A DNA stretch of 64,000 nt from Amycolatopsis granulosa (GTDB lineage Bacteria; Actinomycetota; Actinomycetes; Mycobacteriales; Pseudonocardiaceae): assembly GCF_011758745.1 (NCBI RefSeq), contig NZ_JAANOV010000001.1, positions 2,666,001 through 2,730,000 on the forward strand. The letters are read 5' to 3'. Made by a program: the position numbers and the translations under genes. The notes beneath the pieces were generated by a model. It did no database searches. It saw nothing but the letters and a program-made list of their open reading frames with translations, and was not told where the DNA came from. Position 1 is the first letter of the stretch, and the number at the start of each line of letters is the position of its first letter. Positions 1 to 64,000 of the stretch are shown piece after piece.

Positions 1-396
1 CCCGAGGCCGTTGCTCGCATCGAGCAGCTCGTTCTGCAGACGCTCGATCATGGTCTTCTCGCGGCGGGCCCGCGAGAAGCTGACGATCCAACGCAGCGCA
101 AGGGTGGTCGAGCGGCCGGGCTTGACCTCGATCGGCACCTGGTAGGTGGCACCACCGACGCGGCGGCTCTTCACCTCGATGCTCGGCTTCACGTTGTCCA
201 GCGCACGCTTGAGCGTGACGACGGGGTCCGTGCCGGTCTTCTCCCGGGCACCTTCCAGCGCGCCGTACACGATGCGCTCGGCCAGCGATCGCTTGCCGTC
301 GGTCAGCACCTTGTTGATCAGCTGGGTGACCAGCGGGGAACCGTAGACCGGGTCGGAGATCAGCGGCCGCTTCGGGGCCGGACCCTTGCGGGGCAT
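1..396 (-). CDS. rpsG: 30S ribosomal protein S7 (3' part cut by window edge)
   Basis: Primary binder of the 16S rRNA 3' major domain that nucleates assembly of the small-subunit head. The visible 132 codons start [20 protein letters not shown], the standard actinobacterial S7 N-terminus; S7 is about 156 residues, so roughly the last 24 codons lie beyond position 1. The ATG (394-396) shares one base with the TAA stop of rpsL (TAATG), so it is translationally coupled to rpsL in the str operon. fusA and tuf would be expected next, outside the window. Confidence 0.97.
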
Positions 397-770
397 TAGC
401 TCTTCTCCTTCTTCGCGCCGTACCGGCTGCGCGCCTGCTTGCGGTTCTTCACACCCTGGGTGTCGAGCGAACCGCGGATGATCTTGTAGCGAACGCCGGG
501 CAGGTCCTTCACACGACCACCGCGCACGAGCACCATCGAGTGCTCCTGCAGGTTGTGGCCCTCGCCCGGGATGTAGGCGGTGACCTCGATGCCGCTGGTC
601 AGCTTCACACGCGCGACCTTGCGCAGCGCCGAGTTCGGCTTCTTGGGCGTCGTGGTGTACACGCGAGTGCACACGCCACGCCGCTGCGGACTCCCCTTGA
701 GGGCCGCGGTCTTCTGCTTGGCAGCCTTGTCCTGGCGGCCCTTGCGGACCAGCTGCTGGATCGTGGGCAA
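396..770 (-). CDS. rpsL: 30S ribosomal protein S12
   Basis: Decoding-centre protein of the small subunit and classical streptomycin-resistance target. The 124 residues begin [13 protein letters not shown], the universal S12 start, and contain the conserved [16 protein letters not shown] and [11 protein letters not shown] segments with the usual lysines, so no streptomycin-resistance change is evident. The start codon is TTG (768-770), with a GAAGG-type ribosome site about nine bases upstream. It is the first gene of the str operon; on this strand it follows a 500-base gap containing its promoter region. Confidence 0.97.
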
Positions 771-1277
771 TGGACCAGCCTTCTGTCGCGTCTTGCTTGT
801 TCCGTCTTTGTTTCTCCCCGGTCCCCGAGGTCGGGCGTGTCGGCCCGCGTCTGGGCCTTCCGGCCGTTAACGTTCCCTCGGATTTTCCGCGGAGCTCCGC
901 TTCGCCGCGGCCGTCGCCACGATGCCGGAGCATCCCCGCTTGGCCGAAAAGCACGCAGAGCGGCCCGACACATGCCGGGCACAGTCGTCAAAGATACCCG
1001 CCCGTGGACAAGGGGACGACTTGGGGGTCGTTTCCGGCACGAGGAGGGCGCAGATGGCGCTGTCCCAGCTTATCCGATCGAACCCGCCCGCGGGGCTCGC
1101 CGGAGATCATGTTCCACCGCGCACCTGCATGGGGTGCAACGCGCGACGGCCCGCGACCATTCCCCCGACCAGGGGTCCGGCGGGCATTTTCGGAGATTTC
1201 GCCCACCCGGTCGGCGACTGCCGCCATGCTTGGACCACGCGACCCCGGAGTCGCGCGACATCGTGGGGAGGTTCGTC
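771..1277. other. intergenic region between divergent rpsL and T7SS cassette 1
   Basis: About 500 bases with no credible gene. It must carry the divergent promoters of rpsL (minus) and of the cassette starting at 1278 (plus). On the minus strand a TTGACG hexamer (986-991) is a possible -35 box, but no convincing -10 box follows at 17 bases. Just before 1278 a strong GGGGAGG ribosome site is seen. Short open frames here lack any recognisable protein. Confidence 0.5.
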
Positions 1278-1886
1278 GTGTCACCCGAGTTCGATCGGCT
1301 CGTGGCCCAGTTCGAGCAGTTCCGGTCCCGGTTGCGGCGGGCCGACGAGCGGTTCGCCGCCGTCGGCCGGATGAGTCAGGAGCTGGCCGGGCTGGAGGTG
1401 GTCGCCACCTCGCCCGACCGCGCGGTCACGGTCGTCGCCGGCCCGTCCGGCGCGATCAAGGACATCCGGCTCACCGAGCAGGCGATGCGCCGGCCGCCGC
1501 AGGCGCTGTCCACCGCGCTGATGACCACCCTGCGGCAGGCCGTCGCCGAGGCCGCGCGGCGACAGGCCGGAATCGTGGAGAACGCGGTCGGTGGCGAGAT
1601 GAACCTCACCGACCAGGTGCTCGAGACCCAGGCCCAGCTGTTCGGGACCACCGCCGAGGAGCTGCGCGCCACGATGGGGCGGACCACGCCCGCACCGGCC
1701 TCCCCGGCTCCGCAGGCGGAGACTGCGCCCGCGGACCCGGCTCCCGCGCGCCGTCCCGGCCACGAGGAAGGCGAAGACTTCTCGCAGGAGGACTTCTTCG
1801 ACGACAAGGCGTCACCGGCTCCCCCGCCCCCGCCCGAGGACCACCAGGACGACGACTTCCTCGGCCTCGACGAGGAGGACCGGTGA
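1278..1886 (+). CDS. YbaB/EbfC-like protein, cassette 1
   Basis: A 202-residue protein whose first ~110 residues resemble the YbaB/EbfC nucleoid-associated fold: a helical start, then a beta segment (VVATSPDRAVTVVAGPSGAI) and a long helix rich in Ala (about residues 70-105). The tail is Pro/Glu/Asp rich and strongly acidic, unlike canonical 105-residue YbaB. GTG start at 1278 is chosen for the GGGGAGG site six bases upstream. The stop overlaps the next GTG (GTGA), so it is coupled to an EspC-like gene. In actinobacteria such long YbaB-like proteins sit beside ESX-secretion targets; a chaperone or adaptor role is an inference, not known. It is paralogous to 3498-4073. Confidence 0.8.
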   Translation: MSPEFDRLVAQFEQFRSRLRRADERFAAVGRMSQELAGLEVVATSPDRAVTVVAGPSGAIKDIRLTEQAMRRPPQALSTALMTTLRQAVAEAARRQAGIVENAVGGEMNLTDQVLETQAQLFGTTAEELRATMGRTTPAPASPAPQAETAPADPAPARRPGHEEGEDFSQEDFFDDKASPAPPPPPEDHQDDDFLGLDEEDR

Positions 1887-2230
1887 GCGCGGGCGGCTAC
1901 TCGGTCGATCCCGCCGCGCTGACCAGGTACTCCGGCGAACTGAACGCCAACCGGGCCGCGGTCGCGCAGGTCACCGGCAAGGTCGGCCAGGCCGACGTGG
2001 GCGACAGGTCGTGGGGCCTGGTCGGGCTGTTCGTCAAGCACCAGTACACCGAGCTGCTGACCGATCTGAAGGGCCTGCTCAAGGACATGGAAACCGGTCT
2101 GGGCTCCGCCTCGGCCAAGATCGCGGACGCCGCCCGGGCGTACCGGGAGGCGGACGACACCCACGGGCGTGCCCTGGCCGAGATCGCCGAGCAACTGGAC
2201 GACGTCATCGTGGGTGATCTCAATGGCTGA
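1883..2230 (+). CDS. EspC-like type VII secretion target, cassette 1
   Basis: A 115-residue, mostly helical protein with the pattern of the EspC (ESX-1 secretion-associated) family: G-x-x-VDPAAL near the start, a central WGLVG, then a long helix ending AARAYREAD. The central Trp-Gly turn between two helices is the WXG-like hairpin shared by ESX substrates, and the Y-x-x-x-D pattern after it resembles the ESX export signal. GTG 1883 overlaps the preceding stop by four bases; its own end overlaps the next gene by eight. No ESX core ATPase gene is in the window, so export would use a system encoded elsewhere. Confidence 0.8.
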   Translation: MSAGGYSVDPAALTRYSGELNANRAAVAQVTGKVGQADVGDRSWGLVGLFVKHQYTELLTDLKGLLKDMETGLGSASAKIADAARAYREADDTHGRALAEIAEQLDDVIVGDLNG

Positions 2231-3272
2231 GGGGGAAGTGGCGGACCCGCTGGGCGCCATCGAGATCGAGCCCGAAAAGACCTACGGCGAGAAGTTCGCC
2301 GAGGCGCTGCCGGTCGCCGGCGCCGCGATCAAGACGTTCGACAGCGGCACGAAGGCTTTCGAGGACGGCAACTTCCAGTTCGCCGAAATCCGGAACGTGG
2401 CCGCGGAGGGCGGCAACTTCGTCCAGTCCTGCCTGGACGTCAAGGAGATCGCCACCGACCCGATCGGGTGGCTCGTCGGTGAGGGCCTGGACTTCCTGGT
2501 GTCGGTGTGCGGACCGCTGCAGGACGCGATCCACTTCGTGAGCGGCGACGGCGAGGAGCTGTCCCGGGCCGCGGACAACTTCAACTCCATCGCCGAGGGA
2601 CTCGAGGAGTTCGGCAAGCTGTTCGCCGACCAGGCGGAGACCGCGTTGTCCGGCTGGGAAGGCCAGGCGGCGAACACGGCCGCGGACAAACTGGGGCAGT
2701 TCGCGGGCGGCGTCGGCGGGGTAGCCGCGCAGGCCGGGAACATCGCCCAGCTGCTGCAGATCTCGAGCATGGTGATGACCGTCGTCGAGGAGTTCGTGAA
2801 GGGCCTGCTCACCGAGCTCATCACGTGGCTGGTGATGATCTGGGTACCCGCGCTGGCCTCGGCGATCGTCACCTGCGGCGCGTCCACCGCGGCCGCGGGT
2901 GCCGCCACCACCGTCCGGGTCACGCAGGCCGGCGGCCGCGCGACCCGGCAGATCGGCAAGCTCCAGCAGATCCTCGACCGGATCAGGGAAATCCTCGCCG
3001 ATCTGAAGACCTTCGTGACCGACGTGCGCGGAGTAGCCGGGAGGGCGCTGGACGCCAGGCGCGTGGAGACGGCCGCGCGAGGTGCGGTCGGTGAGCGTCT
3101 GCACGACGGGTTCGGCCGGTCCGTGCTGCGCAAGGTGGGCCAGACGTCCGCGGACCAGGTCAAGCTGACCAAGATTCCCGAGCACTTCGACGGTGTGAGC
3201 AAGGCCGTCGAGTACGGCGGCGTCGGCGAGCAGTCCACGACCGAGGAGACGAAGCAAGACCTGGACTTCTAG
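2223..3272 (+). CDS. CpnT-N/WXG-like large secretion-target protein, cassette 1
   Basis: A 349-residue protein. Residues ~80-190 resemble the N-terminal WXG100-like domain of CpnT-type proteins (DPIGWLVGEGLDFLV, then a helix and SGWEGQAANTAADKL with Trp145), followed by a strongly hydrophobic helix (about residues 195-225) and a coiled, charged tail. No recognised toxin or enzymatic domain was found in the C-terminal ~100 residues. ATG 2223 overlaps the EspC-like gene by eight bases. It probably forms a complex with that partner, as WXG-type proteins do (inference). Paralogue of 4419-5729. Confidence 0.72.
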   Translation: MAEGEVADPLGAIEIEPEKTYGEKFAEALPVAGAAIKTFDSGTKAFEDGNFQFAEIRNVAAEGGNFVQSCLDVKEIATDPIGWLVGEGLDFLVSVCGPLQDAIHFVSGDGEELSRAADNFNSIAEGLEEFGKLFADQAETALSGWEGQAANTAADKLGQFAGGVGGVAAQAGNIAQLLQISSMVMTVVEEFVKGLLTELITWLVMIWVPALASAIVTCGASTAAAGAATTVRVTQAGGRATRQIGKLQQILDRIREILADLKTFVTDVRGVAGRALDARRVETAARGAVGERLHDGFGRSVLRKVGQTSADQVKLTKIPEHFDGVSKAVEYGGVGEQSTTEETKQDLDF

Positions 3273-3314
3273 CCCCGGCGCGACCCACCGCAACCCGCCA
3301 ATTCACCGCCCCCA

Positions 3315-3381
3315 ACGGCGAACACGCCGCCCGCACGGGCGAACACGGCGCCCGCAGGGGCGAACACGCCGGCGGCGACCG
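3315..3381. repeat. 21-bp tandem repeat array, copy A
   Basis: Three consecutive 21-base units begin at 3319, 3340 and 3361, each starting CGAACACG followed by a GC-rich half. The first two units differ at only two or three positions; the third diverges in its second half. The same period and unit recur at 48339-48401, 45 kb away, also just downstream of a stop codon. The array lies between the two secretion cassettes. Confidence 0.8.
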
Positions 3382-3497
3382 GCGCCGGCGTGATGGCTGG
3401 CCCGGGCGGCGTGTTGGTCGTCGGGCGCCCGGGTTGAACACCGGTAGTGCATGATCCGGTACCGAAGGTGCGTTTTTTCCACCCGGGGAGGGACCGG

Positions 3498-4073
3498 ATG
3501 CCCTACGGCAGCCACGGCGATCTGATCGACCACCTGCACCGCAAGCTCGGCGAGGCCGAGCAGCGCAAGCGCGACGGCGCGCGGCGGATGGCGGCGCTCA
3601 CCCAGATGAAGGACCAGCTGAGCGCCCTGTCGGTCACGGTCTCGTCGCCGGACCGGTCCGTCACGGTCGTCGCGGGAGCCGGCGGCGGTGTGCGGTCGGT
3701 CCGCGTCAGCCAGGACGCACTGGACGGTAGCGCGATCCAACTGTCGTCCACGATCACCAGCACCATCCACGAGGCGGTCGCCGCGGCCGCCCGGCAGCAG
3801 GCGGTGATCGTGCAGGAGGCGCTCGGCGAGCAGAGCACCGTGCTGGAATCGGTGCTCCAGACGCAGGCCGAGGCGTTCGGCACGACGGTCGCCGACCTCA
3901 AGGCGAAGCTGGCCGACGAGCGCCCGGTCGTCCCGCCACGCCCGATCGACCAGGGCGCGGACTTCACCGAGGAGGACTTCCTCGACGAACGGCCGGAGGA
4001 ACGCCCCGCTCAACCGGCGCCCCGTCGGGAGGCGGGCGACGAGGACTACATCGACCCGTTCGCGGACGCGTGA
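3498..4073 (+). CDS. YbaB/EbfC-like protein, cassette 2
   Basis: A 191-residue paralogue of the protein at 1278-1886, sharing the order helix, TVSSPDRSVTVVAGAGGGV, long Ala-rich helix, then LQTQAEAFGTT (compare TQAQLFGTT in the first copy) and an acidic, Pro-rich tail with an EEDFLDE motif. ATG 3498 is preceded by GGGGAGGG at a good distance; an upstream in-frame ATG at 3447 lacks such a site. The stop overlaps the next start region. A DNA-binding role is possible from the fold, but the secretion-gene context suggests another job. Confidence 0.8.
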   Translation: MPYGSHGDLIDHLHRKLGEAEQRKRDGARRMAALTQMKDQLSALSVTVSSPDRSVTVVAGAGGGVRSVRVSQDALDGSAIQLSSTITSTIHEAVAAAARQQAVIVQEALGEQSTVLESVLQTQAEAFGTTVADLKAKLADERPVVPPRPIDQGADFTEEDFLDERPEERPAQPAPRREAGDEDYIDPFADA

Positions 4074-4417
4074 TGGCCGACGGGTTCCAGGTCGACGTCG
4101 ACGCCCTCCGCAGGACGGCGGCGCAGCTGAGTGGCCGCACCGAGAAGGTGTCGGAGCTGCAGCAGGCGGCGGCCGGGGCGGACGTGCCGCCGGTGTCGTG
4201 GGGTCTGCTCGGCGCACCCGTGCACGCGTTCTACGGACAGATGCTCGGCCACCTGAAAGACCACCTGAAAGAGATGTCCGACGGCTATACCGCGATCGGC
4301 ACGAAACTGACCGGCGCGGCCGACGCCTACCAGGGGATGGACGACGAGGTGGTGGGCGCGTTCGGCGACCTCGGCGAACAGCTCGCGGAGACCGGCACCG
4401 GACCGGAGGTGAACTGA
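4070..4417 (+). CDS. EspC-like type VII secretion target, cassette 2
   Basis: A 115-residue paralogue of 1883-2230 with G-x-x-VDVDALRRTAAQL, a central SWGLLG turn and a closing helix AADAYQGMD. GTG 4070 and ATG 4073 are both possible starts in the same frame, overlapping the upstream stop. Nothing but one base separates it from the next gene, so the three genes are one transcript. Confidence 0.8.
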   Translation: MMADGFQVDVDALRRTAAQLSGRTEKVSELQQAAAGADVPPVSWGLLGAPVHAFYGQMLGHLKDHLKEMSDGYTAIGTKLTGAADAYQGMDDEVVGAFGDLGEQLAETGTGPEVN

Positions 4418-4418
4418 C

Positions 4419-5729
4419 GTGCCCACGAACGCGGAGGCGCTGGCCGAGAACTTCGGTTCCGGCTACGACGCCGAAGACGTCCAGGAGAAGATCGACGACA
4501 CGGCGCCGGTCAAGCTGTACTCGGGCGCCGCCGACACCGTCGAGGCCGGGTTCCGGCTCGGCGAGGACCTGGCGCAGGGCGACGTCCAGGCGCTGGTCTC
4601 GGACGCCGCGGACGCGTTCGGCACGGCCACCTCGTTCGTCGACGAGGCCACCGACACCATCGGCGGCATCGTGTCCGACCCGCTGGGCTGGCTCATCTCC
4701 AACGGCGTCGGCTTCCTGGTCAGCTGGATCAAACCGCTCGAGGACGCGCTCGAACTCGTCACCGGCGACCCCGACGCCCTGGAGGCCGGTGCGACCGCGT
4801 TCAACGAGCTCGGCGCGCAGATCGAGGCGCTGCGTCAGGAGACCGAAGAGCTGCTCACCACCGGTCTCGCCGACTGGCGGGGCGACGGCGCCGACGCCGC
4901 GAGCAAGCGGCTGAGCGACTTCCGGGACGGCCTGTCGGGCACCGCCGGCGCGACGACGGAACTGGCCACGCTGCTGGCGGTGAGCTCGGCGGTGATGAGC
5001 ATCGCGAAGGACGTCGTCCTGAGCATCATCAGCGACTTCGTCGAATGGCTGATCGTCACCTGGCTCGCCGCGCTGGCCGCCACGTTCGTCACCTTCGGCG
5101 GCTCCGAAGCGGCGGCGGCCGCGGCCACCGCCGCCCGCGCCGGGACGGAAACCACCAAGGTGAGCCGCTGGGTGCAGAAACTCACCACGGTGCTCGACAA
5201 GATCAAGGGCCTGATCGACAAGATCAAGGCGTTCCTGGACAAGATCCCGGGGTTCCGCAAGATCGCCGATTCGGTCGGCAAGGCCGCGGACGGCCTGGGC
5301 ACCAGAAAGCTCACCGACAAGGTCGGCCGTCAGCTGACCGACGGCGTGCTGACGGACAACCTCGGCGAGGAGGCGGCGGCCGCGATCCGCGAGCGCGCGA
5401 AGGACGCGGCCGGCCACGCGATCGGCCGCGGGAACACGCCCAGCCTGACCAGGGACCTCCACGAGGCGGTCAGTGACACCATCGGCGGCCAGGCCGCTGG
5501 CAAGCTCAAGGAGTTCGCCGTCGATGCGGTGAAGGACAAGGTCTACGCGACGAGCGAAACCGGCAGCGACGAGGTCCCCGGCGGCAAGCGGGAGACCCCG
5601 GACATCCCCGGCACGATCGAGAAGACCCAGGAAACCGTGGACGAGTTCACCGAGGCCGTCGAGCAGGTCGAGGACCACGGCGACCGCGGGATGCCGGATC
5701 GCGACATCAGCGGCAAGCTCGGCTTCTGA
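4419..5729 (+). CDS. CpnT-N/WXG-like large secretion-target protein, cassette 2
   Basis: A 436-residue paralogue of 2223-3272 with the same layout: DPLGWLISNGVGFLVSWIKPL, a helix, LADWRGDGADAASKRL (Trp153), a hydrophobic helix (about 190-225) and then a longer C-terminal part rich in Lys/Asp with coiled-coil character. No toxin, nuclease or transferase motif was recognised. GTG 4419 follows the EspC-like stop by one base. Its transcript should end at the hairpin at 5741-5772. Confidence 0.72.
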   Translation: MPTNAEALAENFGSGYDAEDVQEKIDDTAPVKLYSGAADTVEAGFRLGEDLAQGDVQALVSDAADAFGTATSFVDEATDTIGGIVSDPLGWLISNGVGFLVSWIKPLEDALELVTGDPDALEAGATAFNELGAQIEALRQETEELLTTGLADWRGDGADAASKRLSDFRDGLSGTAGATTELATLLAVSSAVMSIAKDVVLSIISDFVEWLIVTWLAALAATFVTFGGSEAAAAAATAARAGTETTKVSRWVQKLTTVLDKIKGLIDKIKAFLDKIPGFRKIADSVGKAADGLGTRKLTDKVGRQLTDGVLTDNLGEEAAAAIRERAKDAAGHAIGRGNTPSLTRDLHEAVSDTIGGQAAGKLKEFAVDAVKDKVYATSETGSDEVPGGKRETPDIPGTIEKTQETVDEFTEAVEQVEDHGDRGMPDRDISGKLGF

Positions 5730-5740
5730 CCGGAACGCGA

Positions 5741-5772
5741 ACGGGGCCCCAGGCTCGTGCCCGGGGCCCCGT
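5741..5772. terminator. bidirectional hairpin terminator
   Basis: Perfect 10-base stem (5741-5750 with 5763-5772, ACGGGGCCCC) around a 12-base loop. It lies 11 bases after the stop of the plus-strand cassette and 12 bases after the stop of the minus-strand small gene, so it can serve both. No clear T tract, as is common in actinobacteria. Confidence 0.7.
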
Positions 5773-5784
5773 CACGTGTGCGAG

Positions 5785-5931
5785 CTATTCGTCCTCGTCC
5801 GGCTTCGCGTGGTCCGGCTTGCCCGGATTGGGGTCGCGGGACAGGTCGATGGCCGGGTGGCGCGGGGCGCCCTCCGGTGCCGCGTGGCGGCCGGTGGCCG
5901 GCGTGTCCTGCGGCGTGTGCTCAGCGTTCAC
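5785..5931 (-). CDS. small proline-rich acidic protein, 48 residues
   Basis: Unrecognised. The product starts VNAEHTPQDTPATGRHAAPE and ends GKPDHAKPDEDE; it is hydrophilic, Pro/His/Asp rich, probably disordered, with no signal peptide or membrane segment. GTG 5931 has a GAGGAGG ribosome site about six bases upstream, and the frame is flanked by hairpin terminators on both sides, which argues that it is a real, separately bounded gene rather than leftover sequence. It lies directly downstream of rpoC. Confidence 0.55.
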   Translation of the reverse strand: MNAEHTPQDTPATGRHAAPEGAPRHPAIDLSRDPNPGKPDHAKPDEDE

Positions 5932-6002
5932 AACGCCCTCCTCGTGTCGCTCCGGTGTGAACCCGGGGCTCACGCTACCGCCGCGCCCCGGCCCGGACAC
6001 GA

Positions 6003-6040
6003 CGAAGCCCCCGGCTCCGGAAGAGGAGCCGGGGGCTTCG
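6003..6040 (-). terminator. rpoC terminator
   Basis: Perfect 16-base stem (6003-6018 with 6025-6040) and six-base loop, seven bases beyond the rpoC stop. The best hairpin in the left part of the window. Confidence 0.85.
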
Positions 6041-6046
6041 CGGCTG

Positions 6047-9958
<3,912 letters not shown>

Positions 9959-10002
9959 GTGGGTGCATCCCCTTTGGGGTTGATTCGGCTAGAGGAAGCG
10001 GG

Positions 10003-10036
10003 GACCCGGGCGGGGCGGTGCGGCCCCGCCCGGGTT
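10003..10036 (-). other. intercistronic hairpin between rpoB and rpoC
   Basis: A GC-only stem (10004-10016 with 10023-10035, ACCCGGGCGGGGC arms) with a six-base loop begins a few bases after the rpoB stop. There is no T tract and rpoC must be co-transcribed, so an attenuator or mRNA-processing/stability element is more likely than a full terminator. Confidence 0.6.
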
Positions 10037-10042
10037 CCTACG

Positions 10043-13543
<3,501 letters not shown>

Positions 13544-13580
13544 GATGCGTCCTTCCGGGGACAATGAGCGGTGCGCAGCC

Positions 13581-13609
13581 GCGATAGCAACAGCTATAGC
13601 GACTGTCAA
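13581..13609 (-). promoter_or_regulatory. candidate rpoB promoter
   Basis: On the minus strand TTGACA (13604-13609) and TATCGC (13581-13586) are separated by 17 bases, placing the transcript start near 13574, about 30 bases before the TTG start codon. The -35 box is a perfect match to consensus. A second, weaker TTGACT lies further upstream near 13825. Confidence 0.6.
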
Positions 13610-14095
13610 GGGTGCCGTGTGCCCACTATCCTAGCTTCCGTCTTCGGGCAGCCTGAAAGAGGGCAGCGCAAAGAAGCAGTCTAGCCCGAACGACGCGTTC
13701 TGTCGAGGGGGCCGCTCGATGGGGCCCGCACCTCGATCACGACGTCCTCAGGCATCGCCTCCCGGCAGTCCCTCCCGCAGGGTGCTGCCGTTGGCGATAA
13801 GCGTGAACCCCCGGCGCCGAAGAGTCAAGATGCCACGCGGCGAACCCGCCGGTTGGCGCAACGGGACAGCCGCCCGAAGACCGCCATGACCTGCGGTTTT
13901 TCCTTGTCCGGACCGTCGGGCGACGGATCCGATCACGGCGGGTTGCGGCCGGGGTCACGGCGGTTCAAGATCGTTCCGGGCGCCGGTGCGGAGCCTCGCG
14001 AAGCGGTGCGCGGGGCGCCGCGAGCGGGCCGTGGATCACGACGGGGAGTGGTGCGCTTCACCGGCAACGAGGGTCCGGGAGCACCCGGTTACGAC
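13610..14095. other. rpoB upstream region without gene
   Basis: Nearly 500 bases between the rpoB promoter and the terminator of the mce operon. Short open frames exist on both strands but none has a ribosome site or recognisable product. A TTGACT hexamer on the minus strand about 280 bases upstream of rpoB could belong to a second promoter; I see no matching -10 box at the right distance. Confidence 0.4.
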
Positions 14096-14128
14096 GACGG
14101 CCCGCCGGGCAGGGCTCGGCGGGCCGTC
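14096..14128 (-). terminator. mce operon terminator
   Basis: Perfect 12-base stem (14096-14107 with 14117-14128, GACGGCCCGCCG arms) and nine-base loop, starting about 20 bases after the stop of the last mce-operon gene. Confidence 0.75.
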
Positions 14129-14148
14129 GGTGCGCGATGTCGGCGCCC

Positions 14149-15144
14149 TCAGCGGGACGGCGCCGGGGACGCCGGCGGCGCGGGGCTGGACGGCGCCGGG
14201 GTCGCGGCGGCGGGCGGCTGCTCGGCCTGGTAGGTGTTCAGCGCCGAGACCTTCCACTTGCCGTCCGCGTACTGCATGTTCAGCCACAGCTGGGCGCTGC
14301 CGCTGGCGGTCTGGTTCTGGTCGGTCCGCGTCGAGGTCTGGTCGACGAACACCATCACCTTCGCGCGGTCGTCCTGCAGCGTGAGCACCGCGCTGCGGGT
14401 GGCCTTCACGGTGACCACGATCTTCTGCTGCGGGGCCAGCCGCTCGACGTCACCGAAGATCGCGTTGTAGGTGTTGCGGACGTCGTCGTTGAGCAGCAGG
14501 TCCTTGGCCGCGTTCTGCGTCTTGGCGATGTTGTTGTAGTCGTAGGAGAACAGCGACTCCACGGCGCCGGACGCGGCCTTGCCCACCTCGGCGGTGCGGG
14601 CGGTGTCCAGCAGGGCGGTGTTCGAGGTCAGGGCCTCGACGCGGTTGTCCTCGATCTTGAACCACACCGCGAACCCGGCCAGCACGAGTGCCAGGCCGAA
14701 CAACGCGCCGGCCAGGACGTACGGGCTCGCCTTCCGCCGGGGCGCGGCCTCGTCCGGTTCGCCGGCCTCCTCGGGCTCAGTCGCGGCGGCTTCGGCCTCG
14801 GCGTAGCTGCCCGGCCTCGGCTCGCCCGCGTCGCGTGTCTTGGGCCGGGGGCTCGGGCGGCGCGGCGCGGCCTCCTCCGGCGCCTCGGCGACCTCCGGGG
14901 CATCGACAGCCGCAGCCGCGGGCGCCGCGTGCCCGTCGGCGGCCTCCGCGGTGTCCGTGGCCTCGGCTGTGTCTGTGGTGTCGGCCTCGGCGGTGTCGGC
15001 GGTGTCGGTGGTCTCAGCGGTCTCAGCGGTCTCCGGATGGTCCTCATCCCGGGGCCGCGGGCTCGGCGAGGGCCGCCGGATCCCGGCACCGGCGATCTTG
15101 GGACGGCGGCGCACCGGCGGCGTCTGCCGGCGAGACGGTGGCAT
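14149..15144 (-). CDS. Mce-associated membrane protein (Mam), second copy
   Basis: A 331-residue protein with a long cytoplasmic N-terminus (~140 residues) of low complexity, including degenerate three-residue Thr-Ala/Asp-Glu repeats around residues 40-70, one membrane segment (ASPYVLAGALFGLALVLAGF, ~145-165), and an exported domain of NTF2-like type typical of Mce-associated proteins (SYDYNNIAKTQNAAKDLL, then VVVTVKATRSAVL). The C-terminus is Pro/Ala rich. Such proteins stabilise Mce transporter complexes in mycobacteria. It is the last gene of the operon, 17 bases after the preceding Mam gene. The repeats look like drift in a disordered linker. Confidence 0.82.
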   Translation of the reverse strand: MPPSRRQTPPVRRRPKIAGAGIRRPSPSPRPRDEDHPETAETAETTDTADTAEADTTDTAEATDTAEAADGHAAPAAAAVDAPEVAEAPEEAAPRRPSPRPKTRDAGEPRPGSYAEAEAAATEPEEAGEPDEAAPRRKASPYVLAGALFGLALVLAGFAVWFKIEDNRVEALTSNTALLDTARTAEVGKAASGAVESLFSYDYNNIAKTQNAAKDLLLNDDVRNTYNAIFGDVERLAPQQKIVVTVKATRSAVLTLQDDRAKVMVFVDQTSTRTDQNQTASGSAQLWLNMQYADGKWKVSALNTYQAEQPPAAATPAPSSPAPPASPAPSR

Positions 15145-15161
15145 GACTGGTCCTCTCCTCG

Positions 15162-15755
15162 TTACTGCCCGCTCACGAGCGGCACGGACCCGATCCCGGA
15201 CACCTTCCAGTCGTCCCCGACCCGGGTCATCTGGACCTCGAGCCGCAGTGACTTGGCGGCGGGCTGCGCGCCCTCCTTGGTGATCGTCGTGCTGATCGCG
15301 GCCAGCACGCTCGCCTTGCCCTCGTGCAGGTTCAGCTCCTCCACGCCGACGTCCTGCACGGTGGTGGTCACCTTGGTCCTGGCGTCGGCCATCGCCTGGC
15401 GGTAGTTCTGCTCAGTGGCGCTGATCTGGTCGGCCAGCTCCTGCGTGGACACCGCCTTCTGCTGGGCGAAGTAGGCGTCCGGGTTGGTGTAGTCCAGCTC
15501 GGTGTACGCCTTCACCGCCGTGGTGCCGGCCTTGGTCACATCGTCGCGGGCCTGGGCCAGCGCCAGGTTGTCGTCGGCGGAGGCGACCCACCACTGGATG
15601 CCGAAGATCGCCGCGACGATCAGGGCCGCGGCGGCCAGCGCGGCGCTGCCCAGCACCAGGTAGCGGCCCCGCTTGGCCTCGGCTGCGGGGTCCTCGGCCG
15701 GCGGGCCCGGGACGCCGGCCTCGCCGGTTTCCTCGCGCGGCTCGTCGGAACTCAT
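15162..15755 (-). CDS. Mce-associated membrane protein (Mam), first copy
   Basis: A 197-residue protein with a short acidic cytoplasmic N-terminus, one membrane helix (~residues 30-55) and an extracytoplasmic domain with the Mam pattern ALAQARDDVTKAGTTAVKAY, ELDYTNPDAYF and a final beta strand DDWKVSGIG. It shares the fold and topology of the next gene but not its long linker. It follows mceF by 36 bases. Confidence 0.85.
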   Translation of the reverse strand: MSSDEPREETGEAGVPGPPAEDPAAEAKRGRYLVLGSAALAAAALIVAAIFGIQWWVASADDNLALAQARDDVTKAGTTAVKAYTELDYTNPDAYFAQQKAVSTQELADQISATEQNYRQAMADARTKVTTTVQDVGVEELNLHEGKASVLAAISTTITKEGAQPAAKSLRLEVQMTRVGDDWKVSGIGSVPLVSGQ

Positions 15756-15791
15756 GATTCTCCAGACTAGGTCGGCCGGGTGCGGGCGGCG

Positions 15792-17054
15792 TCAGCCGGG
15801 CAGGCCCAGCAGTGCGGTCAGGCTCGTGATCGTGACGCCGGGCGAGCCGACGACACCGGGGGTGCCCCGCATGTACGCCAGCTGCTGCTCGTCGCGGTCG
15901 GCATTCTGCTGCACGTCCTGCGGCGTCGGCGCGACCGGCACCCCGTTGTACGGCGCGTTCTGCGCACCGCGCACGTCGATCGGGCTGCCCTTGGGCTCGG
16001 CGCAGTAGGAGTTGAAGTTCGGGTCCCGCGGCGTGGTCTCGTTGCCGGGCCGGTACTGCTCCGGGCTCATGTAGCCCTTCGTGCAGGCCGGCGGGTCGAA
16101 CAGGTTGAGCGCCAGCCCGAGGTGCGCCGTGCCGTCCCCGGACACCACGCTGCGGGCGCCCACCGCCAGCACCGGGTAGCTGACCAGCACCTGCTGGATG
16201 CCGTCCTGCCGGGTCAGCAGCAGGTTGGAGGTCGTCAGCAGGTTCGCGGTCAGCTCGCCGAGACCGGGCCCGAGGTCGGTGACGAACTGGTTGAGCGTCT
16301 GCGCGGCACCGGGAGCGACCTCGATCAGCCGCCGGATGTCGGCGTCGGAGCCCTTCAGCGTCGCCGACAGCTGGTTGAGGTTGCGGCTGAACTCGGTCAG
16401 GTTGCCCGCCTCCGCGTTCTGCGTGGCGAGCACCTTCTTGCCCGAGTCGAGCAGCTGCACGGTCTGCGGCAGGTACTGCTGCGCCGTGGCCGTGAAGTCG
16501 CGCGCGGTGTCCAGCAGCTGCTGCAAGCCGGGGCCGGTGCCGTTGAACGCGTCGTAGGACTCGTCGACGACGGTCCGCAGCGCGTCCTTCGGCACCGACG
16601 CGGCCAGGTTGTCCAGGTCGCTGATGATCTGGTCGGTGCCGATCGGGGTCTGCGTCCTGGCGGCGGGGATGACCTCGCCACCCCGCAGGTACGGCCCGCC
16701 GTCGGCGACCGGCCGCAGGTCGACGAACTGCTCGCCGACGGCCGACCGGTTGGCGATCACGGCCCGCAGGTTCGCCGGCACCTGCGGCGATTCGGGCGAG
16801 ATCTGCAGCTCGGCCTCCAGCCCCTGCGCGGTGAGCCGCAGCTGGCCGACCTTGCCGATGTTGAAGCCGCGGTAGGTCACCTCGGCGCCGGTGAAGATGC
16901 CGCCGGACTGCGTCAGCTCCAGCTTCACCGTGTAGCCGTGCTGGCCGAACACCTGCCCGAGCCCGGCGAACCGGATCAGCGCGTACACCACGGCCACCAC
17001 GGAGATGACCAGGAACGCGACCAGTTGGATCTTCGTCCTGCGAACCAGCATCAC
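15792..17054 (-). CDS. mceF: MCE family protein MceF
   Basis: Sixth MCE subunit, 420 residues, with an N-terminal membrane anchor (~residues 8-30), an MCE domain (about 38-120, including GAEVTYRGFNIGKVG) and a long helical region (about 150-290) that would form part of the periplasm-spanning tube. GTG 17054 overlaps the mceE stop (GTGA); ATG 17051 is an alternative. Mce complexes import lipids or sterols across the actinobacterial envelope; the substrate here cannot be told. Confidence 0.93.
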   Translation of the reverse strand: MMLVRRTKIQLVAFLVISVVAVVYALIRFAGLGQVFGQHGYTVKLELTQSGGIFTGAEVTYRGFNIGKVGQLRLTAQGLEAELQISPESPQVPANLRAVIANRSAVGEQFVDLRPVADGGPYLRGGEVIPAARTQTPIGTDQIISDLDNLAASVPKDALRTVVDESYDAFNGTGPGLQQLLDTARDFTATAQQYLPQTVQLLDSGKKVLATQNAEAGNLTEFSRNLNQLSATLKGSDADIRRLIEVAPGAAQTLNQFVTDLGPGLGELTANLLTTSNLLLTRQDGIQQVLVSYPVLAVGARSVVSGDGTAHLGLALNLFDPPACTKGYMSPEQYRPGNETTPRDPNFNSYCAEPKGSPIDVRGAQNAPYNGVPVAPTPQDVQQNADRDEQQLAYMRGTPGVVGSPGVTITSLTALLGLPG

Positions 17055-18277
17055 GCACCTCCCGCGAGCAGCCCGAAGATGCCCGCGACCCCGGTTTGTT
17101 GCGGTTGCGCCCCGGTCGCGCCCGTGGCACCACTGGCGGCCGCGCTCTTGGCCGCGGCGCCCAGCGGCAGCGGTAGCGGCAGCGGGGGCGGCTGGTTGGC
17201 CTGCTCGCCGACGACCCCGCCGGTGAGCCCGTCCAGCGCGGGCGGCAGCAGCCCGCCGAGCGGGTTCTGCCTGCTGCGGCTGAGGTTCTGCAGCACGTTC
17301 TGCAGGTTCAGGTCGACCTTGGCGTAGAGGTTGAAGTAGTCGCCCTTCACGCCGTTGATCGCCGCGTCGGTGAACGGGTAGGTCAGCAGGATCTCCAGCG
17401 ACTTGGGCAGGTCGGCGCCGGCCTCGCCGAGCTTCTGCAGCGTCGGTAGCAGCGCACGCAGGTCGGCGACCAGATTCTCCTGGCTCCGGTGCAGCGTGTC
17501 GACGGTGACACCGGACAGGTTCCGCAGCGCCTGGAGCATGGTGACCAGCTGCGAGCGCTGCTGCTCCAGCACGCCCAGGCCCGGCCCGAGGTGGTCGATC
17601 GCGTTCACGATCTGGTCCTTCTGCCCGGCCAGCGTGCTGGACAGCCGGTTGAGACCGTCCAGGGCGCGGGTGATGTCCGCCGATTGGGCGTCCAAGGTGG
17701 ACACCAGCTGGTCGGCGTTGTCCAGCAGCCGGCGGATGTCCGGTTCACGGCCCGCGGTGGCGGCGTTGAGCTCCTTGGTGATGGTGTTCAGCTGCTCCAC
17801 CCCGCCGCCGTTGAGCAGCATGGACAGGGCCCCGAGCACCTCCTCCACCTCGACGCTGCGGTTGGTGCGGGCCAGCGGGATCTCCGCGCCGTCGGTCAGC
17901 GTGCCCTGCGCCAGGTCGTCGCCCGGCGAGGTCAGCTCGACGTACTTCTCGCCGAGCAGGCTGGACTGGCGGATGTTGGCCAGCGCGTTGGCCGGCAACT
18001 TGACACCCCCGTTGAGCCGGACGGTGACCTCGGCGTGCCACCCGTCCGGGGTGAGCCCGATCTCCTCGACCCGGCCCACCGGCACCTCGTCGACCTTGAC
18101 ACCGGCCTGCGGCACGAGGTCCAGCACGTCGGCGAACTGGACCTTCACCGTGTACGGGTGGTCGCCGAGATCGGCGCCACCGGGCAGCGGCACGTCGTAG
18201 ATACCGCCGAACGCGCAGCCGGACAGCGTGAGGGTGCCGGCCACTCCGGCGGCGACGAACGCGAGCGCCTTCTTCAC
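17051..18277 (-). CDS. mceE: MCE family lipoprotein MceE
   Basis: A 408-residue MCE protein with a lipoprotein signal: VKKALAFVAAGVAGTL followed by the lipobox LSGC with Cys21. This is the lipoprotein position of mce operons. The MCE domain spans about residues 43-120, followed by the helical tube region and a Pro/Leu and Ala/Gly-rich C-terminus. GTG 18277 overlaps the mceD stop; a further upstream frame extension has no signal sequence and is rejected. Confidence 0.93.
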   Translation of the reverse strand: MKKALAFVAAGVAGTLTLSGCAFGGIYDVPLPGGADLGDHPYTVKVQFADVLDLVPQAGVKVDEVPVGRVEEIGLTPDGWHAEVTVRLNGGVKLPANALANIRQSSLLGEKYVELTSPGDDLAQGTLTDGAEIPLARTNRSVEVEEVLGALSMLLNGGGVEQLNTITKELNAATAGREPDIRRLLDNADQLVSTLDAQSADITRALDGLNRLSSTLAGQKDQIVNAIDHLGPGLGVLEQQRSQLVTMLQALRNLSGVTVDTLHRSQENLVADLRALLPTLQKLGEAGADLPKSLEILLTYPFTDAAINGVKGDYFNLYAKVDLNLQNVLQNLSRSRQNPLGGLLPPALDGLTGGVVGEQANQPPPLPLPLPLGAAAKSAAASGATGATGAQPQQTGVAGIFGLLAGGA

Positions 18278-19458
18278 CGTCCCGCCCCCGTTCCGTAGAC
18301 GGTCTGGGCCAGCGGGAGCGGCAGCGGGGGCAGCTCGCCCTTCTGCAACGCGTGCACGGTCTGCGCGACCGACGGCAGCGGCACCGCGCCGTCCACCAGC
18401 GGCGCGACCGAGCTGCACAGGTTGCCCAGCGCGTCCAGCGCCTTCGGGGTCTGCTTGAGCAGGTTGCAGATCATCACGATCGGCGGCTGGGTGAGCTCGT
18501 TGAGGTTGGGCCGGGCATCCAGCGTGCCCGACGAGCCGTTGTAGGCGTTGATCACGTTGTTCAGCCCGACCGGGGCGACGTCGAGGATCTCGGCGAGCGC
18601 GCTGCGCTGGTCCACCAGCACCCTGGTCACGCTCGCCAGCTTGTCCACGTTGGACTTGAGCCGGTCGCGGTGGTTGTCGATGAACTGCTGCACCGTGGCG
18701 AGCGTGGTGCCCAGCTGCCGAACGGTGGCGGCGAGGTTGTCCTTCTCCCCCGCCAGGTACCCGGACACGTCGGCCAGGCGCTGCTCGAACTGCCGGACCT
18801 GGCCGTCGCTCTGCGCCAGCGCGGTGGTGAAGTCGGCCAGGTTGCTGATCGTGGCGAACAGGTCGTCCTTGTTGCCGGCGAGCGTGCGCGACGCCTGGCT
18901 CAGCTTGGTGATCGTGTCGTGCAGCGCCTCGCCGTTGCCGTCCAGGTTCCGCGCCAGCGTGGTGAGCAGGTCCGACAGCGAGCCGTTGGAGTTGACCCCG
19001 TTCGGGCCGAGCGACTGGCTGATCTTGTCCAGGCTCGCGTAGAGCTGGTCGACCTCGATCGGCACCGCTGTCTTCTCCAACGGGATGACCGCGCCCTCAC
19101 TGATCACCCGGCCACCGGTGTAGGCCGGCGCGAGCTGCACGTACCGGTCGCTGACCAGCGACGGCGCGACGATCGCGGCCTGCGCGTCGGCCGGCACCCG
19201 GACCGCCCGGTCGTACTCCATCTCGACCTTGACCCGGTCGCCCATCGGCTGCACCGCGGTCACCTTGCCCATGTCCACGCCGAGCACCCGCACGCTGTTG
19301 CCGACGTAGAGGCCGGTCGCGTTGGTGAAGTACGCGGTCACGTGCTTGCGGTCGGCGTCCTTGAGCGTCCACCACAGCACGCCGGCCACGACGAGACCGA
19401 GCACGCACGCGGCGGCGACGCCACGCGCGAGGGAACGTCCGAAGCGGGTTTCCGTCAT
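18274..19458 (-). CDS. mceD: MCE family protein MceD
   Basis: A 394-residue MCE subunit starting MTETRFGRSLARG, with an N-terminal membrane helix (~residues 13-32), an MCE domain (~36-115, NSVRVLGVDMGKV) and a helical tail ending in a short Pro/Leu-rich stretch. ATG 19458 overlaps the mceC stop (ATGA), which selects it over an in-frame codon slightly upstream. Confidence 0.93.
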   Translation of the reverse strand: MTETRFGRSLARGVAAACVLGLVVAGVLWWTLKDADRKHVTAYFTNATGLYVGNSVRVLGVDMGKVTAVQPMGDRVKVEMEYDRAVRVPADAQAAIVAPSLVSDRYVQLAPAYTGGRVISEGAVIPLEKTAVPIEVDQLYASLDKISQSLGPNGVNSNGSLSDLLTTLARNLDGNGEALHDTITKLSQASRTLAGNKDDLFATISNLADFTTALAQSDGQVRQFEQRLADVSGYLAGEKDNLAATVRQLGTTLATVQQFIDNHRDRLKSNVDKLASVTRVLVDQRSALAEILDVAPVGLNNVINAYNGSSGTLDARPNLNELTQPPIVMICNLLKQTPKALDALGNLCSSVAPLVDGAVPLPSVAQTVHALQKGELPPLPLPLAQTVYGTGAGR

Positions 19459-20441
19459 TTCTGATTGCACCCCTCTTCGTTCAAGGGGCCGACCGACGGC
19501 AGGATCAGGCCGCAGATGTAGTTGTCGAACCAGTGCCCGTTGCCGACGGTGTTGGTGAACACCCGGATGTAGGGCGCGAAACGGGCGATGCCCTGGGCCA
19601 GGTTGTCCTGGTTGCGCTGCAGCATCGAGGTGAGCTGGTCCAGCGACGTCAGCACGGGACCGAGCTGCGCGTCGTTGTCGCTGATCAGCCCCTGCAGCTG
19701 CCGGGACAGCTCCTGCGAGCCGGTCAGCAGCGTGGAGATCGCCTGCTCACGGGCCGCGACCTCCTGCAGCACCAGGTTGCCGTCGGACAGCAACCGGGTC
19801 AGCTGCTGGTCCCGGTCGGCCAGCGTCCGCGAGATCTGGTTGGTGTTCTGCAACAGCTCCGACAGCTGGCTGTCCCGCTTGGCGATCGTGTCCGACAGCT
19901 GCGACAGGCCGTTGAGCGCGCCCCGGACGTTCTGCGGGGTGCCGGACAACGTCTGCGACAGCACGTCGAACGAGCGCGCCAGCTGGTTGGTGTCGATGTC
20001 GTTCACCGTGGTGGACAGGTCCCGGAACGCGTCCAGCACGTCGTAGGGCGCGAGCGTCCGTTCCCGCGGGATCGGGGTCCCGGGGTCCAGGGTCTTGTCG
20101 CCGACCGGGTCCAGCGCCAGGTACTTCTGGCCGAGCAAGGTCTTGATCTTGATCGCGGCCGCGGTCTTGTCGCCGAGCCAGGCGTCCTTGACCTTGAACG
20201 TGACCTTCACCGAGGCGCCGTCCAGGGCCACGTCGGTGACCTTGCCGACCTTCACGCCGGCGACCCGCACCTCGTCGTCGGGCTTGAGCCCGGCCGCCTC
20301 GCTGAACTCCGCCTGGTAACTGGTCCCGGCGCCGATGATCGGCAGGTTGTCGGCGTTCAGCGCCGCGACGAGGCCCAGCACCATCAGCACGAGGCCGACG
20401 ACCGCGATGGGCACCGGGTTGCGTGACTGGAAGCTCCTCAT
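19455..20441 (-). CDS. mceC: MCE family protein MceC
   Basis: A 328-residue MCE subunit. It has an N-terminal membrane anchor (PVPIAVVGLVLMVLGLVAAL), an MCE domain with DDEVRVAGVKVGKVTDV and a long heptad-like helical region. Two cysteines near the C-terminus (NYICGLILPS and EEGCNQK) occur as in mycobacterial homologues. ATG 20441 overlaps the mceB stop (ATGA). Confidence 0.93.
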   Translation of the reverse strand: MRSFQSRNPVPIAVVGLVLMVLGLVAALNADNLPIIGAGTSYQAEFSEAAGLKPDDEVRVAGVKVGKVTDVALDGASVKVTFKVKDAWLGDKTAAAIKIKTLLGQKYLALDPVGDKTLDPGTPIPRERTLAPYDVLDAFRDLSTTVNDIDTNQLARSFDVLSQTLSGTPQNVRGALNGLSQLSDTIAKRDSQLSELLQNTNQISRTLADRDQQLTRLLSDGNLVLQEVAAREQAISTLLTGSQELSRQLQGLISDNDAQLGPVLTSLDQLTSMLQRNQDNLAQGIARFAPYIRVFTNTVGNGHWFDNYICGLILPSVGPLNEEGCNQK

Positions 20442-21469
20442 GATCCGCACCGGTCCCTGGTCTGCGGCAGGATCGGGATGTTGATCTCCTGGTTGATCAG
20501 CGGTGGCAGCGACACGCTCCCGGAGGCCGAGCAGAGGTAGAAGTTGAACCAGGAGCCGTAGTCGGCCGTGCGCGTGAGCGTGGTGACCTTCTGCGGCAGG
20601 AACTGGATGAAGTGCTCCACCAGCGGCTCGCTGTCGTCGAGGTTCCGGGCGAGCCCGCCCAGCGCCGAGATGTCGTTCTTCAGCGGGTCCCGCGCCTGCT
20701 GCACGAAACCCGCCGTGGTGTTCGCCAGCCCGCCCAGCGCTTCGATCGCGTCACCGATCGCACCGCGGTCCTGCGCCAGACCGGTGGTCAGCCGCTGCAG
20801 CTTGTCGATCAGGTCGGTCAGCTGCGGCGTGTGCGCGTTGACCGCGTCGAGCACCGTGTTCAGGTTGGTCACCACCTGGCCGATCACCTGGTCCTTCTGG
20901 GCGATCGTGGTGGTCAGCGACGCGGTGTGGGCGAGCAGGCTGTCGATCGTGCCGCCCTCGCCCTGCAGCACCTGGATCAGCTCGTAGGACAGCTTGTTGA
21001 CGTCCTCCGGGTTCAGCGCGCGGAACAGCGGCTTGAACCCGTTGAACAGCTCGTCGAGGTCCAGCGCCGGGCGCGTGTGCTCCAGCGGGATCGTGCTGCC
21101 CGGCTTGAGCGTGCCCTTGTCGGCACCGGTGCCCTGCGCGAGCGAGAGGTACCGCTGGCCCACCAGGTTGCGGTACTTGATCTGCACGGTGACCCCGGCG
21201 GGCAGGCTGCGCCCGGAGTCGACCTGGAAATCGATCTGGGCCTGCCGGCGGTCGACGATCTTGACGTCGGTGACCTGGCCGACCTTCACCCCGGCGATCC
21301 GCACGTCGTCACCGGGCAGCACGAGGGTCGCGTCGGTGAAGCGCGCGCTGTAGCCGGTGGTGTTCTGCGTGTTGATGTTGGCGATGCTGATGCCGAGGAT
21401 CGCCGTGAACAGCACCGTGATCACGATGAAGATCGTCAGCTTGATCAGCGGCGCGAGCAGTCCCCTCAC
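20438..21469 (-). CDS. mceB: MCE family protein MceB
   Basis: A 343-residue MCE subunit: membrane anchor at residues ~8-30, MCE domain with GDDVRIAGVKVGQVTDV (~50-65) and YRNLVGQRYLSL, then helices, and paired C-terminal cysteines (FYLCSASG and RDRCGS) as in MceC. GTG 21469 overlaps the mceA stop. Confidence 0.93.
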   Translation of the reverse strand: MRGLLAPLIKLTIFIVITVLFTAILGISIANINTQNTTGYSARFTDATLVLPGDDVRIAGVKVGQVTDVKIVDRRQAQIDFQVDSGRSLPAGVTVQIKYRNLVGQRYLSLAQGTGADKGTLKPGSTIPLEHTRPALDLDELFNGFKPLFRALNPEDVNKLSYELIQVLQGEGGTIDSLLAHTASLTTTIAQKDQVIGQVVTNLNTVLDAVNAHTPQLTDLIDKLQRLTTGLAQDRGAIGDAIEALGGLANTTAGFVQQARDPLKNDISALGGLARNLDDSEPLVEHFIQFLPQKVTTLTRTADYGSWFNFYLCSASGSVSLPPLINQEINIPILPQTRDRCGS

Positions 21470-22800
21470 TTGACCGTCACCTCCGCGCCCCGGTACAGCG
21501 GCCCGACGAGCAGGCTCGACCAGCCGGGCATGTCCGCGGGGTCGACGCCGACCTGCGGGCCGACGAGCTGGGACAGGAAGTCCAGCTCCGCGCGGCTGTT
21601 GGCCGGGTTGCCGCCCGCCGCGCCGCCACCGTTGTAGCCGCCGGCGTTCGCGATGGTGTTGGCCGGCACGAGACCGTCACTGGCGGCGCGCGAGCCGGGT
21701 GTCGGCTGGGCGCCGTCCTTGATCGGCCCCTCCGGCGGGTACTGCGGGAACGGCTGCGGGAAGTCCTTGACGTCATAGCAGCGCGGACCGCGCTTGTCCG
21801 CGAAGCGCGGCTCGTCGCGGCCCGGCTGGTAGGGCCCGCGGTTGGTGACGATCTCGATGGTCGCGTGCAGGCCGGGCTGGCTGGTGCCCTTGCCGAGCGC
21901 CTGGTCCACCAGCGGCACCAGCTGGGCCATCGACCCGAACAGGCACGGGTACTCCGGTGCGTACCGGGCCAGCAGCTCGGCGGTCGGGCGCGAGTTCTCG
22001 GCCAGGCTGATCAGGTTGCTCGCGTTGGCGCGCACGAACGATTCCAGGGTCTGCGACGCGGCCGTCACGTTGCCGTAGAGGGCCTGCAGGTTCTGCTGCT
22101 CGTCGAAGACCGTCCGGGTCGTGGTGGTCAGGTTGTCCAGTGTCTGCACCAGGTCCGGGGCCGCGGTGCTGAGGTTGTCGGAGAACTTCGCCAGCTCGCG
22201 CAGGTTCTGCTGCAACTGCGGCAGGTGCGGGTTCAGGTCACCCAGGTAGGTGCCCAGCTCCGACAGCGTCTTCCCGAGCGTCTCGCCGCGGCCCTGCAGC
22301 GCGGTGGAGATCGCGGTCAGGGTGGTGGACAGCTTCTCCGGCTGCACGGCCTGCAGGACCGGCAGCAGGTCGTCCAGCGCCTTCGCCAGCTGAACCGCGT
22401 CCTGGGTGCGGTCCTCCGGGATCACGTCACCGGGGGCCAGCGTCCTGGCCGAGGGCCGGTCCGGGATCTCCAGCGACACGTACCGCTCGCCGAACAGCGT
22501 CTTCGGCAGGAAGCGGGCGCTGACGTTCTCCGGGATCAGCTTCGCCGACCCCGGGTCCAGCGCGAGGGTGAGCGTGGCGCCCTCGGCGCCCGCCTCGATC
22601 GACTTCACCGAACCGACGATGAGTCCGCGCACCTTGACGTCGGACTGCGGCAGCAGCTGGTTGCCGACCTCACCGGCCTGCAGCTTCACCTCGACCGTCG
22701 GCGTGAAGGCGTTGTCGTACATCGCGATGGACAGGGTCACCCCGCCCACCAGCACGGCGATCAGGAGCAGGCCCAGCAGCCTGCGGCGCAAGGTCACCAT
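21466..22800 (-). CDS. mceA: MCE family protein MceA
   Basis: First MCE subunit, 444 residues: membrane anchor (LLGLLLIAVLVGGVTLSIAM), MCE domain with SDVKVRGLIVGSVKSIE and PKTLFGERYVSLE, helical region to about residue 270, then the Cys-containing YPCLFG segment and a Pro/Gly-rich C-terminal domain characteristic of MceA proteins. ATG 22800 follows yrbEB by seven bases. Confidence 0.94.
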   Translation of the reverse strand: MVTLRRRLLGLLLIAVLVGGVTLSIAMYDNAFTPTVEVKLQAGEVGNQLLPQSDVKVRGLIVGSVKSIEAGAEGATLTLALDPGSAKLIPENVSARFLPKTLFGERYVSLEIPDRPSARTLAPGDVIPEDRTQDAVQLAKALDDLLPVLQAVQPEKLSTTLTAISTALQGRGETLGKTLSELGTYLGDLNPHLPQLQQNLRELAKFSDNLSTAAPDLVQTLDNLTTTTRTVFDEQQNLQALYGNVTAASQTLESFVRANASNLISLAENSRPTAELLARYAPEYPCLFGSMAQLVPLVDQALGKGTSQPGLHATIEIVTNRGPYQPGRDEPRFADKRGPRCYDVKDFPQPFPQYPPEGPIKDGAQPTPGSRAASDGLVPANTIANAGGYNGGGAAGGNPANSRAELDFLSQLVGPQVGVDPADMPGWSSLLVGPLYRGAEVTVK

Positions 22801-22807
22801 GGTGTCC

Positions 22808-23647
22808 TCACCCTGCGATCCGGACCGTCACCGAGGTCCCCCAGAGGGCGAACCCGATGAAGAAGTTGATGATGGCGACCGTGACGATGCTCAGCCGCAC
22901 CGCGCGGCCCACCGCCACACCCACGCCGGCCGGGCCGCCCGAGGCGCGGTACCCGAAGTAGCAGTGGGTCAGGATGATCACGACGCTGAATATCAGCACC
23001 TTGATGAACGAGTAGAAGACGTCCTGCGGTGGCAGGAACAGGTTGAAGTAGTGGTCGTAGGTCCCGGCCGACTGCCCGTAGATGTAGACGACCACCAGCC
23101 GCGACGCCAGGTACGACGACAGCAGGCCGATCACGTACAGCGGGATGACCGCGACGAACCCGGCGATGATCCGCGTGGTCACCAGGTAGGGCAGGCTCGG
23201 CACGCCCATCACCTCGAGCGCGTCGATCTCCTCGGAGATCCGCATCGCGCCCAGCTGAGCGGTGAACCCGGCGCCGACGGTCGCCGACAGCGCGAGCCCC
23301 GCGACCAGCGGCGCGATCTCGCGGGTGTTGAAGAACGCGGTGAGGAACCCGGTGAACGCCGAGGTGCCGATCGAGTTCAGGGCCGAGTAGCCCTGCAGGC
23401 CGACCAGCACACCGGTGAACAGGGTCAGGCCGATCATCACGCCGACCGTGCCGCCGATGACCGCCAGCGAACCGGAGCCGAAGCTCACCTCCGCCAGCAG
23501 CCGCAGCACCTCCTTGGTGTAGCGGCGGATCGTGCGCGGTGTCCACGCCAGCGCCCGGATGTAGAACGACATCTGGTCGCCCAGGGTGTCCAGGACCTCC
23601 AGCGGACGGTGGACGATCCGCTTCGCCGTCTGACCGATGCTCGCCAT
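22808..23647 (-). CDS. yrbEB: MCE transporter permease YrbEB
   Basis: A 279-residue MlaE-type integral membrane permease with five to six hydrophobic segments and the family motif region EIAPLVAGLALSATVGAGFT followed by MRISEEIDALEVMGV, the cytoplasmic coupling helix that contacts the ATPase. It pairs with the YrbEA permease encoded two bases upstream. Confidence 0.95.
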   Translation of the reverse strand: MASIGQTAKRIVHRPLEVLDTLGDQMSFYIRALAWTPRTIRRYTKEVLRLLAEVSFGSGSLAVIGGTVGVMIGLTLFTGVLVGLQGYSALNSIGTSAFTGFLTAFFNTREIAPLVAGLALSATVGAGFTAQLGAMRISEEIDALEVMGVPSLPYLVTTRIIAGFVAVIPLYVIGLLSSYLASRLVVVYIYGQSAGTYDHYFNLFLPPQDVFYSFIKVLIFSVVIILTHCYFGYRASGGPAGVGVAVGRAVRLSIVTVAIINFFIGFALWGTSVTVRIAG

Positions 23648-23649
23648 GA

Positions 23650-24444
23650 TCAGCTCAGCTTTCCGGGGACGATCTGCAGGTAGATGAGCGTGATCACGAA
23701 GTTCACGACGAACAGCATGAGGAACGTGATGACGACGGACTGGTTCACCGCGTCACCCACGCCCTTCGGGCCGCCGGCGGGGTTCAGCCCGCGGTAGGCG
23801 GCGACCACGGCGGCGATGAAGCCGAAGATCAGCGCCTTGATCTCGCCGACCCACAGGTCCGGCAGCTGCGCCAGGGCCGAGAAGCTCGCCAGGTAGGCAC
23901 CCGGGGTGCCACCCTGGAGCACGACGTTGAAGAAGTAGCCGCCGAGCACGCCGATGACGCTGACCATGCCGTTGAGCAGCAGCGCGACGAGCATCGACGC
24001 GAGCACGCGCGGCACGATCAGCCGCTGCACCGCGGAGACGCCGAGCACCTCCATCGCGTCGATCTCCTCGCGGATCGTCCGCGCGCCGATGTCCGCGCAG
24101 ATCGCGCTGCCGCCGGCGCCCGCGACGAGCAGCGCCGTCACCAGCGGCGCGGCCTGCTGCACGGTGGCGAGCACGCTGCCGGCGCCGGTGTAGGACTGCG
24201 CGCCGAGCTGGCGCGCGAGCGAACCGAACTGCAACGAGATGACCGCGCCGAACGGGATCGCGACCAAGGCCGTCGGCAGGATCGTGACGCTCGCGATGAA
24301 CCACGACTGCTGGATGAACTCCCGCAACTGGAACGGCCGCTGGAAGAACCCGCGGATGATGTCCAGCCCGAGGGCGAACAACTTCCCGGTTTCACGCAGC
24401 ATCCCGAGGCCGGGAACCTTGGCCGAGTTGGCCGTCGAGCTCAT
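23650..24444 (-). CDS. yrbEA: MCE transporter permease YrbEA
   Basis: A 264-residue MlaE-type permease. The conserved core reads APLVTALLVAGAGGSAICAD followed by TIREEIDAMEVLGVSAVQRL, the coupling helix. Membrane helices are evident at about 40-65, 140-175 and 235-260. ATG overlaps the mceG stop (ATGA), so ATPase and permease are translated together. Confidence 0.95.
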   Translation of the reverse strand: MSSTANSAKVPGLGMLRETGKLFALGLDIIRGFFQRPFQLREFIQQSWFIASVTILPTALVAIPFGAVISLQFGSLARQLGAQSYTGAGSVLATVQQAAPLVTALLVAGAGGSAICADIGARTIREEIDAMEVLGVSAVQRLIVPRVLASMLVALLLNGMVSVIGVLGGYFFNVVLQGGTPGAYLASFSALAQLPDLWVGEIKALIFGFIAAVVAAYRGLNPAGGPKGVGDAVNQSVVITFLMLFVVNFVITLIYLQIVPGKLS

Positions 24445-25616
24445 GCCTCACCGGCCCCCGGGCCGCGCGACCCGTCGGTGCTGTCGGATCTGCCGGGCCA
24501 CGCCGACTGCGGCAGGCGGGCGATGTCGTCCTCCGGCAGCTGCCCCTGGTGGTGCGCCGGCATCGGCTGGGTGGCCGCCGCGTGCCGGCTGCCGGTGGAC
24601 ACCGCGCGGCGCGGGCTGACGCCGTAGTGGCGCTGCTCGTCCGGGGTGAGGGACTCGATGATGCCCTCCTGCGCGGCGGGCGGCAGCGTGTGCAGGATCT
24701 TCATGACCCGGTCCTTGCGGCGGATCGCGCCCTGCCGGGTCGGCACGCCCGGGGTGGGCTGCATCTGGGCCGGGATGCCGGTGACGTCCTCCACACCGCC
24801 GGCGTGGTGACCGGCCTCGAACATGGCGCGCTCGGCCGCGATCTGTGCGGTGTCCTTCTCCTCGGACATGCCGATCGGCCCGTCCATGCGACCGTTGAGG
24901 AACTGCTTGACGACCGGCTCCTCACTGGTCAGCAGCACCTCGCGGGGCCCGAACATGACCAGCTCCTTGCGGAACAGCATCCCCAGGTTGTCCGGCACGG
25001 TGCGCGCCAGGTTGATGTTGTGCGTGACGATCAGGAACGTCGCGTCGATCTGGGCGTTGACGTCGATGAACAGCTGGGAGATGTAGGTGGTGCGCACCGG
25101 GTCCAGGCCGGAGTCCGGCTCGTCGACCAGGATGATCTCCGGATCCAGGACGAGCGCGCGGGCGAGCCCGGCGCGCTTGCGCATACCGCCGGAGATCTCG
25201 CCCGGCAGCTTCTTCTCGGCACCGGCCAGACCGGTCATCTCGAGCTTTTCCAGCACGATCCGGCGGATCTCGGTCTCGGATTTCCTGGTGTGCTCGCGCA
25301 GCGGGAAGGCGACGTTGTCGTAGAGGTTCATCGACCCGAACAGCGCGCCGTCCTGGAACAGCACCCCGAAAAGCTTTCGCGTCTCGTAGAGCTTGTGCTC
25401 GCTGCACCGCACGATGTCGACGCCGTTGATGACGCACTTGCCCCGGTCCGGCTTGAGCAGCCCGATCATGGACTTGAGGAACACCGACTTGCCGGTGCCC
25501 GACGGGCCCAGCATCACCGACACCTCGCCCGGGGGCAGCGTCAGGGTCACGTCCCGCCAAATGGTCTGCCGCCCGAAGGACTTGGTCAGCCCTTCGATGA
25601 CCACCTCGGCACCCAT
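24441..25616 (-). CDS. mceG: MCE transporter ATPase MceG (Mkl/MlaF type)
   Basis: ABC ATPase energising the Mce importer, 391 residues. Walker A GPSGTGKS is at residues 37-44, the signature is ISGGMRKRAGLARAL, Walker B is ILVDEPDSGLDP, and a switch His lies in IVTHNINLA. After residue ~260 it carries a ~130-residue extension typical of actinobacterial MceG, ending in a disordered tail. ATG 25616 has a GGGAGG site. It is the first gene of the operon. In M. tuberculosis the homologue mkl lies alone in the same rplL-rpoB interval. Confidence 0.94.
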   Translation of the reverse strand: MGAEVVIEGLTKSFGRQTIWRDVTLTLPPGEVSVMLGPSGTGKSVFLKSMIGLLKPDRGKCVINGVDIVRCSEHKLYETRKLFGVLFQDGALFGSMNLYDNVAFPLREHTRKSETEIRRIVLEKLEMTGLAGAEKKLPGEISGGMRKRAGLARALVLDPEIILVDEPDSGLDPVRTTYISQLFIDVNAQIDATFLIVTHNINLARTVPDNLGMLFRKELVMFGPREVLLTSEEPVVKQFLNGRMDGPIGMSEEKDTAQIAAERAMFEAGHHAGGVEDVTGIPAQMQPTPGVPTRQGAIRRKDRVMKILHTLPPAAQEGIIESLTPDEQRHYGVSPRRAVSTGSRHAAATQPMPAHHQGQLPEDDIARLPQSAWPGRSDSTDGSRGPGAGEA

Positions 25617-25650
25617 CGAACCTCCCGCAGCTCCGACGCCGTGGATCAAC

Positions 25651-25678
25651 ACCCTGGCACACGCCTGCCCGGCGTCAA
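25651..25678 (-). promoter_or_regulatory. weak candidate mce operon promoter
   Basis: On the minus strand TTGACG (25673-25678) and CAGGGT (25651-25656) are 16 bases apart, about 35 bases upstream of the mceG start. The mce operon needs its own promoter because a terminator separates it from rplL. The -10 match is poor and another TTGACT lies just upstream. Confidence 0.35.
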
Positions 25679-25747
25679 CAGGGTGCAACGAGTCAAGTCC
25701 CGAGCAGGTTACTCACCGGTTTTTCAAGCCACAATCCAGGTGAACGA

Positions 25748-25784
25748 AAAAAGCGAACCATCCGCTGGGGATGGTCCGCTTTTT
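25748..25784 (-). terminator. rplL terminator
   Basis: A 16-base stem (25748-25763 with 25769-25784) with one mismatch and a five-base loop, flanked by T tracts in both directions. On the minus strand it lies about 20 bases after the rplL stop and is the most classical Rho-independent terminator in the window. Confidence 0.9.
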
Positions 25785-25803
25785 CGAGATGCGAAATGCG
25801 TGA

Positions 25804-26196
25804 CTACTTGACGCTGACCTTGGCGCCGGCAGCCTCGAGCTTCTCCTTGGCCGCGTTGGCGGCGTCCTTGTCGACCTTCTCCAGGAGCGGCTTCGGGGCG
25901 CCCTCGACGAGCTCCTTGGCCTCCTTCAGGCCCAGACCGGAGACGACCTCGCGGACGACCTTGATGACCTGGATCTTCTTGTCGCCGGCACCCTCGAGGA
26001 TGACGTCGAACTCGTCCTTCTCCTCCTCGGCCGGGGCGCCCGCGGCACCGGCACCCGGGGCGGCCGCGACGGCGGCGACGGGGGCGGCAGCGGTGACGTC
26101 GAAGGTCTCCTCGAACTTCTTCACGAAGTCCGAGAGCTCCAGCAGGGTCAGCTCCTTGAACGCGTCGAGCAGTTCATCGGTGCTCAGCTTCGCCAT
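25804..26196 (-). CDS. rplL: 50S ribosomal protein L7/L12
   Basis: Stalk protein recruiting translation factors, 130 residues. N-terminal dimerisation helices (residues 1-32), an Ala/Pro/Gly hinge (~35-58), and the globular C-terminal domain with [20 protein letters not shown] and [11 protein letters not shown]. Forty-five bases after rplJ, in the classical rplJL operon. Confidence 0.98.
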
Positions 26197-26241
26197 GATG
26201 GCGTTCCTTTCCTAGCGGGTGGTACGGGGTGGGTGGGTACT

Positions 26242-26778
26242 TCAGCTCTCGGCGGGTGCCTCGTCGCCCTGCTGCTTGTCGGCCAGGGCCTGCGCGAGGC
26301 GGGCGACCTGGGACGCCGGGGCCTGGAACAGCGCCGCGGCCTGGGACAGCTTGGCCTTGAACGCGCCGGCCGCCTTGGCGAGGAGAACCTCGCGGCTGTC
26401 GAGGTCGGCGATCTGGTTGACCTCGTCGACGGACAGCGGGCGGCCGTCCATGTAGCCACCCTTGATGACCAGGGCGGCGTTGTCCTTGGCGAAGTTCTTC
26501 AGGGCCTTGGCGGCGTCGACCGGCTCACCCTGCACGAAGGCGATCGCGGTCGGGCCGACGAAGAGGTCCTGAAGACCCTCGACGCCGGCCTCTTCCGCGG
26601 CCCGCTGCACGAGGGTGTTCTTCGCGACCCGGTACTTGGCACTGGTGCCGAGAGCGCGGCGCAGCTGGGACAGCTGGGACACGGAGAGGCCGTTGTACTG
26701 CGTGACGACGGTGGCCGAGCTGTTGCGGAAGTGGTCCGCGATCTCGGCGACGGCCGCCACCTTGTCCGGCTTCGCCAT
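26242..26778 (-). CDS. rplJ: 50S ribosomal protein L10
   Basis: Stalk base protein and autogenous regulator, 178 residues. It starts [20 protein letters not shown], with [13 protein letters not shown] in the rRNA-binding part and C-terminal helices that hold L12 dimers. ATG 26778 matches the family start; the longer frame upstream lies in the leader RNA. Preceded by an L10-type leader. Confidence 0.97.
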
Positions 26779-26829
26779 GGGTCGCCTCCTCTCTTTGGCT
26801 GGGTCGACCGCCTGTGAGGAGTCCCTGGG

Positions 26830-26990
26830 AAGAAGAAAACGCCCACGCGCAGCAAGCACGGGGCGTCATGGGCACACCAGTGGTGCGCCTGCCTCGTTCC
26901 TCCTGCGCAGGCCGCCCCTCTTCGTTCGGGGCACTTCGCTTCACGCCTGAACGACGTGAAGAACCAGCGGTCTTCGGTAGAACCGTCATC
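26830..26990 (-). ncRNA. L10 leader of the rplJL operon
   Basis: The ~200 bases before rplJ on the minus strand contain the conserved actinobacterial L10-leader opening CCGAAGACCGCTGGTTCTTC close to the presumed transcript start, followed by stem-loops such as GTGCCCC...GGGGC. L10(L12)4 binds such leaders to repress its own synthesis. Boundaries are approximate. Confidence 0.6.
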
Positions 26991-26991
26991 C

Positions 26992-26997
26992 ATCGTA
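26992..26997 (-). promoter_or_regulatory. candidate -10 box of rplJL
   Basis: TACGAT on the minus strand lies a few bases ahead of the conserved leader sequence, fitting a transcript start near 26985. No good -35 hexamer is seen at 17 bases. Confidence 0.4.
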
Positions 26998-27082
26998 CCT
27001 GCTGGTTTCGACCGGGTGCCGGTGGCCCCGCTTTTCGCGGTCCGTGCTGACCCGGGCACGCGGGGGCAGGCATCATGGGCGC

Positions 27083-28132
27083 GTGGTGGAGCAGCGACCA
27101 GCCCGACAACCCGACGAGCCCGCCCCGGACGGCAACCAGCCTGCCCCAGCCGATGGGGGGCCGGCGGCGACCGGCGGCGGGCCGAACCCCGGCGGCCAAC
27201 CGCAGCTGGATCCGGAACAGCTTCGTCAGTTCCAGCAGTTCCAGCAGTTCCAGGACTTCCTCCGCTACACCGAGGCCCAACGGCAGGCCGGCAGCCGGCC
27301 TGCCGCTCGGCAGGACGCGCCGATCCAGAGCGCCCCCGGGTACGGCCCGCAGCCAGGCGGTGACACCTCGGGCCAACTCGGCCCGGCTCAGCCCGGCCGC
27401 CTGACGCCATGGCAACCCGGCACCGCTCAGCCCGGCCACCTGACGCCGACGCAGAGCGGCCACCTGACGCCGGCTCACCACGGCGGTCCCCCAGCCCCAC
27501 CACCACCGCACGGTCAGCTCCAGCCGGCCCCGCTCCCCCAGCCGGGACCGAAGATCAAAGCCCCCCGATGGGCGAAGCGCCTCGCCGGCAAACTGCTGTC
27601 GGCCCTGTTGTTCCTGCTGGTCCTGATCATCGCCGGCAAGCTGGCCTACGACCACTTCTTCCCCAGCGACGACCCCGACCTCCCCGCCTCCCAAACCGGG
27701 GGCGGCACCTACCACACGAACAAGATCTTCTCGACGTCGCCGTACGAATCGGTCCGGATGGTCTACGCCCAGATCGCGCAGAACCGGCCGGACCTCGCCT
27801 GCGGTTCTTTCGACATCCCGGTACAGCAGAAGTTCGCGGAAGACCTCGGCTATCCCGACTGCCGTCAGGCGGTGTTAGCGGTGAAGGCACAGGTCACCAA
27901 CATCAACGACTACGCCGAGTCGATTCCCAGCTCGGTCTCGGAGCCGCCGGCAAGTGACACCGTAACGATCGATTCCTGCCGTTTTGTGGTGCGTGGCGGG
28001 CCCGCGCTGGGTGTGTTCACGGCGCAGCGCGTGGAGAAAGGCCAGTGGCTCATCACGGCGCACCAGCCAGGGCCCCGCACCTGTCCACTGCCGAGTACCC
28101 CGGCCAGCGCGGCGACGCCGAGCAGCCGGTAG
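27083..28132 (+). CDS. single-pass membrane protein with proline-rich cytoplasmic domain
   Basis: Unrecognised, about 349 residues. Residues 1-~165 are Pro/Gln/Gly rich with imperfect repeats (PGHLTP, SGHLTP, PGRLTP), then a membrane helix (KLLSALLFLLVLIIAGKLAY) and a ~150-residue exported domain with three cysteines (DLACGSF, YPDCRQ, DSCRF), probably one disulfide plus one, and an NTF2-like feel (SPYESVRMVYAQIAQNRPD). Start is GTG 27083 or 27086; an earlier GTG/ATG at 27044 is possible but closer to the divergent rplJ promoter. It stands alone between rplJ and rplA, bounded by a terminator. Confidence 0.7.
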   Translation: MVEQRPARQPDEPAPDGNQPAPADGGPAATGGGPNPGGQPQLDPEQLRQFQQFQQFQDFLRYTEAQRQAGSRPAARQDAPIQSAPGYGPQPGGDTSGQLGPAQPGRLTPWQPGTAQPGHLTPTQSGHLTPAHHGGPPAPPPPHGQLQPAPLPQPGPKIKAPRWAKRLAGKLLSALLFLLVLIIAGKLAYDHFFPSDDPDLPASQTGGGTYHTNKIFSTSPYESVRMVYAQIAQNRPDLACGSFDIPVQQKFAEDLGYPDCRQAVLAVKAQVTNINDYAESIPSSVSEPPASDTVTIDSCRFVVRGGPALGVFTAQRVEKGQWLITAHQPGPRTCPLPSTPASAATPSSR

Positions 28133-28138
28133 AACGGC

Positions 28139-28175
28139 AGAAGGGCCCCGGCGCGGTCAGCGCCGGGGCCCTTCT
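28139..28175. terminator. bidirectional terminator between membrane-protein gene and rplA
   Basis: Perfect 16-base stem (28139-28154 with 28160-28175) and five-base loop, between the converging stops at 28132 and 28187. Confidence 0.85.
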
Positions 28176-28186
28176 CAGCGGTCAGC

Positions 28187-28906
28187 TTAGACGGTCGCTT
28201 CCTCGGCGAGGAGGTTGCGCGTCCGGGCCGGGTCGACCGGGATGCCGCGGCCCATGGTGGTCGAGACGACGACCTTCTTGAGGTAGCGGCCCTTCGCGGC
28301 GGACGGCTTCGCCCGGAGGATCTCGTCCAGGGCAGCCGCGTAGTTCTCCACCAGCTTCTCGGCGTCGAACGAGGCCTTGCCGATCACCAGGTGCAGGTTG
28401 GCCTGCTTGTCGACCCGGAAGTCGATCTTGCCGCCCTTGATCTCGGTGACCGCCTTCGCCACGTCGGGCGTCACGGTGCCGCTCTTCGGGTTGGGCATCA
28501 GGCCACGCGGGCCCAGGATGCGGGCGATCCGCCCGACCTTCGCCATCTGGTCGGGCGTCGCGACAGCGGCGTCGAAGTCGAGCCAGCCACCCTGGATTCG
28601 CTCGATCAGGTCGTCGCTGCCGACGGCGTCCGCGCCGGCGGCCTCGGCCTGCGCGGCCTTGTCGCCGACCGCGAACGCGATGACGCGGACGGTCTTACCG
28701 GTACCGTGCGGCAGGTTCACGGTGCCGCGGACCATCTGGTCGGCCTTACGGGGGTCGACGCCGAGACGCATCGCGACCTCGACCGTCTCGTCCATCTTGG
28801 ACTTGGCGAGCTCCTTCGCCAGCTTGACGGCCTCCAGCGGCGCGTACAGCCGCGTGCGGTCGACCTGGTCAGCGGTCTGGCGGTAAGCCTTGCTGCGCTT
28901 TGCCAT
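28187..28906 (-). CDS. rplA: 50S ribosomal protein L1
   Basis: L1 stalk protein, 239 residues, involved in release of E-site tRNA. Starts [20 protein letters not shown] and contains the signature [18 protein letters not shown], which binds rRNA. Seventy-seven bases after rplK; last gene of the secE-nusG-rplKA run. Confidence 0.98.
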
Positions 28907-28983
28907 GTCTGTCCTTAACTAGAGAGTGGATCAGTTGTGGTGACGAGCCAGCGCCTGGCTCTCCCACGCCCGGAGACCGGGAC

Positions 28984-29415
28984 TTACTCGACCGTGATGC
29001 CCATCGACCGGGCGGTGCCGGCAATGATCTTGGCTGCCTGGTCGATGTCGTTGGCGTTGAGGTCCGACTTCTTGGTCTCGGCGATCTCCCGCACCTGGTC
29101 CCAGGTCACCTTCGCGACCTTGGTCTTGTGCGGCTCCGCCGAGCCCTTGTCGATACCCGCGGCCTTCAGCAGCAGCCTCGCGGCCGGCGGCGTCTTCAGC
29201 TTGAAGTCGAACGACCGGTCTTCGTACACGGAGATCTCGACCGGCACCACGTTGCCGCGCTGCGACTCGGTCGCGGCGTTGTAGGCCTTGCAGAACTCCA
29301 TGATGTTGACGCCGTGCTGACCCAGCGCGGGGCCGACCGGCGGAGCCGGGTTCGCGGCACCCGCCTGAATCTGCAGCTTGATGATCGCTGCAAGCTTCTT
29401 CTTCTTGGGTGGCAT
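28984..29415 (-). CDS. rplK: 50S ribosomal protein L11
   Basis: GTPase-centre protein, 143 residues, target context of thiostrepton. Starts [19 protein letters not shown], with the Pro-rich [20 protein letters not shown] turn and the C-terminal rRNA-binding domain [20 protein letters not shown]. Seventy-seven bases after nusG. Confidence 0.98.
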
Positions 29416-29492
29416 TCCTAGTTCCTATTCAGTACCGAGTACCCCGCGCACCTGCCTGCGCACGAGGGCCAACGATCCAGTGTACTGGGTCG

Positions 29493-30320
29493 TCAGATCT
29501 TGGAGACCTGGTTGAACGACAGCTCGACCGGCGTCTCGCGGCCGAAGATCGACACCAGGACCTTCAACTTCTGCGCGTCCGCGTTGACCTCGCTGATCGT
29601 CGCGGGCAACGTCTCGAACGGGCCGTCCATGACCGTGACCGACTCGCCGACCTCGAAGTCGACCTCGACCGCGGGCGCGCCCAGAGCGGCCGCGTCCGAC
29701 GCGGCTTCACCCCTGGCCTTCGCCGGGGCGGGCTTCTCGACCTCGGGGGCGAGGAACTTCACCACTTCTTCGACGGTCAGCGGCGAGGGCTTCGAGGTCG
29801 CGCCCACGAAGCCGGTGACACCGGGCGTGTTGCGGACCGCGCTCCAGGAGGCGTCGTTGAGCTCCATCCGGACCAGGATGTAGCCCGGCAGCACCTTCTC
29901 CTGGACGATCTTGCGCTGACCGTTCTTGATCTGGGTGACCTCTTTGGTGGGCACCTCGATCTGGAAGATGTAGTCCTCGACGTCCAGCGTCTGGGTGCGG
30001 GTCTCGAGGTTGTTCTTGACCTTGTTCTCGTACCCGGCGTAGGAGTGCACGACGTACCAGTCGCCCGGCAGCGAGCGCAGCTCCTTGCGGAGCTTCTCGA
30101 CCGGGTCCAGGTCGTCGTCCTCGGCCGGAGCGGCCTCGGCGGCGGGCTCGTCCTCACCGGCGGCCTCGGCCGGCTCGGCGTCGAGTTCGGCGACCGCGCC
30201 GTCGGCGTCCTGGTCGGACCGCGCGACGTCAGACTGGGCGGCCTCGTCCTCGGCCACGGTGGCCGCCTCGACCGGCTCGTCGTACTCGTCGCCGGCTGCG
30301 ACGCCGTTCTCGGAGGTCAC
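29493..30320 (-). CDS. nusG: transcription elongation/termination factor NusG
   Basis: 275 residues. A very acidic, Ala/Glu/Asp-rich extension occupies residues 1-~80; the NGN domain ([20 protein letters not shown] to about 185) and the KOW domain ([19 protein letters not shown], ~220-275) are intact. The loop between them is Ala/Pro rich. GTG start at 30320. Such acidic extensions are usual in actinobacteria; their role is unclear. Confidence 0.97.
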
Positions 30321-30375
30321 GTTCCGTCCTCTCGTTTGATCGCTTGTCGTGTCGGTGCCGGCCCCGCAGACGCGC

Positions 30376-30822
30376 TCAGCCGAACAGCCAGAACACGCCC
30401 TTGCGGAACACGAAGTCCAGCAACGAGACCAGCGCGACCATGAAGGCCACGAAGACCAGCACCACGGTGGTGTAGGTGATCATCTGCTTGCGCGTCGGCC
30501 AGATGACCTTGCGCAGCTCGGCCCACACCTCGCGGATGAACCGCACCAGCCTGGCGAACAGCGACGGCTTCTTCTCCGTGCGGGTCCGCTTCGGCGTCGC
30601 CCGGCCCTTCTTGACCTCGCCGGCCTTGGCCTTGCCGTCGGCCGACGGGGCGGCGCTGACCGAAGCCTTGCCCGAGGGGCGCGCCTTGTCGCCGTCCTTG
30701 GCGGCCTTGCCGGCAGGGCGCGCGGAGGCACGGCGTTCGCGCCGCGCCGCGGCCGTGACCGGACGCGCAGCCCGCTTGGGCTCCTGCTCCTGGCCCTTGC
30801 CGCCGGCGTCGTTGTCGCTCAC
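30376..30822 (-). CDS. secE: preprotein translocase subunit SecE
   Basis: 148 residues. The first ~85 are a basic, Lys/Arg/Ala-rich extension; the SecE domain follows with an amphipathic helix ([20 protein letters not shown]) and a single membrane helix ([20 protein letters not shown]). GTG 30822 is chosen because GGAGGAG lies about five bases upstream; a longer frame would run into tRNA-Trp. It stabilises SecY in the SecYEG channel. Confidence 0.95.
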
Positions 30823-30855
30823 GACCACTCCTCCGCTAAGGCACCTACATCGACG

Positions 30856-30928
<73 letters not shown>

Positions 30929-31098
30929 TCGAGCAATCCAGCCGCTCGCTGGACGCCCTTGACCCTCCCCGCATGCCCTGCGGGGTCAGGCGCCGGACGT
31001 TCCAAGTTCGGAAGTCTACGGCAAGCCCCGGACAGCCCCGCAACCGAGGGGCGCGGAACGGGCTCCCGCGTGCTTCTCGACACACGCTACGTGCGAAC

Positions 31099-32334
31099 AT
31101 GAAGGCCATGAGCGCACCTGCAACCGTCACTGCCAGCTCCCGCATCTCGGCCCGCATCGCCGGCATCACGCCGTCGGCCACCCTCGCCGTGGACGCGAAG
31201 GCGAAGGAGCTGAAGGCGCAGGGCCGCCCGGTGATCGGCTTCGGTGCGGGGCAGCCGGACTTCCCCACCCCCGACTACGTCGTCGAGGCCGCCGCGAAGG
31301 CCGTGCACGACCGGTCCAACCACGGTTACACCGCGGCCGGCGGCCTGCCCGAGCTCAAGGAGGCCATCGCGGCGAAGACCCTCCGCGACTCCGGCTTCGC
31401 GATCGAGCCCAGCCAGGTCCTGGTCACCAACGGTGGCAAGCAGGCCGTCTATTCCGCGTTCGCGACGCTGTGCGACCCGGGCGACGAGGTTCTGCTGCTC
31501 GCGCCGTACTGGACCACCTACCCGGAGTCGATCAAGCTCGCGGGCGGGGTGCCGGTGCAGGTCACGGCCGACGAGTCGACCGGCTACCGGGTCACCGTCG
31601 AGCAGCTCGAGGCGGCGCGCACCGACCGCACGAAGGTGCTGCTGTTCAACTCGCCGTCCAACCCGACCGGCGCGGTCTACACCCGGGAGCAGATCGAGGC
31701 CATCGGCAAGTGGGCCTACGAGCACGGCATCTGGGTGATCACCGACGAGATCTACGAGCACCTGGTCTACGACGGTGCCGAGAACCACTCGATGCCGGTC
31801 GTGGTGCCCGAGCTGGCCGACCAGACGCTGATCCTCAACGGGGTCGCCAAGACCTACTCGATGACCGGCTGGCGGGTCGGCTGGATCGCCGGCCCGAAGG
31901 ACGTGGTCAAGGCCGCGACGAGCTACCAGTCGCACCTGTGCGGCAACGTGTCGAACGTCGCGCAGCGGGCCGCGCTGGCCGCCGTCGCGGGGCCGCTGGA
32001 CGTGGTCGCCGAGATGCGTGCCGCGTTCGACGCGCGCCGCAAGAAGATCGTCTCGCTGCTGTCCGCCATCCCCGGGGTGACCTGCCCGACGCCGGAGGGC
32101 GCGTTCTACGTGTACCCGTCGTTCAAGGACCTCCTGGGCAAGGAGATCCGCGGTGAGAAGCCGTCCGACACGCTGGAGCTGGCCGACCTGATCTTGCGGG
32201 AGGCCGACGTGGCCGCGGTGCCGGGCGAAGCGTTCGGGACCCCGGGCTACTTCCGGTTCTCCTACGCCCTGGCCGAGTCCGACCTCGTGGAGGGCGTGCA
32301 GCGGCTCGGTGCCCTGCTGTCCGAGGCCAAGTAA
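31099..32334 (+). CDS. aspC: pyridoxal-phosphate aspartate aminotransferase
   Basis: Class I aminotransferase, about 411 residues, converting aspartate and 2-oxoglutarate to oxaloacetate and glutamate. Motifs: [50 protein letters not shown], and the cofactor lysine in [13 protein letters not shown]; the C-terminal arginine for the carboxylate is in YFRFSYA. ATG 31099 or ATG 31108 may start translation; neither has a ribosome site, so the transcript may be leaderless. aspC beside secE is common in actinobacteria. Ends at a strong terminator. Confidence 0.93.
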
Positions 32335-32349
32335 CCCGATCCGGGTGTT

Positions 32350-32386
32350 CGAAGCGCCACTTCCACTCCACGGAAGTGGCGCTTCG
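32350..32386 (+). terminator. aspC terminator
   Basis: Perfect 15-base stem (32350-32364 with 32372-32386, CGAAGCGCCACTTCC arm) and seven-base loop followed by GCGTTTT, 16 bases after the aspC stop. Confidence 0.9.
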
Positions 32387-32410
32387 GCGTTTTCGGGGTA
32401 GTCCGGGTGC

Positions 32411-33322
32411 GTGGGGAAGACGAAGGTGCTGATCGGGGTAGTGGTGGTGGCCGCGCTCGTGGGGGCGGCCACCGCCGGTGTCATCTACTGGCGCGGTGAC
32501 CGGGGCGAGTCGGCCGCGCCGCCCAAGCCGGCCGGCTCGGAGATCGGCCCGGGCACCGGCCGGTACGTCGCGCTCGGTGACTCGTACACGTCGGCACCGC
32601 GGACCGGTGCGCCCGTGGGCGACCCGCCTGGTTGCGCCCGATCGGACAACAACTACCCGCACCTGGTCGCGGCGGAGCTGCGACCGGCGTCGTTCGCCGA
32701 CGTGAGCTGCGGCGGGGCGACGACCCAGCAGCTCACCGAGCCGCAGACCACGCCGAACGGCACCAACCCGCCGCAACTGGATGTGGTCACCCGGGACACG
32801 ACCCTGGTCACGCTCGGCATCGGCGGTAACGACGTGGGGCTGGTTGGCCTGGCCCGGGAGTGCCTGACCACGAACCGGGCGGTGTCGCTGTGCCGGCCGC
32901 GGCTGACGGCCGGCGGGCGGGACCTGCTGGCGGAGCGGATCGCGGAGACGGCGCCGAAGATCAGGGACACGCTCACCCAGATCCACCAGCGGGCACCCCG
33001 GGCGCAGGTGGTCGTCGTGGGCTACCCGACCGCGCTGCCGGACGGCACCGGGTGCTGGCCGTTCCTCCCGATCGGACCGGACGACGTGGCGTACCTGCGG
33101 TCGTCGCTGGCGAAGCTGAACACGATGCTCGCCACCGAGGCGAAGGCCAACCAGGCCGGGTACGCGGACACGGCGACACCGAGCAAGGGGAAGGACATGT
33201 GCGCCAAGGCGAAGGTCAAGTGGGTCGAAGATGTGGTGCCCTCCTCACCAGCGATGGAGCTGCACCCCAACGCCGTCGGCGAGCGCGGTATGGCGGACGT
33301 GGTGCTGCGGCTGGTGACGTGA
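32411..33322 (+). CDS. secreted SGNH/GDSL-type hydrolase
   Basis: A 303-residue esterase/lipase-like enzyme. An N-terminal signal or anchor helix (VLIGVVVVAALVGAATAGV) is followed by block I YVALGDSYTSA (nucleophile Ser), block II SCGGATT, block III GIGGNDVGL and block V ELHPNAVGE (catalytic His). Cysteines in GCARSD, SCGG, RECL, LCRP, GCWPF and MCAK suggest disulfides, as in the Streptomyces scabies-type esterases. Start GTG 32411, about 25 bases after the upstream terminator, implies its own promoter or readthrough. Substrate unknown. Confidence 0.85.
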   Translation: MGKTKVLIGVVVVAALVGAATAGVIYWRGDRGESAAPPKPAGSEIGPGTGRYVALGDSYTSAPRTGAPVGDPPGCARSDNNYPHLVAAELRPASFADVSCGGATTQQLTEPQTTPNGTNPPQLDVVTRDTTLVTLGIGGNDVGLVGLARECLTTNRAVSLCRPRLTAGGRDLLAERIAETAPKIRDTLTQIHQRAPRAQVVVVGYPTALPDGTGCWPFLPIGPDDVAYLRSSLAKLNTMLATEAKANQAGYADTATPSKGKDMCAKAKVKWVEDVVPSSPAMELHPNAVGERGMADVVLRLVT

Positions 33323-33438
33323 CCGCTCAGCGAGCCGCAACCGGAGCCAGGCGCCGAACTGCCCGCCGTGACCGGGCGACCCATCGAACCGGTCTCGCCC
33401 CAAAACCCCAACGCCGATGGTCGGGGTGCGCACTCCGC

Positions 33439-33834
33439 TCAGCGAACGACGGCCTGCGCCTTCCCCAGCACCGTTTTCCCCTCGAATTTCGCCGTGATGT
33501 CCACGCGCGCCGTGCCGTCCTCGCGGACCTCCGCGACCTTGCCGGTGAACTCGACGTCCGCGCCGTCGGGTGAGACCACCACGGGACGGGTGAACCGCAC
33601 GCTGTACTCGACCAGCTTCCCGGGGTCACCCAGCCACTCGGTGACCAGCCGGCCGCCGAGGGCCATCGTCAGCATTCCGTGCGCGATCACGTCCGGGAGG
33701 CCGACCTCCTTGGCGAACCGCTCGTTCCAGTGAATCGGGTTGAAGTCGAGCGACGCGCCCGCGTAACGGACCAGCTGGTCACGCGTCACGTGCACCGTCA
33801 GCGGGGGCAGTTCGGTGCCCTTCTCGTACGCCAT
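33439..33834 (-). CDS. hadB: MaoC-like (3R)-hydroxyacyl-ACP dehydratase subunit HadB
   Basis: A 131-residue hot-dog-fold protein with the hydratase motif YAGASLDFNPIHWNERFAKE (catalytic Asp and His in DFNPIH) and GLPDVIAHGMLTMAL. It is the catalytic subunit of HadAB type enzymes of fatty-acid elongation. ATG 33834 shares a base with the hadA stop (TGATG). hadC, which follows hadB in mycobacteria, is absent. Confidence 0.88.
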   Translation of the reverse strand: MAYEKGTELPPLTVHVTRDQLVRYAGASLDFNPIHWNERFAKEVGLPDVIAHGMLTMALGGRLVTEWLGDPGKLVEYSVRFTRPVVVSPDGADVEFTGKVAEVREDGTARVDITAKFEGKTVLGKAQAVVR

Positions 33835-34283
33835 CAGGCTCCCTCTCCCCGCACCACGAGCTGCGCCCGCGTCGTGCACACCAGTTGCCCCTCGGCGTCG
33901 ACGACCTCGCCGCGCACGGTCAGGAAGTCGTTGCCGGCGCGGGCCATGATGTCCTCGACCGTCGTCGTGATGCGGAGCTGGTCGCCCGCGTGCACCGGAC
34001 GGGTGTAGCGGAAGCTCTGGTCGCCGTGCACCATCCGGCTGTAGTCCAGGCCCAGCTCCGGGTCCTCGGCGATGGCGTTGATCGCGTCGAGGTTGATCAC
34101 CGTGAGGAAGGTGGGCGGCGCGATGACGTCCGGGTAGCCGGCCGCGCGGGCCGCCTCCGAGTCCGTGTAGAGCGGGCTGGCGTCACCGATCGCGGCGGCG
34201 AACTCGCGGATCTTCTCGCGGCCGACTTCGTACGTGGCGTCCGGCGGATACGTCCGCCCGACGAACGAGGGGTCCAAAGGCAC
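33834..34283 (-). CDS. hadA: MaoC-like dehydratase subunit HadA
   Basis: A 149-residue hot-dog-fold subunit (FAS1-like dehydratase domain), MPLDPSFVGRTYPPDATYEVG at the start and GYPDVIAPPTFLTVIN. It lacks the D-x-N-x-x-H motif, having GDASPLYTD instead, as expected for the substrate-binding partner of HadB. GTG 34283. Coupled to hadB; the order rpmG-hadA-hadB-trpT-secE follows mycobacteria except for the plus-strand genes inserted between. Confidence 0.87.
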   Translation of the reverse strand: MPLDPSFVGRTYPPDATYEVGREKIREFAAAIGDASPLYTDSEAARAAGYPDVIAPPTFLTVINLDAINAIAEDPELGLDYSRMVHGDQSFRYTRPVHAGDQLRITTTVEDIMARAGNDFLTVRGEVVDAEGQLVCTTRAQLVVRGEGA

Positions 34284-34296
34284 CCGAGCAGCCTAC

Positions 34297-35085
34297 CTAG
34301 CGGGCGAGCGCGCACAGCGCCTGTCTGCTGACCTCGTCGAGCGGGTAGAACAGCTCGATCGCGAGCTCGGACAGCGTGACGTCCGCCGGCGCGCCGAACG
34401 TCGCCATCGTGCTGAACAACGCGAGCTCCCCGTGCGGCGTCCGGAGCCGCAGCGGCACCTCGATCGGGCTCCGGCGGGTGACCGCATCGTCCGCGCCTCC
34501 GTCGGGCGGAGCGTAGGCACACACCTCCTCGTACAACGCACGCAACTCGCCGTCGCCGGTGACCTGGACCTGGCGGCGGAGGCGGTCGAGGAACAGCCGG
34601 CGCACCTCACGCAGGTTGACCAGCCGGGAGGCGAGACCCTCGGGGTGCAGGGCGAGGCGGAACACGTTGGGCCGGGGAAGCAGCAGCTCGGGCGGCACCC
34701 CGGCCATCAGCAGGGCCATGCCCCGGTTGGCGGCCAGCACGGTCCAGCACCGGTCGACCACGACGGCCGGGTAGGGCTCGTGCGTCTCCAGCATCGTGTC
34801 GAGCGCCGCGCGGACGCCGGTCATCTCCTCATCGTCGAGGCTGCTCTCCCGGTAGGCCGGTGCGTATCCGGCGGCGAGCAGGAGCGTGTTGCGTTCCCGC
34901 AGGGGCACGTCGAGCGCGGCGCAGAGGCGGAGCACCATCTCGCGGCTGGCCCGGGCGCGACCGGTTTCGACGCACGACAGGTGCCGCGCGGACGTCTCCG
35001 CCTGGAGGGCGAGGTCGAGCTGGCTGAGCCTGCGGCGCCGCCGCCAGTCCCGCAGCAGCCCGCCGATCCGCGCCTCCGTCGCCAT
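34297..35085 (-). CDS. XRE-family regulator with MmyB-type ligand domain
   Basis: About 262 residues. An N-terminal helix-turn-helix (LSQLDLALQAETSARHLSCVETGRARAS) is followed by a MmyB-like domain (~residues 90-260) that binds fatty-acid-like ligands in characterised members. Key pieces are YPAVVVDRCWTVLAANRGM and a C-terminal HGELALFSTMATFG. ATG 35085 is preferred for its match to family length; in-frame ATGs at 35118 and 35136 are possible. It diverges from the membrane-protein gene at 35172, its most likely target. Confidence 0.85.
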   Translation of the reverse strand: MATEARIGGLLRDWRRRRRLSQLDLALQAETSARHLSCVETGRARASREMVLRLCAALDVPLRERNTLLLAAGYAPAYRESSLDDEEMTGVRAALDTMLETHEPYPAVVVDRCWTVLAANRGMALLMAGVPPELLLPRPNVFRLALHPEGLASRLVNLREVRRLFLDRLRRQVQVTGDGELRALYEEVCAYAPPDGGADDAVTRRSPIEVPLRLRTPHGELALFSTMATFGAPADVTLSELAIELFYPLDEVSRQALCALAR

Positions 35086-35171
35086 GACGTCACCGTATGC
35101 GCCCGCGATCATGTCAGCCATGACCTCTCGGGTCATTGATCGGTCGTGACCACGCTGCCAGCGTGGCGGGC

Positions 35172-35600
35172 ATGAACGCCACGACCACCAAACCCGCGAT
35201 GCTCCGCGCGACCCTCCGCGCCGATGGCTGGGGCACCGCCGCCTTCGGTGTCCTCATGCTGACGGGCAGCGGGTGGCTGGCGAAGCCGCTGGGTCTGCCG
35301 CTGTCCTGGTTCGCGCCGATCGGCGCCGTGATGATCGCGGGCGGCGCGGCGCTCGGCTACCTTGCGGAACGTCATGCAATCCGAGCGTGGGCGGTCCGGG
35401 CCGCGGTGCTGGTCAACACGGCGGCCGCGGTCGCGATCCTGGCGCTGCTGGTCCTGCTGCCGCTCACCGCGGTGGGCGTGGTGTTCCTGCTCGCCGGGGC
35501 CGCGTGGGTGACCGCCTTCGCGGTCCTGGAGCACCGCGGCTCGCGCCGGCCGCCGGAAACGCACGAAGGCCGTTCCGGCGAACCGGAACGGCCTTCGTGA
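35172..35600 (+). CDS. small four-helix membrane protein
   Basis: A 142-residue protein of unknown function with four hydrophobic segments (approximately 18-38, 43-63, 72-95, 97-118) and a charged C-terminus. It is divergent from the MmyB-type regulator with under 90 bases between start codons. Its last dozen codons form a perfect hairpin (35564-35597), so the 3' end of the gene doubles as a terminator. Confidence 0.7.
   Translation: MNATTTKPAMLRATLRADGWGTAAFGVLMLTGSGWLAKPLGLPLSWFAPIGAVMIAGGAALGYLAERHAIRAWAVRAAVLVNTAAAVAILALLVLLPLTAVGVVFLLAGAAWVTAFAVLEHRGSRRPPETHEGRSGEPERPS
35564..35597. terminator. hairpin inside the 3' end of a coding region, also facing rpmG
   Basis: Perfect 15-base stem (35564-35578 with 35583-35597, CGAAGGCCGTTCCGG arm) and four-base CGAA loop, ending directly before the TGA at 35598-35600. 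On the minus strand it lies about 22 bases after the rpmG stop and can terminate that transcript as well. Confidence 0.85.
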
Positions 35601-35619
35601 AAACTGAGGGATGCTGGCG

Positions 35620-35784
35620 TCAGCGGGTTTCCTTGTGAACCCGGTGCGTACCGCAGTTCGGGCAGAACTTCTTCATCTCCAGGCGATCCGGGTCGTTGCG
35701 CCGGTTCTTCTTGGTGATGTAGTTGCGGTGCTTGCAGACCTCGCACGCCAGCGTGATCTTCGGTCGCACGTCGGTGGCAGCCAC
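35620..35784 (-). CDS. rpmG: 50S ribosomal protein L33
   Basis: A 54-residue protein, [20 protein letters not shown] at the start. Four cysteines (C14, C17, C41, C44) make it the zinc-binding C+ form; a zinc-free paralogue may exist elsewhere under zinc-uptake control. GTG start at 35782-35784 with an AAAGG site upstream. Lies between tRNA-Met and hadA in the conserved order. Confidence 0.95.
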
Positions 35785-35844
35785 AGCAAAGCCTTTCTCT
35801 ACACAACGAACCCCCCACAGGCGACTGTAACCTCATCAGCCGCC

Positions 35845-35901
35845 CCGCGTGGGGGTCCAGGGGGCTCGCCCCCTGGCGGGGGCCCGGGGGTCAGACCCCC
35901 G
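35845..35901. repeat. G/C-run double-hairpin element
   Basis: Two adjacent perfect hairpins made of G5/C5 runs: CCAGGGGG-CTCG-CCCCCTGG (35857-35876) and CGGGGGT-CAG-ACCCCCG (35885-35901), joined by GCGGGGGCC. It lies between tRNA-Met and rpmG. Elements of this look are dispersed in actinobacterial genomes; here it may act as a transcription or processing barrier downstream of the tRNAs. Confidence 0.6.
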
Positions 35902-35960
35902 AGGAAATGGCGAAGCGGATCAGGCTCACGCAGTCCGTGAGCATAGTCCGCCCATCCGCG

Positions 35961-36033
35961 TAGCGGTGGCCGGACTTGAACCGGCGACACAGCGATTATG
36001 AGCCGCTTGCTCTACCGACTGAGCTACACCGCC
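35961..36033 (-). tRNA. metT: tRNA-Met (anticodon CAT)
   Basis: 73 bases. Acceptor GGCGGTG with CACCGCT (one G-T pair), anticodon arm CGGCTCATAATCG, T arm GGTTCAAGTCC. The paired first base and ordinary D arm suggest elongator Met rather than initiator. Confidence 0.95.
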
Positions 36034-36087
36034 TTGACCCGGCCGTCAGGCCCTCCCACCGGAGCGGGAGCGTCCTGCTGACCACCG

Positions 36088-36160
36088 AGCCCCAATACGG
36101 AATCGAACCGTAGACCTTCTCCTTACCATGGAGACGCTCTGCCGACTGAGCTATTGGGGC
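36088..36160 (-). tRNA. thrT: tRNA-Thr (anticodon GGT)
   Basis: 73 bases. Acceptor GCCCCAA with TTGGGGC, anticodon arm TCTCC-ATGGTAA-GGAGA with GGT, T arm GGTTCGATTCC. First of the Thr-Met pair ahead of rpmG, as in mycobacteria. Confidence 0.96.
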
Positions 36161-36236
36161 GAGTCCAACGCGTGAACGTTGAAGCCTCGAAGAGATTACA
36201 TGGCCCGGTCCGGGGCTCCCGCAGGGGGGTCCCCTT

Positions 36237-38861
36237 TCACGTGAGCAGGGTCAGGACGGTCTCCATCTTCCGTCCCACCGACCGGGCGGTGCGCGCCTGC
36301 AGCCAGGCTTCCAGCCGGTCCTCGGCCAGCGGGCGGGAGATGAGGTAGCCCTGGGCCACGTCACACCCCATCGCCTCCAGCTGGTCCCGCGCGACGTCCT
36401 CCTCGACGCCTTCCGCGACCACCGCGAGGCCCAGCGAGTGGCCCAGCTCGACGATCGAGCGCACGACCGCCAGGTCGCCCAGATCGGTACCCATGCCGAG
36501 GACGAAACTCTTGTCGATCTTGACCTCGTCCACCGGCAGCTGCCGCAGGTAGGCCAGCGACGAATAGCCCGTGCCGAAGTCGTCGACCGCGAGCACGATG
36601 CCGAGGCCGTGCAGCTCACGCAGGATCGGCAGCGCCTTCTGCGGATCGGCCATGACACCGGACTCGGTCAGCTCGAACGTGAGCAGCTCCGGTGGCACGT
36701 CGAACCTGCGCAGCGCCCGCACGACCTTGGCCGGGAAGTCCTCGTCGGCCAGGTTGCGCACGGACAGGTTGACCGCGACGGAGATCCGCAGCCCCTCGTC
36801 CATCCACTTGCGCACCCGGATCAGCGACTGCTCCAGCACGAACCCGGTCAGCACGCCGACCAGCCCGGCCGCCTCGACGGCGGGCACGAACTCGTCCGGG
36901 TCGAGCCGGCCGAACTCGGGGTGCTGCCAGCGCACCAGCGCCTCCACGCCGAGGACCTGCTTGCTCGGCAGCGACACCTTCGGCTGGTAGTGGACGCTGA
37001 CCTGACCCTCCTCGATGGCCTGCCGGAACTGGGTGACCATCTGGAACCGGCGCAGGAAGATCTGCCCCATGCTGGGCACGTACCCGCGGACCTCCTCGCC
37101 GCCGCGGGTGGCGCGGACGGCGACGTCGGCCCGCTGGAGCAGGGCGTCCACGTCGCCGGGGTCGACGGTGTCGTCGTCCGCGATGGCCGCGTAGCCGACC
37201 ATCGCGTTCGCCTCGACGGTGAGCCGGTCGACGGGGTAGGGCACGGACAGCTGGGCGCGCAGCCTGCCGGCGGCGTCGTGCACGGCCTGTCCGCGCACGC
37301 CGGTGAGCAGCGCGGCGAAGGACGCGCCCTCCAGCCTGGCCAGCGGCACGTCCGGGCCGAGGGCGTCCCGCAGGCGGCGTCCGGCAGCCATCACCATGCG
37401 GTCGGCCCAGGCGTAGCCGAGGGCGTCGCTGACCGTCGAGAACACATCCAGGTCGATGCGCAGCACCGCGGCGTCGGCGGAGCCGGCGTGCTCGGCCAGC
37501 GGTTCACGCGCGACCTGCCGGAAACCGGGCCGGTTGAGCAGGCCGGTGAGCGGGTCGTGGTAGGCGTCGTGGCGCAGGGTGGCGAGCAGGCGGCGGTTGT
37601 CCAGCGCGGTCGCCAGGTGGCTGGCCATGGTGCCGAGCAGCTGGATGTCGTACTTGCCGAAGCCCCGCCAGCGGGACAGGCGGTCGTGCGCCTCGACGAC
37701 GCCGAGCAGCTGGTTCGCGGTGCGCAGGGGCACCACCAGCGCTTCCTGCGCACCGCGGGTGATCAGGCCGGCGGCGATGTCGCCGTTCGCCTCGGTGACG
37801 CGGAAGTGCCGCACGTGCGACCCGGGCAACCGCAGCATCGGGTCGTCGGCGGGTGGGTCGGCCGAGGGCATCGGCTCCCCCGCGACGACGGTCCGCATGT
37901 CCGCGGTCGGTTCCAGCCGCAACCGCAGCACCACGCGACCGGCGGAGAGCTGGTCCTTGATGCGTTCGGCGATGGTCTGCCACTCGCTGACGTTGACGCC
38001 GGCCGCCAGGTCGTCGGCGCCGCTGGCCGGGCGGGCGGCGGCCTGCTGGCCGGACCGCGCGACCATCAGGCTCACGTCGGAGAGCGCTTCCATGTCCCGC
38101 TGCTCGCGCAGCAGGTCGGAGTAGGCCCAGTAGAGCGCGGACAGCCCGGCGAAGACGGCGAGCACCAGCGGCCAGGCGTTGGCGGTGCCCTCGATCACCA
38201 GGTAGCCGCTCAGGCCGACCGAGGCGTTGACGAACCCGACGACCAGGATGCGGCCGGTGAGCCGCAGCGCCGTGCCGATCCGCATGCGGCGGCGCAGCAC
38301 CCGGACGGCGGCCAGGGCCAGCAAGGTGCTGGTCAGCGGCGCCGTCAGGGTGCCGGCGAGCGCGGCCGGCCAGCTCATCTCGGTGGTGCCCGCGATCAGC
38401 TGGACCAGGCCGGCCACGGCGAATGCGCTGGTGATCTCCAACAGGAACGCGCCGGCGTTGTAGAGGACGCGCCCGGAGACGCGACGGACCACGAGCGTGC
38501 TGATCCCGGCCACCAGGTGCGCGGCGAGCACGACCTCGAAAGGTGCCACGAAGAAACCGATGACCAGCGGGATCTCGGTGAAGGAAATGGTCCAGGAGAT
38601 GCCCGACCGGACGTCGACGTTGATGCCGAGCTGCTCGGCGAGCAGGAAGGACAGGGCCAGCACCGGACCGATCCACCACAGCTCCGCCGAGCCGTGGAAC
38701 GGCAGCCACAGCGCGACGGCCGCGGCGGTGAGCACACCGACGGAGAAGACGGTCAGCGTGTAAAGCCGGAAGCGGCGCTCGTCCGCCCGCGCCTCGGCAC
38801 CACCAGAATTGGCGGCTGCCGCCGGGATGGGGCCGTCCGGCTTGCCATCGGAGTCCGGCAT
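36237..38861 (-). CDS. membrane GAF-GGDEF-EAL protein, probable c-di-GMP phosphodiesterase
   Basis: 874 residues. Seven or eight membrane helices (~35-255), a GAF-like domain (~290-440), a GGDEF domain (~450-610) and an EAL domain (~615-860). The GGDEF loop reads RLEGASFAALL instead of GG[DE]EF, so the cyclase is probably inactive. The EAL part is complete: VEALVRWQHP, NLSVRNL, ELTESGVM, VDDFGTGYSSLAYLRQL, KIDKSFV, AEGVEE and QGYLISRPL, so c-di-GMP hydrolysis is expected. ATG 38861 follows GGAAGGAGG. It ends 76 bases before tRNA-Thr on the same strand. Confidence 0.92.
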   Translation of the reverse strand: MPDSDGKPDGPIPAAAANSGGAEARADERRFRLYTLTVFSVGVLTAAAVALWLPFHGSAELWWIGPVLALSFLLAEQLGINVDVRSGISWTISFTEIPLVIGFFVAPFEVVLAAHLVAGISTLVVRRVSGRVLYNAGAFLLEITSAFAVAGLVQLIAGTTEMSWPAALAGTLTAPLTSTLLALAAVRVLRRRMRIGTALRLTGRILVVGFVNASVGLSGYLVIEGTANAWPLVLAVFAGLSALYWAYSDLLREQRDMEALSDVSLMVARSGQQAAARPASGADDLAAGVNVSEWQTIAERIKDQLSAGRVVLRLRLEPTADMRTVVAGEPMPSADPPADDPMLRLPGSHVRHFRVTEANGDIAAGLITRGAQEALVVPLRTANQLLGVVEAHDRLSRWRGFGKYDIQLLGTMASHLATALDNRRLLATLRHDAYHDPLTGLLNRPGFRQVAREPLAEHAGSADAAVLRIDLDVFSTVSDALGYAWADRMVMAAGRRLRDALGPDVPLARLEGASFAALLTGVRGQAVHDAAGRLRAQLSVPYPVDRLTVEANAMVGYAAIADDDTVDPGDVDALLQRADVAVRATRGGEEVRGYVPSMGQIFLRRFQMVTQFRQAIEEGQVSVHYQPKVSLPSKQVLGVEALVRWQHPEFGRLDPDEFVPAVEAAGLVGVLTGFVLEQSLIRVRKWMDEGLRISVAVNLSVRNLADEDFPAKVVRALRRFDVPPELLTFELTESGVMADPQKALPILRELHGLGIVLAVDDFGTGYSSLAYLRQLPVDEVKIDKSFVLGMGTDLGDLAVVRSIVELGHSLGLAVVAEGVEEDVARDQLEAMGCDVAQGYLISRPLAEDRLEAWLQARTARSVGRKMETVLTLLT

Positions 38862-39272
38862 GCAACCTCCTTCCACCCACTCGCCCCAGTGCGCCCGCCG
38901 GTACCCATCGCACACGGAACCGTGATCCCGGTGCGAATGAGGGGATCACTGTACCCCGGAGGGCTTACTTGAGCCTCTTTCCGGCCACGATGAGATCAGC
39001 TCATGGTTAACAGCGTGCCAACTGCGGTGACCAGCGGAGACTTCCGGGTGACGGCAGCATTTCGCCGGTCGCTCCGGGTAGCCACCGTTCCGTACTAGTC
39101 GCCCACGCGATGACAGTGCGTAATTGGCCCAGCGGCATCGGGAAAAGATTCGCGGCAATGCGACGAGGCTCTCACTCCTGGGATCCGCAACGGCCACCGC
39201 TGCCCCGGTTTATTCCCGATTGCCGTCCGCTGCAAGCGAACTACCTGCGGAAACAAACCAGCCGTCGAGAAA
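38862..39272. other. EAL gene/lon intergenic region
   Basis: About 410 bases without a credible gene. It carries the inverted repeat at 38922-38949 and the divergent promoters. The stretch 38980-39240 is less GC-rich than its surroundings and shows no recognisable element. Confidence 0.4.
38922..38949. promoter_or_regulatory. inverted repeat upstream of the EAL gene, possible operator
   Basis: Perfect 8-base arms GTGATCCC and GGGATCAC separated by 12 bases, 61 bases upstream of the EAL start. The arm spacing fits a dimeric regulator. No matching regulator is adjacent. Confidence 0.4.
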
Positions 39273-39293
39273 GTTGAGCTATGCAGACTCAAC
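39273..39293 (+). promoter_or_regulatory. HAIR-type HspR operator of lon
   Basis: GTTGAGC-N7-ACTCAAC, differing from the HAIR consensus CTTGAGT-N7-ACTCAAG only at the outer pair and one inner base. It lies 18 bases upstream of the lon ATG. HspR control of lon through HAIR is known in Streptomyces, so the position supports the call. Confidence 0.75.
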
Positions 39294-39310
39294 CAGGTAG
39301 GGAGCAAACG

Positions 39311-41722
39311 ATGACCGAAACCAGGCTCCTCCCCGTACTGCCCCTCGACGGCGACGTGGTGCTGCCCGGCATGATCGTCCCGCTCGAGCTCGACGGCGAC
39401 TCCGGCGGCGAGACGCGCGCGGCGGTTGACTCCGCACAGGCGAAGGCACCGAGCACGTCGTCCTTCCCGGGCATCCGGTCGCTCCCGGCCGCGCAGGCCG
39501 AGGTCCTGATCGTCCCGCGGGTCCACGGGGAGTACGCCGAGCTGGGCGCGGTCGCGACCATCGAGCGCGTCGGCCGCATTCCCGGCGGCAAGGCCGCCGT
39601 CCTGCTGCGCGCCACGCGGCGCGCACGGGTCGGCCAGACCGGCGACGGCCCCGGCGCCGCGCGATGGGTGTACGCCGAGCCGGTGACCGAGCTCGCCGGC
39701 GAGCGCGCCCAGGCGCTGGCGGCCGAGTACAAGACCGTCGTGATCTCGATCCTCCAGCAACGCGGCGGCTGGCAGATGATCGACGCCGTGCAGCAGCTCG
39801 AGGACCCGTCGGCGATCGCGGACCTCGCCGGGAACTCGCCGTTCCTGAGCACCGGGCAGAAGCTGGAGCTGCTGAGCACGCTGGACGTCGCGGCGCGGCT
39901 GGAGAAATCACTGGAGTGGAGCCGGGAGTACCTGGCCGAGCTCGAGGTCACCGACACCATCCGCAAGGACGTCGCCGAAGGCATGGAGAAGCAGCAGAAG
40001 GAGTTCCTGCTGCGCCGCCAGCTGGAGGCCATCCGCAAGGAACTGGGCGAGCTGGACGGCACCGCCGACTCCGACGACTACCGCGCCCGGGTGGAGAAGG
40101 CCGACCTGCCGGAGCACGTCCGCACGGCCGCTCTGGCCGAGGTGGACAAGCTGGAGCGCACCTCCGACGCCTCGCCGGAGGGTGGCTGGATCCGCACCTG
40201 GCTGGACACGGTGCTGGAACTGCCGTGGCGGACCCGGACCGCCGACGTGCACGACATCACGGCGGCGCGGGCCGTGCTCGACGCCGACCACGCGGGCCTG
40301 GACGACGTGAAGGAGCGCATCATCGAGTACCTGGCCGTGCGGGCCCGCCGCGCGGGCGCGGGCAAGGGCCAGGTCGGCGGGCGCCACTCCGGGGCGGTGC
40401 TGGCGCTGGTCGGTCCGCCGGGCGTGGGCAAGACCTCGCTCGGCGAATCGGTCGCGAAGGCGATGGGCCGCGAGTTCGTCCGGGTCGCGCTGGGCGGGAT
40501 CCGGGACGAGGCGGAGATCCGCGGCCACCGGCGCACGTACGTCGGCGCCCTGCCCGGCCGCATCGTCCGGGCGATCAAGGAGGCCGGCTCGATGAACCCG
40601 GTGGTCCTGCTCGACGAGGTGGACAAGGTGGGCGCCGACTACCGCGGCGACCCGACCGCGGCGCTGCTGGAGGTGCTCGACCCCGAGCAGAACCACACGT
40701 TCCGCGACCACTACCTCGAGGTCGAGCTGGACCTGTCCGACGTGGTGTTCCTCGCCACCGCCAACGCGCTGGAGACCATCCCCGGCCCGCTGCTGGACCG
40801 GATGGAACTGGTCACGCTGGACGGCTACACCGAGCACGAGAAGATCGTCATCGGCCGCGACCACCTGCTGCCGCGGGAGCTGGAGCGGGCCGGGCTGGGC
40901 CCCGACGACGTGCGGTTCACCGACGCGGCGCTGGGCCGGATCGCCGCCGAGTACACCCGCGAGGCGGGCGTGCGCAACGCGAACCGCACCATCGCGAAGG
41001 TGCTGCGCAAGATCGCGACCCGGGTCGCGCTGGACGAGGCGACGCTGCCGGTGACCGTCGACGCGGCCGACCTGGAGGGCTACCTCGGCCGACCGCGGCA
41101 CCTGCCGGAGTCGGCGCTGCCCGCGTCGACCCAGCGGACCGCGATCCCCGGCGTCGCCACCGGTCTGGCCGTGACCGGCGCGGGCGGTGACGTCCTCTAC
41201 ATCGAGGCGTCGCTGGCCGACCCCGAATCGGGCAGCTCCGGGCTCACACTTACCGGTCAGCTGGGTGAGGTGATGAAGGAGTCGGTGCAAATCGCGCTGT
41301 CCTACCTGCGCTCGCACGGCGCCGAACTGGAACTGCCGGTCGGCGACCTGAAGGACCGTGGCGTGCACGTCCACGTCCCCGCGGGCGCGGTCCCCAAGGA
41401 CGGCCCGTCCGCCGGCATCACGATGACCACCGCGCTGGCGTCGCTACTGTCCGGCCGGGTGGTGCGGGCCGACGTGGCGATGACCGGTGAGGTGTCGCTG
41501 ACCGGCCGCGTGCTGCCGATCGGCGGGGTCAAGCAGAAGCTGCTCGCCGCCCACCGGGCCGGGATGAAGACGGTGATCATCCCGCAGCGCAACGAGCCGG
41601 ACCTGGACGACGTCCCCGCGGACGTGCTGGCCCAGCTCGACGTGCACCCGGTGTCGAACGTCCGTGAGGTGCTCGACCTGGCGCTGGCGCCGGCCACCTC
41701 CCCGGTGGCACAGGCCGCCTGA
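39311..41722 (+). CDS. lon: ATP-dependent Lon protease
   Basis: AAA+ serine protease degrading damaged and regulatory proteins, 803 residues. LON substrate domain first (LLPVLPLDGDVVLPGMIVPL), Walker A GPPGVGKTS at about 368-376, Walker B VVLLDEVDK, and the protease dyad Ser700 (KDGPSAGITM) with Lys743 (GGVKQKLLAAHRAG), 43 residues apart as in E. coli. ATG 39311 has GGGAG six bases upstream; an in-frame ATG at 39281 lies in the HAIR element and is rejected. Heat-shock control via HspR is expected. Ends at a terminator. Confidence 0.97.
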   Translation: MTETRLLPVLPLDGDVVLPGMIVPLELDGDSGGETRAAVDSAQAKAPSTSSFPGIRSLPAAQAEVLIVPRVHGEYAELGAVATIERVGRIPGGKAAVLLRATRRARVGQTGDGPGAARWVYAEPVTELAGERAQALAAEYKTVVISILQQRGGWQMIDAVQQLEDPSAIADLAGNSPFLSTGQKLELLSTLDVAARLEKSLEWSREYLAELEVTDTIRKDVAEGMEKQQKEFLLRRQLEAIRKELGELDGTADSDDYRARVEKADLPEHVRTAALAEVDKLERTSDASPEGGWIRTWLDTVLELPWRTRTADVHDITAARAVLDADHAGLDDVKERIIEYLAVRARRAGAGKGQVGGRHSGAVLALVGPPGVGKTSLGESVAKAMGREFVRVALGGIRDEAEIRGHRRTYVGALPGRIVRAIKEAGSMNPVVLLDEVDKVGADYRGDPTAALLEVLDPEQNHTFRDHYLEVELDLSDVVFLATANALETIPGPLLDRMELVTLDGYTEHEKIVIGRDHLLPRELERAGLGPDDVRFTDAALGRIAAEYTREAGVRNANRTIAKVLRKIATRVALDEATLPVTVDAADLEGYLGRPRHLPESALPASTQRTAIPGVATGLAVTGAGGDVLYIEASLADPESGSSGLTLTGQLGEVMKESVQIALSYLRSHGAELELPVGDLKDRGVHVHVPAGAVPKDGPSAGITMTTALASLLSGRVVRADVAMTGEVSLTGRVLPIGGVKQKLLAAHRAGMKTVIIPQRNEPDLDDVPADVLAQLDVHPVSNVREVLDLALAPATSPVAQAA

Positions 41723-41732
41723 CGTGCTGCCG

Positions 41733-41768
41733 AGAGGCCGCCCTCCATCCCCCGGGAGGGCGGCCTCT
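41733..41768 (+). terminator. lon terminator
   Basis: Perfect 14-base stem (41733-41746 with 41755-41768, AGAGGCCGCCCTCC arm) and eight-base loop followed by TTGTC, 11 bases after the lon stop. A second, looser GC hairpin (41918-41926 with 41948-41956) may serve the converging tetR transcript; nothing else is seen in 41769-42021. Confidence 0.85.
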
Positions 41769-42021
41769 TGTCATGCGACGGGTGCGTTTCGCGGCCGGAT
41801 CGAGGACCGCGGACGCCCGGCACCACGCGGCCGGAGAACCCTGCGGTGCCGGGCGATGCGCGGTGATCACCAGGTGATTCCGGAGGTGGCGGGGCGCTCA
41901 CGGGAGCGGCGGGTAGCGGGGCCGGCCCGGGAGCATTGCTTGTCGTCGCCGGCCCCGGGCGTGGTGCGGCGGGAGCGGTCCGCGCCGACCGTCCACAGTG
42001 TCCGGATCTCGCCGGTCTTCG

Positions 42022-42660
42022 TCATGGTCCGGGTCGCGCGCCGGCCTCGGCCTCGCCGCGCTGGTGGCACCGTCGCCATTCCACTGTCGCCACGCCACCG
42101 AGCACCACGTCCACCACCCGTTCCGCCAGATCGTCGGTGACCGGGAGGTGTCCGAACAGGACACGGTAGTAGGTGGTGGACGCGAGCATGTCCAGCACCA
42201 GATCGAGGTCGAGCTCCGGGTCGAGGTCACCGCGGTCGATGCCGCGCCGCAGCGCCGCCGCGGTGGACGACCGTCGCTTGTGGAAGTACTCGCGCAGGAA
42301 CAGCTCGGCCAGTTCCGGGTCGTCGGCGAGGTCGGCCACCAGCGCGGGCAGCACGCGGCGCCCGATCCTGGTGGTGAACGCCTCCGTCAGCGAGTGGATG
42401 CCCGCGATCAGATCGCAGTGCGTGCAGCCGGTGTCGGGCGTCGGCGCGGCGCCGACCGTGGTCACCAGGGCGTCGACGACCAGGTGCTGACGGCCGCGCC
42501 AGCGCCGACGCAGCGCGGGCTTGCTGGTGCCGGCCCGTGCAGCCACCGCTTCCAGGGTGAGCCCCGCGTAGCCCACCTCGTTCAGCACGTCGACGGCGGC
42601 ATCGCGCACGGCGACGTCGATGCGGTGGTCGCGCGGCCTGCCGGCGCGGCTGTTCGTCAC
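42022..42660 (-). CDS. TetR-family repressor of the adjacent MFS transporter
   Basis: 212 residues with the N-terminal DNA-binding domain DAAVDVLNEVGYAGLTLEAV and ARAGTSKPALRRRW, then a helical ligand domain. The C-terminal 25 residues are Arg/Gly/Glu rich. GTG 42660 lies about one base after the predicted transcript start (-10 TAGACT at 42668-42673), suggesting a leaderless mRNA. Divergent from the MFS gene with a shared palindromic operator. Confidence 0.9.
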   Translation of the reverse strand: MTNSRAGRPRDHRIDVAVRDAAVDVLNEVGYAGLTLEAVAARAGTSKPALRRRWRGRQHLVVDALVTTVGAAPTPDTGCTHCDLIAGIHSLTEAFTTRIGRRVLPALVADLADDPELAELFLREYFHKRRSSTAAALRRGIDRGDLDPELDLDLVLDMLASTTYYRVLFGHLPVTDDLAERVVDVVLGGVATVEWRRCHQRGEAEAGARPGP

Positions 42661-42667
42661 GGCGCCC

Positions 42668-42706
42668 AGTCTACCACTTGCGTTCCGTTCCGGAACGGAA
42701 CATAAT
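42668..42706. promoter_or_regulatory. divergent promoters with perfect 20-bp TetR operator
   Basis: The palindrome 42682-42701 consists of GTTCCGTTCC and its exact complement GGAACGGAAC. For the MFS gene, TTGCGT (42678-42683) and CATAAT (42701-42706) are 17 bases apart, with the operator filling the spacer. For tetR, TAGACT (minus, 42668-42673) has its -35 region inside the operator. One bound repressor would block both. Confidence 0.85.
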
Positions 42707-42713
42707 CGCTTCC

Positions 42714-44054
42714 GTGTCCATCACCTCGACATCAGAAGGCGTGTTCTCGCCCCGCTACCGCGCCCGCACGGCCGGCATCGTGCTCACCGTCGGACTCGTC
42801 GCGCTCGAATCCCTGGGCGTGGCGACCATCCTGCCGGACATCGCGCGCGGGCTCGGTGGCCTCGGCTCCTACGGCTGGGGCCTGGCGGCGTTGATGCTGG
42901 CGAACATCGTCGGCACCGTGCTGGCCGGGCACGCCGCCGACCGCGGCGGTCCGGGCCGGCCGCTGGCGCTGGGGCTGGTGTCGTTCGCCGCCGGCAGCGT
43001 GGTGGCCGGGCTCGCCCCGACGTGGCCACTGTTCCTGGTCGGCCGGTTCGTGCAGGGGCTGGGCGTGGGCGCGGTGATGGCGATGGCCTACACGCTGATC
43101 GGCCTGGTCTACCCGGAACGGCTGCGCGCCCGGATGTTCGCGCTGCTGTCCTCGGCGTGGACCATTCCTTCCCTGGTCGGCCCGGTGATCGCCGCGACGG
43201 TCGCGAGCACGATCGGCTGGCGGTGGGTGTTCCTGTTCATGATCCCGCTGGCCGCGGTGGCCGCCTGGGGCACGCTGCCCGGCCTCGAGCGGCGGGAGCC
43301 CGGCCCCGCGGTCACGTCCCGGTGGCGCCCGCTGATCGGCAGCATCGCGCTCACCGCCGGCACCGGCCTGCTCCTGGCCGCGCTGGAGCTGCGCACGATC
43401 GCCCTGCTGGCCCCGCTCGCCGTGGCCGGGCTCGCGGTTGCCGTGGTCGCGCTCCGGCAGATCACCCCGGCCGGGACCCTCGCCGTCCGACGGGGCGTAC
43501 CCGCCGGGGTGGTCGTCCGGTTCCTGCTGTGCGCGGTGTACTTCGGCACCGAGGCGTTCCTCCCACTGGGGCTGACCCAGCTGCGGCACCTCGACGCGTT
43601 CGAGGCGGGACTGGGCCTGTCGGCGGGTGCGCTCACGTGGGTGGCCGGTTCCGCGCTGCAGGCCAAGTGGGATCGCCACCGGCGGGTCACCGTGGCGCTG
43701 GGTTTCGCGGTTCTGGTCGCCGGAGTCGCGGTGCTGGCGTTCGGTGTGCTCGTGGGGCCGGGACTGCTCGCCGTGCTCGGCTGGGCGATCGGCGGCGTGG
43801 GCATGGGTGCCGCGTTCAACGCCGCCACCACCGAGACGCTCGGCCGCACGCCGGAGGAGCAGCAGGGGTCGGTCAGCGCGTCGCTCCAGCTGGCCCAGAC
43901 ACTCGCGACCGCCGTCGCGAGTGGACTCGGCGGCGCGCTGATCGCCCACCAGGGTCCGGTACCGGGCGCGTTCCTGGTGGTCTTCCTCGGCACCGCGGTC
44001 CTCGGTCTCGCCGGGGTCGTCGCGGCCCGGCGGCTCAGCGGAGCTGAGGTGTGA
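42714..44054 (+). CDS. MFS drug-efflux-type transporter
   Basis: 446 residues with about 14 hydrophobic segments, as in the DHA2-like drug/H+ antiporters. Motif A-like GHAADRGGPGRPLALG follows the second helix and VQGLGVGAVMAMAYTLI matches a transmembrane-4/5 region. GTG 42714 is favoured because the -10 box at 42701-42706 would start transcription at or one base before it; an earlier ATG at 42678 lies inside the -35 box. Controlled by the divergent TetR protein. Substrate unknown. Confidence 0.9.
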   Translation: MSITSTSEGVFSPRYRARTAGIVLTVGLVALESLGVATILPDIARGLGGLGSYGWGLAALMLANIVGTVLAGHAADRGGPGRPLALGLVSFAAGSVVAGLAPTWPLFLVGRFVQGLGVGAVMAMAYTLIGLVYPERLRARMFALLSSAWTIPSLVGPVIAATVASTIGWRWVFLFMIPLAAVAAWGTLPGLERREPGPAVTSRWRPLIGSIALTAGTGLLLAALELRTIALLAPLAVAGLAVAVVALRQITPAGTLAVRRGVPAGVVVRFLLCAVYFGTEAFLPLGLTQLRHLDAFEAGLGLSAGALTWVAGSALQAKWDRHRRVTVALGFAVLVAGVAVLAFGVLVGPGLLAVLGWAIGGVGMGAAFNAATTETLGRTPEEQQGSVSASLQLAQTLATAVASGLGGALIAHQGPVPGAFLVVFLGTAVLGLAGVVAARRLSGAEV

Positions 44055-44100
44055 TGCAAATCTCCCTCGTTCGCCGCTTGCCGCGATGATCCCTCCTGGG

Positions 44101-44127
44101 TTAGCACTCTTAGCAGGAGAGTGCTAA
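44101..44127 (+). promoter_or_regulatory. perfect CIRCE (HrcA) operator
   Basis: TTAGCACTC-N9-GAGTGCTAA, an exact match to the CIRCE consensus, 34 bases upstream of a glycosyltransferase start. Either TTGCCG (44078-44083) with TTAGCA (44101-44106) at 17 bases, or TTAGCA with TAACTG (44124-44129) at 17, could be the promoter; in both cases CIRCE overlaps it. No chaperone gene is nearby. Confidence 0.93.
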
Positions 44128-44161
44128 CTGAAGAGAGGCCTTGACGGTCCGAGGAGGCAGC

Positions 44162-45379
44162 TTGAGCAGCGCGCATCGTCCTGCGTGGAAAGCCCGATCT
44201 GTTTCGCACCCCGCCGTGCACCGGGACAGCCATGATCGCCCGCTCCGGGTGGCGATGATCGTCCCGCCCTACTTCGACGTTCCGCCGAAGGCGTACGGCG
44301 GAGTCGAGGCGGTGGTGGCCGATCTCGCCGACGCCCTCGTCGACCGCGGGCACCGGGTCACCCTCATCGGCGCCGGCCACACCGGCACGAAGGCCGGGTT
44401 CGTCCCGGTGTGGGAGCGCACCGTCCCCGAACTGCTCGGCCAGCCGTACCCGGAAGTCATGCACGCGATCGCCGCGCGCCGGGCCGTGCAACGTCTCGCC
44501 GCGAGCGAGGGGGTCGACGTGGTGCACGACCACTCGCTGGCCGGACCGCTCAACGCACCCGCCTACGGGGTGCCGACGGTGGTCACCGTGCACGGGCCGG
44601 TGGGCGAGGACATGGCGCGCTACTACGGGGAACTGGGCGACGACGTGCACCTGGTGGCGATCAGCGACCGGCAGCGGGAGCTGGCGCCGGGTCTGAACTG
44701 GATCGGCACCGTCCACAACGCACTGCGCCTGGCGGACTGGCCCTACGAGTCCGAAAAGGACGACTACGCGCTGTTCCTCGGCCGGTTCCACCCGGACAAG
44801 GCGCCGCACCTCGCGCTCGAGGCCGCGCACCGCGCGGGGCTGCGGCTGGTGCTGGCCGGCAAGTGCGCCGAGCCGATCGAAAAGGAGTACTTCGAGCGGG
44901 AGGTCCGGCCACGCCTGACGGACAACGACCACGTGTTCGGCGTCGCCGACGCGAGCGCGAAGCGGGAACTGCTCGCCAAGGCCCGCTGCCTGCTCTTCCC
45001 GATCCAGTGGGAGGAGCCGTTCGGCATGGTCATGATCGAGGCGATGGCGTGCGGCACCCCGGTTGTCGCGCTGCGGTCCGGGGCGGTGCCGGAGGTCGTG
45101 GTGGACGGCGTCACCGGCCTGGTGCGCGACGATCCGGCCGACCTGGTGCAGGCCCTGCACGACGTCCGGCACCTCGACCCGGCCAAGTGCCGCACGCACG
45201 TCGCGGAGCACTTCGACGTCGGCGGGCTCGGCGCCGGCTACGAGACGGCGTACCGGCGGGCCGTCGAGGTCAGCAGTCTCCGCCGCGACTACGCCGCGCT
45301 GGACTCGGCGCTCGACCGCGCCTACGACCAGATGGACAACGGCGGCCCGGCGTTGCAGCCGTCCGGAGGCCGGTCGTGA
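44162..45379 (+). CDS. GT4-family glycosyltransferase under CIRCE control
   Basis: About 405 residues, GT-B fold. The N-terminal domain has PPKAYGGVEAVVADLADAL and VDVVHDHS; the nucleotide-sugar domain has FLGRFHPDKAPHLALEAA and the E-x7-E motif EEPFGMVMIEAMACGTPVV. Start TTG 44162 follows GAGGAGG; TTG 44141 is another in-frame candidate, and the conserved part only begins near VAMIVPPYFD. The stop overlaps the next start (GTGA). It is the first gene behind a perfect CIRCE operator. A role in glycogen, trehalose or a stress polysaccharide is inferred from the partner gene only. Confidence 0.88.
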   Translation: MSSAHRPAWKARSVSHPAVHRDSHDRPLRVAMIVPPYFDVPPKAYGGVEAVVADLADALVDRGHRVTLIGAGHTGTKAGFVPVWERTVPELLGQPYPEVMHAIAARRAVQRLAASEGVDVVHDHSLAGPLNAPAYGVPTVVTVHGPVGEDMARYYGELGDDVHLVAISDRQRELAPGLNWIGTVHNALRLADWPYESEKDDYALFLGRFHPDKAPHLALEAAHRAGLRLVLAGKCAEPIEKEYFEREVRPRLTDNDHVFGVADASAKRELLAKARCLLFPIQWEEPFGMVMIEAMACGTPVVALRSGAVPEVVVDGVTGLVRDDPADLVQALHDVRHLDPAKCRTHVAEHFDVGGLGAGYETAYRRAVEVSSLRRDYAALDSALDRAYDQMDNGGPALQPSGGRS

Positions 45380-47496
45380 CCCCGGAAGCGTTCAACGCGG
45401 GCGAGCCGGTGCCGGTGACCAGCGCGGGCGGCACGGTCACGCTCGTCGAGGGCAGCACGTTCTGCCTGTCCGGGCCGGGCGGCGACATCCAGCCGGGCAC
45501 CTCGCACGGCCTGTTCTTCCGGGACGCGCGGCTGATCTCGCGGTGGGAGCTGCGGCTGGACGGGCAGCCGCCGCACCCGCTGTCGGTCATCTCGCCGGAA
45601 GCGTTCGCGGCGCAGTTCGTGCTGCGCCGCAATCCCAAACCGGGGCAGGCGGACAGCACGCTGCTGCTGGTGCGCGAACGCCTCGTCGGCGACGGTCTCC
45701 GGGAAACGATCACCCTGCGGAACCTGGGCCGGGAGAACACGGTCGCGAACCTGACGCTGCACGTCGACGCGGACTTCTCGGACCTGTTCGCGGTGAAGGA
45801 GGGCCGGCCCGCGCACGGCGGGGCGGACGCCACGGTCGCCGGCTCGGAACTGCTGCTGCGGGACCGGTCCGACGGCTCCCGCGGCCTGTCGGTCAGTGCC
45901 ACCGCCGATCCGCTGGCCGCGCCCGGAGTGCTGAACTGGCGGGTCGTCGTGCCCGCGCGCGGCGAGTGGTCGACCGAGATCGTGGTCCAGCCCACCGTCG
46001 GGAACCGGCGGGTGCGGCCGCAGTTCGATCGCGGCGAGGAGGTCGCGGCCAGCGGGCCGGCCCGCAAGATCCGGGCGTGGCGCGACGTGAGCACGATGAT
46101 CGCGGCCGACGATCCGGTGCTCACCCAGGTGCTGCAGCGGACCGAGAGCGACCTCGGCGCACTGCAGATCCACGACACGAGCCAGGACGGACGGCCGTTC
46201 GTCGCCGCCGGCGCACCGTGGTTCATGACCCTGTTCGGGCGGGACAGCCTGCTCACCGCGTGGATGGCGCTGCCGCTGGACGTCGGCCTCGCGCTCGGCA
46301 CCCTGGAGACCCTCGCCGAGTTGCAGGGCAAACGGGTCGACCCGCTGACCGAGGAGGAGCCCGGCCGGATCCTGCACGAGCTGCGCCTCGGCCCGGACAG
46401 CGACCAGGTGCTCGGCGGCAGCCACTACTACGGCACGGTGGACGCCTCGCCGCTGTTCGTCATGCTGCTGGCCGAATGCTGGCGCTGGGGGGCGGACGAG
46501 ACCGCGGTGCGGGCTCTGCTCCCGGCCGCGGACGCGGCGCTGGACTGGCTGGAGCGCTACGGCGACCGCGACCGCGACGGGTTCGTCGAGTACCGGCGCG
46601 CAACCGACCGCGGCCTGCTCAACCAGGGGTGGAAGGACAGCTTCGACGGCATCAACGACGCGGCCGGGCGGCTGGCCACCACGCCGGTCGCGCTGTGCGA
46701 GGTCCAGGGGTATGCCTACGCGGCCTGGCTGGCGCGCGCCGAACTGGCCGACGCGTTCAACGACCCGGCCACCGCCACCCGCTGCCGGGAACGGGCCGAT
46801 CAGTTGCGCGAGCGGTTCGCGGAGACGTTCTGGCTGCCCGAGCAGGGCTGGTACGCCGTGGCACTGGACGGGCGCAAGCAGCCGCTGGACGCGTTGACCA
46901 GCAACACCACTCACTGCCTGTGGTCGGGCATCGCCACCGACGAGCACGCCGCCGTGCTGATCGAGCGGCTCAGCCGGCCGGAGATGGACAGCGGGTTCGG
47001 GTTGCGCACGCTGTCCTCGGCGATGGGCGCCTACAACCCGATGAGCTACCACAACGGCTCGGTGTGGCCGCACGACACGGCGATCGCCGTGGCCGGCTTG
47101 CTGCGCTACGCGCACCTGCCGGGCGCGGTGGAGCTGGCGCAGCGCCTCGCGACCGGACTGCTGGACGCGGCGGCCGCGTTCGGCGGGCGGCTGCCCGAGC
47201 TGTTCTGCGGTTTCTCCCGGTCGGAGTTCAGCCCCCCGATCCCCTATCCGACGTCGTGTTCGCCGCAGGCGTGGGCGAGCGCGGCACCGCTGCTGCTCGT
47301 GCGGTCGTTCCTCGGGCTCGAACCGCACGTCCCGCAGCGGCGGCTGGCGGTTCGCCCGCACCTGCCCGAGCGGTGGGGCCGGCTGCGCCTGTCGGACCTG
47401 CGGCTGGGCGAGCTGACCGTGCACGTCGAGGCGGACCACGACGTGGCGAAGGTGCGGGGGCTGCCGGAAGGGTGGGACCTGCGGATCACCGGGTGA
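45376..47496 (+). CDS. glycogen-debranching-type amylo-alpha-1,6-glucosidase
   Basis: 706 residues. The N-terminal ~210 residues form the beta-rich glycogen-debranching N-domain (GGTVTLVEGSTFCLSGPGGD, HGLFFRDARLISRWEL), followed by an (alpha/alpha)6-barrel glycosidase with GAPWFMTLFGRDSLLTAWMA, GSHYYGTVDASPLF, NQGWKDSFDG and the end motif YNPMSYHNGSVWPHDTA. Asp/Glu in GRDS and KDSFDG are candidate catalytic or substrate residues. GTG 45376 is coupled to the glycosyltransferase. Probably trims or remodels an alpha-glucan made or extended by the partner; both would be derepressed by heat. Confidence 0.88.
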   Translation: MTPEAFNAGEPVPVTSAGGTVTLVEGSTFCLSGPGGDIQPGTSHGLFFRDARLISRWELRLDGQPPHPLSVISPEAFAAQFVLRRNPKPGQADSTLLLVRERLVGDGLRETITLRNLGRENTVANLTLHVDADFSDLFAVKEGRPAHGGADATVAGSELLLRDRSDGSRGLSVSATADPLAAPGVLNWRVVVPARGEWSTEIVVQPTVGNRRVRPQFDRGEEVAASGPARKIRAWRDVSTMIAADDPVLTQVLQRTESDLGALQIHDTSQDGRPFVAAGAPWFMTLFGRDSLLTAWMALPLDVGLALGTLETLAELQGKRVDPLTEEEPGRILHELRLGPDSDQVLGGSHYYGTVDASPLFVMLLAECWRWGADETAVRALLPAADAALDWLERYGDRDRDGFVEYRRATDRGLLNQGWKDSFDGINDAAGRLATTPVALCEVQGYAYAAWLARAELADAFNDPATATRCRERADQLRERFAETFWLPEQGWYAVALDGRKQPLDALTSNTTHCLWSGIATDEHAAVLIERLSRPEMDSGFGLRTLSSAMGAYNPMSYHNGSVWPHDTAIAVAGLLRYAHLPGAVELAQRLATGLLDAAAAFGGRLPELFCGFSRSEFSPPIPYPTSCSPQAWASAAPLLLVRSFLGLEPHVPQRRLAVRPHLPERWGRLRLSDLRLGELTVHVEADHDVAKVRGLPEGWDLRITG

Positions 47497-47642
47497 TCCG
47501 GATCCCCACGGGCTCGTCGCCGGCATCACGGGCGGGAACTACCTGGTCGTCGACGTGGGGAGTCCGACGCATTGGACATCCCGTGGGGCTGGCGAAGCTG
47601 GAGCCGGGCCTGGCCAAGCTCCGACCGCGACCGGGAAACAGT

Positions 47643-47664
47643 CTTCCCCGTTCCGGCGGGGAAG
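47643..47664 (+). terminator. possible terminator of the CIRCE operon
   Basis: CTTCCCC (47643-47649) and GGGGAAG (47658-47664) flank an eight-base loop, followed by GCTCTTT. It lies 147 bases after the glucosidase stop and overlaps the ribosome site of the next gene. The rest of 47497-47642 shows no gene. Confidence 0.4.
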
Positions 47665-47675
47665 GCTCTTTACTG

Positions 47676-48254
47676 GTGTGCATGCTGTCGCTGCCGGATC
47701 CCCTGCCCGAGTTCGGTGACGTGCGGTTGCGTCCGTTCGACGACGGTGACGCCGACATGCTGATCGACATGTCGTCGGATCCGTACGTGCCGTTGACCGG
47801 GACGCTGCCCGCCAACGCGACGCGGGACGAGGCGCTGGCCTACATCCGGCGGCAGCACGGCCGGTTGCGGACGGGGTACGGCTACTCGTTCTGCATCGCC
47901 GACCGGCGCAGCGGCGAGCCCTGGGGGCAGATCGGGCTGTGGCTGGCCGGGCTGGACCAGGGGCGGGCATCGGCCGGGTACTGCATCGCGCCACGCAGCC
48001 GGGGGCGCGGGCTCGCCGGACACGCCCTGCGCGCGCTGACGCGGTTCGCCTGGACGATCGGCGAGGTGCACCGGGTGGAGCTGTTCATCGAGCCGTGGAA
48101 CGCGGCGTCGGTGCGCACGGCGGAGGCCGCCGGGTACGAGCGGGAGGGGTATCTGCGCAGTTACCGCGAAATCGGCGGGAAACGCGTGGACATGCTGTTG
48201 TACGCGGCGGTGCGCGGGCGGCACGCGGGCACCCGGCGGCAGGCGCCCGCGTAG
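47676..48254 (+). CDS. GNAT-family N-acetyltransferase
   Basis: About 192 residues, RimJ/RimL-like. The acetyl-CoA loop is APRSRGRGLAGHALRALTRF, and the C-terminal part has the usual ELFIEPWNAASVRTAEAAGY and LRSYREIGGKRVDMLLYA. GTG 47676 has GGGGAAGG about ten bases upstream; ATG 47682 is the alternative. Substrate unknown; likely a ribosomal-protein or small-molecule amine. Confidence 0.88.
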   Translation: MCMLSLPDPLPEFGDVRLRPFDDGDADMLIDMSSDPYVPLTGTLPANATRDEALAYIRRQHGRLRTGYGYSFCIADRRSGEPWGQIGLWLAGLDQGRASAGYCIAPRSRGRGLAGHALRALTRFAWTIGEVHRVELFIEPWNAASVRTAEAAGYEREGYLRSYREIGGKRVDMLLYAAVRGRHAGTRRQAPA

Positions 48255-48338
48255 CCGGGCGTCACAGCTGCGCGTTGATGTCCTCCTCGGACAGCGCGTC
48301 CACCTCCAGCTAGATCTGCTCCAGCGCGCCAGCAACGG

Positions 48339-48401
48339 CAAACACGGTGCCCGGGACGGCAGACACGGCGGCCGGAGCGGCGAACACGGCGCGCTGTGGG
48401 C
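48339..48401. repeat. 21-bp tandem repeat array, copy B
   Basis: Three 21-base units start at 48339, 48360 and 48381, each with C-[GA]-[AG]-ACACGG followed by a GC-rich half. Period and core equal those of the array at 3319-3381. It lies between the stops of the converging GNAT and Prim-PolC genes, so it is not coding. Confidence 0.78.
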
Positions 48402-49396
48402 TAGTCCTTCTTCGCCCGGCTGGGTGCGACCCGGGGCGGCTCGTTCGGCTGTTTCGGGTACACCGGTGGCCAGGGTGCGTCCATCAGGCCCGCCGCCATG
48501 TCCCGTTCGGACATCTCCAGCAGCGGCTCGATGGACTGCGGCCGCGAGTACATCCCGGCCCACGGGTCACCGCGCCGGGACACCAGCTCCGGTACCGTCG
48601 TGAGGGTCAGCTCACCGGGCTCCACAGTGGACAACTCGTCCCAGCCGATGGGTGCCGACACCTGCCCACCCGGCCGTGGTCGCACGCACCAGGCACCGAA
48701 CACGGTCTTGTGCGGTGCGTTCTGGTTGAAGTCCACGAAGACCCGCGCCCCGCGTTCCTCCTTCCACCACTGCGCGGTGATCAGTTCCGGGTGCCGCCGC
48801 TCCAGCTCCCGCGCGAGCGCGACGGCGGCGGCACGCACCTGGTACGAGTCCCACCGGGACTCCAGCGCCACGTACACGTGCAGCCCGCGCGAGCCGGTGG
48901 TCTTCAGGAACGATGCGATGCCCAGCGAGTCGAGCCGGTCCTTGGCCAGCACCGCCGCTTCCCGGACCTGCGCGAAGCTCACCCCCGGCGACGGGTCCAG
49001 GTCGATCCGCAGCTCGTCGGTGTACGAGGGCTCCGACGCGCGGTAGGGCCACACGTGGAACCCGATGCACCCGAGGTTCACCGCCCACAGGATGTGCGCC
49101 AGGTCCGCCGCCACCAGCGCGTCTGAGGTCGTGCCGTTCGGCGTCGACACGACCGTCGTCCGCGCCCAGGACGGAGTGGACTTCGGCACCCGCTTCTGGA
49201 ACCACGACTTGCCACTCGCACCGTCCGGGTACCGCTCCAGCAGCAGCGGCCGGTCCCGCAACGTGTTCATCAGCGGGCCCTCGACCGCCTGGTAGTACCG
49301 CACCAGGTCGAGTTTGGTCTCGCCGCGTTCGGCGAAGTACACCTTGTCCGGCGACGAGATGCTGACCTCGGTGCCCTCGATGGGAACGGCGCTCAC
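48401..49396 (-). CDS. LigD-type polymerase/primase domain protein (Prim-PolC-like)
   Basis: A 331-residue archaeo-eukaryotic primase-type polymerase. Conserved pieces are KVYFAERGETKLDLVRYY, the metal site in ELRIDLDPSPG, SRGLHVYVAL (His for nucleotide binding) and the third acidic region FVDFNQNAPHKT. In mycobacteria the homologue beside ligC fills short gaps with ribonucleotides during base-excision repair. GTG 49396 overlaps the ligC stop (GTGA). No Ku gene is adjacent. Confidence 0.9.
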   Translation of the reverse strand: MSAVPIEGTEVSISSPDKVYFAERGETKLDLVRYYQAVEGPLMNTLRDRPLLLERYPDGASGKSWFQKRVPKSTPSWARTTVVSTPNGTTSDALVAADLAHILWAVNLGCIGFHVWPYRASEPSYTDELRIDLDPSPGVSFAQVREAAVLAKDRLDSLGIASFLKTTGSRGLHVYVALESRWDSYQVRAAAVALARELERRHPELITAQWWKEERGARVFVDFNQNAPHKTVFGAWCVRPRPGGQVSAPIGWDELSTVEPGELTLTTVPELVSRRGDPWAGMYSRPQSIEPLLEMSERDMAAGLMDAPWPPVYPKQPNEPPRVAPSRAKKD

Positions 49397-50466
49397 GCTT
49401 TCACCTCGCTGAACAGGGCGGTCAACTCCGCCGGCGGTACCTCTTCCAGCTGGTCGTAGCGGCACGACCCGGGTGTCCGGTCGGGACGGAACCGCACCAG
49501 CCGGGTGGCGTGCCGGAACCGGGCGGCCTGCAGGTGGTCGTAGCGGACCTCGGCGACCAGCTCGATCCGCACCGGCTCCCAGGACAGGTCCTTGCCGGCG
49601 TTCCACCGGCTCTGCGCGCCCGGCATCCGGCGCCCGTCGGGAACGAACGACGCCCATTCGCGCCACGGGTGCTGCTCCATCGCGCCCTCGCGCAGCGGTG
49701 CCAGCTCGCCGGCCAGCTCACGGCGCCGGGCGGCGGTGAAGCTGCTGGCGACGCCCACGTGGTGCAGCCGCCCGCTGTCGTCGTAGAGACCGAGCAGCAG
49801 CGACCCGACACCGTTGCCGTCCTTGTGCCACCGGAACCCGGCGACCACGCAGTCGGCGGTGCGCTCGTGCTTGACCTTCCACATCACGCGCTTGTCCTGC
49901 TCATACGGCAGGTCGCCGGGTTTGGCCATCACCCCGTCGAACCCGGCGCCCTCGAACCGGGTGAACCAGTCCTGCGCCACGTCCGGGTCCAGCGTCATCG
50001 GGGTCAGGTGCACCCGGGCGAGGGAATCGTCGAGGACTCCGTCGAGGACGTGCCGGCGGCGGTGGAACGGCTCGCCGGTGAGGTCGCCGTGGTCGAGGGC
50101 GAGGATGTCGAACGCGACGAAGCTGGCCGGTGTCTCCCCCGCGAGCTTGCGCACCCGGGACGCGGCGGGGTGCAGGCGCAGCTGGAGGCTGTCGAAGTCG
50201 AGGCCGTCCCGGGTGACGATGACGATCTCGCCGTCGACCACGCAGCGCGGCGGCAACGCGGCCTTGAGCAGGTCAACCAGTTCGGGGAAGTACCTGGTCA
50301 GCGGCCGGTCGTTGCGCGAACCCAGCTCGACCTCGTCCCCGTCGCGGAACACCACGCAGCGGAACCCGTCCCACTTCGGCTCGTAGTGCAGGCCCGGTTC
50401 GCGGGGCATCTCGTGCACGGCCTTCGCCAGCATCGGCTTGACCGGTGGCATCACGGGCAGGTCCAC
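49393..50466 (-). CDS. ligC: ATP-dependent DNA ligase LigC
   Basis: 357 residues. The adenylated lysine is Lys31 in YEPKWDGFR, followed by RNDRPLTRYFPEL, VVDGEIVIV, GVMAKPGDLPYEQ and MWKVKHERTADCVV (motifs III-V), then an OB domain. GTG 50466 gives VDLPVMPPVKPMLAK, aligning with mycobacterial LigC; the ATG at 50505 would add 13 residues and overlaps the possible ECF -35 box at its outer edge. Seals nicks after gap filling by the coupled Prim-PolC. Confidence 0.92.
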   Translation of the reverse strand: MDLPVMPPVKPMLAKAVHEMPREPGLHYEPKWDGFRCVVFRDGDEVELGSRNDRPLTRYFPELVDLLKAALPPRCVVDGEIVIVTRDGLDFDSLQLRLHPAASRVRKLAGETPASFVAFDILALDHGDLTGEPFHRRRHVLDGVLDDSLARVHLTPMTLDPDVAQDWFTRFEGAGFDGVMAKPGDLPYEQDKRVMWKVKHERTADCVVAGFRWHKDGNGVGSLLLGLYDDSGRLHHVGVASSFTAARRRELAGELAPLREGAMEQHPWREWASFVPDGRRMPGAQSRWNAGKDLSWEPVRIELVAEVRYDHLQAARFRHATRLVRFRPDRTPGSCRYDQLEEVPPAELTALFSEVKA

Positions 50467-50504
50467 ACGCAAGACTCTAGGCCGGAAAAATCCCGCGCGC
50501 GCCA

Positions 50505-50533
50505 TGTCGAAAACGGCGGATCCGCTCCGGACC
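50505..50533 (+). promoter_or_regulatory. possible ECF42-dependent promoter of the DGPF gene
   Basis: TGTCGA (50505-50510), the -35 motif described for ECF42 sigma factors, lies 61 bases upstream of the DGPF start; CGGACC (50528-50533) sits 17 bases further. The -35 is convincing, the -10 only roughly fits the CGA/TC type. Confidence 0.5.
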
Positions 50534-50570
50534 TCCTTCCGAAACCAGCCCGACCAGGAAGGATGAGCCC

Positions 50571-50921
50571 ATGAAGTACATGGCGATTCTCTACGGCAAC
50601 CAGGAGTTGTGGGACTCGATCACGCCGGCGCAGTGGCAGGAGGCCATCGCCGCGCAGGATGAGTTCAACCGGAAGTACTTCGCCACCGGTGAGCTGCTCG
50701 GCGTCTACGGGCTCGGGGACGCGCCGAAGGTGGTCCGGGTGCGTGACGGCCAGCCGGCCGTGACCGACGGGCCGTACCTGGAAACCAAGGAGTACCTGGG
50801 CAGCGTGGCGATGCTGGAGGTGGACAGCGAGGAGCGGGCGCTGGAGATCGCGGCGGACAACCCGTTCGCCGCGTTCCGCCAGGTGGAGGTGTGGCCGGTG
50901 CTGCACGGCGGCGAAAAGTGA
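50571..50921 (+). CDS. DGPF-domain (YCII-related) protein
   Basis: A 116-residue ferredoxin-like protein with the family motif VTDGPYLETKEYLGSVAMLE. DGPF proteins are the constant genomic partners and usual targets of ECF42 sigma factors; their biochemical role is unsettled. ATG 50571 has GGAAGGA upstream. The stop overlaps the sigma-factor start (GTGA). Confidence 0.9.
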   Translation: MKYMAILYGNQELWDSITPAQWQEAIAAQDEFNRKYFATGELLGVYGLGDAPKVVRVRDGQPAVTDGPYLETKEYLGSVAMLEVDSEERALEIAADNPFAAFRQVEVWPVLHGGEK

Positions 50922-52138
50922 TCGAGGACCTGCTGCGCGACCTGGCGCCGCAGGTCCTCGCCATCCTCATGCGCCGCTACGGCGGGCTCGACACGTGTGA
51001 GGACGCGGTGCAGGAGGCGCTGCTCGCGGCCGCGACGCAGTGGGCCGGGAGCGGGGTGCCGGACAACCCGCGCGGCTGGCTGCTGACGGTCGCGACGCGG
51101 CGCCTCACCGACTGGATGCGCAGCGACAGTGCCCGGCGCCGCCGGGAGGACGAGGACCTGATGGCCACCCCGGCGGCGCGGCTCGTCGCACCGGGCGCGG
51201 ACGAGCGCGGCCCCGGCGACGAGGACGACACGCTGACGCTGCTGTTCCTGTGCTGTCACCCGGCGCTGTCGGTGCCGTCGCAGATCGCGCTGACGTTGCG
51301 GGCGGTCGGTGGCCTGACCACGGCGGAGATCGCGAAGGCGTTCTTCGTGCCGGAGGCGACGATGGCGCAGCGGATCAGCCGGGCCAAGCAGAAGGTGAAG
51401 GGCGCCCGGTTCGCGCTCCCACCCGCGGAGGAGCGGGATGAGCGGCTGGCCGCGGTGCTGCACGTGCTGTACCTGATGTTCAACGAGGGGTACACCGCCA
51501 CGGCCGGACCGGAGTTGCAGCGCGAGGACCTGGCGGCGGAGGCGATCCGGCTGACGCGCCTGGTGCGGCGGCTGCTGCCGTCGGACTGGGAGGTCGCGGG
51601 CCTGCTGGCGCTGATGCTGCTGACCCATGCCCGGCGTACGGCCCGCACCGCCGCCGGCGAGCTCGTGCCGCTGTCCGAACAGGACCGCCGGTTGTGGGAC
51701 CGGGCGCTGATCGAGGAGGGCACCGCGCTGGTGAGCGAGGCGCTGGCGCGGACCCGCCGCCTCGGCGCCTACCAGCTGCAGGCCGCGATCGCCGCGGTGC
51801 ACGACGAGGCGGCGAGCGACGAGGAGACGGACTGGCCGCAGGTGCTGGCGCTGTACACGGTGCTGGAGCGGGTTGCCCCGAACCCGATGGTGACGCTGAA
51901 CAAGGCGGTGGCGGTGGCGATGACGTCCGGACCGCACGCCGGGCTCGAGCTGGTGGACGCGCTGGCGTCGGACGACCGGCTGGCCAGGCACCACCGGTTG
52001 CACGCGGTGCGCGCTCATCTGCTGGAACGCGCGGGGCAGCCCGCGGCGGCGCGGGAGGAGTACCTGCTGGCCGCCAGGTACACGACGAGCCTCCCGGAGC
52101 AGCGGTACCTCCACCGGCGGGCGAGACGAACTGTCTAA
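50918..52138 (+). CDS. ECF42-type sigma factor with C-terminal extension
   Basis: 406 residues. Sigma region 2 (about 15-75, RRYGGLDTCEDAVQEALLAA and PRGWLLTVATRRLTDWMR) and region 4 (about 120-180, GGLTTAEIAKAFFVPEATMA and QRISRAKQKVKG) are followed by a ~220-residue helical, TPR-like extension (MFNEGYTATAGPEL, LMLLTHARRTAR, APNPMVTLNKAVAVA, YLLAARYTTSLPEQ) diagnostic of this group. No anti-sigma gene is present; the extension is thought to regulate activity. GTG 50918. Confidence 0.92.
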   Translation: MIEDLLRDLAPQVLAILMRRYGGLDTCEDAVQEALLAAATQWAGSGVPDNPRGWLLTVATRRLTDWMRSDSARRRREDEDLMATPAARLVAPGADERGPGDEDDTLTLLFLCCHPALSVPSQIALTLRAVGGLTTAEIAKAFFVPEATMAQRISRAKQKVKGARFALPPAEERDERLAAVLHVLYLMFNEGYTATAGPELQREDLAAEAIRLTRLVRRLLPSDWEVAGLLALMLLTHARRTARTAAGELVPLSEQDRRLWDRALIEEGTALVSEALARTRRLGAYQLQAAIAAVHDEAASDEETDWPQVLALYTVLERVAPNPMVTLNKAVAVAMTSGPHAGLELVDALASDDRLARHHRLHAVRAHLLERAGQPAAAREEYLLAARYTTSLPEQRYLHRRARRTV

Positions 52139-52154
52139 GCGATGGACAGCTCGT
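52126..52154. promoter_or_regulatory. inverted repeat between ECF42 gene and dehydratase gene
   Basis: Ten-base arms (ACGAACTGTC and GACAGCTCGT, one mismatch) with a nine-base spacer that contains the sigma-factor stop. TATAAACT (52154-52161) just after it resembles a -10 box placed to give a transcript starting at the dehydratase ATG. Could be an operator or a weak terminator. Confidence 0.4.
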
Positions 52155-52167
52155 ATAAACTGCTGCC

Positions 52168-53109
52168 ATGCTCGATCTCGAAGCCATCAGGAGCGCCGCC
52201 AAGCGGATCGACGGCGTGGCTCATCGGACGCCGGTCCTGACCTCCACCACCCTCGACCACCGCAGCGGCACGACAGCGTTCCTCAAGGCCGAGAACTTCC
52301 AGCGCATCGGCGCGTTCAAGTTCCGCGGCGCCTACAACGCGATCTCCCAGCTGACGCCGGAACAGCTCAGCAAGGGCGTCGCGGCGTACTCGTCCGGCAA
52401 CCACGCCCAGGCGGTCGCACTGGCGGCCCGGCTGACGGGCACGACCGCGGTCATCCTGATGCCCGAGGACGCCCCGGCGTCGAAACTCCAGGCCACCCGC
52501 GAGTACGGCGCCGAGGTGGTCACCTACGACCGCTACACCGGCGACCGCGAGGCGATCGGCGCGGAGCTCGCGCGGGAACGCGGCCTGACCCTCATCCCGC
52601 CCTACGAGCACCCGCACATCATGGCCGGGCAGGGCACCGTCGCGCTCGAACTGCTCGAGGAGACCGGTTCGCTGGACACCCTGGTCGTGCCGATCGGCGG
52701 CGGCGGGCTGATGGCCGGGTGCGCGACCGCGGCCAAGGCCCTGCAGCCGGGTATCCGGGTGATCGGCGTGGAGCCCGAACAGGCCGACGACACCCGGCGG
52801 TCCCTGGCGGCCGGTGAACGCGTGCGCATCCCGGTGGCCCGCACCATCGCCGACGGGCTGGCCGCCGACGTCCCCGGCGAACTGACGTTCTCCGTCAACC
52901 AGCGACTGGTCGACGACGTCCTCGTGGTCGGGGAGGACGAGATCCGCGAGGCGATGCGGTTCGCGTTCGAGCGGCTGAAGATCGTCCTCGAACCGAGCGG
53001 GGCGACCTCGCTCGCCGCGGTGCTCCAGGGCACCCTGTCCGGCCGCGCCGGGGTGGTGCTCTCCGGCGGCAACATCGGGGTCGAGCGGTTCCGCGAGCTG
53101 CTGGCCTGA
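52168..53109 (+). CDS. threonine/serine dehydratase-like PLP enzyme
   Basis: 313 residues, fold-type II. The cofactor lysine is in RIGAFKFRGAYNAI, the substrate loop is SSGNHAQAVALAARL, the phosphate cradle is PIGGGGLMAGCATAA, and the C-terminal SGGNIGVERF closes the site. There is no ACT regulatory domain, so it is a catabolic threonine ammonia-lyase or a serine racemase/hydroxyaspartate ammonia-lyase relative rather than biosynthetic IlvA. ATG 52168; the transcript may be leaderless. Confidence 0.9.
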   Translation: MLDLEAIRSAAKRIDGVAHRTPVLTSTTLDHRSGTTAFLKAENFQRIGAFKFRGAYNAISQLTPEQLSKGVAAYSSGNHAQAVALAARLTGTTAVILMPEDAPASKLQATREYGAEVVTYDRYTGDREAIGAELARERGLTLIPPYEHPHIMAGQGTVALELLEETGSLDTLVVPIGGGGLMAGCATAAKALQPGIRVIGVEPEQADDTRRSLAAGERVRIPVARTIADGLAADVPGELTFSVNQRLVDDVLVVGEDEIREAMRFAFERLKIVLEPSGATSLAAVLQGTLSGRAGVVLSGGNIGVERFRELLA

Positions 53110-53118
53110 TCCGCGGCG

Positions 53119-54258
53119 CTACCGCCGGTCCCGCAGCGCCGCCGCCGGCCCCGCCACCGCGGCGGTCACCAGCACGGCCGACAGCAGCGCCCAGCGCAGC
53201 CCGACCCACCCGGCCAGCACCCCGATGATCGCCGGCTCGATCAGGAACCCGGCGTATCCGCAGGCCGCCACCGCCGCGACGGCCCGGCCGGGCGCGTCGG
53301 CCCGCTCGCGTCCGGCCGCGCTCCAGGCGACCGGCACGATCCCCGCCACGCCGATGCCGACCACGGCGAACCCGAGCAGACCGGCGATCGGTACCGGCAC
53401 CCCGATCACGATCACGAACCCGACCACCGCGACCGCGGACGCCAGCCGCAGGAAACGCACCGGCCCGGCCCGGGCGACGACCCGGTCGGTCCCCAGCCGC
53501 ACCACGACCATCGTCAGCGAGAACGTGAAGTAGCCGAGCGACGCGACGGCGGGACCGGCCGCCGTGACGTCGGTCAGGTACACGGCACCCCAGCTGTTGA
53601 CCGCACCCTCGGCCACGAACCCGCAGAACGCCACCACCCCGAGCGGCACCAGCGCCCGGCCGGGCCAGGCGAAGGCCGGGCCGCCCTGACCGCGATCGGG
53701 TCCGCGGAGGAACCCGGTGCGCACCGCCCACGACGCGACCGCCAGCAGAACCGCCCCCGCCACCGGGAAGTGCGTGGTCACTGGCACGTGCCAGGCCGCC
53801 ATGAGGGCGTCGGCCCCGGATCCGGCGAGACCGCCGATGTTCCAGAACGCGTGGAACCCGGCGAAGATCGGCCGCCCGTAGCCGTCCTCGACGCGCGCGG
53901 CGTGGGCGTTCATCGCGACGTCGAGGGTGCTGTTGCCGATCCCCAGCACCACCAGCGCGGCGACGAACACCGGCACGCTCGGGGCGAACGCCACCAGCGG
54001 CAGCCCGCCGCAGAGCACGACCGCGCCGAGCAGGGTCGCCGCCCGGCTGCCCGTGCGGGTGATGAGCGCGCCGGCGAGGAGCAACGCCACCACCGACCCG
54101 GCGGCGAGCCCGAACAACCCGGCCGCGAGCTGTCCGGTGCTGAGCCCGAGCCGCTCCTGGACGGCCGGCACCCGCGCGAGCCAGGTCCCGAAGGCCGCGC
54201 CGCAGACCGCGAACACCACCGACACCGCCCGGCGGGCGCGCACGAGTTCCCCGTTCAT
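53119..54258 (-). CDS. MFS transporter
   Basis: About 379 residues with 11-12 membrane segments. It resembles the YbjJ/FucP-like branch: FGTWLARVPAVQERLGLSTG in the first loop and NSTLDVAMNAHAARVEDGYG in helix 4. Substrate unknown. ATG 54258 follows an in-frame TTG at 54264. The gene converges with the dehydratase gene, ten bases apart. The 158 bases upstream (54265-54422) show no gene. Confidence 0.85.
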   Translation of the reverse strand: MNGELVRARRAVSVVFAVCGAAFGTWLARVPAVQERLGLSTGQLAAGLFGLAAGSVVALLLAGALITRTGSRAATLLGAVVLCGGLPLVAFAPSVPVFVAALVVLGIGNSTLDVAMNAHAARVEDGYGRPIFAGFHAFWNIGGLAGSGADALMAAWHVPVTTHFPVAGAVLLAVASWAVRTGFLRGPDRGQGGPAFAWPGRALVPLGVVAFCGFVAEGAVNSWGAVYLTDVTAAGPAVASLGYFTFSLTMVVVRLGTDRVVARAGPVRFLRLASAVAVVGFVIVIGVPVPIAGLLGFAVVGIGVAGIVPVAWSAAGRERADAPGRAVAAVAACGYAGFLIEPAIIGVLAGWVGLRWALLSAVLVTAAVAGPAAALRDRR

Positions 54259-54422
54259 GATCAAAACGTTAGTGCTCCAGCCGGAATTGGTTGTCCTGGC
54301 TGATGACGGCGCCGGAAGACGAGTGCGGATTCCACACGATCACCAGCAGTTGCGTGGGCCACTCAAGATCAGGTGGGAGCCATCGTGGGCGCACCGTTGC
54401 GGCACATTCCTGACCAAAGAGA

Positions 54423-55034
54423 TCATGATGCAGGTGGAGTACTGGCCTCCAGGACGGAGGCGCTCCGCTTCGCCAGCTTTCTGATTCTCCTGCTGGAATC
54501 CCTCTTGGCCGTGGCCCTGAGCAGCTCAGCGAAGCATGGCCGGCCCGTGTGCATGATCGCCTCGATCCCGGCAGTTCGTACCTCCTCCGAGGGATGCTCG
54601 ACGGCAGTGGAGAAGGCGTGCACCCACGGCTCGGTGATTTCCTCCGGTGCGCCGAGGCCGGCCCGGATCAGAGCGGTTGCGTGCTCGCCCGGGTCTGAGG
54701 CGGCGGACACGGCGCCGATCAGCTCCTCATCGGTCCACACGTCGAGCCCAGCGAACTCCAGGCTCACACGTGGCAATTCCAAGAAGGCGCCAGCGACTTC
54801 CCGGCCGAGGATGCTCAACACGGCCAGGTATGCGAGCTGACGCTCGGGGGATTGGAACAGTGTGACGAACACGCCCGCGGTGAGCTGCCACGACGACCGC
54901 CGCGGCGTGCCCGTCGAGGGCTCGGCGGGCAGTTCTCCAGCGACGGGCCAACCGACCTCGGCGGCATTCGCGGCGAACTGCTCCGCGGAGTCGTACTCCT
55001 TCAGGACCAGCCGGCGAGACCGGTACCACCTCAT
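54423..55034 (-). CDS. unrecognised protein with helical repeat-like C-terminus
   Basis: About 203 residues; I do not recognise the family. It begins MRWYRSRRLVLKEYDSAEQF, has PRRSSWQLTAGVFVTLFQSP in the middle and a helical, HEAT-like C-terminal part (WVHAFSTAVEHPSEEVRTAG, IRKLAKRSASVLEAS). No signal or membrane helix. ATG 55034 has GAGGAG about seven bases upstream, so a longer frame from 55127 is not preferred. GC content and codon use appear slightly lower than in neighbouring genes, which may hint at acquisition. Confidence 0.6.
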   Translation of the reverse strand: MRWYRSRRLVLKEYDSAEQFAANAAEVGWPVAGELPAEPSTGTPRRSSWQLTAGVFVTLFQSPERQLAYLAVLSILGREVAGAFLELPRVSLEFAGLDVWTDEELIGAVSAASDPGEHATALIRAGLGAPEEITEPWVHAFSTAVEHPSEEVRTAGIEAIMHTGRPCFAELLRATAKRDSSRRIRKLAKRSASVLEASTPPAS

Positions 55035-55196
55035 ACCTAGCTCCTCGCTCACAGCCTGGGCACGCAGAGCGGTGATCTTCGCAGATCCTCGGTGGGCCGC
55101 GGTTACCGCCTCTTCGCCGGTCCGCACAACCGAAAATGATCAACAGCCGGAGATTCACTTTTGCCCGAGCCGCCGAGAAGGGGATTTGTTTTCCTC

Positions 55197-55221
55197 GTTT
55201 GCCGGGAATTGACCCGGGTAG
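55197..55221 (+). promoter_or_regulatory. possible SigB/SigF-type stress promoter
   Basis: GTTT (55197-55200), 15 bases, GGGTAG (55216-55221), close to the general-stress GTTT-N14-17-GGGTAT pattern. It lies 31 bases upstream of the first gene of the envelope-stress operon. Confidence 0.45.
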
Positions 55222-55251
55222 TCGCGCGAAATCGGATTTGGAGGAGGACGG

Positions 55252-55908
55252 ATGAGCCAGCAAACCAGCAGTTCGCCGCCGCAGGCCGTGCGTGATCAAG
55301 CCACGGAGTCCGGCAGCCACGTGGCCGGAACCGCGGCGGATCAAGCGAAAGAGGTCGCGTCGGAGGCGCAGCGGCAGGCGCGGAATCTGACCGAACAGGG
55401 TGCTGATCAATTACGCGAGCAGGCACGGAAAAGCCAGCAGAAAGCGGCTGGGAATCTGCATTCGATCGCCGACCAGCTGGGCCAGATGTCGGACCGTTCG
55501 GACTCGGGGATCGCGCAGGACGTCGTCCGCGAGGTCGCGCAGCGGGCGAAGAAGGTGGCGTCCTGGCTCGACTCGCGCGAGCCGGGTGATCTGGCCGACG
55601 AGGTGCGTGACTTCGCGCGGCGCAAGCCCGGCCTGTTCCTCGCCGGTGCGGCCGTCGCGGGCCTGCTCGCGGGCCGGCTGACCAGAGGCGTCGCGGCGGC
55701 GGTGAGCGACCAGGGCGGCGGCAGCGCGCCCCAGCCGCGCACGCCGGCGGACACCCCGGCGACCACCGGTACGCCGGCCCAGGCCGCCACACCCCCAGCG
55801 GCCGCACCCACACCGACCACACCGGCCACCGGCTACCCGGCGGAAGGCGCGTACGCCCCTCCGGGGACCGGTGAGTACGGCGGACAACACCGGGCGGAGC
55901 CCTCATGA
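55252..55908 (+). CDS. membrane-associated protein of the holin-X/DUF3618 operon
   Basis: 218 residues. An Ala/Gln/Glu-rich coiled helix (~30-110), a hydrophobic segment (PGLFLAGAAVAGLLAGRLTR, ~130-150) and a Pro/Thr/Ala-rich tail. No enzyme motif. ATG 55252 follows GGAGGAGG. It is the first of three overlapping genes common in actinobacteria and thought to act at the membrane under stress. Confidence 0.75.
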   Translation: MSQQTSSSPPQAVRDQATESGSHVAGTAADQAKEVASEAQRQARNLTEQGADQLREQARKSQQKAAGNLHSIADQLGQMSDRSDSGIAQDVVREVAQRAKKVASWLDSREPGDLADEVRDFARRKPGLFLAGAAVAGLLAGRLTRGVAAAVSDQGGGSAPQPRTPADTPATTGTPAQAATPPAAAPTPTTPATGYPAEGAYAPPGTGEYGGQHRAEPS

Positions 55909-56318
55909 CCTACTCACAACCACCCGGGCAGGGCCCGGACGTCGGCGACGTGTCGGTCGGCCGCCTGATGAGCAACATTTCGCAGGACCTGTCGACGCTG
56001 GTGCGCCAGGAGCTGGAGCTGGCGAAGGCCGAGGTGAAGGCCGAAGCCAAGCAGGCGGGGAAGGGCGCGGGCATGCTCGGCGGCGCGGGTTTCGGCGGCT
56101 ACATGGTGCTGCTGTTCCTGTCGATCGCGTTGTGGTGGGGCTTGTCGAACGTGATGGACCAGAGCTGGGCGGCGCTCATCGTCGCCGGGGTGTGGGCCGT
56201 GATCGCCGGTGTGCTGTACGCGCTGGGCCGCAACCGGATGCGCCGGGTGGAGCCGGTGCCGGAGCGGACCGTGGACAGCCTGAAGCAGATGCCGGACCAG
56301 TTGAGGAGGACGACGTGA
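55905..56318 (+). CDS. putative holin-X (phage holin superfamily III) membrane protein
   Basis: 137 residues with the family start SVGRLMSNISQDLSTLVRQE followed by a charged helix and two membrane segments (~60-80 and 88-108). Despite the name such chromosomal proteins are not phage-derived here; no phage gene is near. ATG 55905 overlaps the preceding stop (ATGA). Confidence 0.85.
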   Translation: MTYSQPPGQGPDVGDVSVGRLMSNISQDLSTLVRQELELAKAEVKAEAKQAGKGAGMLGGAGFGGYMVLLFLSIALWWGLSNVMDQSWAALIVAGVWAVIAGVLYALGRNRMRRVEPVPERTVDSLKQMPDQLRRTT

Positions 56319-56893
56319 GCACGGATCCGGATCGCCTTCGGCAGGAAATCGAAGGCACCCAGCAGAATCTCGGCAGGGACGTGGACGCGCTGGCCGAAAA
56401 GGTCACGCCGAGCCGCGTCGTGCAGCGGCGGGTGCACCACGCGCGCGGTCTGGCGCAGAACCTGAAGGAGCGGGTGATGGGCAGCACCTCCAGCGGCGTG
56501 CAGGCGGCCACCGACCGGATGCACCAGGCGGCGGACACCGCGACGTCCTCGGCTTCCGAGGGACTCCAGGAGGCACCGCGGGCCGTGCGGCGCCAGACCG
56601 AGGGCAACCCGCTGGCGGCGGGACTGATCGCGTTCGGCGCCGGGTGGCTCGTGTCGTCGTTGTTCCCGGCCAGTCGCCCGGAGCGGGAACTGGGCGGGCA
56701 GGTCAAGGACACGGCGCAGGGCATGGCGGGACCGCTCGGTTCCGTGGCGCAGGACATGAAGGAGAACCTGCGTGACCCGGCGCAGCAGGCGGTCGAGTCG
56801 GTGAAGTCCACTGCCGGTGACGCCGCCTCGACCGTGGCGGACGAGACCAAGTCCGCCGCGCAGGACGTCAAGGAGACGGCGCAGAACCGTTAG
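56315..56893 (+). CDS. DUF3618 membrane-associated protein
   Basis: 192 residues starting with the DUF3618 motif DPDRLRQEIEGTQQNLGRDV, then a helical region, a hydrophobic segment (NPLAAGLIAFGAGWLVSSLF, ~107-126) and a repetitive Lys/Ala/Glu-rich amphipathic tail resembling apolipoprotein-like or LEA-like repeats. GTG 56315 overlaps the holin-X stop. Confidence 0.85.
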   Translation: MSTDPDRLRQEIEGTQQNLGRDVDALAEKVTPSRVVQRRVHHARGLAQNLKERVMGSTSSGVQAATDRMHQAADTATSSASEGLQEAPRAVRRQTEGNPLAAGLIAFGAGWLVSSLFPASRPERELGGQVKDTAQGMAGPLGSVAQDMKENLRDPAQQAVESVKSTAGDAASTVADETKSAAQDVKETAQNR

Positions 56894-56902
56894 TGCGGCT
56901 GC

Positions 56903-56945
56903 GCGAACGGTGCCTGGTGGGCGAGGGCCACCAGGCACCGTTCGC
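56903..56945 (+). terminator. terminator of the stress operon
   Basis: Perfect 18-base stem (56903-56920 with 56928-56945) and seven-base loop, ten bases after the DUF3618 stop. The region 56946-57196 beyond it has no gene; it holds the tetR promoter region. Confidence 0.88.
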
Positions 56946-57140
56946 GTCCGGACGGCGTCGGCCACCCGGCGCGTCGTCCCGCCACGAGGCAGGTCCGGCA
57001 GATGGTCGTCGTCGAAATGCCCGACCGGACATGCCTCCCCGCTGCCCCGGCCGGGTCAACGAGGACACCCCGACGGGCGTCGTGACCGCCGCCGGTTCGA
57101 CCCTCCGCAAAACCGCTCCACACCGATCGGTCAGTCCTTG

Positions 57141-57174
57141 GTACCTCAGGTACTCAATCAGGCAACGAACGTTC
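57141..57174. promoter_or_regulatory. short palindromes upstream of tetR
   Basis: GTACC-TCA-GGTAC (57141-57153) and GAACGTTC (57167-57174) lie 23-56 bases before the TetR start, the position of an autoregulatory operator. Both are short, so this is tentative. Confidence 0.35.
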
Positions 57175-57196
57175 ATTTGCGCAGTACGCTCGGCTC

Positions 57197-57823
57197 ATGG
57201 GGACCTCCACAGCGCGCACCACCGCGGCCGACCGCGTCCGTGCGGCGGCGGTCGACCTGTTCTTCGAGCAGGGCTACGGCCGCACCAGCGTCCGGCACAT
57301 CACGGCGGCGCTGCGACTCACCTCGGGCGCGCTCTACAACCACTACCGTTCGAAGGAAGAGCTGCTCTACTCCATCGTTTCGCGCACCCACGCCGATGCG
57401 GAGCGCGTCACCGCCGACGCGATCCTGCGCGCCGGTGACGACCCGGCCCGTCAGCTCGCGGAAGTGGCCCGGGCGCTGACCACTTTCTCGGCCACCTACC
57501 GCAAGGAAACCTCGATCAGCCACGCGGAGTGGCGCAACCTGCCCGAGCCGCAGGCAGCCGAGATGCGGGGCAGCCGCCTGCGGCTCGGTCACCTCGTCGA
57601 GCGGCTGCTGGAACGCGGGATCCGCACCGGCGTGTTCCAGGGCACGGCCGACAACGCCCTGCTCGCGAAGATGCTGCTGAGCACGTGGACCGAGGTGGGC
57701 CGCTGGTACCACCCCGGCGGCCACCTCAGCGTGTCGAACCTCGCGGACGAATACGCCCTGCTCGCGCTGCGCACGGCCGGTGCGGCCGCGCCCATCAGTG
57801 TTGAGCGATTCGCTCCTGCTTGA
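57197..57823 (+). CDS. TetR-family regulator
   Basis: 208 residues. DNA-binding domain RVRAAAVDLFFEQGYGRTSV followed by RLTSGALYNHYRSKEELLY, and a C-terminal TetR ligand domain of the KstR2/FadR-like type. Its last 29 bases overlap the end of the converging acyl-CoA ligase gene. It likely controls that ligase/ABC operon, sensing an acyl-CoA (inference from context). Confidence 0.88.
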   Translation: MGTSTARTTAADRVRAAAVDLFFEQGYGRTSVRHITAALRLTSGALYNHYRSKEELLYSIVSRTHADAERVTADAILRAGDDPARQLAEVARALTTFSATYRKETSISHAEWRNLPEPQAAEMRGSRLRLGHLVERLLERGIRTGVFQGTADNALLAKMLLSTWTEVGRWYHPGGHLSVSNLADEYALLALRTAGAAAPISVERFAPA

Positions 57824-59378
57824 CGCGGAGACCGACGGCCTCCCGATCCCACGTGTCGGTGGTGACGCCGGCCGACCGCAACCGATGCTTCTCGATCTTG
57901 CTCGTGGGCGTCTTGGGCAGCTCGTCGAGCACCCGGATGTAGCGCGGCACCATGAAGTGCGCCATCCGGTCGGACAGGAACGCCAGTAGCTCGGCCGGAT
58001 CGATCGTGGCCCCGTCGACCGGTGCGACGACGGCCAGCACGTCGTCCTCGCCGTGCGGGCTGGGCACCGCGACGACCGCCGCTTCGCGCACCGCCGGGTG
58101 GGCCAGGATCTCCGCCTCCACGTCGAACGAGGAGATGTTCTCGCCGCGCCGCCGGATCGCGTCCTTGACCCGGTCGACGAAGAAGTACTCGCCGTCGGGG
58201 CTGCGGCGGAAGGCGTCACCGGTGTGGAACCAGCCGTTCCGCCACGCTCGTGCCGTCGCCTCCGGCATGCCCCAGTAGCCGGAGTTCATCGCCCACGGCC
58301 GGTCGGTGCGCAGCACCAGCTCCCCCACCGCCCCGTCGGGGACCTCCCGGTCGAACTCGTCGACCAGCCGCGCCTGCACACCGCGTCGGACCCGGCCGCA
58401 CGTCGCCGGAGTGGTCGGATCGTCCTCGGAAATGATCGGGATCGACGTCTCCGTCATGTTGAACAGGGCGGTCACCCGCACCCCGAAGCGCGCGGCGAAA
58501 CCCGCCACGTCGTCGTTGAGCGGCACCATGTACACGTGCCGCAGCGGGTGGTCGCGGTCACCGGGCGCGGGCGGCTGCTTGGCGAGGAAGGTCGCCATCA
58601 CGCCGAGCAGCGTCACGTGAGTGGTCCCGGTGGTGCGCACCACGTCCCAGAACCGGGCGGTGTCGAACCGGTCGACGATCGCGATCGACGCGCCCTTCAG
58701 CAGGGCGGCGTAGCAGCCGATCGTGCCGCCGGCGTGGAACAGCGGCAGGTTGATCATGTACCGGTCCTCGCTGCCGAACCGCTCGTCGAACGCCGCGGCC
58801 GCCGTCGTCGCGACGTGCGCGTAGGAGCACACCACGCCCTTCGACGGTCCGGTGGTGCCAGAGGTCAGGATGATCGCGTAGGGGTCCCACGGCTGGACCA
58901 TCTCGACGGGCACCACGTCCGGGCCGTCGTCCGTCCAGTCCTTCTTGGTCAGCGGCACCACGTGGTCCAGCTGGCCACCCTCCAACGTGGCCAGACGCGG
59001 CACCAGGTCCGGGTGGGCGACCATCACGCGCGCACCGGACAACCGGATCGCGTGCTGGAGCAGACCACCCCGGTAGGCCGGGTTCAGCGGCATGTAGATG
59101 GCGCCGAGCAGGTTCACCCCGTACCAGACCCGCAGCGCGTCGGGTCCGTTCGGCAGCCAGGACAGGACGCGGTCACCGGGCTGGACGCCCAGCGCCGCCA
59201 GCTTCCGGGCCACCGCGTTCGCGGCGCGCCAGGTCTCGGCGTAGGTCCAGCGGCTGCCGTCCTGGAACACCGCGTGGACGGCGTCCCCGCGCTCCCGCGC
59301 GTGCCGCCGCAACAGCGGTCCCAGCACGCACTGCTCCGGCTCGGGCACGGTCGAACTCCACCAGTCCATCTCGTCCAT
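57795..59378 (-). CDS. AMP-forming acyl-CoA synthetase/ligase
   Basis: 527 residues of the ANL superfamily. P-loop ILTSGTTGPSKGVV, PLFHAGGTIGCYAALLKG, NMTETSIPI, WFHTGDAFRR, hinge RVKDAIRRRGENISS and the catalytic lysine in LPKTPTSKIEKHRL. It resembles carnitine/crotonobetaine-CoA and medium-chain ligases. ATG 59378 starts one base after the livF stop, so it is the last gene of the importer operon and probably activates the imported carboxylic acid. Confidence 0.92.
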   Translation of the reverse strand: MDEMDWWSSTVPEPEQCVLGPLLRRHARERGDAVHAVFQDGSRWTYAETWRAANAVARKLAALGVQPGDRVLSWLPNGPDALRVWYGVNLLGAIYMPLNPAYRGGLLQHAIRLSGARVMVAHPDLVPRLATLEGGQLDHVVPLTKKDWTDDGPDVVPVEMVQPWDPYAIILTSGTTGPSKGVVCSYAHVATTAAAAFDERFGSEDRYMINLPLFHAGGTIGCYAALLKGASIAIVDRFDTARFWDVVRTTGTTHVTLLGVMATFLAKQPPAPGDRDHPLRHVYMVPLNDDVAGFAARFGVRVTALFNMTETSIPIISEDDPTTPATCGRVRRGVQARLVDEFDREVPDGAVGELVLRTDRPWAMNSGYWGMPEATARAWRNGWFHTGDAFRRSPDGEYFFVDRVKDAIRRRGENISSFDVEAEILAHPAVREAAVVAVPSPHGEDDVLAVVAPVDGATIDPAELLAFLSDRMAHFMVPRYIRVLDELPKTPTSKIEKHRLRSAGVTTDTWDREAVGLRVKQERIAQH

Positions 59379-59379
59379 G

Positions 59380-60150
59380 TCACTGCCTCACTTCCGTCGA
59401 ATCAGCGGGGTCGCTGGACGAGCTCCCCCCAGCGAACGCGCCCAGGTACGCCTGGCGCAAGGCGGGTCCCCGGAGCAGGTCCGGTCCGGGTCCCTCGGCC
59501 ACGATCCGGCCGTTCTGCATCACGAAGCCCCGGTCGGCGATGCTCAGCGCCCGCTCGACCACCTGCTCCACCAGCAGCAGGCTCAGCCCTTCGCCGCGCA
59601 GCACCTCGATCGTGTCGAAGACGCGGTCGACCATCACCGGTGCCAGCCCGAGGGAGGGTTCGTCGAGCAGCAACAGCCGCGGCTTGCGCATCAGCGCCTG
59701 CCCGATGACCAGCATCTGTTGCTCGCCGCCGCTGAGCACCTCCGCCTGCGCGGACATCCGGGCCCGCAGGAACGGGAACAGCCCGAGCACCCAGTCCAGC
59801 CGGTCCCGCTGGTCGGTCTTGCCGAGCCGGGACCGCCACAGGCCCAGGTCGAGGTTCTCCCGCACCGTCATCCCGCGGAAGATCCGCCGTCCCTGCGCGA
59901 CGTGGCCGAGCCCGCGCCGCACCACGGTCTCCGGCGCGGCACGGCTGAGGTCGGTGCCGTCGAAGGTGATCCGGCCGCGATGGGCACGCCGCAGGCCGGA
60001 GATCGTGGCGAGCAAGGTGCTCTTGCCCGCCCCGTTCGCCCCGACGAGCGCGCAGACCTGGCCCGGTTCGACCGCGAGCGTGACGTCCTCGACCACGATC
60101 GCCGAGCCGTAACCCGCGGTGACGCCGGACAGTTCGAGGAGAGGATCCAT
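59380..60150 (-). CDS. livF: ABC transporter ATPase, LivF type
   Basis: 256 residues. Walker A GANGAGKST, signature VLSGGEQQMLVIGQAL, Walker B LLLLDEPSLGLAP and the LivF-type VRRGLGHVAQGRRIFRGMTV. ATG 60150 shares a base with the upstream stop (TGATG). Confidence 0.92.
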   Translation of the reverse strand: MDPLLELSGVTAGYGSAIVVEDVTLAVEPGQVCALVGANGAGKSTLLATISGLRRAHRGRITFDGTDLSRAAPETVVRRGLGHVAQGRRIFRGMTVRENLDLGLWRSRLGKTDQRDRLDWVLGLFPFLRARMSAQAEVLSGGEQQMLVIGQALMRKPRLLLLDEPSLGLAPVMVDRVFDTIEVLRGEGLSLLLVEQVVERALSIADRGFVMQNGRIVAEGPGPDLLRGPALRQAYLGAFAGGSSSSDPADSTEVRQ

Positions 60151-61940
60151 CAGCGCCCCAGGTAGACGTCGAGAACACGGTCGTCGGACAGGGCCGCCGC
60201 CGGTGGCGCGGACAGCAGCGTCGCGCCCTCGTGCAGCACGGTGACCGCATCGGACACCTCGGCGACGAGTTCGATGTGGTGCTCGATGAGCACGACGGTC
60301 ACGCCTTCCGCGCGGATCTCCCGCAGCAGCCGCCCGAGTGCGTCGAGCTCGGTCATCGACAGGCCGGCCGCCGGCTCGTCGAGGAGCAGCAGGCTCGGCC
60401 GGGCCATCAGCGCGCGGCCGATCTCCAGCAGCCGCTGCTTGCCGTGCGGGAGCGCGCCCGCCTGCTGCCCCGCGACGTCGCCGAGCCCGACGAACCGCAG
60501 GTAGGCCATGGCTTCGGCGGCGAGCGCGGCGGCCTCCCGGCGCGCCCACGGCAGGCCGGTGGCGACCACCACCGCCGGTGAGCGCTCCCGTGCGTAGGCG
60601 CCGAGGAGGACGTTGTCCAGGGCACTGAGCTCCGGGAGCAGGCGCGGGGTCTGGAAGGTGCGCCCGACCCCGGCGCGGGCCATCCGATGAGGTGACCGGC
60701 GGCCGGTGCCGCGCCCGCCGAGCTGCACGGTCCCGCCGTCCGCGCGGACGTAGCCGGTGATGGTGTTGAGCAGCGTGGTCTTCCCGGATCCATTCGGCCC
60801 GACGACCGCGTGGATGGTGCCCGCGGGCACCTCCAGATCGGCCGAGCGCAGCGCCCGCACCCCGCCGAAGCCCTTGGCCAGGCCCCGTGCCGACAGGCTC
60901 AGGGCCTCCCGCGGCGCCGCCCCGGTCGGTTCCGGCGGCGGTTCGCCCGGCGGTGGTGCCGGTGGCCGGCGCGAGCGCCACCAGCGGGACCAGGCGCCGG
61001 CGATCCCGTGCGGCGCGTAGACGGCGACCACGAGCAACACCGCGCCGTAGACCAGCAGGCGCCATTCCGCCAGCGCCCCCAGCAGCTCGGGCAGCACGAA
61101 GAACGCCAGTACACCGACGACCGGGCCGCCGAGCCGCCCCGCACCGCCGACGATCACCACGAGCAGGAAGAACACCGAGAAGTCGATCGTGAAGTCGTCC
61201 GGCGTCACCATGCCCTTGAACCCGGCGAGCAGGGCGCCCGCCGCCCCGGCGAGCACCGCGCTGAGGAAGAACGCGAACACCTTGAGGCGCACGATGTCCG
61301 CACCGGACGAGCGGGCCGCCTCCTCGGCGTCCCGGACGCTGATCAACGCGCGGCCGATCCGCGAGCGCACCAGGTTCCGCAGGACCACGTAGGTGACGAC
61401 GACGAAAGCGAGGACCAGCCAGAAGAACCCCGGGTCGTCCAGCGGCAGCCCGCCGACCTCCGGCCGGGGCACGCCGAGGATCCCGGAGAAGCCGCCGGTG
61501 ATCTCCCGCATCTCGACCAGCAGGCCGTTGACCACCATGCCGAACGCGAGCGTGATGAGCGCGAGGTACCACGCGGTCAGGCGCAGCGCCGGCAACGCCA
61601 TCACGCTGCCCACCAGCCCCGCCGCCACCATCGCGGCCGGCAGGGCGGCCCAGAACGACCACCCGTACGTGGTGGTCAGGACCGCGGCGACGTAGGCGCC
61701 GACCGCGACCAGCGCGCCGTGGCCGAGCGAGACCTGCCCGGCGTAGCCGAACAGCAAGTTCAGGCCCATCGCGACGAGGGCGTAGATGCCGACCAGGGTC
61801 GCCAGGTAGACCACGTACGGGTCACCGGCGACCAGCGGCAGCGTGGCCACGGCCGCGGTGACGAGCACGATGCCGGCCGCTCTGGTCCGCGGCCCGCCGA
61901 CGGCCCGCGGGCGGCGGGCGGTCAGGGTGGCGTCAGACAT
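60150..61940 (-). CDS. fused LivM permease - LivG ATPase
   Basis: 596 residues. Residues ~20-320 are a LivM-type permease with eight to ten membrane helices and the loop ISVRDAEEAARSSGADIVRL; a Pro-rich linker (~325-345) leads to a LivG-type ATPase with Walker A GPNGSGKTT, TFQTPRLLPELSALDNVL, an atypical signature LPHGKQRLLEIGRAL and Walker B LLLLDEPAAGLS. Such fusions occur in actinobacteria. ATG 61940 overlaps the livH stop by eight bases. Confidence 0.92.
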   Translation of the reverse strand: MSDATLTARRPRAVGGPRTRAAGIVLVTAAVATLPLVAGDPYVVYLATLVGIYALVAMGLNLLFGYAGQVSLGHGALVAVGAYVAAVLTTTYGWSFWAALPAAMVAAGLVGSVMALPALRLTAWYLALITLAFGMVVNGLLVEMREITGGFSGILGVPRPEVGGLPLDDPGFFWLVLAFVVVTYVVLRNLVRSRIGRALISVRDAEEAARSSGADIVRLKVFAFFLSAVLAGAAGALLAGFKGMVTPDDFTIDFSVFFLLVVIVGGAGRLGGPVVGVLAFFVLPELLGALAEWRLLVYGAVLLVVAVYAPHGIAGAWSRWWRSRRPPAPPPGEPPPEPTGAAPREALSLSARGLAKGFGGVRALRSADLEVPAGTIHAVVGPNGSGKTTLLNTITGYVRADGGTVQLGGRGTGRRSPHRMARAGVGRTFQTPRLLPELSALDNVLLGAYARERSPAVVVATGLPWARREAAALAAEAMAYLRFVGLGDVAGQQAGALPHGKQRLLEIGRALMARPSLLLLDEPAAGLSMTELDALGRLLREIRAEGVTVVLIEHHIELVAEVSDAVTVLHEGATLLSAPPAAALSDDRVLDVYLGR

Positions 61941-62817
61941 GCCGCAGCACCCCGCCCGAGCGCCGCAGCCCGGTGGGCCGGACCATCAGCACGACCACGA
62001 CGACCCCGAACAGGACCGCGGTCTGCATGCCCGGCGAGACGTACCGCGCGCCCGCCGCTTCGACGACGCCGAGCAGCCAGCCGGCGACCAGCGCACCCCG
62101 GTGGTCCCCCACGCCGCCCACGATGGCCGCGAAGAACCCGCGGATGAGCAGGCCGAACCCCATGGTCACGGACGCCAGCAGCAGCGGCGCGGCGAGCACG
62201 CCGGCGAGCCCGGCCAGTCCTCCCCCGATCAGGAACGAAATGCGGCCGATGCGGTCCGGCCGGATGCCCTGCAGGCGCGCGCCGTCCCGGTCCGCGGCGA
62301 CGGCCCGAACGGCGCACCCGAAGCGTGTCCGGTCGCCGAACTCGAGGCCGACGACGAGCACCACGACCACCCCGATCACCACGAGCTGGTAGCTGCTGAT
62401 CTGCAACCCCCACAGGTCCATCGGCCGCAGGGACAGCGGCGCGGGAGGCGCCACCGACCTGGGTTCGGCCGTCCAGATCCGGCCCGCGACCTGACTCAGG
62501 ATCAGCGAGAAGGCGAGCGTGGTGATGACCCAGCCGGCGGCGTGACCGGAGCGGCGCAGCACGGGCGTGACGGCCAGCCGTTCCTCGAGCAACGCGATCA
62601 AGCCGACGACCACGACGACGCAGACCAGCGCGAGCGGCCACGGCAGGCCGCCGAGACCGGTCGCGGCCATCAGCATCGCGCCCACCATCACCAGGTCGCC
62701 CTGGGCGAAGTTGAGCACGTTCGTCGGGCGGTAGAGCACGTTGAGCCCGATCGCGACGAGCGCGTACAGGCTGCCGAAGGTCAGCCCGGGAACGAGGATC
62801 TCGCTGACCGGATTCAC
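61933..62817 (-). CDS. livH: ABC transporter permease, LivH type
   Basis: 294 residues with about eight membrane helices. Family motifs GLTFGSLYALVAIGLNVLYR and NFAQGDLVMVGAM at the N-terminus and RAVAADRDGARLQGI in the coupling loop. GTG 62817 overlaps the binding-protein stop (GTGA). Confidence 0.92.
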   Translation of the reverse strand: MNPVSEILVPGLTFGSLYALVAIGLNVLYRPTNVLNFAQGDLVMVGAMLMAATGLGGLPWPLALVCVVVVVGLIALLEERLAVTPVLRRSGHAAGWVITTLAFSLILSQVAGRIWTAEPRSVAPPAPLSLRPMDLWGLQISSYQLVVIGVVVVLVVGLEFGDRTRFGCAVRAVAADRDGARLQGIRPDRIGRISFLIGGGLAGLAGVLAAPLLLASVTMGFGLLIRGFFAAIVGGVGDHRGALVAGWLLGVVEAAGARYVSPGMQTAVLFGVVVVVLMVRPTGLRRSGGVLRHV

Positions 62818-64000
62818 GCGGCCAGCTCCCGGAAGATGCCGCCCGCGGACGCCTCGTCCTTGGCGGAGAGCAGCGTCGCGATCGCGATGGCGTCGTCACC
62901 GATTCCACAGTGGTCGGTCTCGGTGAACGAGATGGGCGCACGGACGCCCTGGTACCCGCGCACCCCGTTCATCGCCGCCCGCAGCCGGCCCGGGTCCGTC
63001 GTGCGCTCCTGCTCGACGACCACCGCGAGCAGCTTCAGGAAGTCGTAGTACGGGCTGTTGGCGGCGGAGAACGCGAGTTGGCCGGCCTGGGCGCGGATCT
63101 TGTTGGCGTAGTCCAGGGCGGGGCCGGACGGCGCGCCGCCCTTGGGGTAGGTCAGGGAGCGGTACGCGGTGCCGTAGAAGTTCCGCAGCAGCTCCACCGG
63201 GATCTCGTTGTAGGCGTCGATGTAGTTGAGGTCGTGCGCCACGATCAGCGGCGCGAAGCCGCTGTTGGCCATCGCGCGCAGGGACAGCACGGCCGCCTGC
63301 GGCTGCCCGCTGAACATGCCGAGCCCCTCGACCCCGGCGCGCGCCAGCTGGTTGAGGTAGGGCGCCATGTCCGGCGCGTTCGGTTCGAAGACCTGCACGC
63401 CGGCCAGTTCGGTGCGGTAGGTGTCCCGCAGGGTGCGGGTGAACGACTCCTGCATGGACTTGCCGAACTCGGAGTTCTCGGTGAGCAGCCCGATCCGGCG
63501 GATACCGCGGGTCTCGAAGAGGAACCTGGCGGCGGCCGCGCCCTGCCTGCTGGTGTTGAACACGAGCTGGTAGTGCGTGGGGAAGCGCCTCCCGTCGCCC
63601 AGGATGTCGGCGCCACCCCAGGCGGACTGGATCGCGTTGCCGCGCGCGAGCGCGGTGACCGACGCGACGGCCTGCGAGCTGCCGGTCGGGCCGACCACGA
63701 AGTCCGGCCGGGCGCTGAGCAGCCGCTGGGCGACCGTCGACTGCGTGGCCGGTGATCCCTCGTCGTCCTCCTCGTGCACCTGGATCGCGGCGCCGAGCAG
63801 GCCGCCCGCGGCGTTGATCTCCTGCAACGCCAGCTGCGCGCCGATGAAGGTCGGTGCGTAGGCGCTGGCGAGGCGCCCGGTCTTGGGCTGGATCCAGCCG
63901 AGCTCCGCCTGTCCGTCCGAGGAGCCCGCGCCGCGCCCGGCGCAGGCGGACAGCCCGGCGCCGAGGAGCGCGGTTCCCAGGGCCAGTGCCCCCGACAGGG
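62814..64000 (-). CDS. periplasmic-type ligand-binding lipoprotein (5' end cut by window edge)
   Basis: Branched-chain-amino-acid-type binding protein (type I periplasmic fold). The visible part begins inside a lipoprotein signal with the lipobox LSAC, then GWIQPKTGRLASAYAPTFIG and LQEINAAGGLLG. Core motifs are VVGPTGSSQAVASV and GIRRIGLLTENSEFGKS. Only the first few residues are missing to the right of 64000. It heads the operon binding protein-livH-livMG-livF-acyl-CoA ligase. With the ligase partner, an organic or aromatic acid is a better guess than an amino acid. Confidence 0.9.
   Translation of the reverse strand, partial: LSGALALGTALLGAGLSACAGRGAGSSDGQAELGWIQPKTGRLASAYAPTFIGAQLALQEINAAGGLLGAAIQVHEEDDEGSPATQSTVAQRLLSARPDFVVGPTGSSQAVASVTALARGNAIQSAWGGADILGDGRRFPTHYQLVFNTSRQGAAAARFLFETRGIRRIGLLTENSEFGKSMQESFTRTLRDTYRTELAGVQVFEPNAPDMAPYLNQLARAGVEGLGMFSGQPQAAVLSLRAMANSGFAPLIVAHDLNYIDAYNEIPVELLRNFYGTAYRSLTYPKGGAPSGPALDYANKIRAQAGQLAFSAANSPYYDFLKLLAVVVEQERTTDPGRLRAAMNGVRGYQGVRAPISFTETDHCGIGDDAIAIATLLSAKDEASAGGIFRELAA

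Follow-up and report, generated by a model that had tools for sequence, protein, structure and literature searches.

An exact CIRCE operator precedes a conserved glycosyltransferase–glycosidase operon in Amycolatopsis granulosa and points to a probable metabolic member of the HrcA regulon

The window, i.e. the whole analyzed stretch of 64,000 nucleotides from Amycolatopsis granulosa, contains a two-gene operon for a GT4 glycosyltransferase and a debranching-type glycosidase, which is preceded by a CIRCE element. The following features constitute the locus:

44077–44082, + strand: TTGCCG, a candidate –35 hexamer located 17 nt upstream of CIRCE
44101–44127, + strand: exact CIRCE operator, identified by pattern search and conservation, with a left arm that would overlap the –10 region
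44162–45379, + strand: GT4 glycosyltransferase of 405 aa, TTG start after AGGAGG, Pfam domains Glycos_transf_1 and Glyco_transf_4
45376–47496, + strand: debranching-type glycosidase of 706 aa, GTG start, Pfam domains GDE_N_bis, MGH1-like_GH and GDE_C

The operator reads TTAGCACTC-TTAGCAGGA-GAGTGCTAA on the + strand, with 0 mismatches to the CIRCE consensus as given in PMC3842655; the pattern that defines the operator of the HrcA/CIRCE regulon, TTAGCACTC-N9-GAGTGCTAA, is therefore present upstream of the operon. Its end lies 34 nt before the TTG start of the GT4 gene, the TGA of which (45377–45379) overlaps the GTG start of the glycosidase gene (45376). A preliminary description of this DNA had proposed an exact CIRCE at 44101–44127, 34 bases ahead of a GT4 gene coupled to a debranching-type glycosidase, and both statements are borne out by the pattern search of the window, the coordinates and the Pfam assignments. 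The operator faces the GT4 operon, because the MFS transporter gene upstream (42678–44054) has the same orientation, with 46 nt between its end and CIRCE.

The [AG]TGA overlap of the two genes is kept in 18/18 Pseudonocardiaceae loci (10 from the genus, including the own one, and 8 others), and a TTG is found 17 ± 1 nt ahead of CIRCE in 18/18 loci of this family. This spacing would place the –10 region on the left arm of CIRCE, with the operator overlapping the promoter. In mycobacteria, nine of ten aligned sites have a CATAAT that extends into the initial T of CIRCE. A consensus scan returned no sigma-70 promoter in the upstream stretch of the operon, and a terminator scan found none 3′ of it. 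A fixed third operon gene was rejected, as the downstream ORFs vary among 14 loci, in some of which the coarse ORF caller missed known genes.

Several other features are located in the vicinity. Just upstream of the operon, a TetR-type repressor gene and the divergent gene of the efflux-type MFS transporter occupy 42022–44054. A gene for a large GAF-GGDEF-EAL protein (36240–38915, – strand) lies before the lon protease gene (39281–41722), the start of which is overlapped by an imperfect HAIR-like repeat (39273–39293) with 3 mismatches to the HAIR pattern; this match is weak, with a chance expectation of 0.82 in the window. An ATP-dependent DNA ligase and a LigD-type primase-polymerase are encoded by separate genes on the – strand (48404–50505) and represent a split end-joining set.

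The window contains no second CIRCE at up to 3 mismatches, and 100 dinucleotide shuffles of the window yielded no match at this threshold. In the complete genome (5,623,989 bases in one contig), the pattern occurs in five places at up to 3 mismatches, compared to none for a backwards-pattern control. The site at 44101–44127 alone is free of mismatches; the remaining four have 1, 1, 2, and 2. One of these precedes groES (Cpn10), which is followed by a groEL, another precedes a gene for a small Zn_ribbon_8 protein, and two tandem sites precede a second groEL (Cpn60). The zinc-ribbon protein is a putative Ruc, an assignment made from its appearance rather than by comparison with Rv0991c. The genome encodes a single HrcA (PF01628, E 3.4e-60) in a frame of 342 codons, followed by a frame that reads like dnaJ.

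HrcA regulons have so far been described mainly as chaperone regulons. According to a survey of delta-proteobacteria, groESL is the sole constant HrcA member, to which dnaK operons and, in one case, rpoH are added, the latter being a non-chaperone member in Geobacter sulfurreducens (PMC545781). Predicted HrcA members of L. plantarum include an integrase and a gene of unknown function (PMC3842655). Precedent thus exists for HrcA members that are not chaperones. In the accessible parts of the open PubMed Central literature, with subscription papers outside this scope, no CIRCE/HrcA control of a glycosyltransferase–glycosidase operon was recognized, and the earlier statement that no HrcA regulon of this kind has been described is uncontradicted within these limits.

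Conservation was followed first within the genus, in a sample of 19 genomes including the own one. At a threshold of E 1e-60, GT4 matches were found in 11 of them, ten of which are orthologues with at least 84% identity. A perfect CIRCE lies 24 to 34 nt before the GT4 start in all ten orthologues, the own one included; the eleventh genome (G003) encodes two GT4 paralogues at 54–57%, neither of them with CIRCE. Absence of CIRCE before the orthologues of close relatives, which the preliminary description had named as evidence against its proposal, was not observed, all ten genus orthologues carrying the element. The probability that the operator arose by chance, or is an artefact of assembly or contamination, is negligible: such an origin is ruled out by the empty shuffles (0/100), the genome scan, and the presence of the site in 10/10 genus orthologues.

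At the level of the family, a search for the glycosidase at E 1e-100 gave matches in 72 of 200 sampled genomes. Upstream DNA was read at 40 of the 68 glycosidase places outside the genus (two sets of 20); the other 28 comprise the 23 most distant ones and those of genomes G106, G184, G205, G179, and G188. Eight of the 40 places have a GT4 with at least 70% identity directly upstream of the glycosidase, and seven of these eight pairs carry CIRCE, which is perfect in five pairs and has 1 mismatch in one pair and 2 in another. In the eighth pair (L056), the left arm of CIRCE is kept and the right arm is damaged. No CIRCE within 5 mismatches was found in the 4 kb read at each of the remaining 32 places, which include four close glycosidases (69–79%) without GT4.

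Beyond the family, loci were compared in a named survey, which comprised the closest relatives (best 80 of 497) and counted CIRCE at up to 2 mismatches, and in a sample of the order with 397 genomes; the surveys overlap, so that some loci represent the same genome counted twice. Among these best 80 of 497 relatives, CIRCE was found in 22 loci (0, 1, and 2 mismatches in 11, 9, and 2 of them, respectively), namely in 13/14 from Pseudonocardiaceae, 7/8 from Mycobacteriaceae, and 2/5 from Micromonosporaceae. It was found in 0/49 Nocardia loci, one of which offers just 9 nt of upstream sequence, and in 0/2 each from Glycomycetaceae (Glycomyces) and unclassified MAGs. In one Micromonosporaceae locus (L146), CIRCE precedes the GT4 gene and no glycosidase was found. 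The mycobacterial miss is Mycobacterium shimoidei, which has two GT4–glycosidase copies, only one of them with CIRCE (L174, 1501–3027, perfect site; the copy without it is L135). In the order sample, 28 genomes have a GT4 at E 1e-130, in a total of 31 places; one of these is without a locus, and the other 30 were read. CIRCE is present in 6/6 places of the own genus, 3/4 of other family members, 4/4 of genus g53, and 1/3 of the Glycomyces-type genus g81, and was found in 0/11 of genus g65 (Nocardia copies) and 0/2 of two others. The expectation that CIRCE precedes the orthologues more widely thus holds for other genera and families and fails for the Nocardia copies.

In two g81 loci (L224 and L225, both 1298–1324), an altered CIRCE with 6 mismatches has a similar spacer and the same spacing as the perfect site of L220, which likely represents operator decay. 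CIRCE-like sites at up to 3 mismatches are present elsewhere in all five Nocardia genomes that were scanned (backwards control: 0 to 3 per genome), so that these genomes have retained the CIRCE system. The GT4–glycosidase genes can exist without HrcA control, given that the Nocardia copies and most of the Glycomyces type lack a CIRCE. In a GT4 tree with 106 rows, built by a quick procedure without bootstrap and with identical proteins entered once, the CIRCE label requires 8 changes compared to a mean of 27.1 in shuffles, none of 500 being as low; one locus (L057) is labelled CIRCE-less in this tree despite a 1-mismatch site, since its BLAST match began inside the site. Replacement of the missing CIRCE by HAIR, the HspR site, was rejected: the best upstream matches deviate at 4 to 7 positions where CIRCE is absent and at 3 to 7 positions where it is present. 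Some Nocardia upstream regions contain GAGTGC half-sites, too little to call a site.

The arms of 32 CIRCE sites have a mean of 1.87 bits per column, the spacer 0.59. For the 22 sites outside Amycolatopsis, the values are 1.84 for the arms, 0.49 for the spacer, 0.39 upstream and 0.26 downstream, the score of the arms being partly built in by the choice of sites at up to 2 mismatches. The ten genus orthologues, in which the arms are perfect and the spacers differ, are free of this selection. Eight of nine scanned Pseudonocardiaceae relatives have exactly one perfect CIRCE in their genome, and it lies before the GT4 gene. This rule is not general, as perfect sites are found at Ruc-like and Hsp20 genes in Glycomyces arizonensis and at Hsp20 genes in two Nocardia. 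From comparison alone, HrcA control of the operon is very likely. The site might also bind HrcA and yet matter little, either as a redundant operator or because a shared promoter requires it, while heat has no bearing on the role of the two enzymes. The Nocardia and most Glycomyces-type copies that manage without CIRCE speak for this; it is, however, very improbable given that the arms are kept while the spacer drifts, that the site is the best operator of the genome in 8/9 relatives, and that it is present in several families.

Other CIRCE sites adjoin Hsp20 genes in mycobacteria, Nocardia, and a Glycomyces (L175, L178, L179, L180, L182, L184, L185), and all seven proteins score above the Pfam cut-off for Hsp20. 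Hsp20 is absent from the M. tuberculosis HrcA list as quoted in PMC7448276. In Nocardia acidivorans (L177, 1501–1588), two CIRCE-like sites with 2 and 3 mismatches lie about 60 nt apart, with a glyoxalase-family gene on one side that points away from the pair.

Both GT4 profiles, Glyco_transf_4 and Glycos_transf_1, score above the Pfam cut-off. The closest solved relative of the enzyme is the cyanobacterial glucosylsucrose synthase TeGSS (E 5.1e-60), followed at a distance by maltose-1-phosphate synthase (5e-11) and GlgA (2.8e-4). The model of the glycosidase best matches amylo-alpha-1,6-glucosidase and then GH63 enzymes, including solute hydrolases; with the amylo-alpha-1,6-glucosidase of Thermococcus gammatolerans (PDB 7vma), sequence and fold match over nearly the full length. 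The nearest structure thus belongs to an alpha-1,6-debranching enzyme, which would fit glycogen. A turnover of glycogen- or trehalose-type alpha-glucan under HrcA control, with a storage glucan being lengthened by the GT4 and debranched by the glycosidase during heat stress, is nevertheless unlikely, since the NCBIfam match is far under the cut-off (73.7 versus 302.4 bits) and the GT4 is much nearer to TeGSS than to maltose-1-phosphate synthase or GlgA. The link to alpha-glucan or trehalose-related metabolism that had been suggested initially needs refinement: a small glucoside solute is more likely, as the closest characterized GT4 is a glucosylsucrose synthase. The match lists of the GT4 also include the envelope glycosyltransferases PimA and WbaZ-1, as would be expected if the two HrcA-controlled enzymes remodeled a cell-envelope or exported glycan instead of a cytoplasmic solute. 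Their scores (4.2e-10 and 1.1e-9, respectively) are far below that of TeGSS, and a function of this kind has a low probability, below that of alpha-glucan turnover.

The catalytic residues Tyr18 and Arg179 of TeGSS are kept in the GT4, and both columns are invariant in 14 sequences (Y45 and R208). The rim of the TeGSS pocket consists of eleven residues, ten of which could be mapped (the number of Glu265 fell on a Ser in the alignment). Three of these ten are the same (Y18, K184, W254), and because the other seven differ (W10, Y70, E74, Y97, R117, T119, N122), sucrose is doubtful as an acceptor; its candidacy as the sure acceptor is weakened accordingly. As to sucrose synthesis in the host, the sucrose-phosphatase profile S6PP scores above its cut-off in 13/14 genomes, albeit over short stretches; this result is unspecific and uninformative, as 11/14 controls also match; the best match of the own genome has E 1.8e-5 and covers profile positions 147–222 of 247.

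The reading preferred here is that of an HrcA-repressed operon for making and recycling a small glucoside protectant, with the chemistry left general. Its probability is roughly 0.6, most of which is carried by the regulatory half. Given HrcA control, it is somewhat favored that the product is a small, soluble glucoside with a protective function. The activity of HrcA is established to depend on GroE (also in PMC3842655). GroE-maintained HrcA would bind to the promoter-overlapping CIRCE and keep the operon off. Under heat or other protein-unfolding stress, GroE would be occupied and HrcA released, and the operon would be switched on along with groESL, groEL, and the zinc-ribbon (Ruc-like) gene. 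In this induced state, the GT4 would transfer glucose from UDP-glucose, probably in an alpha-1,2 linkage, onto a small acceptor to yield a protective solute, which the co-translated glycosidase would trim or recycle.

In Amycolatopsis and various related soil bacteria and mycobacteria, the DNA element by which heat-shock chaperones are normally switched also fronts two sugar enzymes, whose probable role is the synthesis and breakdown of a small protective sugar. This suggests that one heat-shock repressor governs both the protein chaperones and a chemical protectant. If HrcA indeed has a conserved metabolic target, GroE availability would also govern a small-molecule protectant, which would represent a direct path from the protein-folding state to solute synthesis. 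The operon also makes two questions accessible to testing, namely the heat tolerance of these organisms and the acceptor used by a GT4 family. Tentatively, with odds slightly short of even, HrcA may have run a chemical-chaperone arm since early in this actinobacterial lineage, with one operon for making and recycling an undescribed alpha-glucoside protectant sharing the GroE-occupancy signal with chaperonins, Hsp20, and the Ruc-like protein, and this arm may later have been cut loose in Nocardia.

Among known systems, the cyanobacterial GT4 enzyme TeGSS/alr1000 (PMC9909042) is similar in its approximately 40% identity to the profile consensus and in the conserved residues Y18, R179, K184, and W254, whereas the partner gene and the control of the Amycolatopsis GT4 are different. 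The glycosidase shares 30–33% identity with PDB 7vma, but is paired with a GT4 and placed under CIRCE. Identities to the GH63 enzymes YgjK from E. coli, mannosylglycerate hydrolase from Thermus, and glucosylglycerate hydrolase from Mycolicibacterium hassiacum are 14–19%, and in contrast to these, the Amycolatopsis glycosidase has a GDE_N_bis domain. HrcA of M. tuberculosis is reported to repress ruc and three Hsp60/Hsp10 family genes directly (PMC7448276). Judging from the sites found, the CIRCE set of the Amycolatopsis genome looks like this published regulon with a sugar-enzyme operon added. Common to both are the exact operator consensus, hrcA, and CIRCE at groES, groEL, and a zinc-ribbon (Ruc-like) gene; the sugar-enzyme operon, which bears the best operator of the genome, is the addition found in Amycolatopsis.
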